Positions 1-64,000 of a DNA stretch of 64,000 bases are shown piece after piece (positions within the stretch are counted from its first letter, which is position 1; the number at the start of each line of letters is the position of its first letter). Source of the DNA: Muricea muricata (lineage: Eukaryota > Cnidaria > Anthozoa > Malacalcyonacea > Plexauridae); assembly GCA_963855995.1 (NCBI GenBank), contig OY979719.1, positions 806,001 through 870,000 of the forward strand, in the 5' to 3' direction. The translations under genes and the position numbers were made by a program. The notes under the pieces were generated by a model. It saw only the letters and a program-made list of their open reading frames with translations. It was not told where the DNA came from and made no database searches.

Positions 1-3000
1 ACCAAGACAGGCGAACAAATTTGTACAGACACGACATTTTGTCATTATGATGATTTATCATCGAACATATAGAGTTTAGAGAGGATTACAAGTGCGTGTT
101 ATAAAGTATATATGCTGGATTTCACACATCTAACCAGACCTTTTAAAACCTTTTTTTATTCTAGCTGAGATAATGATCGATAGGACATGAATAAAAATTT
201 TTTCTCAAACAATAATTTATACCTTCTGATTTGCGCACGATTAGTGACTTGAGAGTAATAGATAATCCGTTAATATTGTACAGAGGTCATAATCGACCCT
301 TGACCACCTCATTGCTAAATTTACATGTGTGAAATAGGTCACAGAGTCTTCACACAATGCTGGCTTTGAGCCCGGACGCCAATGGGGCGACTGCGTCAGC
401 TGAAGGTTATTTCTTGCCAGACCTATGCAGGGTAAACATCATGTAGCACTCGTGGCGTTTGCGCAAAATATGTTTTGTATCTTGTTACGCTTTTTGACAT
501 AATTCAAACAAATTGTTTCAAGTGCGCAGGTAAGATAACATCAATTTCAGGATAACCCCTCTGGACAGCTGACACACGAACTACAAAATATTGTGCTAAA
601 CTCCAGACCTTGGCGCCGGATTACGTTCTATTATTAAAAAAGCTCCCTCCCTATTTAAAATACCTAAAATCGTACTGAACTGGTTCTTTTCAAAGCATCA
701 AATGTCAGATTTCTTATCACAGCTTGTCAATCATTTACTCGTTAAGATATAAAAGTTCTCTCGTCAGCGTTGATCATACACTAGTATTTATACCAGCACA
801 CGAATTTTTTGTCGATGCATGAGACCTATGATGAGACATAGAAACGCATATTTGACATGGCATATCAATTTGGCGAGAATTGTCTTTCTTTGACGTGATT
901 TGGTGCTCGTACCGAATCTTTATAATTTAGAGAAAAAACAAAATCCATGGTAATCCAAACGGAAACAAGATATCAAGTTGGCAGCGAGCGAACAGATAAT
1001 TTTACATATTAATATAGACCATAGGATTGTGTGAAAAGATCAACAAAAAGTCATACTCAGCCACACAATCAGAGGCCTTAATACATTATTAACTGTTATC
1101 TGTGTTTATGACATTGATTTATGATAAACATGGCGCCATCTTTGGAACCAAAATGAGTCAAAATTATGCCTAAAAAACGGTCTTGAACTGGACTTGAAAT
1201 GCTCGGTGATTTTGCGCAAACCACGGGTTGTCCCAGACATTGACGAGACATGCTCAAATAATATGTATTTTTGTCGATAACAGAAGTATATGCAATCATG
1301 CAAACAATTTGCTTCACTGCCCCCGGGCATTTCACATTTGTATAATCAAAAACGTACTGTACAGGCAGGCGTATATATGTACATGTTTATTTCTTGCGTT
1401 TACGGGCTCGTGTTGCCTGAGGATACGCTGGTTGACAGTTGGTTTGTTTATGTAATGCTGCCTTGAAGTTTACACTGAGTATTATTGAGAAAGCCTACAA
1501 AGACGATTAACACGCATTAGTTTATTTCATTGCATGCAAACAGCAAACTTTCCTATCAGAAAATCGTCTGGTTCTAGAGTCATACCATCGTTGCGCAACC
1601 ATGGCAAAAACTCCCCATGAAAGAATGCCACATTTGATATTGATTTACAACCTCTGGTATTGCAGAATTAACCTTGACTGCGCGCGCACAGGCAAGCGAG
1701 CTAAATGTGCGCGCATAGACAAGCCAGGTAAGATGCGCATTTGCAATCTACACCTTCAATAGCGCATTAAACAGACGATGCGCTACCGTTTTTAGTCAAA
1801 ATGCGCACATTATTGTTTTAACAGCTCGTTGAAACATGTTATATCGTCGCACAATGGTGTAGTGTTGATAAATGCAAGTACACAGTCTGATCTGATGTCT
1901 ATTTTAAAATGAATGCAATACAATTAAGCGTGTTGATAGTATGAATTAATGCATAAGAAGGTCGTGCTTGTGAAGGGAATGCAAGGGATTCAGTTCTTGC
2001 TAGGTGGCATATTCATGAATCTTGCTAACCGAGTGCTGAAAAATCAATAATCTCACACCTCTCTGCCGAGGGTTTGCCAATAATGGTGCTTATCAAATCA
2101 ATTGTATTCGACTTGCTAAGTAGTTTTCATTGCACAGTGCCCACGTTCTGGGTATTAAATTACGATATTAACTTAATTCACTTGCAATGAATAAAAACAT
2201 TGTGTAGACGACGTGAGAAAAACATCATCATTGTCATCGTAGTGAAACTTAAAATGAAATAGTCTGTTAATTATGACTTTTTGTGTGCGAATCCAATACT
2301 ACAGTGTGCTTTTTTAAGTGCAGTTAATAAGTCGCAAGAATTCCAATATACGCCCATAATTATCTGGCAAATCTGCCAACATCCCTTTTCAACAAATCCA
2401 ATTTCACTGGTCAAGATTTGCGGCACGCCAAATATGCAAATTAGCTCAAAAATTTGCCATCATGGATGGATGAATGCATGCACGCGGGCGGCAACACTAT
2501 ATCTACAAAGTTTTTCAAGTGTATAAAAACTGCCTTGGTGCAAGTTTATAACAAGATAAAATCTTTGACAATACTGTAAGCGGATGCGACTTATGAAAAC
2601 AAATAAGCCATAGAGCACGCCATTATTTACTTTAGGAAATAATTAATTCGAATTATCGAGGCAAAAACAACAAGTTTTATTTTCGCGTCTTTGTGGATCC
2701 TTCGCCTCACTAATGGTTTTGATCTCACTTGTTAAAAGTTGCTGCAAGAAAAGCTCTTAAAAGCGCGCACATATTAAACGCACGTAAAGTTTAGATATGA
2801 TTAATGAATGTCTGAAAATTACAAAATAAAAACGCATAATGAGTCCGACACATTACGAGAATGGGTGAATAAGTGCCCAACTGCGGCGGCAATCGTTTCC
2901 ATTCAATGTGTTCTTTGGCAAACAATCTCGGCTCTTTTTGGAACAATTACGGGTCTATTTTAAGGCCAGAAATGTTATTTGGCAGTTCTTCAAGAGAGAT

Positions 3001-3568
3001 TAGCCAAACGGTGCCTGTATTTAACTGTCTTCACTGTCCGTCTTCATACGTATTCAAATGGTTTGAATTTTTTTAACACTTCTAAAAGGCATCTATCAAC
3101 CCTTTCGCTTACAGGGCGAGGCAAGTCATCTGGTTTTCTTTTCAGATTGTTCAAGAAAACCTCACTTGATTAAGTTCATGCTAAGAGTGGCACGGGTGGC
3201 GTCAAGCGGGGTGTCTCTCTGGTCACATGTTCTTATCTCGTTCTTTGTGAATTTTGGGCACCGGTTAACTGGAGCATGTCTTATTGATTTTGTTAAAATC
3301 TCGACAGCGATATATAGCAAGACCTTAATATATTAGCACTTCTCGCCACTGAAGTATGTCCTGAAAAGTCTAAGCCAAGTCTGGTGTGGTATTTCACGTG
3401 AGTGGAATTTCCGCGGTCGATCTTTTCCGTTCTCTAAGCGTTTTCCTCCATTTTTATCCCTCTCAACTTACACCAGCATACTTTCATCGTTGATGAGTTT
3501 AGGACAAAGAAGTCTGAGGTGAGCTGTTTGCCATAAACGATAAGCTAAATGTCTCTTGTAAAATTACT
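1..3568. other. intergenic or 5' intronic DNA, no gene recognised
   Basis: No exon with recognisable protein similarity was found on either strand. The open frames here are under 100 codons, lack family features and are not flanked by convincing splice sites. The stretch could be upstream intergenic DNA or a long first intron of the matrix gene that starts at 5686. A short GC-rich patch near 1680-1725 rich in GCGC is the only compositional feature noticed. Confidence 0.5.
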
Positions 3569-3658
3569 ATGACAATATTATCGAGGTTCTTCACAGGAGC
3601 TTCCTTCCTTCCTCTCGTACTCGTTGCTCTTGACAGGAGGGGTTCTGGCTCAGGCAGC
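3569..3658 (+). CDS. candidate signal-peptide first exon of the ADAMTS-like gene
   Basis: An ATG at 3569 opens 30 codons ending at AGC followed by GTGAGC, a usable donor. The peptide has a hydrophobic core, FLPLVLVAL, behind a short basic N-terminus (SRFF), as expected for a signal peptide. The donor leaves phase 0, which matches the phase-0 start of the first TSP1 exon at 5686, so the join is in frame and would give a 1021-residue secreted protein. The match rests only on hydrophobicity and phase, so it may be chance; the true first exon could lie elsewhere or outside the window. Confidence 0.33.
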
Positions 3659-5685
3659 GTGAGCTGGACTGAAGGAGGTGACTTACAATATACACTATAT
3701 ATAGCACTGATGTCATCCATAGCCCTGCCAGGTGGGGTGAGGTCCGATACGAAATTAATCTTAAGCAGTTTATGGAGCTTTTCCGCGAACTTTCGAATAT
3801 TTCACATCGTTCAAACCTCGCTTGCTTGTAAGAATTTTTGATCTGCAGACGATAGTGACTTTGATGTGACAGGCTAAATACTGTTGAACCATAGAGATTA
3901 TCAATAACAGTGTTTGTTAAAATCGGCTGAACACAGAAGGCAAAGGCGAGATTTTAATTTGGCTGTTCGTAAATCTAGATATGAATGAAAACTGACCCGT
4001 GCAAGCGCTGCATTGTCAGTGTCGGTGGTGCAGTGCAAAGCACACAAATACACCTTCCACAACCTGAAACGATGCTAGAATTCACATCCTACGTTTCTTC
4101 ATGCAAATGTTGGTTTAGTCGACGAATTTGTGCAAAATCGTAGCGGTTCAGTGGCTGATGTTTAATATATATACATGCATGAATTTCTATATCGAATTTG
4201 GTTTCATAATTTTTGAGACTAGTGCCTTCCATCTATAGTCCGTGATCCTTCAGCGCAACACTGGATCAATAAAATATCACAGCTGAGAAAAATTACATTT
4301 AGGACTACGGGCTGCTTAACGACGCAAACATACCTCACAGGGTGTACATGTGCCAAAAATAATAACATTTTGTTTTCATGAAGTTATATGAATTCTGATC
4401 TTGCTGATTTGTTTTCAAAGCAAATATTGACCCACACAATGTTAAGGTAAACATAAAACATCCAGTAACGACTTCATATGTTTTCAAGATGTAATTACGC
4501 TCGAGACGTGTTTTTTAGAGATTTTCCCAGATTTTCGACCAATTCTTCTTAAGGAGTTCCAAGCCCTAAGATATTTGAGTGTGATTTAGAACCATCAAGT
4601 AATTCTGTGCTCTGACGCAATAACCGATTGTATGTGCAAACACTTGCAGTCTCATCTGTGTGGGGGACAAAATTACACCCAGCCAAAATATTATCATTTT
4701 ACATAAAATGTTAAGATGTAACTGTCAATCAACTGTCGCTATCCAATGGAAACTCTGGGCCCCAGTATAGCAAGGAAACAACGGTCAACATTTTGTGGTT
4801 GTTCCGAAATGAATCGAAAGTGAAAACACTTGCAGAATTAAAAGTACCACTGTCGTAAAAACTTGTCCGTTTATTTTTGATCTCATCAAAGATGATTTGA
4901 AAATAAACCGTCAAGACACTTTGTTTCTTGGATGATTTTTTCGTCTTCAGACATTCATCTTTTAAAACACACAAATTTAAGCTGATTTGTGATCGCATTT
5001 ACTCCCTCTTTCCATGCGGGATTTACTAAATAAGGCAATTTACCCAATTAGGCAACTTTTAGGCAATACATGTGTCGTCTATACTACAGTAGTACAGTGC
5101 TGTACTCGTGCAAAGTTTGACAATTTTTGGTTGTTGGAAATATTTCTTATTTGTAAAATATTTTTAGTAGTATAGGATATCTGGAGAACGAGAGGATATC
5201 TGGAGAACGAGACATATTATTGAGCAACTTGATGGGGGTTTTTGACATGATTGATTGAGGTCAAGATATACATAGGCGATTTTTTCTCACGACAGTATCG
5301 CTTGAGGATAATGGTTGGGTAATATGATCACACATACATGCCCGCTGTTGTCAGTAAGTTGAGTTCAATGTTTTGCTTTGACTCTGATCAAAGCTGCAAT
5401 CTAATACAAGCCCCTTGAAACCACCTGGTGGATACGCTTATTGCACAATGACAACAGGAAACTTCCACATGTAGTTCCATTTTGTTCCATGACAAATTTT
5501 TGCCTTGGTAAGCCTTGTTAAATGGGGCCAACCTTCCAAAAACGTACGTGATCCGAGAAGTTTAAACTGGCCAGTTCCAATTCTCGTTAATTCTTATTTT
5601 CATTAGCACAGGCTATGTACTTATAACATGTGACCTCAAACTATCGGTCTACATTCTCATATGATTCTCTTTCTCTATTATTCAG
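3659..5685. other. putative intron or intergenic DNA
   Basis: No coding similarity was seen. A perfect 19-bp direct duplication (unit AGGATATCTGGAGAACGAG) lies at about 5175-5213. The rest shows no long inverted or tandem repeat that I could see. Confidence 0.4.
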
Positions 5686-7873
5686 AGTGAGTGGAGTGAC
5701 TCGGGTGTGTGGTCATCTTGCTCTCGTACATGTGGCGGCGGTATCACCTATCAGGAGCGCATCTGTATTGGAGGGTAAGGAGGGCGGGGGCGTTCTTAAT
5801 TACAGGGGCGGGTGTAATCATAGACAAGAGACATTCAAAGGAATGGACTAGAAACGAAGGCTGAAAGCACCAATAACATGTCATGCCGCGCTTTACTTTG
5901 TTGATCTTCTATTTATATATATTTTAAACAAGAACGGCAATGTCTATCAAACTTTTACAGGCCGTAGCATCACGGATGTAGCATCAGCAACATTTAGCGT
6001 TTAAACGTGCGTTTCAGCCCATTCATTTGACTGACAGTGGTAAGACAGGGTTAATTAAGTTTTTCACAAGCCTATGTTACTGCCTGCAGTTAACGTTCCT
6101 AGATTATTAAGGCCTGATAATAGAGTACCCTATACACATAACCATGTATTCTGTCTTATTTCGCTTGCGCGTTGTGGAAAAGGACGCACGCTACAGAAAT
6201 AATCCTATTTCCATATGTTGAACATTCCACTGTGTCTTAAATGATGCGAGATATTTTAGGCAACTGGCACCCCATGTGTCTGGGAAATCACAAAAACAGA
6301 ATCGTCTTAAACGCTGTGAACAGATGGTGAAATTTTATGGGTTATTACATGCCAGACAACAGTCTCCGTTCTCTGTATTGGTTGTGCGGTTAATCTGACG
6401 AGAGATGTATTCGGAGTGGCTTGAGACCCGCAAGAGTTAAACACAGTCACCTTCCGATGCATACCTAATTTTAGTGCGCAGTGATAACCAATCTGTGCAG
6501 AAATACGTCATAACTTGTCACGTGTGCATGGACAAATTCCCTTTTTAACTTTACTTGCCAAAATGAAATCATTTTTTTTACTAGCATGTGAAAATTAGAT
6601 GTATACCGCAGGTACTTTCCATTTTAATGCTTAGACTAATATGATCGAAACTGATTCACGAATGATGTTTCAAAAGAGAATGTCGCAGAGTAATGCTAAA
6701 GCGGAACCTGAAAATGTTCACACGTTGAACGGAAGGCTGACAATATTAAGTCGTTTGAAAATCATATACACACAATAGAGGTCCCGATGGAAAAAAATCT
6801 TTGCAGTAAGGTGAAGAGCTTTACTACATCAAATTCATTTTTTTTTCAGAAATTGTGTGGGAGAAAGTAGGACGTACAGGTCGTGTAACATTCAGGTATG
6901 ATATGACAGCGACGTATGTACGAATCACAATATAAATACGATGTCACGTGTGTCTTCTATGTACAGGATTGTCCAAATGGCAACGGAGACTTTCGCAAGG
7001 AGCAATGTGCAGACTACAATTCTGTTCCTTTTAGAAACAAAACATACAAATGGGTTCCTTACTCAGGTACAGAATTCATTTACTGCAGTTTCGTCAGACG
7101 TAGAGGAGAAGAATTAATGTCACTCGATTTAATGCATTTACTATCCTACTTTTTGCCCAAGTTGACTTAAACCTGGGCAGAAAGAAAGATCCTTCCAGAA
7201 AGATCCACCATCTTTTCTTAAACTATAGTTACATGTATTAATGATCTTCTTTCACACTGTTAAAGATATTTCATTTTACTTTATTCCCCAGGTGCGTTGG
7301 ACAATCCGTGTTCACTAAGCTGCATGCCGAAGAATGAATTCTTCTACCAAACATTCAAAGAAAAAGTTGTTGATGGAACTCGCTGCGCTGAGCATTCATA
7401 TGACATGTGCGTTGATGGTGTCTGCAAGGTAAATAACAAACTATTTTAATTCCTATCACTCAATCATGCACATTGCTCAATTCAGTAATACATCAATCCA
7501 GATTTACCACAAGTGTTTGTCTTATGCATGCAAGAAATGCATAGAATTTGCGAGGAAACCCGAAACTGCGCGGCCTTAGTTCTTCTCCAAACTTGAAGTC
7601 TGTTTTTCACAGATTTTATGAAGCCAACAAGCTTGGCGTAACTTGACGACAAACTTGCATTAGTTATCCTACCAAGTCTGTGGCATTTCTTGCTGTGTAC
7701 TACAATCGGCATTTATAGTACGACAATGTTTTTTTCTTCGTTAAAGAAAGCAGGCTGTGACTTGATCCTTGGTTCGGATGCAAAAGAGGATAAATGCCGC
7801 GTTTGCAATGGCAGAGGAAACAACTGTCGAACCATTCAGAATGTTTACCAGAAAAGAGTGAGAGGAAGAGGAG
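5686..7873 (+). other. first TSP1 repeat and ADAMTS cysteine-rich module (exons 1-5)
   Basis: Exons 1-2 encode a TSP1 repeat beginning SEWSDSGVWSSCSRTCGGG, with the Trp residues and the CSxTCGG O-fucose site typical of this fold. Exon 3 encodes the hallmark start of the ADAMTS Cys-rich module: Cys-Pro, then GDFRKEQC, PFRNKTYKW and VPY. Exon 4 carries DGTRCAEHSYDMCVDGVCK and exon 5 carries AGCD, then KCRVCNGRGNNC. These are the conserved Cys positions of the family. Exon 5 must use the AG at 7745-7746; the nearer AG at 7752-7753 would break phase. The intron between exons 5 and 6 holds a tandem repeat. Confidence 0.9.
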
Positions 7874-10800
7874 GTGAGAAAAAAGTGAGGTCTCTTGGGA
7901 GATGAATATATGACTGGAAAACAATGCTTCCTCATTTGATGTCCATCTTCGGAAAACATAGTTTATAGGAAACAATGTTTCCTAGTTTGATGTCCATCTT
8001 CGGGAAACATAGTTTCTAGGAAACAATGTTTCCTAGTCTGTTCACCTCTTGACAAAATGGTTGGGGAACATCGTTTCCTGGTTTGTTAACCACGTTCGGA
8101 AAACAAGGCTGGCAAACAATGTTGTCCAGTTTGTCTACAAATTTCCTATCGTACATAGAGTGTACACCAGAACTAGAAATATTCTCTCTGTTCGTTAGCC
8201 TACCAAGATATCTTGGAAATACCGGCAGGAGCTACAAATGTTCATATCAGAGAAAATTCAAATTCAAGAAATTTCCTTGGTAAGATCATAGATGTATGCT
8301 TGAAAGATTATTGATTATATAGCTATACTTCATGTTAACGCGAGAATGCCAATGACTAACACAATTTTAATCCAAATTTTTAGCCATGAGGACCAAAAGT
8401 TCGTTTATCTTTAATGGCAATCGTAAAATCAAAGGTCCTTACAAATACAAAGCAGTTGGAACCGTTATCGACTATCAGAAAACCCGTTCCCTCGAGACTA
8501 TCGATATTCTGGGGCCCATTGCTGAATCAGTCTATCTCTCGGTAAGGCGTTCGCAAATAGTTTACAAAGTTCAATGATATTTCCTCAGCTAAATGACTGG
8601 TTACTGTTTTAATTTACTATCCAGTGAGTAAAAACTTGTCTAGCTTTACCTTAACTAGAAACTTATTGCTGGTTAGCAAATGGACATAGATATATCACGT
8701 TCATTCATAACTGATTTATACTGACGTTTTTACTTGTCATCTCAACCTTGCTTCAACGTTTATTCAACGTTGAAATATAGTTGATGAGATCATAGACAAT
8801 CAAATGGATTTCTGTTTGACTGCGTGATTCTGTTTGCTTGTCTATGGACTATGGACATCCCAAAGTTCTTAGCTGGTTAAGCTACGCAAGGAAAGAGGAA
8901 TGCCAGCATAAAACTGTCAAATTTAAGTAAAACTATTTTCTCGCTTGACGTTTTACCTCTGCTAATCTTCAACCATTTCGTTTCAGCTGTTGAAATTAAG
9001 TGGAGACGTTAATGTCACTTATGAATATTCCATTCACAAATCTCAGAAAGTCGTCGACAGTATGATTACGTATTCTTGGAAAGTTGATGAATATGGTGCT
9101 TGTGATAAGAGTTGTAATGGAGGTGAGGCATTTTCTTGTATTGTAGAAGAAAGCTTGTCGTTTTTAGGTAATAAAAGAGCTTATGTTGCTGTGTGCTTTT
9201 GACTGCACTAGCGACACTGCAGCAATGTTAATTCGTAATCCAGTGGAGGATTCCCCTTTTAGACAAACTTTTCAATGAGGAATATTCATTAGCACAGCTG
9301 AAAAGAGCATCCTAAATTTAGTAAAGTGATGAAGTTTCGTTGCAAAATATTGTATATTTTTCCCATTTTACAATATTTTGCAACTAAACTGTACAATTTT
9401 ACTAAATTTAGGATGCTCTTTTCAGCTGTGCTAATGAATATTCCTAATTCAAAAGTTTGTCTAAAAGGGGAATCGTCCATTCTTACACAGTGCTAGCATC
9501 CAGTACAAATTTATGATTGAACATAGTTTAGGACAAAATACGATAACTGTACTTACATACAGGCACGAAGAGACGAAACGTGTACTGTATACAAGATCGA
9601 GACAAGATGGAGGTGGATGACACGAAATGTGATGCAACTCCAAAGCCTGAAAAAGAAGCCGCTTGCAATGTTCATCATTGTCCACCGAGGTGAGGAAACG
9701 TGTCTGTAATCTGTTGAATATATTGAAATGAATAGAAGAACTACTGTACGTAATTTATATGAAACATAAACAGAGTACAGCTACTGTGAAAGAGCTAGAA
9801 ACTTAGATAGTCGCCAATTCCCGTTAATTACCCATCCTGTAGGGAGAAACCGACGAACGCAGGTAAAAATATCGAACAAGTCTGTCAACAAGCCGTTAAC
9901 AAGTTGTGTTCGCACTACTTGTCTCAAGTTGTGGTTAGAACAAACTGTCGACAACTTGTAACAAGCTTGACGGGAATATCAGACTTGTTACAAGGTTGTC
10001 CTAACAACTCTGGTGGTACAGGCATGGTGCAGCAAGATTGTTACAAAGTTGACAACACAAGACTGTAACAAACCCCGCCCTATATACTCGTTTCAACAAC
10101 TTGGAACAAGGCAGTGTGAATTGTGAGACTTGTTACAACGTTTTGGTACAAACTGTGCGTTTAACGCATGTACAGCATTAAAGGCACAGTAGTGCCTGTT
10201 GAGTGATGTATTTTACTGCACGGTAAAACTATACTGTATCATATTTCACTTGGTTGCTTTAATGTTTCATTTTTGAAACGATGCAAACTCCCAATCGCCG
10301 CCAAATTGAATTTAACACCGATTCAGCTTTGATTTTGGTCACGTTCAAAATATTAATATCTACAATTCATCGCTTAACAGGCGCTACTGTGTCTTTCAAC
10401 GAAACAAAACGTGATTCTAATCAAGATTTTTTCAATTTTACACAGATGGTTTATTGGGGCGTGGTCGCCATGCAGCCGCACTTGCGAGAGAGGGACACAA
10501 GTAAGGAGGGTGCATTGTGAAAAAGACACACCAAGTGGACTTGAGATGGTCGATGAAAACTTATGTCCGGGAAGTAAAGTTATCACTTCGAGGAAATGTG
10601 TTGAACTGGCTGAATGTCCCAAGTGGAAACTGGGAAAATGGTCTAAGGTAAAATGAATTGTTATGTCGTGTGTGTCTTGTTTACTGAGCAAGTTGTGAAG
10701 ACTAGATCATCTAAAGCTATCAGACAAAAGTATTTTCCTACACACGGAAAAACGAACAGGTTGTTTCAGTTCTACAAAACCTAGGAGGTTTTTGTGACGT

Positions 10801-13800
10801 TAAAACTGTTAAAAATACGTTGCTGATCATGCAGACTTAAAGACTTTTTTTATCCCTTTTACAGTGCAGCAAAACGTGTGCAGGAGGAACTCGCACTCGT
10901 TCAGTTCAATGTATGGAGATCAACGATAATCTTATCAGTGAAGACAGATGTCCTGAACATAGTAGACCACGTGACACAGAAAAATGTAATGAAACACCTT
11001 GTGCCGTGCGCTGGGTGACAGGAGACTGGGGAGAGGTAGGTCAGATAGGTTCTGGTATCAAGGTTGACACTCCCCCTTAATATCACTGTCTTTTTAGTGC
11101 AGTCCATCATGTGGCAAGGGCATGAGAACTCGTCCAGTATACTGTTCCAGTACAGTGGCGGACAGAAGGTATCCAGACTTTATTTGCAATGCTGATGACA
11201 AACCAGAAGTGATGAAACCTTGCAACAGCACTGAAAGATGTCCTCCTATGTGGTATGGTTCTATGTGGAGTAAGGTAAGGTTGTGACACATTGCTTAGTG
11301 CATGTGTCCTTGATCTCTGTGACTGACGTGTAGGTGACACAGTGGTTAGTACATGAGTGTTTCATCTTTGTATCTGGGGGTTCGGTGACAGAGTGGTTAG
11401 TATTAGTTTGTGCATGTGTTTCACAATACAGTAGTGATTGGTTTCTAGAACTGCCCTTTTTTATTTCATAGTGTACGGCAAAATGTGGCAAAGGGATACA
11501 GATGAGAAACGTGTTCTGTGGCGTGAAAACATCACCGGATTATCTAAACATACTGTCTGAACAAAGATGCATTCTCTTACCACAGCCGAGCAAGATACAA
11601 CAATGCACAATCAAACCTTGCTACACGCAATGGATCACGTTGTCTTGGCAACCAGTAAGTATACAAAATTTTGCTTCACTGGTTTGGGGGGGGGGGGGAT
11701 TTCGTTAAAGCAATGCAAGACCTGACAGCATCTTCGAACTTTCTTGCTTCATTTCTTCATCTGTAAATTGAACTGTTTATTTGTTTTCTTTGTGGAACTG
11801 ATTTAAAATGCTATGTTTTCCAATTGCTGTAACATCTACGGCATCTCACTGAGGGCCAGTTCTGACAACAAATTAAACCTTGATCGATTGCTGATTACTT
11901 CATAACGATGTGCTAGTTCAGGATAACGATACATTCTGTCTCACTACTTCCCCCACAGTGTTCGTCCACCTGTGGTGAAGGCAAGAGATTACGTGTAGTC
12001 AAGTGTTATGCGGATAGTGAGGAAGACAAATCAGAGAAGTCGTGCGATCCTGGCACAAAACCACACACTGAAGATGTCTGTAACCTAGTTGACTGCGTTG
12101 GTGGTAAGCGCCCTTTTTACTTATCAAAAATTGAATATATTATCTGAGTTCAGAGCAGGCTATGATGAACAAAATGTCTTATTTTGCGTATTATCATGCG
12201 AAAATCATTGCATTTGTTTTTAATAATGATTTGGAGTCTAATCAATCTGTTTTATTACCCGAAGTAGGGAGTCATTACAAACGTTTTTCTAAAGTTCTCT
12301 TCGCTCGTTCGTTGGCTGTCTCGTTTAGTTTTAACTGACAGTTAAACTCCAACGAACACTGCAAGTGTTTGTTTGTAAGGAGCCATCTTCAATCATCATT
12401 CGTATCCAAAATTGCTGAATCTGATCTTTGACGTCCTATTCATATTTTGTAAGCCTCAATCTTCTTTCAGGACCAATCCGAGAGATAATCAAAACCCCAA
12501 ACTTACCAGCCACTACCTCTCCCCGAAGAAGAGGACCATCGGCAAACCCCACTACCCAAACACCACCCCAGACCCCAAGAGTTACGCGACCACGAATTAT
12601 ACCCTTACCAACGACTGCATCCACGCAATCTCCACGAATCACGAACAGGCCCACGCAAGTTCCCACGACGCGTGCCACGAGACCTACACGCCCACGAGTG
12701 ATAGTAAGACCTACCCAAGAGCGTCGAGATACGGCAGAATCAACACAAGAACCGACCAAAACACCACGAAGATTGTCAACCATACTGTTTCCAACCAAAC
12801 AAACGAATGAAGATACAGATATACACGGAATGTCCAAACCAGCAAATATTATCAGAGGACCAACAGATATGGGTAAGCCGTTCTGTTAGCTCGGCCGTTT
12901 GAAAAAAAATGTTTGCATAAAAGCCTTGGGCTGGTTGGATAAAAAGTTATCAAATATTTTCTCAGAAATCTTCCAGAAAACAGATTTCGATTTCATAGAA
13001 GTTCTCTAAAACCAAAAATTTTCTCTCCATCTGCTCTGAACAAAACTCCATGGTTTTTTTTTCAGAGGCCGTGGTGGGCAGTAATATCGCCCTGCCTTGT
13101 ATGGCGACAGGCAATCCAAAACCGAACATTTTCTGGCTCAAAGGAAACTTGGACGTCTCTGTATTCGGAAGACGCTTCCAAGTTCGGCGTGACGGAACTC
13201 TCACCATTGCACAAGTACAGGAAGTGGATGAAGACCAGTACACATGCGTCGCAAACAACGCCATATCCAGGCGTTCACAACCCGCTTATCTCCGCGTTTT
13301 GAGTAAGTTAAATTGTTAATAACATAGGTTAGTATTCCCCAGTATCTTGGTACGTATATTTTGTCTTAGGAAGTTCGTTAAGGAAAGAGCACTTTGTGAT
13401 AAAGTGAACACTTCACCAAGGCAAACTATGGTTGAAGTTGCGGTTGCGCGCAGTTTGAACTCGTTGCCAAATCCATCGAGGCAATCTAGGTCGCTTCAAA
13501 TATGGACTGTTTTTAGAACTGAATACATCCACACATGAATGTAGTTTGTAACTGTCATATTCAGTGATATAGCTTGCATTTCCCTTCGAAGTTTTAATAG
13601 CTTATAACTGTAAGCACTGTAAGACCAGCTTTATTTGCTGAATGGGTCTCACGGTCGAAATAAAAACTTTATTATTATTCTTCATCAACAGTCACCAAAG
13701 ACAGATAGAATTCAGTAAAATACAAAGTTTAAATCATCAATTTTACCAGATTTATTTATCTATTTTCCCAGAGCTTGTTCGATTATTTAGCACGAGATCT

Positions 13801-14625
13801 GTGTGTTTACAAAAACAAGGTTTAAATCATCAAATTTACAAAGATTACCGTTCTCTCTCGCATATATTTTATTCATGACAGTCCAAAAACGTTGAGGATA
13901 CCCCAGATAGACGACATAGCATTGCTACGGGTGAAAAACATGATTAAAAAACAATTGCATTTAATTTTTCAGCACCTCCGCACGTCGAGATATCTCCAGG
14001 CTTCACAGTAAAGCAAGGTAGAGTGGCGAGAATTATATGCACAGTTAACGGCAGGCCGAGGCCCAAGGTACAGTGGTATAAAAATGGACAGCTTTTACCT
14101 TTACAGAGAAGCCCAAATCTAATCGTCACCGCTCGAGAAATATACATAACGTCAGCAAGACTCGAGGATGACGGGAACTATGACTGCAAAGCAACCAACA
14201 TCAATGGAGAGCGCATTGCGCATATGATGCTCAATGTCATGTCAGGTGAGAGAAAATGCTGTTACTCCAAGTAACTGCGAAGTTAAGAATACGCTGCGTT
14301 TGACAAACTATCTCGTGATACATGCCAAACATTACACTCAAGAAATTACTTGAATTTGTTAATAACGAAGTTCTGTAACAATACCGTAGTAAGAAACTAT
14401 TTTCAATGTATATTTAGAAAACTTCTCTTTTTATATGTAGACGACAAGACGCGACAAAATGACATAGTCAATGGGGTTTGCATAGATCGCAACAATCTAC
14501 TAGACTGTGTAAGGGTTGGCAAAATGAATGGCTACTGTGACAGACCGTACTACCAAAAAGCTTGCTGTATAACCTGTCGCGCTAAGAACAACAGATTATC
14601 AAACGGACGACTTGAAGGCATATAG
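5686..14625 (+). CDS. ADAMTS-like / papilin-like matrix protein (TSP1, Cys-rich, spacer, TSP1 array, Ig, PLAC)
   Basis: This encodes a secreted extracellular-matrix glycoprotein of the ADAMTS-like family, which lacks the protease and binds matrix or modulates ADAMTS enzymes. Eighteen exons: 5686-5774, 6850-6895, 6967-7066, 7292-7428, 7747-7873, 8199-8279, 8384-8541, 8987-9122, 9563-9689, 10446-10647, 10865-11035, 11098-11274, 11472-11654, 11959-12103, 12471-12872, 13066-13302, 13973-14245, 14441-14625. They total 2976 nt, exactly 992 codons with TAG. Domains: TSP1 at residues 4-50, ADAMTS Cys-rich 48-160, spacer 165-275, six TSP1 at 277-628, Thr/Pro-rich linker 627-760, two Ig 761-930, PLAC 935-975. 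No HExxH metalloprotease motif occurs in the window. The order resembles vertebrate ADAMTSL1/ADAMTSL3; papilin would have Kunitz domains, which are absent. The 5' end is open: the signal peptide is missing unless the exon at 3569 belongs. An ATTAAA at 14636-14641 may be the poly(A) signal. Confidence 0.9.
7906..8120. repeat. tandem repeat in intron 5 (about 56-bp unit, ~4 degenerate copies)
   Basis: The unit contains GGAAACAATGTTTCCTAG, itself a short palindrome, followed by TTTGATGTCCATCTTCGG. The first copies are nearly identical and later ones decay toward 8110. It lies between exons 5 and 6 of the matrix gene. Confidence 0.8.
8199..9122 (+). other. ADAMTS spacer domain and start of second TSP1 (exons 6-8)
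   Basis: Exon 6 encodes LEIPAGATNVHIREN, the diagnostic start of the ADAMTS spacer. Exon 7 continues with FIFNGNRKIKGPYKYKAVGT and LGPIAESVYLS, matching the beta-strand pattern of spacer domains. Exon 8 finishes the spacer and starts TSP1 repeat 2 with WKVDEYGACDKSCNGG. This repeat has Tyr where the others have the second Trp, so its ladder is slightly degenerate. Confidence 0.9.
9244..9479. mobile_element. palindromic MITE in intron 8
   Basis: A near-perfect inverted repeat of about 236 bp. The left arm starts TGGAGGATTCCCC and the right arm ends GGGGAATCGTCCA; inner arms such as AGCACAGCTGAAAAGAGCAT and its complement match almost fully around a short AT-rich centre near 9355. It has no coding capacity. 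It sits between exons 8 and 9. I could not define a target-site duplication, so the superfamily is unassigned. Confidence 0.85.
9880..10150. repeat. degenerate ACAAGTTGT-type repeat in intron 9
   Basis: Many variants of ACAAGTTGT, TTGTTACAA and GTCAACAAG occur in both orientations over about 270 bp, giving overlapping weak palindromes. A related-looking CTTGCAGCA-rich stretch lies in the deacetylase intron at 39780-39990. Probably a decayed dispersed repeat. Confidence 0.5.
11279..11425 (+). repeat. three truncated tRNA-derived SINE heads in tandem
   Basis: GTGACAC/GTGACAG starts recur at 11283, 11333 and 11385, a 50-52 bp period. The second copy has GTGACACAGTGGTTAGTAC, an A-box-like start, and GGGGGTTCG, a B-box-like element, as in tRNA-derived SINEs. 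Each copy stops after the head. The array lies in intron 12. Confidence 0.6.
12471..12872 (+). other. Thr/Pro/Arg-rich mucin-like linker exon
   Basis: One 402-nt exon encodes about 134 residues dominated by Thr, Pro, Arg and Ser, with repeated PTT, RPT and TRPR motifs and no Cys. It joins the last TSP1 repeat to the Ig pair and is probably an extended O-glycosylated spacer. Low complexity leaves other frames open here: a 133-codon antisense frame (12436-12837) is a composition shadow. Splice sites (CAG before 12471, GTAAGC after 12872) and the phase-1 exit agree with the neighbours. Confidence 0.8.
13066..14625 (+). other. two Ig domains and C-terminal PLAC domain (exons 16-18)
   Basis: Exon 16 is an I-set Ig domain: a Cys in ALPCMATGNPKP, then FWLKGN, then the DEDQYTCVANN strand-F motif. 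Exon 17 is a second Ig: RIICTVNGRPRPKVQWYKNG and DDGNYDCKATN. Exon 18 encodes the PLAC (protease and lacunin) domain with six Cys: VCIDR, LDCVRVG, GYCDR and YYQKACCITC, then a short tail and TAG at 14623-14625. PLAC closes many ADAMTSL and papilin proteins. Confidence 0.9.
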
Positions 14626-15810
14626 GAATTGGTTTATTAAACAAGACAGCGACCATTTAGGAATCCTTGAAGCAGTTCTGTGCCGTTTAAAAACTGCTGC
14701 GTGTTCGAGATATATATATATTTACGGTTTTATCATAATATAATATTATATATATTTTATACAATGACTTTACAGTTGTCAGCTTCAAACATACCGGACT
14801 ATGATATGAAGACCCTGAAGTATTTTACATTGTTCCCGAATCTTTAATGATGCTTGAAACGAATGCCTTCTATTTCATGGCTTTTATCTCATCTGGCTTT
14901 CCATGAAGCCTAGCTGGGTATCGTACCTTAGCTGGCTATGTTTCGAAGCAGTAATGACATGTATATGACAATAGATCGTGCATAATTTTCATGTAAATTT
15001 TCTTTTAGCTTGATACAAGTTCATGTCTCTACATGAATTGCAAGACTTGACCAACCACGAGCCAAGTGATTTTTGCTTCCATTTCAGGTTCGATTTTCTC
15101 TTTTGGACGATGTGAATGAGTGGATTTGTTATGCGGATCTTCGCAGTGGCCGTCAGGCATCAAGGAGTTTCATTACTAATCCACTCTTTTACATCCATGA
15201 AAAGTAGAAAATCTCTTCAAAAATCACTGGCATGTGACCTGGTCTACATGAACAACAAGCCGATGCGAATCTTTATCGTAAGCTTGAATTTAACATTGGT
15301 TTCAGCACTCAAACAATCTGGATTCATGATTAGCAATCGACTTTACAGTCTGATGTTCTAAGCTGGATCAGCGCCAACCTCGGTCGAACACACTGTTTCC
15401 AGCTATTTTTTAAAACTTAAGAAACCAAAATTAATATTTAATATCTTTTGAACCTACGTACACGTAAGGTTGAGCCAGCCGGCTTTTGAACAAAGTGCTC
15501 ATTTGGGTTAACCAATGTTTCCAACAGCGTGTAGAAAAATAAGTACAATTCAGTGACACGGGTTAATTCGACCCTGTTCGCTTCTAATTAGCTTCCATAC
15601 AAGGAGGCTTGCCTCGTTACAGGAGTGGTTTAAAGTGCTTCAGGGAGTTTATAACAAGATCTATACGAGGCAACAGCTAAGCGACCAATCAGCAACTACG
15701 AATAACTTCCAGGAGTATTCTCAAATATACGTAGTCTGAGTTTTTTTCTGGATCCTTATATATCGCAATTCATCACCGTTGTCTTTTCTTGGTGATTACT
15801 GTATATCACT
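14626..15810. other. convergent intergenic region between the matrix gene and the first receptor
   Basis: It holds the 3' UTR of the matrix gene, with a possible ATTAAA signal at 14636-14641, an AT-rich TATATA stretch near 14710-14760 and a palindromic element at 15090-15214. It ends at the stop codon of the minus-strand receptor. No further gene was seen. Confidence 0.6.
15090..15214. mobile_element. short palindromic MITE, copy 1
   Basis: The left arm GATTTTCTCTTTTGGACGATG, GTGAATGAGTGGATT, pairs with the right arm AATCCACTC, TTTACATCCATGAAAAG, AGAAAATC. A second copy with the same arm sequence lies at 20290-20405, so it is a dispersed family. Confidence 0.75.
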
Positions 15811-18249
15811 TTACACTTTAGTTTCACTCTGCACCAACATAGGCTTTTCAGCCTTTCTAAGAAATAGGTTTTTCCACAATGCGAGAACATTCCTTTTACA
15901 TGCAAATGCAAGGAAAATGTACACGCCCTGAAATGCGGTAAGAATGACGAACACGTAGGAAAATATCGGGAAAAGTACGGCAAGAAAAGCGGAGGCCCAA
16001 CCTAATCCGACAACGGTTGCGATTTTAAGATGTACACCGACTAGACGTTTCTCTTGCTTCTGAGCCCGCAACATTTGCCGATTCTTTTCGTGTTTACGCA
16101 TCTTGAGGATACTTCGTGTAAACCAGATTATGTTGAAGGCTACGGCGAGGCAGACGGGTATGTAGACAATGGCGAAAACATGCTTCCCTGAGAGCCAACA
16201 GCTTTTGGTGAACTGTATGTCAAGAACATTGCAGTAATAAAATACGCAACATATTACGACGAAGACCAAAGGAATAGACCACACGATCAGGAAGCACTTC
16301 GCCTGAGAAGTTGAGTTTTTCCGTTGATGAGCAATTGGATCAGTAAACATGGACAATGTATCATATGCGATCTTAGCCATGCTTAGATGAACAAATAACA
16401 TGAAGTACTGAATCACGAACGCTGTCGCTGTGCACAGTGGACCAATTCGGACTGCCTGTGGGCTCAACAACCACACCAGGTCTAGCATTACCAAACCGAC
16501 CATCAAATTTATGATATTCTTTCCAGGAAGGTTTCGAAGTTGCGAAAATGTTATGTAAGTTACCAACACAAGCATTGAGCAAAATATTGACAAGGACAAG
16601 CCGATGATAGTCATGTATCCCCTTACGCTATCACTACTGTCTCGGAGCGCTATGTGACAAATATACACTTGGTTTTTCTGTAATGAGTACTCACCAAACT
16701 GATACAATTTTCCCCTAAGTTTATGATATAATGATAAGTTAGCGCGAACTTCGAATTCTTCTTCGTCATATGCCATATGGAAACCAGTACAATCGCTCGG
16801 CAATTGTTTTTCGCACACTCCAACCAAACCTTTGGTCGAGTCAACTTTGAAGTATTGATCTCTGGTATAGTTTCGCCTCGTTTCATGCACGTATATCTTA
16901 CCGTGTTCGAGTGTTGTATAATCTGATGCGTTAAAAACCTTCAGTCCAACGCACCCTAGCTGACGGGACGTGGTCTTTATAACTGTGACTTTTTGCGAAC
17001 CGATAAAAAGAGAAAACCGTGTGGTGAATGGCTTGATGAACTTAACGATTGAATAAGAAGTAACGTTAGCAGAATCTCGTTTCATATCGGAATAGTTTTT
17101 CAACACGTCTATACTTTGGTTTAACGTCAGTTGTACGTCGAATGTTACCATATATGCGTTCTGTAATTCCACGTTTTTGAGCACAGCATTGAATATATTG
17201 CCTGGTTCAACGTCGGTGAAGCAGCTTTGAAGATTAGTAATATTTCTATTGTCGCAGAATGAATACGACGAGTAAAACCATATAGCTATTTTATACTTGT
17301 CCAAGACTGCGTCAATTGGGGCGACTATGTCATCCGAGTCAACGCATGCTTTAAGATGATGGTCGTACACACGTTTCGGGCATATATAGTTAACAGAGTA
17401 ACCCCTGGATTGAAACTGGTGCCTGAAGTTTATTGTCAGATAAAAGTCGAATGTAACTTCTCGAACTGAATGTCGACTGCATGTTGAATTGCAGTACCTT
17501 CGAGGCATGTCGCTTTTCGGAACGAAACTATTTCTAATTGAATGGTTGTTCGCGAATTCGAGTAAGAAATCAATTAAATCTCCCATACTTTGAATACCAA
17601 CTGGTTGGAAATTCAATGGCATACTAACCTCCCAATTTTCGAAGTTATCTTGATGATTGCATCGAGCGCAATGGCGATTTCTGTAGGTGATGTTATCTTG
17701 AGCCCCCAGCACAGGAATGAGATCGAAATACGTTGACGAATTGATACGAGATGGCTGATTAACGCACAAAGATTCAACTTCATCATGCGGCCACGATTTA
17801 AAGCATTTATTTTTCATCCAATACCTTTCATCACCTAGGCTAACACAAGACCACGGCTGAAGAAAATCCTCTTTGATTTTGGTCGAGCTTCGCTCGTGCT
17901 TACTTGCATTGCCAGAGTTCCAATAATCATTGCAGCAATCTTGAAAGGACTGGCAGTAAGCATCGCAGTAGCAGCGAGTAGATTCAATAGTATAATCATA
18001 GGAAGAACCAAGTTGATCTGGACAGGAACCTTGGGGACAGGAGAAGTTCTGGTTTCCAGAACTATTTGTTGTGGAATTCTGTACGTCTTGGCGCGTTGAC
18101 GAATTGCGAGGAGATCTCTTGCTCGAACTACAGTTTTCGTTTGAACTCCGTACCATGATTTCCGTCACATTCTCCACATTCTGGGCAATTACCAACAACC
18201 TAGAGAGACAAGTGCACAAAAGCAACCGACAAAAGACGGCGAATTTCAT
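15811..18249 (-). CDS. intronless secretin-like (family B2/Methuselah-type) 7TM receptor with somatomedin-B-like N-terminus
   Basis: A single 812-codon open frame on the minus strand. It has an N-terminal signal peptide (residues 1-22), a Cys-rich somatomedin-B-like segment at about 71-107 (CYCDAYC, then DCCNDYW), and a long extracellular region with many Asn-x-Ser/Thr sites. A C-terminal seven-helix domain starts near residue 543 with GYMTIIGLSLSIF and ends near 785 before a short basic tail (KRNVLALWKN). The helix order and a Cys shortly before TM1 fit secretin-superfamily GPCRs. I see no canonical GPS cleavage motif (HLT/HLS), so autoproteolysis is not supported. The paralogue at 24948-27461 shares the layout, but this gene lacks a Cys-containing segment of about 55 residues after the RRYC motif. 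The ligand is unknown. It is tail-to-tail with the matrix gene. Confidence 0.88.
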   Translation of the reverse strand: MKFAVFCRLLLCTCLSRLLVIAQNVENVTEIMVRSSNENCSSSKRSPRNSSTRQDVQNSTTNSSGNQNFSCPQGSCPDQLGSSYDYTIESTRCYCDAYCQSFQDCCNDYWNSGNASKHERSSTKIKEDFLQPWSCVSLGDERYWMKNKCFKSWPHDEVESLCVNQPSRINSSTYFDLIPVLGAQDNITYRNRHCARCNHQDNFENWEVSMPLNFQPVGIQSMGDLIDFLLEFANNHSIRNSFVPKSDMPRRYCNSTCSRHSVREVTFDFYLTINFRHQFQSRGYSVNYICPKRVYDHHLKACVDSDDIVAPIDAVLDKYKIAIWFYSSYSFCDNRNITNLQSCFTDVEPGNIFNAVLKNVELQNAYMVTFDVQLTLNQSIDVLKNYSDMKRDSANVTSYSIVKFIKPFTTRFSLFIGSQKVTVIKTTSRQLGCVGLKVFNASDYTTLEHGKIYVHETRRNYTRDQYFKVDSTKGLVGVCEKQLPSDCTGFHMAYDEEEFEVRANLSLYHKLRGKLYQFGEYSLQKNQVYICHIALRDSSDSVRGYMTIIGLSLSIFCSMLVLVTYITFSQLRNLPGKNIINLMVGLVMLDLVWLLSPQAVRIGPLCTATAFVIQYFMLFVHLSMAKIAYDTLSMFTDPIAHQRKNSTSQAKCFLIVWSIPLVFVVICCVFYYCNVLDIQFTKSCWLSGKHVFAIVYIPVCLAVAFNIIWFTRSILKMRKHEKNRQMLRAQKQEKRLVGVHLKIATVVGLGWASAFLAVLFPIFSYVFVILTAFQGVYIFLAFACKRNVLALWKNLFLRKAEKPMLVQSETKV

Positions 18250-20846
18250 TTTTTAAGCACACAGCGAGCTATTCTGGGTATTGTCAGCACATTAACGGAA
18301 CAGTACTAGTTCATTACAACAGCGTGCGGCAGTTTATACATTTCGTATCCGCGTTTTTAATTAAAACGTACCAGATCAAATCAACATCAGAATTGCTTTT
18401 ATTACTAAACTGCAATTTTGTCGCGGTAAACAGTAACTACTCATTCCCGGATGAATAATAGTACACGCCCACGTTGATCTATTAGTAGTGGTAACAGAAT
18501 GATTTCGAGCGCAATTTGGAGGGAAAAAATGAACGAGCAAAACAGGAAAAAATTATAAATTGTACGAGTTTTCGAAGAACAAGTTGAATGCTTGAAAAAG
18601 ACGCACGCGCGGCTGCTTTACTTTGATTTTCTTTGGAAAATACAGTGCTATATCTATTAATATAAAATTAATTAAAATAGTTATACAAAACCAAATTCAT
18701 TTCTCAAACTCATTTCCTCTCCATTTCCAAAATAAACACTTTAATCCTCATATACGCGAGAAACACAAATATTCATTAAGTCGAATGGACTTGTTTTGAA
18801 ATTGACGTGGAAATTAATATAAAGATGTCCGTCACTGTATATGTAAATATATATGCATTTTCACTCCTGTATCTGAATGGAACTACAAGCACTGAGAATA
18901 TAAATTTTGAAATATAACTTAAATATACATTTTATTATAATTTAAATATAAATTTTACGATTAGACATTAATATTTTGCGCTTTAATTGCGACTAGAGTC
19001 AAAACGTTTAGGCAAAACATTTGAGCAAATGGTTTTATGTGCACAAGGCGAAGTTTCAGGACAGAAAAGTGCTTAATTTACACAGCAAAATAATTTTAAT
19101 GATTTATACTACAATATAAGGTAAGAGTATACTTGGTCACAATACCTAAAGATGCATGGGACATGGAGAAACCTATATATTAATACACATCGTAGAGATA
19201 CCGCTCATTATAACTGAAACGTCAAGAGAAACATCCCAAAATTAAAAAAATTAAAACATTTAATTTCTGATTATGCACTATAAAGTTTCTTAATCGAGAC
19301 ATTTTTGTAGTTAAATAAATAAAGGCTACAAAGTTATCATATAAATTTCGTGATATGACCCAAGATATTCGTATAGTGTGCATCTTAGTAGTTTATTAAA
19401 GGGAAGCAATTAACAGCTCAAGCAGGATAGAGCAATGTACCTTAGAAAAGAAATATAAAAATTCACAAACCTCAATTGAACAGCACCGACATGTGTTTCA
19501 TTGTAGTGGTGAAGCATACAGGCTCAATATAGACCTAAAACAACAAAATGAGCTTTGCTACAATAAAAAGAAACTCTTAATAATTTTGCCGCAACTTGCA
19601 ACAAAATCTGATTTCAATGCACGTTCATAAAGAACATTCCTAGATGTGCGCATGTTAAGTAACCAAACTTTAGACAAGCAAATTTTGCTGCCATGCAAAT
19701 TAATATTATAATACAACTCACAATTCTGCTCTGTGTGGTGTTATAATTTTTATATTTACAATTTTATTTACAATAAAATGTATGTTCATACTAAGGAAAT
19801 GTTCTATAGGCGATATACAGGCTGTCCCAAAAAAATACCAAATTTTCTAATTGCAATAATTTAAATGGCTGAAGGTAAAAAGAGGTAAAATGTGTAATAA
19901 GATATTTAAATTCCGACGAAGACTTAAGCTTAATTTTAAAGAATATACATTTTACAATCTGCCAGGGTTCTGCATTGGTAATAAAGCATTCAAATTCTAA
20001 CAAAGCTTGATTTTAAAAATATGCTTTTAGAGGGGGGGGGGGGGCTGTAGATCTTTTCCACGTGATATCACGGCGGCCGGCAAGTTCGACTGTTTTGTTT
20101 TCTTTGCAATGTAGCAATTAAACTACTGATTTCTAGTTCTCATATATCGCCGATCATCAGTGAATCGTGGTCAATAACATTCAAAGTAAAAATGTTTTTT
20201 ACTCAGGAGCAATCACGGACGATCGAAGTCGCCGATGTTCGCGAAATATGAGAACCAGACTGTAAATCCAAGTGCTTTTACAGGAGTGCGATTCTTCTTT
20301 TGGAAGATGTGAAAGAGTGGATTTGTTACGGATCTCAACCATGGGGTCAAGTAGCAAAACCATTCACCGTTAATCTACTCTTTCACATCCATCAAAAGAA
20401 GAATGTTGCTAAAATCAGGCGCGTAAACGGAGCACAAAATACGTGTAACATTGTGGGTTTCAACTCGACGTGAGTAATAGCGAGGGATAGCGACGAGGCG
20501 GGAAGAACATTGACATTATAACAGCCATTTTATGTTGACTATGTTTTTTCTCCAACATGCAGTTCTCTCCAAAAACCTGCTGGCATTCGTCATTCCATTC
20601 TCTATATCAAGCTGCCATGGCTACTTGTGATCCTACAGAAAAAATTAACGGAGGAAATTTAATGTCACAGTACTTATTGTAAAGACTATTTCAAACTGTT
20701 CCAGGCATCTTTTACTGACGATGCTTTCTATTTCAAAACTCGCTTTCACAATTAGGATCAGACTGGTTCACTTTGATGTGGTCTGTAAACTTTGTAAATA
20801 CAGGTAACTGTCCCATGTTTATGGGAAGCCATGAGGGACGTATGCT
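18250..20846. other. intergenic region between the first receptor and the TTLL5 3' end
   Basis: This holds the receptor's promoter side and the probable 3' UTR of TTLL5. It is strongly AT-rich from 18640 to 20000, with no convincing exon. A run of 11 or more G lies near 20032, and the palindromic element at 20290-20405 is here. Confidence 0.55.
20290..20405. mobile_element. short palindromic MITE, copy 2
   Basis: The arms GATTCTTCTTTTGGAAGATG, GAAAGAGTGGATT and AATCTACTCTTTC, ATCCATCAAAAGAAGAAT are mutually complementary and match copy 1 at 15090-15214. It lies about 450 bp downstream of the TTLL5 stop codon. Confidence 0.78.
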
Positions 20847-35918
<15,072 letters not shown>

Positions 35919-37577
35919 ATTACTGTTTTAAATCTTCATCAGAACTATCAATAAAATAAAGATACTGAGATAGACATCAGGTTTTCTCAAACATATTTAT
36001 ACAATCATGAGTCATGGCTTGTTTAGAACCATCAGAGGATATCTGCTGGCCAATAAATTGCCTATAAAACATATTATTATACAATGCTCAGGCAATCTCA
36101 ATTTTGATTGGTTGATAGTCCACATAACATTCTCAATGTCAAAAGAGCAAATTCGTCAGAGAGGAGAGTTTTTGAAGCCTAACTGCAAAAAAAAGGGCAA
36201 AGAGGAATCAAAAAACAAGGCAAAAATCTGCAATATATTGTTTTATTTTGAAGCATGGAAGCAGATGGAAATGCACATTGTAAAAACAGTCTGACCAGCC
36301 TAAGGTTTAGATTGTGTCGTCACTATAAGGCAGTTTATGGTATCAATATTATCAATGACCCTGAATTTGGTGAGCCGAACAAAGTTTTTCTTGCGAAAAT
36401 AGTGAAATAAATATTTTGCTACAGTATGTGCATGTGTATGAAGGGCCTTACTAAAATCAAAGCCAGTTGACATTACATTATAATTGTATAATAAAACAAT
36501 TACTGAATTCAGCTTTTGTATGACATCAAGATTTATCCAGACCTCGGTCAAAGTTATTTGCCCCAGCTTCTCTTTGGCAGATAACTTTGATAAATCTTGA
36601 TACACGCTCAGCCTCATCCAATAATTGTTAATTGTCAGTCTGTCAGAGTATTATTAATCTTCCCGCTGAATACACAGTCAAAAGCAGTAAAATTACCATA
36701 ACTAACTTACCCTTACAATTCTTCCAGCTTTGGAGCCTGACGTCGATGTTGTAGGTCACATGGTAACCAAATTTTCAAATCACAAACAAGATAAACAACT
36801 TTTATGTAAATATGACAGACTTGATTCAATTCAGTTCCACATACAATAAACGACTTTTTGTTGAAGCCATATAGCAAAATTCAATAAGAGTATAATCAAG
36901 CTTTTTTCCTGCTGAATTAAAACGAGCATCAATGTTTCCTGTGTTTTTTAATACGTCAAAAACACTAAAATTTTTGAGGACGATTTCAAAACAAGCCCGC
37001 CATCTTTATCTGCGCAAGTTAGGAGCCTGGCTCTAGCGGGTTAATTTTGAGAAAGACCGCGGAGTGGGCGGTTGGGGGAGGGAAGTGGTCCATGGGCCAT
37101 GACCCCTTTTTGCTTCTTATTAACGTAGATATCAATTGCTGAAATTTAAAAACATTACCCGTTCCTATGTACCTCGTTGCCAGGGCTTGGAGAGGTGGAC
37201 GTATTGACAGGTTGTTCTGTGTAAGTCAACATTATTCAAAATTTTTCAAACCAGAATACCTGCAAGATGTTTCAATTAGTTCCTGCGTCTCAAGACATCG
37301 ATCAGTTTGCTGATATCAAGTTTCGGAATTTGGTGGTCATGAAGTTTGAAGAATTCGAAAAGCATAGATCTACTTGAAATAAACCTACATGCATAGATCT
37401 ACTTATATTTCATTCTGTTTCCGTTTACTTAAATATATTTTAGTCACATGGCAGAAATCATGAGTTCTACCGAGATTACTTCCGCAATTTATAAACTGAT
37501 AATGAAATCAAAGGTGGGCAATCTTGGTTAGTTACTAGAAGTAGGTGGACACCTTACTAAGCCTGGAGCTTTACAAA
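35919..37577. promoter_or_regulatory. divergent intergenic region between TTLL5 and the deacetylase
   Basis: The two start codons, 35918 (minus) and 37578 (plus), face away from each other across 1659 bp, so both promoters should be here. A higher-GC patch at about 37010-37110 is the likeliest promoter-like segment. I could not identify core promoter motifs with confidence, and no exon was recognised. Confidence 0.45.
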
Positions 37578-40344
37578 ATGAAGTACAAGCTTCTAACCGT
37601 CTTTATTCTTTCAATAATATCTCGCATTGCTTCACGACCTGCTGGCCAGCCTGCTATGCCGTGCGATCCGACAAAATGTAAGCTGCCCGACTGCCGCTGT
37701 TCCAGCACCGAAATCCCAGGCGATTTACCTTCTTCGAACATCCCACAAATAGTCATGGTGAGCTTCGATGATGCAGTGAACGAGGAAAACATGAAATATT
37801 ACCAATCCCTTTTCCCTGGCAAATTTAACCCGAATGCTTGCCCCATTTCCGCCACGTTCTTTCTGTCTCACGAGTGGACCAACTACGTGATGGTGAATCA
37901 TTTGTACCATCAGCGTCATGCCATCGTCGACCATACTATCTCACATCGCACTCCCATCTCGTGGTGGAAAGAAGCTAACTATTCGCAATGGCAGCAGGAA
38001 GTCGTAGGTCAGCGAGAAATCATAAATACAACAGGATTTGTAGCCCTGGAAGATGTCAAGGGTTTCCGCGCTCCGTATCTGCAGATCGGAGGCGATAATG
38101 AGTTCAAGGTTTTACACGATGCGAAATTTCTTTTCGAGTCTTCAATGCCAAGCATGACGAGAGACGCTGCCTTACGACCGAATATATTCTATGATAGTTC
38201 GATTACCAAAGGGTGTCAAATACCGCCCTGTCCTAAAAGTAGAGTTAGTGACGAGTCTTCGATGCCAATCATGAAGAGTGACCAACTCCTATGGGGCTGT
38301 CCAATACCACCCTGTCCGAGAGGTATAGATAGTGCCGGACCTTCTATATCGACCTTGAAGAGAGGCCCTGCCCTCTGGCCGTATACATTCGACTACAGTT
38401 CGACCCAAGAATGTGTGATACCACCCTGCCCTAAAGGTATATATATATTGCTTATTAGTTAGGGGAAATGAAATTTGATGAGTTTTACAAGTACTTTCTA
38501 AAAGTTGATAGAAGAATTTTTGCTATGCGCACGGTTGTCGGTGAACACAATACATATTTGAAGCAAGAACGTTGCTCATTCGGCCCTCAAAACGAATGAA
38601 ACCAAAAATGGTGATATTTGAAGGAGCTATGACGTCAACCTGGATTGACGTCGTATTGCTCCTTAACTCTCTTCATATTTGGCTTCACTTTTTACACTGG
38701 AATTCCCGAACTGTCAATTCTAGCGATGTACTGTCACGCAATTCTAATTTTCGTGGCTAGAGTTGACATTAAGAAGCCAGCAAAGTCTTTGATCTAGGCT
38801 CTCATTCTGTAGTTCTAGCCTGGCCTGAGAGAGAAGCATTTCCTTTCCGCAGCCTGTAAAGTAGGCACAACAACAACTGGTAAAGCACCCTAGACAATTG
38901 TGAAATCAGGAATCAGTGTTCTGAAAAAATTATTGCTTTCCCTAGAAATGTTTCCATGTTTGCCATTTAAGAAATCTCAATATATATATAACGTGTTAAT
39001 TTTGGTTTGCGAAATACAAAATAGTGCTCAATGACATATAGACAGAGCAAAATATCTATATGTCTACACGGTCAGCAATTTATGTTGGAGGAAAAACTTA
39101 GTATTTTGAAAGAAAGAAAACAATTACTTGCTTAATCAAAGATCGGAAATAGTTTCGGCCTGCCAGCATAAAAATAGATTTAAGGTAAACAAGTTTAACA
39201 AACAAAGGAATGCATGCTATTTGAGCACCCACATGTCCACGTTTCCTCCTTAATAAAAGAAGCTCGCATGTTTTCGAAATTTGTCTACCATATATATATA
39301 TAATGTGTAATACAAAAGAGTGCTCAATGACATATAGACAGAGCGAAATATATAATGGCTCAAAATACCTCAAAAACTTACCACTACAATCTGTTTCATC
39401 CAGAAGGAATCTTTAGGTGGAAGATCTGAAGCCACCACCTGAAGATTCCTTCTGGATAAAACAGACTGTATTCAAGTCATAACAATCACTTAAATATACA
39501 TATAAGAAGATACATCAATCACTTTAGACTCGTACCCAGGCTTGTGGGAAGTGCCAATGATTGACTGGATTGACCTGTCAGGAGCACCCTGTAGTATGGT
39601 GGACGCATGCGCCGCACCAGCGAATGAAGAAGAAGCCTTAGAACTGTACATGAATAACTTTGACGCTCATTACACAACAAACCGCGCGCCATTTCCAATG
39701 TTCTTTCATGCAACTTGGTTTACGAGGTATCCTTATACGCTCTCAGGTAAGATGTGTGGATTTGACTGGCTCGGGCAAGTTCGTCATCAAGTCTGAGAAG
39801 CTCACACTTCAAGTTTTTAGACTTGCTGCAAGTTATTGAAGTCTTCACAATCATCATGCATCGGGCCTATTGATGACTTGCAGCAGTCTGGTTATCAAGC
39901 CGGAGCAAGCGATGCGAGCGCATTCTGATATCAGCTTGATGACTGCCAGGAACAGGCCTGCAGCAGACTTGCTGCAATATCAGGATGTGTAACATTAGTT
40001 TGGCCTAAATACTTATTTTGAACTTTTGCCCTTCAGCTCTGGATAAATTTTTCGAAAAGCTACTTGCAATGAAAGACGTTTGGATCGTAACAATCCCGCA
40101 AGCAATCGAATGGGTTCGGAATCCGACGACACTCGACAACCTTTCCGATTTCGCTCCGTGGAAATGCGAGGAGCCCGCTCCCCCCTTGGCCTGCGACGCT
40201 TCAACCCAGACCGTGTGTGGATATGACGCAAACAGAAGGCTGGTACAGCGTGGTCAACCGGCCGTGCATTATCTATTTTCTTGTCTACACGAATGTTTGA
40301 AATGTTATCCCTGGGTAGGTGACCCAAGAGGATCAAAATGCTAG
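37578..40344 (+). CDS. secreted chitin/polysaccharide deacetylase-like protein (CE4-type)
   Basis: Probably removes N-acetyl groups from extracellular chitin-like polysaccharide, or binds it. Exons 37578-38436, 39528-39746 and 40037-40344 total 1386 nt, giving 461 residues. Start: the ATG at 37578 opens directly into a signal peptide (MKYKLLTVFILSIISRIAS). Residues 29-41 form a short Cys-rich segment. NodB-type motifs: FDDA (63-66, metal and base Asp), DHTISH (118-123, metal His pair), GFRAPYL (162-168, motif 3), then WEVPMIDWIDL and FFHATW from exon 2. The motif set suggests an active site. Residues 187-286 hold three degenerate copies of a module ending IPPCP, whereas I would expect one in the family. 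Exon 3 carries IVTIPQAIEWVRNP and a Cys-rich tail. The last codon, TGC, precedes TAG, after which the same frame stays open and encodes a membrane helix (see 40345-40605). Confidence 0.87.
38136..38436 (+). repeat. triplicated Cys-Pro module within the deacetylase first exon
   Basis: Three degenerate copies occur at residues 187-221, 227-248 and 254-286. Each combines a Ser-Met-Pro or Ser-Ile-Ser start, a middle such as ALRPNIFYDSS or ALWPYTFDYSS, and an ending CQIPPCPK, CPIPPCPRG or CVIPPCPKG. The middle copy is shorter and lacks the FDY segment. In the family one such segment links the NodB core to the WEVP motif. Confidence 0.78.
38437..39527 (+). other. deacetylase intron 1 with small repeats
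   Basis: No exon was seen. A stretch of about 40 bp (GTGCTCAATGACATATAGACAG) occurs at about 39023-39048 and again at 39320-39345. A hairpin at 39389-39470 pairs CAGAAGGAATCTTTAGGTGG with CCACCTGAAGATTCCTTCTG. Confidence 0.6.
39389..39470. repeat. hairpin of about 82 bp in deacetylase intron 1
   Basis: The arms CAATCTGTTTCATCCAGAAG and CTTCTGGATAAAACAGACTG pair with few mismatches around a loop of about 12 bases. Likely a small MITE. Confidence 0.65.
39780..39990. repeat. degenerate CTTGCAGCA-rich repeat in deacetylase intron 2
   Basis: Recurring GACTTGCTGCAA, GACTTGCAGCAG and CAAGTTATTGAAG in both orientations give weak internal palindromes. It resembles the ACAAGTTGT repeat at 9880-10150 in style. 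No exon was seen. Confidence 0.45.
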
Positions 40345-40605
40345 ATTAGTAAAGTGAATCAAAATTCTCATACTTTCAAATTCATCAAATGGACTTGGCT
40401 TATTTTCGCTGTAATTGTAGTAGCATCTTCTTTGTTCCTAGTTTATCTTGTCAAAGTTGCTTTCAAAATTAAGCAAACTGCAAACACGAATGCAAATTTG
40501 GATATAATAGACACGGGTTATTTTGAGACAATGTGTATGGTTAATCTATCGACAATGTGTATGGTTAATTTATCGAATACATCTGTGAAACAAATTGACG
40601 TTTAA
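40345..40605 (+). other. in-frame extension after the deacetylase TAG encoding a transmembrane helix
   Basis: The frame of the deacetylase stays open for 85 codons after the TAG at 40342-40344, ending at TAA 40603-40605. It encodes a charged linker, a strongly hydrophobic helix (WLIFAVIVVASSLFLVYLV), a flanking basic stretch (KVAFKIKQ) and a short tail with a duplicated TMCMVNLS. That is the layout of a type I membrane anchor plus cytoplasmic tail. It could be translated by stop-codon readthrough, or the TAG may be a recent nonsense mutation, or the extension may be chance. The tail has no independent ATG before the helix. Confidence 0.5.
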
Positions 40606-41334
40606 GGTTCTTGTTGAGTTTGCATCGAGAAGCAAGAAGAAATGTTTTCCAACACAAGAAGATTTTGTCGTGAAAGCATTCTTGCCCAGTTTATCTAAAT
40701 GAGATGAGTCACTTTTTCCAACATTTTAATATAACAATAGGGGACGTTCGCGGGCATAAATATGTTTTTGGCTCGACTCAGAATTGATTTCAGCCCGAGC
40801 GTAGCGAGGGTTAAAATGAGCTCGTAGGAGAGCTAAAAACATATTTATGCACAAGAACATCAACTCTATTACTATTATAATAACTTTAAAGCAAAAATAT
40901 ATTTTAGCCCGCTGATTTGTTAATTTTAGCCTGCAAAATACGTCACAATGCTCACTACAGTTATTATAATACAGGTTATCGTGGGTAGCCCTGGAGTTTA
41001 TATCAACACACAAAAACACACGCACAAATTAGCAAAAATAAATACTTTGTTTAAAATATAAATTACATTTACTTTCAAGCATAAAATGAAATCAATCTAT
41101 TCCGTACTATTCTGTAACTCTGGCTAAACATTTTCTACAATTAAATAAAACAATAAAAGAACAGAGGAACGGAATACATCAACTCCATAAAATCTTTATT
41201 TGTCAGATAATTTCAATTTATCAATAATTTACAAGTATTATTTCCAATATACATCTAATGATAATCATAATAGAATCACATGATAGAATCAAACTGTGGT
41301 CATGGGGGATATTTTCTCTTTTGAGAATTGTGAG
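40606..41334. other. convergent intergenic region between the deacetylase and the Rho GEF
   Basis: This contains the 3' ends of both genes. A palindromic element lies at 40754-40850. A plus-strand AATAAA occurs at 41037-41042 and a minus-strand AATAAA at 41195-41200, the latter 135 nt past the GEF stop codon and a likely poly(A) signal. Confidence 0.6.
40754..40850. mobile_element. palindromic element of 97 bp downstream of the deacetylase
   Basis: GCATAAATATGTTTTTGGCTC pairs with the complement AGCTAAAAACATATTTATGC at the other end. The centre contains CCGAGCGTAGCGAGGG. No duplication of flanks was found. Confidence 0.7.
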
Positions 41335-44300
41335 TTATATAGTTGATCTGGAGTATCCGTCACAACTGAAGAATCCAAGACTGTTTCGGGACTGCTCGAT
41401 GACGATCTAAACAGAAAATGAGACAAGAATAAGCGTCTAAAAATGAAAACAAATATAAATCCAACATAACTTTAGGAACAAAATAAAGTATTCAACCACG
41501 AAAATTGAAAAATACTGCTAGTGTTTTACTGTGGTTCAGATCACCTGGTACAAAATAGCTTTGTCAATTTTACCTACTGTTCTCCCTAAAGGGTCACCAT
41601 CATCATTGCAGGAGGATACCGAATCTGAACTAACTCTCTTTATACTAGATATAGTTTCATCGATGGTAAACTGTTTTCGCTCTTGCAAAGAGTGACCCTT
41701 ACTGAACCGTCAGAAGAAGGTTGAGACGGGTCCACTAAGTCTTAAAACCACTTTCTATTCGGAGTTACTGTGGCGCGATATCGAGGATGAAAAAGATAAA
41801 AAGACAGAGTGTGTGAAGTTTCCATACCTTGTTTTTGAAATGAACAAATATCTCATAGCATTTGTAAAACTATTTCTTTTGTTCAACTTCTTCCAAGGTC
41901 TCTCGTTCTCATCGTCGTTATGTCCTTCCTGACTTCTTAATTTAACTTTATCCTTGTAATTATTGTTATTAATGACGTCACCTTCGCAGCTGTCGTGATG
42001 TGTCGTAGAATCGTCGGAATCACTGTGTTCACGTGACAGAGAATTTTCACGTGACAATGGAGAGTGTTCAGGGGGAAATGCAGAATGTTCTCGTGACAAA
42101 GGAGAGTGTTCACATGACTGCGTAGAATGTTCACGTGACAATTGAGAGTGTTCACATGACTGCGCAGAATGTTCACGTGACAATGGAGAGTGCGTACGTG
42201 CGAATGCAGAGTGTGCACGTGACAGTGGAATATGTTCACGTAATCCGGTACAATTTTCCATACTAGAGCATGAATGAAGCTTTTTATCATTAATAAAGTC
42301 ACTGTCTGATCTTGAACATTCATTAGCTTCGACAAAACAGTCATCTTCCGGGCTTCTTGGTCGGCGAGATTTAATGTCCAACTGCTCATCGCTAGATCTT
42401 GGCCGTCTTCGCAAGCTGTCAAATTTGTGTCGAATCATGCTGGAAAATGGAGAAAATACGAGTGTCAGTTTAGTTGACATACACAGTCTGTAGTTTTAGT
42501 ATTTCGAGTTCCCATTCTTTCTAGGGTGATTAGCACTCACACGTTAACTTTCGAACTATCTTACCTTCCAATACTGTCTCTACTGACAGACCGCATCAGT
42601 TCATCTTTAGCAGGACTCAGTGAATTATCTTTTCTACGATTGATCTCCACTTCAGTCATACTCAATGGCCGTCGTTTCCTTCGTTTCGATTCGCCACTAT
42701 TTCTAAGAATTACTTTCAGGAAATAACTTTTCGACGAAAAACTTCTAGAAAAAATAAATATAAATTCCCAATGAGGACCCAATGAGTATTAAGAAGTTTG
42801 ACGAGGAAACAAAAACCTGGGAATAATGTGGCAAATCATTGAACAGTATGTAGAATGAATTACAAAAAAAAAAACACACACACACAAACAGCTAAGTTCA
42901 CTCGTAATAGGCTAGAGTCTTCACAATACAGAGAGTAAAGGCTGTTTTCCAGTTACGCGTTTTTCACACGTGCGTACACGCACGTAAAACTCTAAATCCA
43001 TTTCAATATTACATTTGAAATGAACAATTGTTTACATTGAAAGAATTCAGCATTCCCTACGAGTTAGCATGTTTTAGTGATTCTATTTGTTAAATACAAA
43101 CTACTTAGACGAGTTTAAACATTTACGTGCGTGTACGTACGTGTGAAAAACGGATAACTGGAAAGCAGCCTTAAATCAGAGCAAAATACTAGTTTTTTGT
43201 TACTCACCCAGACGGTGACGGTGATCTTGGTTCAGAGGGTGTTTCGCTATTCGTAAGTGAGCCGTACCCTGAAGATTTCTGATCAGCGGTGGGTGAAGTG
43301 CCGTCTATGGCCAGCGGTGATAAGTCTTGCGCATGTGGAGTGGATGGAGTCGAGGCTTCTGATAAGTCAGAGTCATCCGAGGATTTTCTAGTGAAACAAA
43401 TAAAAAATGTTAAACTGGACTAAACTAAAGATAATAAGATGAGAAATCACAGTTCATTCCTGATCAACACCTCAGTCACAGAGACTAGAGACAGATACAC
43501 TAATCAATCCTGAAAATTTTTATATTAATTCTCAGTCATATTTACCTTGGACTGCTAGCGCATTCAGAATTTCCCGAATCTCTTGGTTTGAAAATGTGTC
43601 TTTTTCTTCTGGAATAAAAACAACATACATCACTTTAAAACAAGAACGGATCAAAAGCTACATAAAAGGTGTACACAAGCGAAAGGTAAAAGATGAAAAA
43701 TGATCAACTACACTCGTTTTACCTTTTCCTCGAAGAGCGTCTTGTGCTCGCATTTCTCGCGAGTCTAGTGGAGTTTTGAATGGAGCTGTTCAAGATGTTG
43801 ATAATATGGATCATTTTCTCCAGAGAGATTTCAATATGAAAACTATCAGGATGGTTTGGGTCGGTGTATTTCGCCAGTTGCTACAAGAAAAATAAAAACT
43901 TGTTATAGGTTTCCACAACCGCGATACAGCCTGATACGCCTTATTGTGCAACCCAGTTGAACCAGAGACAAAATTTCGAAAGAAATAGCTCTAAGCTTCT
44001 TAACAGCCACGATTTGGTTGAAACTTATGCCAACCCAAACTTAAGCTACCTGGCTTTGAACAACCTGCTCGAACTTATTATATTTTAAACAAAAACAACA
44101 ATGTTACAACCGTGATACCAAGGACAGTGGTGATAGTGGTTTGTGAAAAAGAAAATCCACACATACCCTCAGCAAAAGAACGTATCTTGGTAAGCGCTGG
44201 ATGGGAGTGAGAAGAAACGCAGAAATACTAAGACGTTCGCATCTCGGGTCGTTGCCGCATTTCTGGAAATGAATTAAGATCCCAACATTAACACAATGTA

Positions 44301-47300
44301 ATGGTTTATGCGACAAAATACAGACTAATTGAAGTATAATTTTTTGCTCACCTCTAGAAATCTTTTAAATTTGTGCGAGTTTCTCGTATACTTGTTTATA
44401 ACTGCGATGGATTTGGGAAAATTGTTTACATATTCTGAGTATAAAGTCATGAAATCAATCTTGAAAAAAAATGAAAATATATATATATATAAACAAATTG
44501 TTTTCGCAAAAACAAGGGCGAAAGACCCTCGTATCCAAGGTCTTTTTACCTTCAGACGAAGAAAATGATAAGAAATAAAGAATAAAGAATGAGATAAAAA
44601 CAGACAAACCAATTCACATGTAAACAAGGGAGCAAGCAAACAAACTGCAACGAAGCCTCCACTTACATGATAAGAATTTCCCAGCTTTGTGAAGATATCT
44701 CCTAAAACTCCTTGCCATTTCCAATTGTTCAGTCTTTCTTCTAATTCATTCATGAATTTTTCATGCCCGTTTTTCATGGCGAGCAATTGTTTTGGGAACA
44801 TCGCCTTCATATCTTTCTCAGGAATAAAGGATGAACTCTTCAAAGGTTCTGTGAAGACCTAAGTTTAAAATAGAGAACATGAGTAACAGTTTAAAAAGAA
44901 GAGTCAGGATCATTTGAGCGAACGTTAAATGCAGCAATCAACGCCTTCAGAAAGATAACGTCAATTCGTCAAAAAGACTTAAGATATTCACTTGAACATT
45001 GTTCAAGGTGTCCGTGTGCCTTAAAACTGAAGCGCTTCTATACGTTTTTTTTGAGGTACTTATAAAGCAACCTGCAATAATACCAAAACAATAGCAGATA
45101 ATGTTATGTCACCTCGTTCAACGTGTCCAAAGCCTTTATGTAGTTCTTTTCAGTCTGCAGGATTTCGTGAGCAACCATTAACCGTTTTTCTACAAGAGAA
45201 ACATCAGCTCTATCATCGGATCAATAAAAGGACGAACCTTGATAGTCCTCTATACGAAGAAGTAGTCCTCTATAGAAGAGTATCCAATGAAAACGGAAAT
45301 AGTTTTTACCAACCTTCTTTCTTTTTAAGAGCCATAATTCCAAATCCCGTATGGCAGCTTTTTCTGCGCCCAATTTCGCTGTGTTTTACTGAACCATTTT
45401 CTGACCACGTCGAGAGCGTCAGTGTTGCTAACATTTCATTCTTTGCCTTCAAACATGAGCTGTTCAGATTCTGGTAATCTGTAGAAGCAACAAAGCTTGA
45501 GCTGCAAAGCACTGACGACATACATACTGCTAGCTGAATCCTTAAAGTAAATGATTCATATATCATTACAATTTTATACCCCGCGGTTCAGATGTTATAA
45601 GTATTTTCTTGGAATAAACTTGAAATACGATTTCCTATAAGAATATTATCACGCTAAACTTCAAAATATACGCGAAATTCTTCTGTTTTTATCCGAAGAA
45701 TACCTCGTTCTTCACACAGCACTCAGCATTTCGAAAATTATGTTTGAAGCAATTACATCAGCGAGCTACAAAATTGCCAGTGTGCTGCTGAATTGCTCGG
45801 ACATCGCGGCGACATAAAAAGAGCAAGCTCTTTGCAATTATGCTATTTTCAGTTAGGCGATAATCAAAGATAATTGGGACCCAGAGATGACAGCAACGCA
45901 GCAAAGAGTCCTCAACATAGGACAGCTTGTGAATATGAAATGGCAGCTAGGTCAGAAATTGCTTGTTTTGGCTGAGCAAGCGGACAAAAATAGGACAGCT
46001 GACTCTGATATACATGTATAAACGAAGACAGGTTATTACACTACGTTAGAATACGACCTGCACGTCATGACGATAACTTAAAATCTCGCTAAAAATATAA
46101 TCAGTTTAAATAAAACCGGTTTCCAACTGGTTTTTCAATTATTCCGCAAACTAAGCGAACAACGGGACACCGAGGTCCCCTGTGGTATAACAGGAGTATC
46201 AGATAATATTTTTAGAGTCACGCACGAAAATAGAATTGCTGTCATTCTGTCTCGGGGACTGGGTGCTAGAATATTATTAGTCGCGTTGCGTTCATTTGTA
46301 CGCAGGCTTTATCTAGCGTGGCCTAATCCGGGACTGAATCAACAATACTTTGCTTGTACAATTAATTCAGCTGTACTACGAAAGAGGTGTCAAAACACAG
46401 CTGCGTGCAATATTTTTCGAATTCTGTTTGTATATTCCACCACATATATGAATTATTTCATACACGAGGAAGGGCATTCACCGCTGGAAAATTATAGAAA
46501 TTTTAAAACAAAATAATGCAATGTTTTTAAGAGCACATATTTGCACCTTGCCGAACTAACTATTCGTACGCCCATGGGAGCCACAAAGGGTAACAGAAAA
46601 CTAAAATAGTTGTTTATACCTGATGAGCTGGAAGCTCTTGATGTTTTTCTACGCAGGCCGGTAGGTAGCGAGACTGTGTGCGGGACTGACCGCCTTCTGG
46701 TCGCCAAGACTGATAGTGCAGGAAGCTAAAAATATGACAAAGAAAAAAGATTAATATCGTATACACTACAAGCTGTACATTGCACACAAGAAGTTCAAAA
46801 TCGTATAACTGACCACACGCTTAATGGGAAGTATATAGCTGAGCGATTATCGCAAAGCTGTGGTTGCGCTAAGAGCTGTATCAATTTGAAGGGAAAAAAG
46901 TAATTAAGGCTTGTTATATATACGATTATATTTTCAGAGTTATTATCTTTAAAAGGAAGTCACGCGAGTTGAATCAGATAGCAGCAAAAGAAATGAAGTC
47001 TAAATAAACAAATCTTATTTAAAATTCCTAGTAATGAAGTCTGTCTGTGATTTCATCATAAAAAAACTATATAAAAAATTTAAGCTCTTACTGACTTAAT
47101 GGACTACAAGTCGTAACGCAGTTCTGGAAAGTTCGAAGAACGCGATGGAAAGATTTAGGATATCGATTCATCAAGGAAGTAACTTGCAAATTTTTAAGAT
47201 TTTAATCATTTCATTAAACTTATACTGGGAAAACTTACAGCAGCATCGCAAATAATTAAATGTTACTTATTTTAGTTTTCACTAGAATATAATCAAGATT

Positions 47301-50300
47301 GGATTGTTTGCTTTTTGCGTGGGCCGAAAATGACTTCCACCCTAAAGAAATATGCGAACTATACTGAAGTATTTTTAGCTAATATGTCGAGCCAAACGTT
47401 GCCAGGGTAGGTAGTGTGGGATCTTCAAGCGCTCGAAAGTATAAAAACAAAACTTATTCAACGTCACAGTCTTATTCAACGTCACAAGGCTCTTTGCGAA
47501 CATCACAAATTTCCTGACGAAGAACCTTTGTTCGAAATGTCTAATTCAGTTCACATCGTCTCACTTTCAAGTAGTGAAAAACATATCATTCCTGAGTTCT
47601 TCAAAGTCCTTTAACCTTTCCAAAAAATGGTCTAACATCCAGTTGGCTTACGTACGATGACGTCAATATGTTGGTCAAATATCGCCTCTTTATTGGATAC
47701 ACACGAATCAAATCGATATGATTGAGATTCGAATTATATATGGTATTTGGTACTCTTAAAATTCTCGACTATTTTTGGCAGAAACCGTATTTCAATGGCA
47801 TCTCAGTAGACTATAACATAAAATTAGAACTGGAGTTTTGATTTGAATTAAAGCAATATGCCCTTAATTTCACATTTTTGTGATTGCGATGTACGAATTT
47901 TGTATGGGTAAATTTTTATTTTAAAAAATCTGTACCGAAGAAACGACGTTTTAAAGTAAAATTTCCCACAGACTTTGTACCTGTTCATTGACTTATTATA
48001 AAACGTCTTTACGACTTTCTAAACTTATATTAAACTTAAATAATAGTTGCATGTTATTTAAGATAAATATAGTTTCTTATATAGAAATCTACTTCCAACA
48101 TAAATCAACAAGTCACTGGTTGATCAACTCCTGTCGGCTAAATCGCCAAATAAAACTATCCAATACTTCTAAAACAGCACATATCTTGCAGCTATTTGTG
48201 AAATAACTGTCACTCTTTATCGAGTACAGTCATCATGCAGTAAATAACAATTCAGCGCATATTCGAAAGCTACCCAAATGACTCCTTCACAAGGTTTCCA
48301 AAACTTCGATCCAATTCATGCTTTACCGTTAAAAAAATACTCTTAAAGCCGAACTTGACTATGATTTTCAAATGACACGCGGATATGTAGGGCCGGCCTC
48401 GTGACACGCTAAACTTAACCTATTTGACTGCGCAGACAAGCACTCAAAAGCTCCATCCTAGCGCAACTTTACCTCTTCGACTACGGAGTCTCGTCTCCAC
48501 AAACCATTTTTAGACAACTCTTGAAAAACAGAGGACGTAAAGCTTCCCGATTCTTCACTTTTTTCATCCACATGCATGTTGGTGTACATTAACGCGACTC
48601 TAGCGCTCGACTAATGTGTTCACTAGTTTAAATTTGCATAGTGTTAAATTGCCTACAACCGAAGACATTGTCATGGTTGGACGTCATGGCGGGCGAGTTT
48701 CGATATGAAACCGCACTTAGAATAACTTTGCATGTAAAACAAATGTAAATTGTGATCTTTTAGCCTTTGGAACTGGCGCTGGAAAGAATTAGACAAAAAT
48801 GTCATAACAGTAATCATTCGAGAACGCATTTCCGGAATCTTCTGGCCAGGAACTTAGAAGTTGGCCGTGAAAGCAAAACAGAGAATGAAATACGTCATGT
48901 TTCAAAATTAAAAATTCGCACAAAATAACACAAACTACAAGCATATTATGCACACACAGTATACTTTTCTTCATGATCACAGACTTAATTTGTCAAAGAC
49001 TCAAAATACCTTTTGAGACAAACAAATCAGATCTTTTACCAAGAATTGTTGTGGTTTAACAAACAACTGTGTAATTCATACTTTTATAACAATGATGGGA
49101 AAATTGTACTGCAAAACGAACAGATTTCAGGCAGAAATTTTCTGGGTTGTTCCTTGAATGTTTCGATGTAACTTTGGTCAATTCAGAGATATTTGTTTAA
49201 GGATTATGTTGTTTTAATAAAACGATGCAGACGAATTTTTCGAGAAAACAATTTAGAGGCAAAAATTTGTTCAAATATGATGTACAAAAGAAACACTAGG
49301 GTGCGTGTTTACGGCTTCGAAACAAAATTTGACAGTCCAAGGTACAATTTTAATGAAGATCCACAGAGCTAATGTTGAAGAAGTCACTTCAAAGACAATA
49401 AAGATCTATAAGGGTAATTTTTTGCAAGCGATTACTCGTCCATATTCTGTATTTGAGTTTTATATCATAAAATGTCCATTTGGTAGGTCATTTATCAAAC
49501 GATATATAAACACATCTGATTGGTTCATGAGATATATAAACACATCTAATTGGTGAATGGGATATGTGGTTGCAGCCGTCAAATTTGAACGCTTTAAAAC
49601 CGCAATTATACTGTTCCATATTGTTTTCCTATCCCAATCCAAGTCCAAATATTAGTTTACAGTTTCGCACAGAATGCGTGGAATTTGTCAAAGTTGAAAG
49701 GGAAACAAAGTTTAGTTAAGCTCTTAGTAGGAGGCGAGCGAAACATCTCTCAAAAACTGTCTTACACTGGGGATTAGGTGAGCTAAGAATAGCCTGAGAT
49801 GAACGACGACTGTACACAACTCTGTTTAGTTTCGAATGTAGATTTCGGTTTAACACCCAGTGCGATTATGATAGAAGGAAACTTTAAAAGTTAAATTCGA
49901 AGTAGAAAATGCATATCTCGAAAGGAAAGCTTGAAAACGTTTAAGCTATTCTTTCTAGGTCTTGTAACTGGTGCTTTATTCCACTTCTCATAACAATCCA
50001 TGCATGCCTTGCGGTCATATGAGGAAATGGCTACGTCGGTCGGTTCACTGATCTCCTAGTATACTGGGAAAGATTCGTAGGGCTTTGTTATTTTGTCCAC
50101 CTGTTTTCAACATTTTTTGCCGCGTTTTCATTGTAGCATGCGGTAAACGCTTACGATGGTTTAGAATCAAAGAAAAACAATTTGCTGCCTATTTCTATTC
50201 TTATTCCGATGTTTCCTGTTTTTGTTTTACATTTATTACTACTTCGCAAATATTTTCCAGATGGACGACCATCTGGAAAATTTCTTCGGAAAATGCGTGT

Positions 50301-53300
50301 TTCATACATGCGTATCCCATTACCTAGACTCGCTGGGGACAAATCAAACGGTCATTGTTAGAGTATCAGCTGCTCATGGTCACGATACCAAAGTGAATGG
50401 TTCACGAACGAGTATGACGCCTTTATGGCAATATTATAGGATTTAATAACAACCACAATTATAGAAAAAGTAGTAAGAGTGAATATGCCGTGACCACGCA
50501 AATCCAGTACCGTGCAAACGGGGTTTTCGTGGAAATGAATTATAATTTTGAGGGACTTTATTTAAATCGAAATTCAAACAGAGACCTGTTGGTGTTGCGA
50601 AAAATCCATCAACTATAGCTCCTTCTGGAGCAATCAAATACACTTCCGTACGATGCCGCTGCACTGTTCTCACCATGCACTATAAGCTACGGATGGGAGC
50701 TGATAAAAGCAGGGGTATTTTAACATTTTGTTTCAGTACACGAGTCACATCCGTGCCCAGATTTCACTATGATGTAGCACGCAACTTCGACCATGAATGC
50801 ACAGAGCGCACGCCACAAGAGATGACGCCGAGCATCGCACAACACATTATTATCACAAGTATACAATCTCAAACGTACTTCATGACATTTCGAAAGAGAA
50901 GTCACATAGTAGGTAGTAGCTATGACAGTATGTTAAGGCGTACTGCTCTGCAAGCATAAACACTTTCATTATTTGGTAAGTTCAGCTTCCGGCAAAGCAT
51001 GTTTTTTTCAATGAATTCCTCATTCAATATTACCAATATTGCTGATTTAGTGCCAAAAAAGAGCACTTTCGATATCTTATGACAGACTATAGAATGCTTC
51101 GAATGTTAAATTCAACCTTGACTGGCTTGAATCATCGTACCATTCATGCATCATGCATTGAAATTGTTAGCTATTTGTTGAACTTGTTATCTTTCACCAT
51201 AAATTCTTTCAATTCAAGAGCGGTCTATACGCCGGTACTGACGCAAAGCTACGCGAGGCAGTTCTGTTGATTCTGTACAAAGAACCGGCAGACCACATAC
51301 TTTAAGAATAAAAATATAACTAAAATCAACATCATTGGTGCTCACCTCGCTCATGCGTCGTTTACTCATTGGTTTATACACTTCATGATTGAGCGAGGCC
51401 GATTGACTTCGGGCCCAGGCACTTTGTCTTCTTCTCCTCTCCATGTTCGGCGAGTTTTCTAACTGTTTATTACAAGATGAGCGAACTGAACTCTGTATAG
51501 AAAACAAACAAAAATAAACTGTTACGATATGACGTCGGAACTTGCGTATCTGTCATCAACTTAGCGTTAAATGAAAGAAGCACACGTTATATATAATTAA
51601 TTCCCCGTACTTTCCCGCCCAGTTGCGGTATGCTCCAAGTTAGACTGATGGGTGGTTTGGAACGAATTCGATTTGGTTAATATTGGCAGATTAGATATTT
51701 GTAATATTTTTAATGAAAAACACACGTGATTTACGATTAAGGAAAAGTCTAGTGCCAGATTCTACACAGCCATACTATGAAGCAAGGTTGAGATATTGGC
51801 GTTTGTAAAATTTGGTTTTTAGCCAATCATTTGATGATGTAATATTAATCACTGCTTTTATACTTTGCATAGAGAGTAATCTCGACAACACAAACAGACA
51901 ACACAAATTAAAAACAAATGCGGATGGATTGGAAAAAGTATACAACTAAGAGGAAAACAAACAAGCGAAATACACGACCAAAATTCTGGGGTTTTCAGCC
52001 AGTTCTATTCATCGCAATTCGCAGCAAATAATCGCTGGGCAAAAAAAAGTTGGACAAATATCAAAATACCATTGAAATTCACCTTAAACTCGAATCGACG
52101 TCAGAGTAATGTCGACCACATCACAGTGGCCTTGTGTCAACAACACCTCTTCCCTGCGGGGTACTTCCCTGCGAGGTACTACCTCGTCATGTTACGTTCT
52201 ACCTTAACGGGTCAACGCAATACCTGCCACTAAACGATCTTCAAAACAAATTGGATGACGGCAAAGTAGCTATAGTTCCAAAAACATTACGAAAACGTAG
52301 ACTACACATAAATTACACGCTCGCTCGCTCTTGCTCAACGCTACTTCCGGCTTGGTGCAAGGTCAATTCATTGGCATCACATAGGACAAAGGTGTAGGTT
52401 CAACATGAGTCTCGGACTTGTGTATTTTTCCACTCGAATGAAGAGATATAAACCCTTCAGACATTGCGATGTCCTAAATTTAATCAGCAAAGATCGGTAG
52501 CCTTTAACTTAATAATTTTTGCATAACGTGAATGAATCACGTTAGATTCACTTTAGCGGCTACCAATGAATCACTTTAGCATACCAATGAATCACTTTAG
52601 CCTACTAAAGAATCACTTTAGCCCATCAATGCAACCATAGTCTTTCCGAAGGTTTTCCCTCAACGACTCCATTCAGTAAAGAATTCGCTATTAAAGGACA
52701 ATGGCACTAAAATTTTTTATTGCCCAGATATAAAGTGTTACCTTCCCTGGTAATGAATATAATATTAAGACCTCACGAATCGTTTTCGTTCCGGAGTTAT
52801 TTGCATGTTATTTGACTGCTAATTTACTTCTTGGCGGCCATCTTGGCTCGTATTTTCGAAAAATTATCTTTGCGTCACATGACCAGAATGACGTAGATAG
52901 CCGGCTAGAATCAAAACATTGCTCAAACTTGTCGCAAGATCGGAGATAGAAGTTCTTCTGGCGGATGTGATTGAGTGCTTTCTATATATATCATTGCAAA
53001 AGCATTGAAGTATTTGCCAACTGAATTCGTCCTATACTTTAGTTAGTTCACACATTCTTACGACAAGTGTGAATCATGCTTTAAATAACTGGCTCGGTAT
53101 TTTTGCGCACGATATTGCAACCGGTTATTAAAGTATTCTCGTAAGTATTTTGCTTTCCTAATTATATCATTGTAATACCTTGTTGGATTAGAAAAATATT
53201 TTGGTAATATACAGCCTTGAGAACAGAAGATACCAGCACATATATTCATGCTTGACAACATCCAATTGAAAATATTTCCCCATAGAAACATAGCTGGATG

Positions 53301-56300
53301 AAAATATACTTCCAAGGAACACTTTTATTAGAGTTTTTACCAGTCTTAAATTCGCATTTTTCCTTGCTACTAATTATCGTTCTAAAACCTAATGGCGTAA
53401 TGCGTTATATTTTGGTGAACATATAAATAGAATCCCAAACTTACCAAATGAGTATGGAATATTTTCCATTATTAACTGTTTATTTTAATTGTTTGTCAAC
53501 CAGAACACACAAGACGTTTCATTTTGGTCTCATCTTTGTGCTAATACCCAGCAACTGTCTTTGTCTTAAATTCTTTCCATGCCCATTAATGACCATTATT
53601 AAAATCAAATGAATCAGCTACATGTTTCAAATTGCACAACTTATGTATGCGAGTTTGTTTGATTTATATTGTCTAATGTTGTATCATATGATAATTTCCA
53701 AAGCCAAGTTGCTATCCATAAATAATTGAGACGATATATAGGAATACTTGTGATAGTATCATAATCCTGCTATAAAATTAACTTATGTTTGTGAATATCT
53801 CAACACAGCTGTTTACCTATATCAACGATTTGTTGTTAACAAATAAAAACATATGGCACCCACGATAGTATCTCTACATAGCTGCACCCAAACACGCAGT
53901 ATGATCAAAGTTAACTTTGAAGAAGTCATTCCAGTAAATTTAACCAATTGTATAATTTGTAAATATGATTTTACAGTGCAACTAGACAGCAAACTTACCA
54001 AACAGTTACAGATCTGACAGGTAAATTTATAAAACAAACACACGAATAGCTCCTACGAGTGCTTGATTGAGAAGGATGCTTTCCGATTATAAAATTACTG
54101 TGTAAATATTCCGCTCCAGAACAAGCGACTTTAGCTGGCCAACACACTTGTTCACAATTCGGTACGGTAGACACGAGCCATTTATGTATCATATCAATAT
54201 TGTTTGGATATATAACGAAACTACGTCATGATGAGTGGGTGGCTCAAGCATAACTGGTCACGTTCAAAACGCTGGTTGGTATTTTGGGCACATATTATTG
54301 GCACATATAAGCTATGGCCGTGCAATAACATACTTGACGACTCACAAGTCCTTTGTCAAGTTTTGGCGTTGATTAAGAATTTATCATAATTAAGACCTTC
54401 CTGAGTAGGCTTCTTCTATTCACAAACTTACAAATACTTTCAGTGAAGACAATGTGTAATAGTGTCAAAAATATAAAATCTGGAGCATATTCAGTGCCAA
54501 AATGTGTTTACTCATTAAGTGGCCTAAACACAGCCGTACTTAATCCATCCCGTGAGGGGTAACGTGTTTCGATACAAAATTCCTGAAAAACTGATTTATT
54601 ATGTAAGAATATCCGATTAAAATCCATCAGGATAAGGTCATGGAGCTAATAAGGTCATACAAGTAAGAACGTGACGGGATGAGCAGATGAGCACACACAG
54701 CAAAAAATAAACAACCTGTTCTGGCCTGATGAAAACAGCAATGAACAATGTTTTGCTGCCAACATTGTTCAATGTTGTCAACAATATTGTTCAACATTGT
54801 TACACCTGATTGCAGGCTAATTCAGGCTCAACAACACTGAACAATATTGTTGACTACATTGAACAATGTGGGCAGCAAAACATTGTTCATTGCTGTTTTC
54901 ATCAGGCCAGAACAAGTACCACATAAACAATTTGTATTGAGGGTATAATTATCCTACCCAGTTCGTGGGTATCGGTCAGTCAGCAATAAAAACTTTACTA
55001 ATGTGCGCCCAGGAACTGAATTCAAATAAGGCCTTTATATTTATATAAAAAAGGCCCAATCAATTGTAAGGAATCTCATGTTGTTTCCAAGACCACGTAT
55101 CGCTAGTGTGTGCATGGTTCTCCTTTTTTTTTAAAGTTTAACCTTGATTGTGTAGGATTTTTAAAGTGTAGGTTGATTGTTCAGGGTGTGTAAGCTACAA
55201 GAGTAGTTAGAAACTGTTCGTTTAACTCGTTACTAATCTAACAAGGAATTTGAATAGAGCAACTAAACTATAAGCCCATGCATTATTCGTTTAAATTTGT
55301 CAACATAAACTTGGAGTGTTTCACGCGTGTGTATGAAAATCGCGGGCAGTACAACATTGTTTTCGCCATTTCATTGTTAACTTGAACACAGCCCCACATT
55401 TCGCCCCTTGACTATTGTTGCGTGGGTTGGAATGGTGAAAACAGAAATTTTCAGGACTCATCAGGCTAGCACATTCTTTACTATTGATATACATGGTGTT
55501 CATCTGGACTGCTTGCTTGGTTTCAAAAAGCATTATCAAAAATGGACAAAAATATGAGTGTTTGCTCATGAAGTTGACTGCTGACCAGTATTTTGACTCA
55601 TAAAGGTAATGCTCTCATCCAGTATTGCTGGCTCAGATTACTCTCACATTTGTCAGCGTTCGTGACTTCGAATCGATAACGCAAACCTCAAGTCAAGCAC
55701 CTGATCAGCATGCAGCCCAGATCCATATACTTGTGTCAACGTTTTTTATTATGGAACTGAACTTCGAAATTTATACTGTAACTGGACTAACCTCGACAGG
55801 CGTTTCCAAGCTGATGTTGTCGGTGTCATCAGAGTCGTCAAACAATATATCGCGATTATTCCAAGTGTGCTCAACTGCTGATAGTGCCGATATGGGTAGA
55901 CTAAGTCTCCTCCTCGCCAAGTCGTAAGACGAAATCTTAATTAAACACAAGTGGAATGAAATTTAAGAAATGAAATTAATGGAATGAAGGAATTAAAGAA
56001 GGAGAATTAAAGAAATAAGAGAAATTAAGTATATTGCCAATATACCTGACGAATGAGTGGAAGAGAAGTAAAATATTGGTAACAACAAGAGATATTGGTC
56101 ACTCGAGAAAATATAATTCATAACTTTAAGGGGACATGCGATGCAAATTTTAAATGTTTAATTTTGAAATATCACACACCCAAACCGACCTGGCCGCGTA
56201 GCTCAGAGCATTAGGCTAGCATCCCAAAGGACATAGGTCCGATTCCTGCCCAGGCCAGGCATATTTTTCAGCCTTCCCAGAGTGAATATAGAATGGGGAA

Positions 56301-59300
56301 ATTTAGAGCTACAAATGCAGCAAATGCTGTTGAAAAGTTTAAAAAAGATTCCGAACACTAAAGACTGTTTTCTTTTGGACAGAATCGACCAAGCGGTTCT
56401 TGAACTCTCTTATCCGACAAATTATTCTCCGGAAACCTTCAAAACATGCAATCTTAAATGCTGACACTTTGGGAACCTGTTAAGCAGTTTAAGTAAATCT
56501 CACGCAATCAGTTTATAGATAATTTCAGTATTTAGCTCCTAAACGTGACTCGTATTGGCTTTAGTTCACGCTTCACGCTTTTAAGAAAGGAAATGAAATA
56601 TATTAGTTTTCCGGGTTTTATAGATATTTTGTGCCCCGGTGTGAACACTGTTTTATAGTTATAAATCATGCGACAAAACTTGTTTACCTTTATAGCTAAC
56701 ATCACATGGATATTTTATAGGTCGAGTTTAGTCATGCACGTGTCTTCATTCTGACCTTATACTCTGTACAAAACTTTGTGAATTGTCATAAAAAAAACGA
56801 GGCGAAAAGATATAAATTGAGTGAGTGGGTGTCAAGGAGAACATGATATGTAAACCGTGATTTACTGTAAACCGTTGTATTTCGTTTATCGAATTTTCTC
56901 GAAGCTTTAAAAAATTTGATTGCTTGTTTCAATATCCATGTACGCCAACCGTTTTGCAGTAACTGTATTTTTGCTCACATAGATCTAAAAAGCCGGAGTA
57001 ATAAGAACAAAGAACATCGTACACTGCATTGACAAAGACACTTATCAGCACTTTGAGTTCATTTTCAATTGGTCAATTTCCATCACAATAATGTTGTCTG
57101 CTACAGTTTGCCACCCTTTAATTATCCCTAATATGACAGAGCGTGGGAATACAGTACATGCACGATGCTCAAAGACATTTAGCTTTAGGGTAATTTCGTT
57201 AATTTTGTATAGCAAACGTGCAGGGCGTATGCAATAGCTTTAATGCATGACCGCGAATCAAAGAAATTTTACACCAGATGGAATTTGGCTCTCTTCAAAT
57301 GCACTTACAGTTATTCAGCCAAATATATAGGTAGTTAGCACTAAAGGGAGTTTAATTTATTCTCTATATACTCGCGTAATGTGATAACATCTTTGTATAG
57401 TGTGATGTATATGTATATATAACCCCTTATACAATGAAACAAAGACTTGATTTTATCGAATAGTCGGATTCCACAACAGTTGGATTCCAGGCAATTTTCT
57501 CCAAGTATTTCAGTGTTCAAAAACCTCATTTTAGCTTAAAGATTATTTCGTATGTTAAGAGTCTTTAAACAAATAACATAGCAATGTGTCAGCGCTGATG
57601 GTGGACCAGAAGACGAAATCGCTGACCTAAATAGCGAAGTCAAAGATACGTGTGTAAAAGTCGAGTAAATACCATCAGTACTTTCCGCCAATTTGATAAT
57701 GTCACCTTGTTCTCTCATTTTAGGAAAAATAAGATGAAAAATAGCACTACAGCGCAATGGATTGTCAAGGAACATGGTGAAATTGTCTATTTAAACCGTT
57801 AACGACGTTCCCTTGAACGACTGAAATCATGAAGCATTGGGCAAAATAAAACAACAAAGTCAAAGATGTCATAAAATATATATTACCGCTCAAGAAATGG
57901 GCTTGGCATACTTACAAGAAACGGTTCCTCTTGAAGAATACTTTCTTCTAAATCACAGATGCCATCATTTTCAGGAATCGAATCCTGCCTTCCCTGTTCC
58001 ATGTTTTCTTCCGAATTTTCTTGCTCAGTATTATTTTGTTCATCACTCCAGTTCTCTCGCACAAACTCCCTCATTGGACAAGGATCCGTCTTACGGTGAA
58101 CTAGACCAGGCCTTCGGTGACGAGGTGATTTTTCCACCACAGTATTCGTACTTGTAGTTTCTTCGAGGAGTGTGCTCAAAGTATTGCTGCTGAAGATGAA
58201 AAGCGAAAGATGTATTTAAATACTAGCGAAGCGTTAATTGCGGATACACATGCAAGCAAGCTGCGTATCACCGCCTACGCTTCTTTTAAACAGACAATGT
58301 AATATAGACTGGGTAACGTATCAACCTCTACGCGTATGATAAAATCATTTACCAATTCATTGATCTGATCAGACGAGTACGCATTGATTCGTATCCCCTA
58401 ATTGTGGATTTAAGTTTTCGTGACATACCCTTACGCAATAATAACTTTTACAAGGCAAATTTGTCCTCGATCAATATTTTTTTAAAGATGTTTATAATTC
58501 GTATATTTTGGTCAGCTTGGCCTGAAAGCATTCTCATATAAGCGGTACTGCTGTGTTGGTATATACTGCATGTAATCTTGCCATGGTTATTACTACATCT
58601 AAACTGGAGTTCATTGCAGGTTGTATTCTTCTGATCAGGCTGCTGTTGTTTATCTGGAGTATTTGAAATCATATGAAAGTAATTCTTTTGGAAAATGGTG
58701 CTCCAAACTTATACCCATGAATGCAACAATACTTCAGACATCCTCAATTCTTTTACGTACCTGGAACGTGTATTCTAGAATTCCACAACCATGTTTTGCC
58801 ACCCTATAATTACCCTACCTTTATACGGAAGAGCGTGGGTCCTAAAAGTATAGTATGTCTGTACTAGGGTTGGGCGATATTTAAAAAATCAACTCACGAT
58901 TATTGTCATGGAAAATATCGTGATAATCGATAATATCGCGATTAATGAAATAGAAAAAATGACCATATTTTTCAAGTACAATTAATATAAAAGCATGTAT
59001 AAACTTGTATATAATCTTATTAAAGACAAATCAACAACAGATTAAAGTAATACGAAGGCTTTTTCTTCTCTAATATTTACTGTTCATAACTGTTGTAATA
59101 TAAAGTGTACTGTTCAATTTTATTCCATGTTTTGTGGAAGGAAAACTAAATTATGAACATGCAGTACAACTACCACGAAAAGCATTTACAATATTCGATG
59201 TCTTGCTAATACACTTTTTGAGGGTATATTTGTTGCTGGAATGCAAAGATACTTTCAACTTGTTTAGGATTCTGCAAGCTATATACATATTTCTAAGTAA

Positions 59301-62300
59301 TATCACGATAGTCATCGAACATGACGATAATTTCGATAAATCGTCACTCAAGTTTTTAGCTTCGATACGATAATCGCGATTGGAAATATCACGATAAATC
59401 AAAATATCGAAATATCGCCCAACCCTAGTCTGTACGTGCACGATGTTAAAAGACATTTAGCTTAGGTTTTTTAAATATCTGTATTTACTTTTCCCGGGAA
59501 CATTTCTGAAGAAACATTCCCAAACAAGCAGACGGCACGATTGCATTACTAAGATTAACCTAACCGGCTTTGGTTTAATGTTGGTTTAAAGTAAAAGCCT
59601 CTAAAGAATTTAGTGCATAAAGACTCGCCCAGAATTTGATCATGTTTTTGTCACAGAATTTCAGTAAGCCAAATAATCCTACTAGCAAGATTAATCAACA
59701 CGAAAGCTAAATCCAACTACTTTCTTTATACCAGACAGCTCTAATAGTTTCCTTAATGTAGTAATGGTTCCCATGTATGAATCCAAATTTATTACGAAAC
59801 TCTTAATACTGCATGATATATTTGTTAGTTCTTTTACAGCTATCGTTTCTTGTTGTTTCTTTAGATCGAATTTAAGGAATAGTTAAAAATTTTCCACATA
59901 TCGTCTAACTTCTTTACGCCCTAAGGTCTATCAAAGTAATTATGCTAGTAATCCTATACTGCTCTAGCTATATGGAAGAAGACACACGACAGGTCACATG
60001 ACACAAACATGGCAAAGATTACGGCGAGCACTGGGGGTAAGGAAGGTCATGTCATGTGGAGCTTAGGAAATCATAATTCATATTATACCACAGGATTAAT
60101 AAACGTTGCACAACTTAATTAGAACAGGCATGCCAAACAAATTGTTTACAATGAAAACCCTGGTGGACAGTAAGAATACGTCATGTTTACAGTCTTGGGA
60201 TTTTGCCGCATTTGTTTTACGAATAGTGCACGTAGTTTCGTTTTTTAACTGATGAAAAGCTTATAGAAGTTTTGCGTTTGGCGGGAATTAAGGCCGGGTG
60301 TAATGTCGTGCGTACTTGCACTTTAACCAGAGTTTATTGCAATAAGTTCATTTCAATCAGAGTCGAGGAAATTTTATTTTGATTTTAGCAAATTGCGTGG
60401 TTTTCGGGTAATTCTCATACACATGCAGTAGTAATACTTAGAGTTTATACAGCGATCCAATAAATCATCCAGTAAATTAATACAGCATTCGCCCTGGCAA
60501 TACTGGACAATTAAACTATGAGATGATTCTTAATGACTCAGTTTCTGTAGAGCTGACAAGGGCTAAACAGTGAAAATAAAGATAGTTTTGGCTTCCCATG
60601 GTGTATATACAGCAATTCCGGAGCAATATATCTTACATCTTTGATAGATATAATCCAGGCCGTTTAAAGTTTTAACTTATAGTTGAATCATCTACCTGCA
60701 TGAATAGGTCTAAATTTTGCAAGACTTTTATGAAATCTTGCAAACAATACTCGTAAGCTTTAACTTACTTTGGTAATTTAGCATCATCACAACTAATCTT
60801 TCTACTCCTCAGAGCTTTGGATGCAACTTGGTACTCCTTTCGAAGATGCCAGATATCCGAACTATCCTCGCTGTTTTCCTTCATTTCCTACAGGTTTGAA
60901 ATCAACTGTTAATTCTAAGTCAACCATAAGTGATCTTTATTCAGTAGAGCTCATATCACTCGCGATATTGCCGAGACTCTGCTAAGCATGACGTCAAAAA
61001 CCTTGTGGAAAAGTTTTGAAGCTGATAGATTTGGTGGTAAAGCCACCGTATAAACATCGTTTCGAACAACGTAAGAAGAATCTTTTTATACCTTCCATTA
61101 CAACAAGTTTGTAGTCAGTCATATAGTAATCAACATGCATCTATAAATCCCCCCCCCCCCCCTCATGAAATGAAACCACAAATCTAAACGCCTAATGGAC
61201 TTCAATGAGTCAAATGTAAAACACGTCTTTTTTCAACACGTCGGTATGCAGAAAAACGGCCTTATTGAAACCCTAGCCGATCCAAAGCAACAATAATCTC
61301 ACGTCCATACTTTATAATGCTTCCATGTGAAATAATCCAGGCTATAAAAACATGACTGCTCTCATATGAGAGTTGAACCTTACAATTACTTAAATAACTC
61401 AATCATTACCTTGTAGTAAAAAAGAAAAAACAATGAATAACTTGGACGTCAATGAGTGGGGTTCAGAGCGTCACTTGTATGTTGAGCATGTTAATATGTT
61501 ATCTATGCATATTCAACTATATATAATCCTGCAATGAAGTCATTAGCATGATCTAACACATGCATTTAACAAACAACCCAAGCTCTTGGTATGTTAATCC
61601 TGCGTGGGGTCGAGTGGAGGTGAAACTACTTGAAAACGAAATCTCAAAAGTAAGGATCCATTTTGGAAAAAAAAATCATACATGTATGCTCCTGGTTCTG
61701 AACTACATGAAAAATATCTCAAACGTGCAGTTGTTCATTGTGGGTAGAATTCTACAATATTCTACAATAGTTGTTGCTGTTAGAAATAACCCCAAAAAGA
61801 TCTCAAACATATGGTCTGTGATCCAGTGAAAGGTAACATTCTAGAATAACCTATAACAAGTACTTTAGTGAGGTAAAACTAAAAAAATAAAAAATACTAC
61901 AGGATCTTCAAGACTTTCAGAGAAACCGCAGAAAGCATTCTAGAATACAACCTACAGTGGACCCCCACGTTTGAAACATTTTTAGGTATAGTGGAGACAG
62001 AAACCAAGGTAGCTCATTCTAACTTATTCAGACGCAATGTATGCAGCATCCACTATGCTAGCTACCTATTATACTTTTTAGACATTTCGTTATAGCTCTA
62101 TCTATTGAATACGGAAATAAGTAAAATACGGTAATAAAACTATAGTTACTCTACAATGCGCCAGAAAAATTATAGTTTTGGTGGTTTTACTACTCGTTAT
62201 CTATCTCGAGGAATAGCCAGCAAGTACAGCAGCTAATCAAATGACCGAGCACTTGTATAATATATTAATATGATTTCACTACCATAATAATAATTCATTT

Positions 62301-62378
62301 ATTAACCTCCATAGATCTCCCTTCACAGCGTGCCAGCAACGTCTTCAATTTTGACAGTAAATACATTGAAATACGCAT
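41335..62378 (-). CDS. Dbl-homology Rho guanine nucleotide exchange factor lacking a PH domain
   Basis: This catalyses GDP release from a Rho-family GTPase, linking signals to actin. Eighteen exons (sub-entries) total 2793 nt, giving 930 residues. The DH domain is at about residues 312-505; N- and C-terminal regions are Ser-rich and look disordered. DH motifs: VAHEILQTEKNYIKALDTL (CR1), then VFTEPL, GDIFTKL, FMTLYSEYVNNFP, and the diagnostic SISAFLLTPIQRLPRYVLLLR followed by QLAKYTDPNHPD (CR3). After the DH helix the sequence runs into KRRRKRHIFKPR and Ser-rich tail, with no PH fold visible. That resembles DH-only GEFs such as ARHGEF33, but I cannot assign the subfamily. The last exon is the least certain. 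The start at 62378 is supported by phase only. Confidence 0.82.
42022..42240 (-). repeat. seven-residue tandem repeat (LSREHS-type) in the Rho GEF tail
   Basis: About ten 21-bp units encode variants of PLSREHS, QLSREHS, AQSCEHS and AFPPEHS, alternating in a 14-residue super-period. Several units match the basophilic kinase pattern R-x-x-S. At DNA level the complement contains repeated TTCACGTGACA, so CACGTG E-box palindromes recur through the array. Confidence 0.85.
42938..43172. mobile_element. palindromic MITE in a Rho GEF intron
   Basis: The left end AAGGCTGTTTTCCAGTTACG and right end CGGATAACTGGAAAGCAGCC are complementary, and the inner arms (GTTTTTCACACGTGCGTAC and GTACGTGTGAAAAAC) match. 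About 235 bp, between exons 14 and 15. It is the source of ACGTGCGT-rich sequence here. Confidence 0.82.
43723..46725 (-). other. Rho GEF exons 6-12, pre-DH helix and DH domain
   Basis: Exons 46620-46725, 45310-45378, 45113-45189, 44667-44858, 44352-44459, 44167-44262 and 43723-43880. Exon 6 is Arg/Ser-rich (ATRRRSVPHTVSLPTG). Exon 7 is a helical segment, KAAIRDLELWLLKRKK, leading into CR1. Exons 8-12 hold the complete DH domain. Exons 9, 10 and 11 are all phase 0 at both ends (192, 108, 96 nt). Confidence 0.85.
46726..48472 (-). other. Rho GEF intron, no additional exon recognised
   Basis: AT-rich sequence with no coding similarity. A 16-bp motif CTTATTCAACGTCACA occurs twice in tandem near 47453-47487. 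Confidence 0.4.
48473..48589 (-). CDS. candidate alternative first exon of the Rho GEF
   Basis: An ATG at 48589 opens 39 codons (MYTNMHVDEKSEESGS through WRRDSVVEE) ending at GTAAAG in phase 0. That matches the phase-0 start of the exon at 46725, so a shorter isoform of about 717 residues could start here and skip the first five exons. There is no AG acceptor needed upstream. The Ser/Glu-rich composition resembles neighbouring GEF exons. Supported by phase and composition only. Confidence 0.5.
48590..51345 (-). other. Rho GEF intron; promoter side of the alternative exon and a possible decayed element
   Basis: If the alternative first exon is real, its promoter lies just above 48589. A tandem duplication of about 31 bp (GATATATAAACACATCTGATTGG) is at 49500-49556. 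A perfect 13-bp-arm palindrome lies at 50252-50281. From about 50450 to 50960 base composition is more balanced and both strands keep frames of 75-95 codons open without recognisable domains; it may be a decayed transposon. Confidence 0.4.
52545..52645. repeat. tandem repeat of about 20 bp
   Basis: Four or five copies of CCAATGAATCACTTTAGC and variants (TAAAGAATCACTTTAGCC) occur in an intron of the GEF gene. Confidence 0.75.
54714..54916. mobile_element. palindromic MITE, intact copy
   Basis: The ends CCTGTTCTGGCCTGATGAAA and TTTCATCAGGCCAGAACAAG are complementary; the inner arms have AACAATGTTTTGCTGCC and GGGCAGCAAAACATTGTT. It is the same family as the interrupted copy at 24335-24913 and shows how that copy looked before insertion. 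Confidence 0.85.
55936..57915 (-). other. Rho GEF intron with a tRNA-like sequence and a repeated flank
   Basis: It contains a tRNA-like sequence at 56190-56258 and, at about 57095-57190, a copy of the sequence that flanks the hAT-like element near 58860. No exon was recognised. Confidence 0.45.
56190..56258 (+). ncRNA. tRNA-like sequence (possible tRNA pseudogene or SINE head)
   Basis: The ends CTGGCC and GGCCAG pair as an acceptor-like stem. TAGCTCAGAGCATTAGG resembles an A box and GGTCCGATTCC a B box of an RNA polymerase III promoter. A run of five T follows at about 56263-56267. The anticodon arm does not fold cleanly, so this is not a confident functional tRNA; no isotype is assigned. 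Confidence 0.4.
58190..60768 (-). other. Rho GEF intron hosting the hAT-like element
   Basis: Besides the element at 58865-59427 no exon or other repeat was recognised. Confidence 0.45.
58865..59427. mobile_element. hAT-like non-autonomous element with 8-bp target-site duplication
   Basis: Terminal inverted repeats TAGGGTTGGGCGATAT and ATATCGCCCAACCCTA bound 563 bp, flanked on both sides by GTCTGTAC (58857-58864 and 59428-59435). An 8-bp duplication and TAGGG ends are typical of hAT elements. Subterminal parts are rich in TATCG/CGATA motifs. The frames inside are short and carry no transposase. Confidence 0.83.
60888..62306 (-). other. Rho GEF intron 1
   Basis: No exon was recognised. A plus-strand frame at 61560-61829 has no domain or splice support. 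A run of C lies near 61150. Confidence 0.4.
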
Positions 62379-62790
62379 AGTAAACCACGTCAAAATTTCA
62401 CTCCGTTTAAGGTACTGCGATGTCTATTTTTACCAAAAGTTTGTCAATGTTTGCAAGCACTTCCTAGATCGCTCCTTCGCTCGAGCAGTCTAAGACAAAT
62501 ATGAGACCATAATTATCCAACATGGGTTTACAAATCTAACAACTGGATCAGCTATTTCCGATCTTAATCAAATGAAATGACAAAACCTTTAATTTTAGAC
62601 AAAGCATCCTTTTTTCCTCAACTTCGAGGTGCCTAATTCGGTCATTTGGCAGATTTTGCAAGGCGGTAGTTGCATACAATTTCTGCAAGTGTTACAGAAA
62701 AAATGATCTTTTTAAATGGCGGTTTGTTGTTGCAACAAAAAGTAATTATTTGAAACCGCGTGGCACGCGCTGAATTAACTTGGCACGAAA
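62379..62790. promoter_or_regulatory. candidate divergent promoter between the Rho GEF and a small plus-strand ORF
   Basis: The proposed GEF start (62378, minus) and the small ORF start (62791, plus) are 412 bp apart, head to head. No core promoter motif was identified with confidence. Confidence 0.3.
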
Positions 62791-63235
62791 ATGTTTAGGC
62801 GGGGAAAAAACCGGTATGTTTACAAGCAACAGCTAAAGAATATTTCGGGGTGAAATATCGCCTTTAATTGTGGTTTTTAAGGATGAAATATATGGAATAC
62901 TCGTCACGTTTCACAAGACAAAACGTGGAAAGGAGCAGTTACAAGTGATGAAATAACGTCGACTATAATTGGCTATTTAGATGAATTGAGCTTAAGAGAG
63001 ACACTTTGATTGGTTGGCAGTACTTGCTAAGCCTACCAGAGTATAGTGTACTGTAATTTCTGGGAGGTAAACATGTATTTAGCATTACCCACGTAATAAA
63101 ATATTTATTTACTTTTTTAGGTTTTACAAAGGCCGTCAAAATGTCAAGACAGAACAAGATATCCGGATAGATCCTGACGAAGAGCCTTCGGAACGAAGAG
63201 TCTCCATACTCTCCTTGATACATATACTGGCATGA
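62791..63235 (+). CDS. possible small two-exon protein, unrecognised
   Basis: Exon 62791-62813 starts at ATG and ends at GTATGT; exon 63121-63235 follows a TTTTTTAG acceptor and runs in phase to TGA. The joined product is 45 residues, MFRRGKNRFYKGRQ through SILSLIHILA, with a basic N-terminus and an acidic middle (DPDEEPSE). The splice sites are good and phases agree, but such a short model can arise by chance. It may also be the 5' end of a gene that continues beyond the window by an exon I have not found. Function unknown. Confidence 0.3.
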
Positions 63236-64000
63236 CTTTCATACTGGCAAATGTTAGCCTAATATGTTATTGGGAATAACTGCAGATTAATCTACAGATA
63301 CTATACTTCGCGTTATGGCAACTGATTCGGATGCAGTGTTTGTATGATTTGCAGTACTTGCTATCCATAATGGATTACCATGACAATTTCATAGTGTGAG
63401 AGCAAAATGTTGAAAGGCGAGGTAGGAAAACGAACAGATAAATCTACGTTACTAGGGATGTTTTATGCTTTTTCCAGAGAAGGGGGTACATTTTAACGGA
63501 AATGAATAAAATTTCGCCTGAGGACATGATAAATTTCGAAGGATCTACTTGGTACTTCCTGGATCACCGGACAAAAGAGTAGTTTTCGACACAGCCGAGG
63601 TCCGAAGACTGGCATGGCCGTGATTCTATTAAAATCGAACTGCATCCGCGTGAATTTCACTTTGATAAGATACTAAATTTATTGCAAATCGACTCGAAAA
63701 CGGATCTTAACCGGTCAGCGTACGTTCAAAGATATCAAAAATCACACAGCTGGTATGAACTTGTAGCTATGTGTTAAGAATGTTTGGCTGGAGGAGTGGC
63801 ATGCTGTCAGCGATTTTTTAACCTCAGTGGAGATTTTTGAGAAAAAGCAAAAAGTCAAACATCATACATCACAAAATCTATACGATCAAACATTACTAGC
63901 GATTGACAGGTGATTCCGGGTAATAACTACAAACAGTAAATGTTACATGGAGTAACAAGTATATCACCACTTGTTACATGTTTTGTATACGTCATTTTCT
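63236..64000. other. right edge of the window, no confident gene
   Basis: An exon-like stretch at 63478-63582 follows a TTTTTCCAG acceptor and keeps 34 codons open to TAG (RRGYILTEMNKISPED at its start). It cannot be joined in frame to the small ORF upstream by any donor I see, so it is left unassigned. Confidence 0.35.

Follow-up and report, generated by a model that had tools for sequence, protein, structure and literature searches.

An open frame with a hydrophobic helix behind the stop codon of a Muricea muricata deacetylase gene: possibly a chance feature of its 3' UTR

Main finding

In the 64-kb stretch of Muricea muricata DNA that was analysed as a whole, hereafter the window, a gene for a chitin-deacetylase-type enzyme ends at a TAG codon, and the same frame remains open behind it and encodes a complete hydrophobic helix. 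The likeliest single reading, which we nevertheless place below even odds, is that of a secreted enzyme with an open frame lying behind its stop by chance. The enzyme, with a likely signal peptide, a catalytic domain and a Cys-rich end, would terminate at the TAG, while the following 86-codon frame would be 3' UTR, open and hydrophobic by accident; the gene would be one of the chance cases that are to be expected, and no membrane form would be made. A lost membrane anchor, a splice switch and stop-codon readthrough are together about as likely as this chance frame. The sequence-only reading of the window had offered readthrough or a recent nonsense change; a chance frame in the 3' UTR and an alternative intron fit as well as or better than either of these.

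Several observations favour the chance frame: the TAG is near the usual end of the enzyme, the genome null predicts about one case of this kind, the codon score resembles that of non-coding DNA, the stop context is not a leaky one, RNA structure is absent and the searches gave no convincing relative of the extension. Against it speak a three-base periodicity above expectation, the weakness of the codon test, a frame-preserving tail repeat, and the sensible position of the helix, directly behind an extracellular enzyme. If the extension is or was used, a single codon or a small intron sets where the enzyme works, at the cell surface or in the secreted matrix, and related animals would lend themselves to a direct comparison. 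If it is a product of chance, the gene is a yardstick: since roughly one frame of this kind is to be expected in a genome, finding a helix downstream of a stop is insufficient evidence by itself.

The deacetylase gene and its product

The gene model consists of the following parts:

37578-40344, + strand: deacetylase gene of three exons, 461 amino acids before the TAG in this gene model
37578..38436, + strand: exon 1, hydrophobic N-terminus and catalytic half (FDD, HTISH and RAPYL motifs), with a duplicated 3' end
39528..39746, + strand: exon 2, SYPGLWEVPMIDW...NRAPFPMFFHATW
40037..40344, + strand: exon 3, Cys-rich C-terminal end ...CYPWVGDPRGSKC, then TAG (40342-40344)

Both introns are of the GT-AG type and in phase 1, giving a single continuous frame of 461 codons up to the TAG. 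The polysaccharide deacetylase domain of Pfam (PF01522) is recognized in exon 1 with 24.4 bits (cut-off 23.1, E 3e-5), exons 1, 2 and 3 each match insect chitin deacetylases of solved structure, and the model covers these relatives over almost their whole length. FDD, HxxxH and RxP are the metal-binding and catalytic motifs of such enzymes, and the corresponding residues D39, D40, H94, H98, R139 and P141 are invariant in an alignment of three sequences. The catalytic region is 44% and 42% identical to that of 5z34 and 5zns, respectively, with the FDD, HxxxH and R-x-P motifs in common, and the C-terminal end YPW..DP.G is also similar; we take these two structures to be BmCDA8 and BmCDA1 from silkworm. 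Unlike them, the window enzyme carries up to 66 additional residues, depending on the donor used, from the catalytic region to SYPGLWEVP. At the N-terminus, residues 5-23 have a KD19 of 1.36, the top value among stretches starting before residue 400; on hydropathy, this would be compatible with a signal peptide. By type, the product appears to be a chitin-deacetylase-type enzyme of carbohydrate esterase family 4, probably secreted.

The end of exon 1 (38135-38445) is duplicated, with an 84-nt unit in two copies that are 70% identical and an IPPCP stretch that occurs three times. A possible weak phase-1 donor closes each repeat copy, at 38239, 38323 and 38437, with scores of -3.21, -0.45 and 0.21. 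Use of the first would make the protein 66 residues shorter and gives 44% identity to joined pieces of one insect chitin deacetylase with 6 gap positions; use of the last gives 38% with 70 gap positions. Intron 1 contains a direct repeat of 50 nt (39013-39062 and 39309-39357, 92%). A further 86 nt of this intron, 39385-39470, match their own reverse complement (83%). Elsewhere in the window, 15814-18252 and 24951-27533 (- strand) are single-exon open frames of 813 and 861 amino acids, presumably receptor-like, as judged by eye, with a Cys-rich, somatomedin-B-like start, and 28036-28439 is a low-complexity repeat array that is open in several frames.

The open frame behind the stop codon

The features behind the enzyme are these:

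40345..40602, + strand: open downstream frame of 86 sense codons, closed by TAA at 40603-40605
40396..40452, + strand: codons of a 19-residue hydrophobic helix, WLIFAVIVVASSLFLVYLV, Kyte-Doolittle mean (KD19) 2.66
40527..40576, + strand: 24-nt tandem repeat in the tail, 2.1 copies, which differ at a synonymous Leu position

The TAG that had been noticed at the end of the enzyme is present, in the frame of exon 3, and the helix downstream of it is as described. The frame is indeed open, its length being 86 sense codons where 85 had been counted. Of the flanks that had been assigned to the helix, Trp on the outer side stands, while Lys is found on both sides (FKFIKWTW before, KVAFKIK after) and not inside alone, so that the flanks agree only weakly with the charge rule for orientation.

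The TAG is the fourth codon past YPWVGDPRG, and the matches in two silkworm chitin deacetylase chains stop 6 and 10 residues short of the chain end (363/369 and 375/385). The stop is therefore near the normal end of these enzymes, with no recognised part lost. In the assembled DNA the TAG stands between the enzyme and the helix, and a type I anchored form would need splicing, readthrough or another allele. In 40341-41400, polyadenylation-like hexamers occur only at 41037, 41140 and 41152, and therefore the downstream frame is probably within the mRNA. GC content shows no step at the TAG; its best change point is at 40268, within exon 3. Behind the gene, the 97-nt stretch 40754-40850 resembles an imperfect hairpin or a small mobile element in matching its own reverse complement (73%).

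Other origins of the extension were considered and rejected. An independent start is contradicted by the first in-frame ATG, which comes after the helix; membership of a repeat family by the lack of a further copy in the window or genome; and the Pfam match to DUF7248 scores 17.1 bits, below the cut-off of 27. Among solved structures, the open hydrophobic frame has no match.

How often chance gives such a frame

With exons masked, the window has 6264 stops; behind 64 of them 86 or more codons are open, and behind four there is a helix of at least 2.66, one of these four being a receptor-like long open frame. Simulated sequence reaches the open length in 0.2-0.5% and the helix in 0.005-0.1% of cases. 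A broader null was drawn from twenty 10-kb stretches in other parts of the genome, which amount to 195 kb once N is discounted, keep their real genes and contain 22,071 stops. After 247 of these stops 86 or more codons stay open; an equally hydrophobic helix follows 11, starting within 31 codons in 9, and the combination of a helix within 31 codons with at least 86 open codons is seen once. Animal genomes usually hold about 25,000 genes, so that 11 and 1 in 22,071 correspond to about 12 and about 1 chance cases per genome, the latter figure being derived from a single event. For any single stop, such a near helix in an 86-codon frame is therefore a rare event, but a whole genome should contain about one gene of this kind by chance. 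Furthermore, chance stays a serious explanation because the finding was picked by a reader seeking striking things.

Does the extension look translated?

On codon usage, with the tested gene excluded from the model each time, the extension scores -0.058. The mean is -0.051 for stop-free non-coding stretches (n=92) and 0.028 for coding segments (n=54); four of the 54 held-out coding segments score at or below the extension and 50 score higher. The 12 held-out coding segments that contain a helix average -0.015 (minimum -0.084), indicating that a helix by itself lowers the codon score. When synonymous choice only is counted, the extension (-0.046) falls below all 12 of these helix-containing segments (minimum -0.031), and it is at or above 22 of the 92 non-coding stretches.

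Periodicity gives a different picture. The three-base position asymmetry of the extension tops all 256 non-coding segments of the window; among stop-free segments, the fairer control, it is reached by 1 of 44 and the chi value by 2 of 44. Simulated stop-free sequence reaches this periodicity in 0.3-0.5%. With one repeat copy dropped, 8 of 344 stop-free non-coding stretches of the genome attain the directional periodicity score; the corresponding figures are 19 of 252 for the whole extension, 10 of 766 without the helix and one repeat copy, and 20 of 1837 for the 42-codon tail without the helix. The weight of this directional test is small, since the coding mean (0.039) is barely above the non-coding one (0.013). 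The 24-nt tail repeat keeps the frame and the single difference between its copies is synonymous. In short, the coding tests disagree and do not decide: periodicity leans towards coding, codon choice towards non-coding.

Relatives in genomes and literature

The genome that was searched is a 453-Mb assembly of 74 contigs, which includes the window. Queries with exons 1, 2 and 3, a silkworm chitin deacetylase and two motif patterns found no second deacetylase copy. Exons 1 and 2 have no further match in it, and the next match of exon 3 has an E-value of 0.82; the insect chitin deacetylase query returns the window gene and otherwise only a match with E 4.07. The first motif pattern occurs at seven places including the window gene; five of the six others were read and are no deacetylase, and the sixth, L014, has its motif letters in common with L010. 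The second occurs at 14 places, again including the window gene, and none of the 13 other frames, all of which were read, is deacetylase-like. For the extension, the only match at a convincing E-value is itself, the others having E-values of 0.48 and 0.5. A PF01522 search of the genome failed to recover the window gene itself, so the sensitivity of these searches is limited, short exons could escape them, and the absence of a second copy is not proven.

The public collections that were searched gave no animal orthologue of the deacetylase, and the viral contigs gave neither a deacetylase relative nor a convincing relative of the extension. One bacterial relative was found, in a metagenome-assembled genome of the KSB1 division (L001:7920-9539), with 32% identity in the best segment and a C-terminal part of a different type. 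Among the open-licence papers searched, none was found to describe the extension or a cnidarian deacetylase that undergoes readthrough. Passages of four papers place deacetylases in cnidarians: the Pfam domain is enriched in Hydra (PMC7642931), Hydractinia stolons have deacetylases among their chitin-related genes (PMC11876637), in Acropora tenuis a deacetylase marks glandular cells (PMC8270879), and a Stylophora protein table includes one (PMC5762905); these passages make no mention of a membrane anchor.

Readings in which the extension is or was used

It is unlikely that the gene formerly encoded a type I membrane-anchored deacetylase, in which a nonsense change (fixed, allelic or an error of the assembly) created the TAG, released the enzyme and left the anchor codons to decay. 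The anatomy fits, with a full helix, a Trp flank, a tail and a stop of its own; the periodicity of the extension leans coding, and such a frame is rare by chance. On the other hand, the codon choice of the extension is not coding-like, weak as that test is, the TAG is near the usual end of this type of enzyme, and no anchored paralogue was found in the genome.

A splice switch is quite unlikely. It would make use of one further feature:

40319..40420, + strand: candidate GT-AG intron of 102 nt with weak sites, unproven, whose removal would take out the TAG in frame

Retention of this stretch would give the secreted enzyme, and its removal would join ...CYPWV to VASSLFLVYLVKVAFKIKQ... in frame, giving a membrane-anchored one. 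The frame is kept and, once joined, stays open to the TAA. The donor scores 2.3, as against 0.21 and 6.92 for the donors of exons 1 and 2, and the pyrimidine fraction before the acceptor is 0.69, as against 0.50 and 0.75 at the two acceptors of the model. Of 4438 TAGs in randomly chosen parts of the genome, 35 have a comparable pair of sites, although the thresholds, being the candidate's own scores, were set post hoc. By eye, a CTTAT word that resembles a branch-point motif places its A some 18 nt upstream of the acceptor. The T-rich tract in front of this acceptor would also account for some of the hydrophobicity of the frame, as codons rich in T specify hydrophobic residues. However, the conserved GDPRG would be lost in the splice, the helix that is left over is weaker (KD19 1.82), the better half of the original helix would lie in the intron, and a donor at 40315, 4 nt further upstream and slightly stronger (score 3.0), would lead to an immediate stop. 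The pairing of that donor with the acceptor at 40420 was discarded, as it runs straight into a stop (phase determined by hand); acceptors just past the TAG (40344, 40349 and 40354), with pyrimidine fractions of 0.25-0.38 and hence little tract, were discarded as well. More generally, it is unlikely that this single gene yields a secreted enzyme as well as a membrane-anchored one, by means of an optional, stop-bearing intron of 102 nt or by readthrough, so that polysaccharide could be modified either on the cell surface or far from it.

Readthrough of the stop codon, the first proposal of the sequence-only reading, is disfavoured and a minor membrane-bound deacetylase made in this way is very improbable: the open frame with its complete helix does share an exon with the TAG and is probably part of the mRNA (polyadenylation-like hexamers at 41037, 41140 and 41152), and the cryptic MDH1 targeting signal reported in Hydra (PMC4207609) suggests that such extensions may exist in cnidarians, but TGC TAG ATT does not match the leaky UGA CUA context, and the 126 nt of 40345-40470 fold no better than shuffled sequence (z +1.29; 184 of 200 shuffles at least as good), leaving the UAG AUU without a stable structure downstream.

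Comparison with known systems

Peroxisomal LDHB and MDH1 are enzymes that are extended by readthrough and thereby gain a second location, according to passages of PMC4359377 and PMC4207609. What the window gene would share with them is the notion of an in-frame targeting element after the stop; they use UGA CUA, whereas the window gene has UAG AUU and no downstream structure. In the reported assay, replacement of UGA by UAG lowered readthrough.

A second comparison concerns mRNA processing. Splice switches between the secreted and the membrane form of one protein are well known. The window gene differs from them in offering a candidate intron only. Like them, it would be one gene whose product is either anchored or released, depending on how its mRNA is processed.
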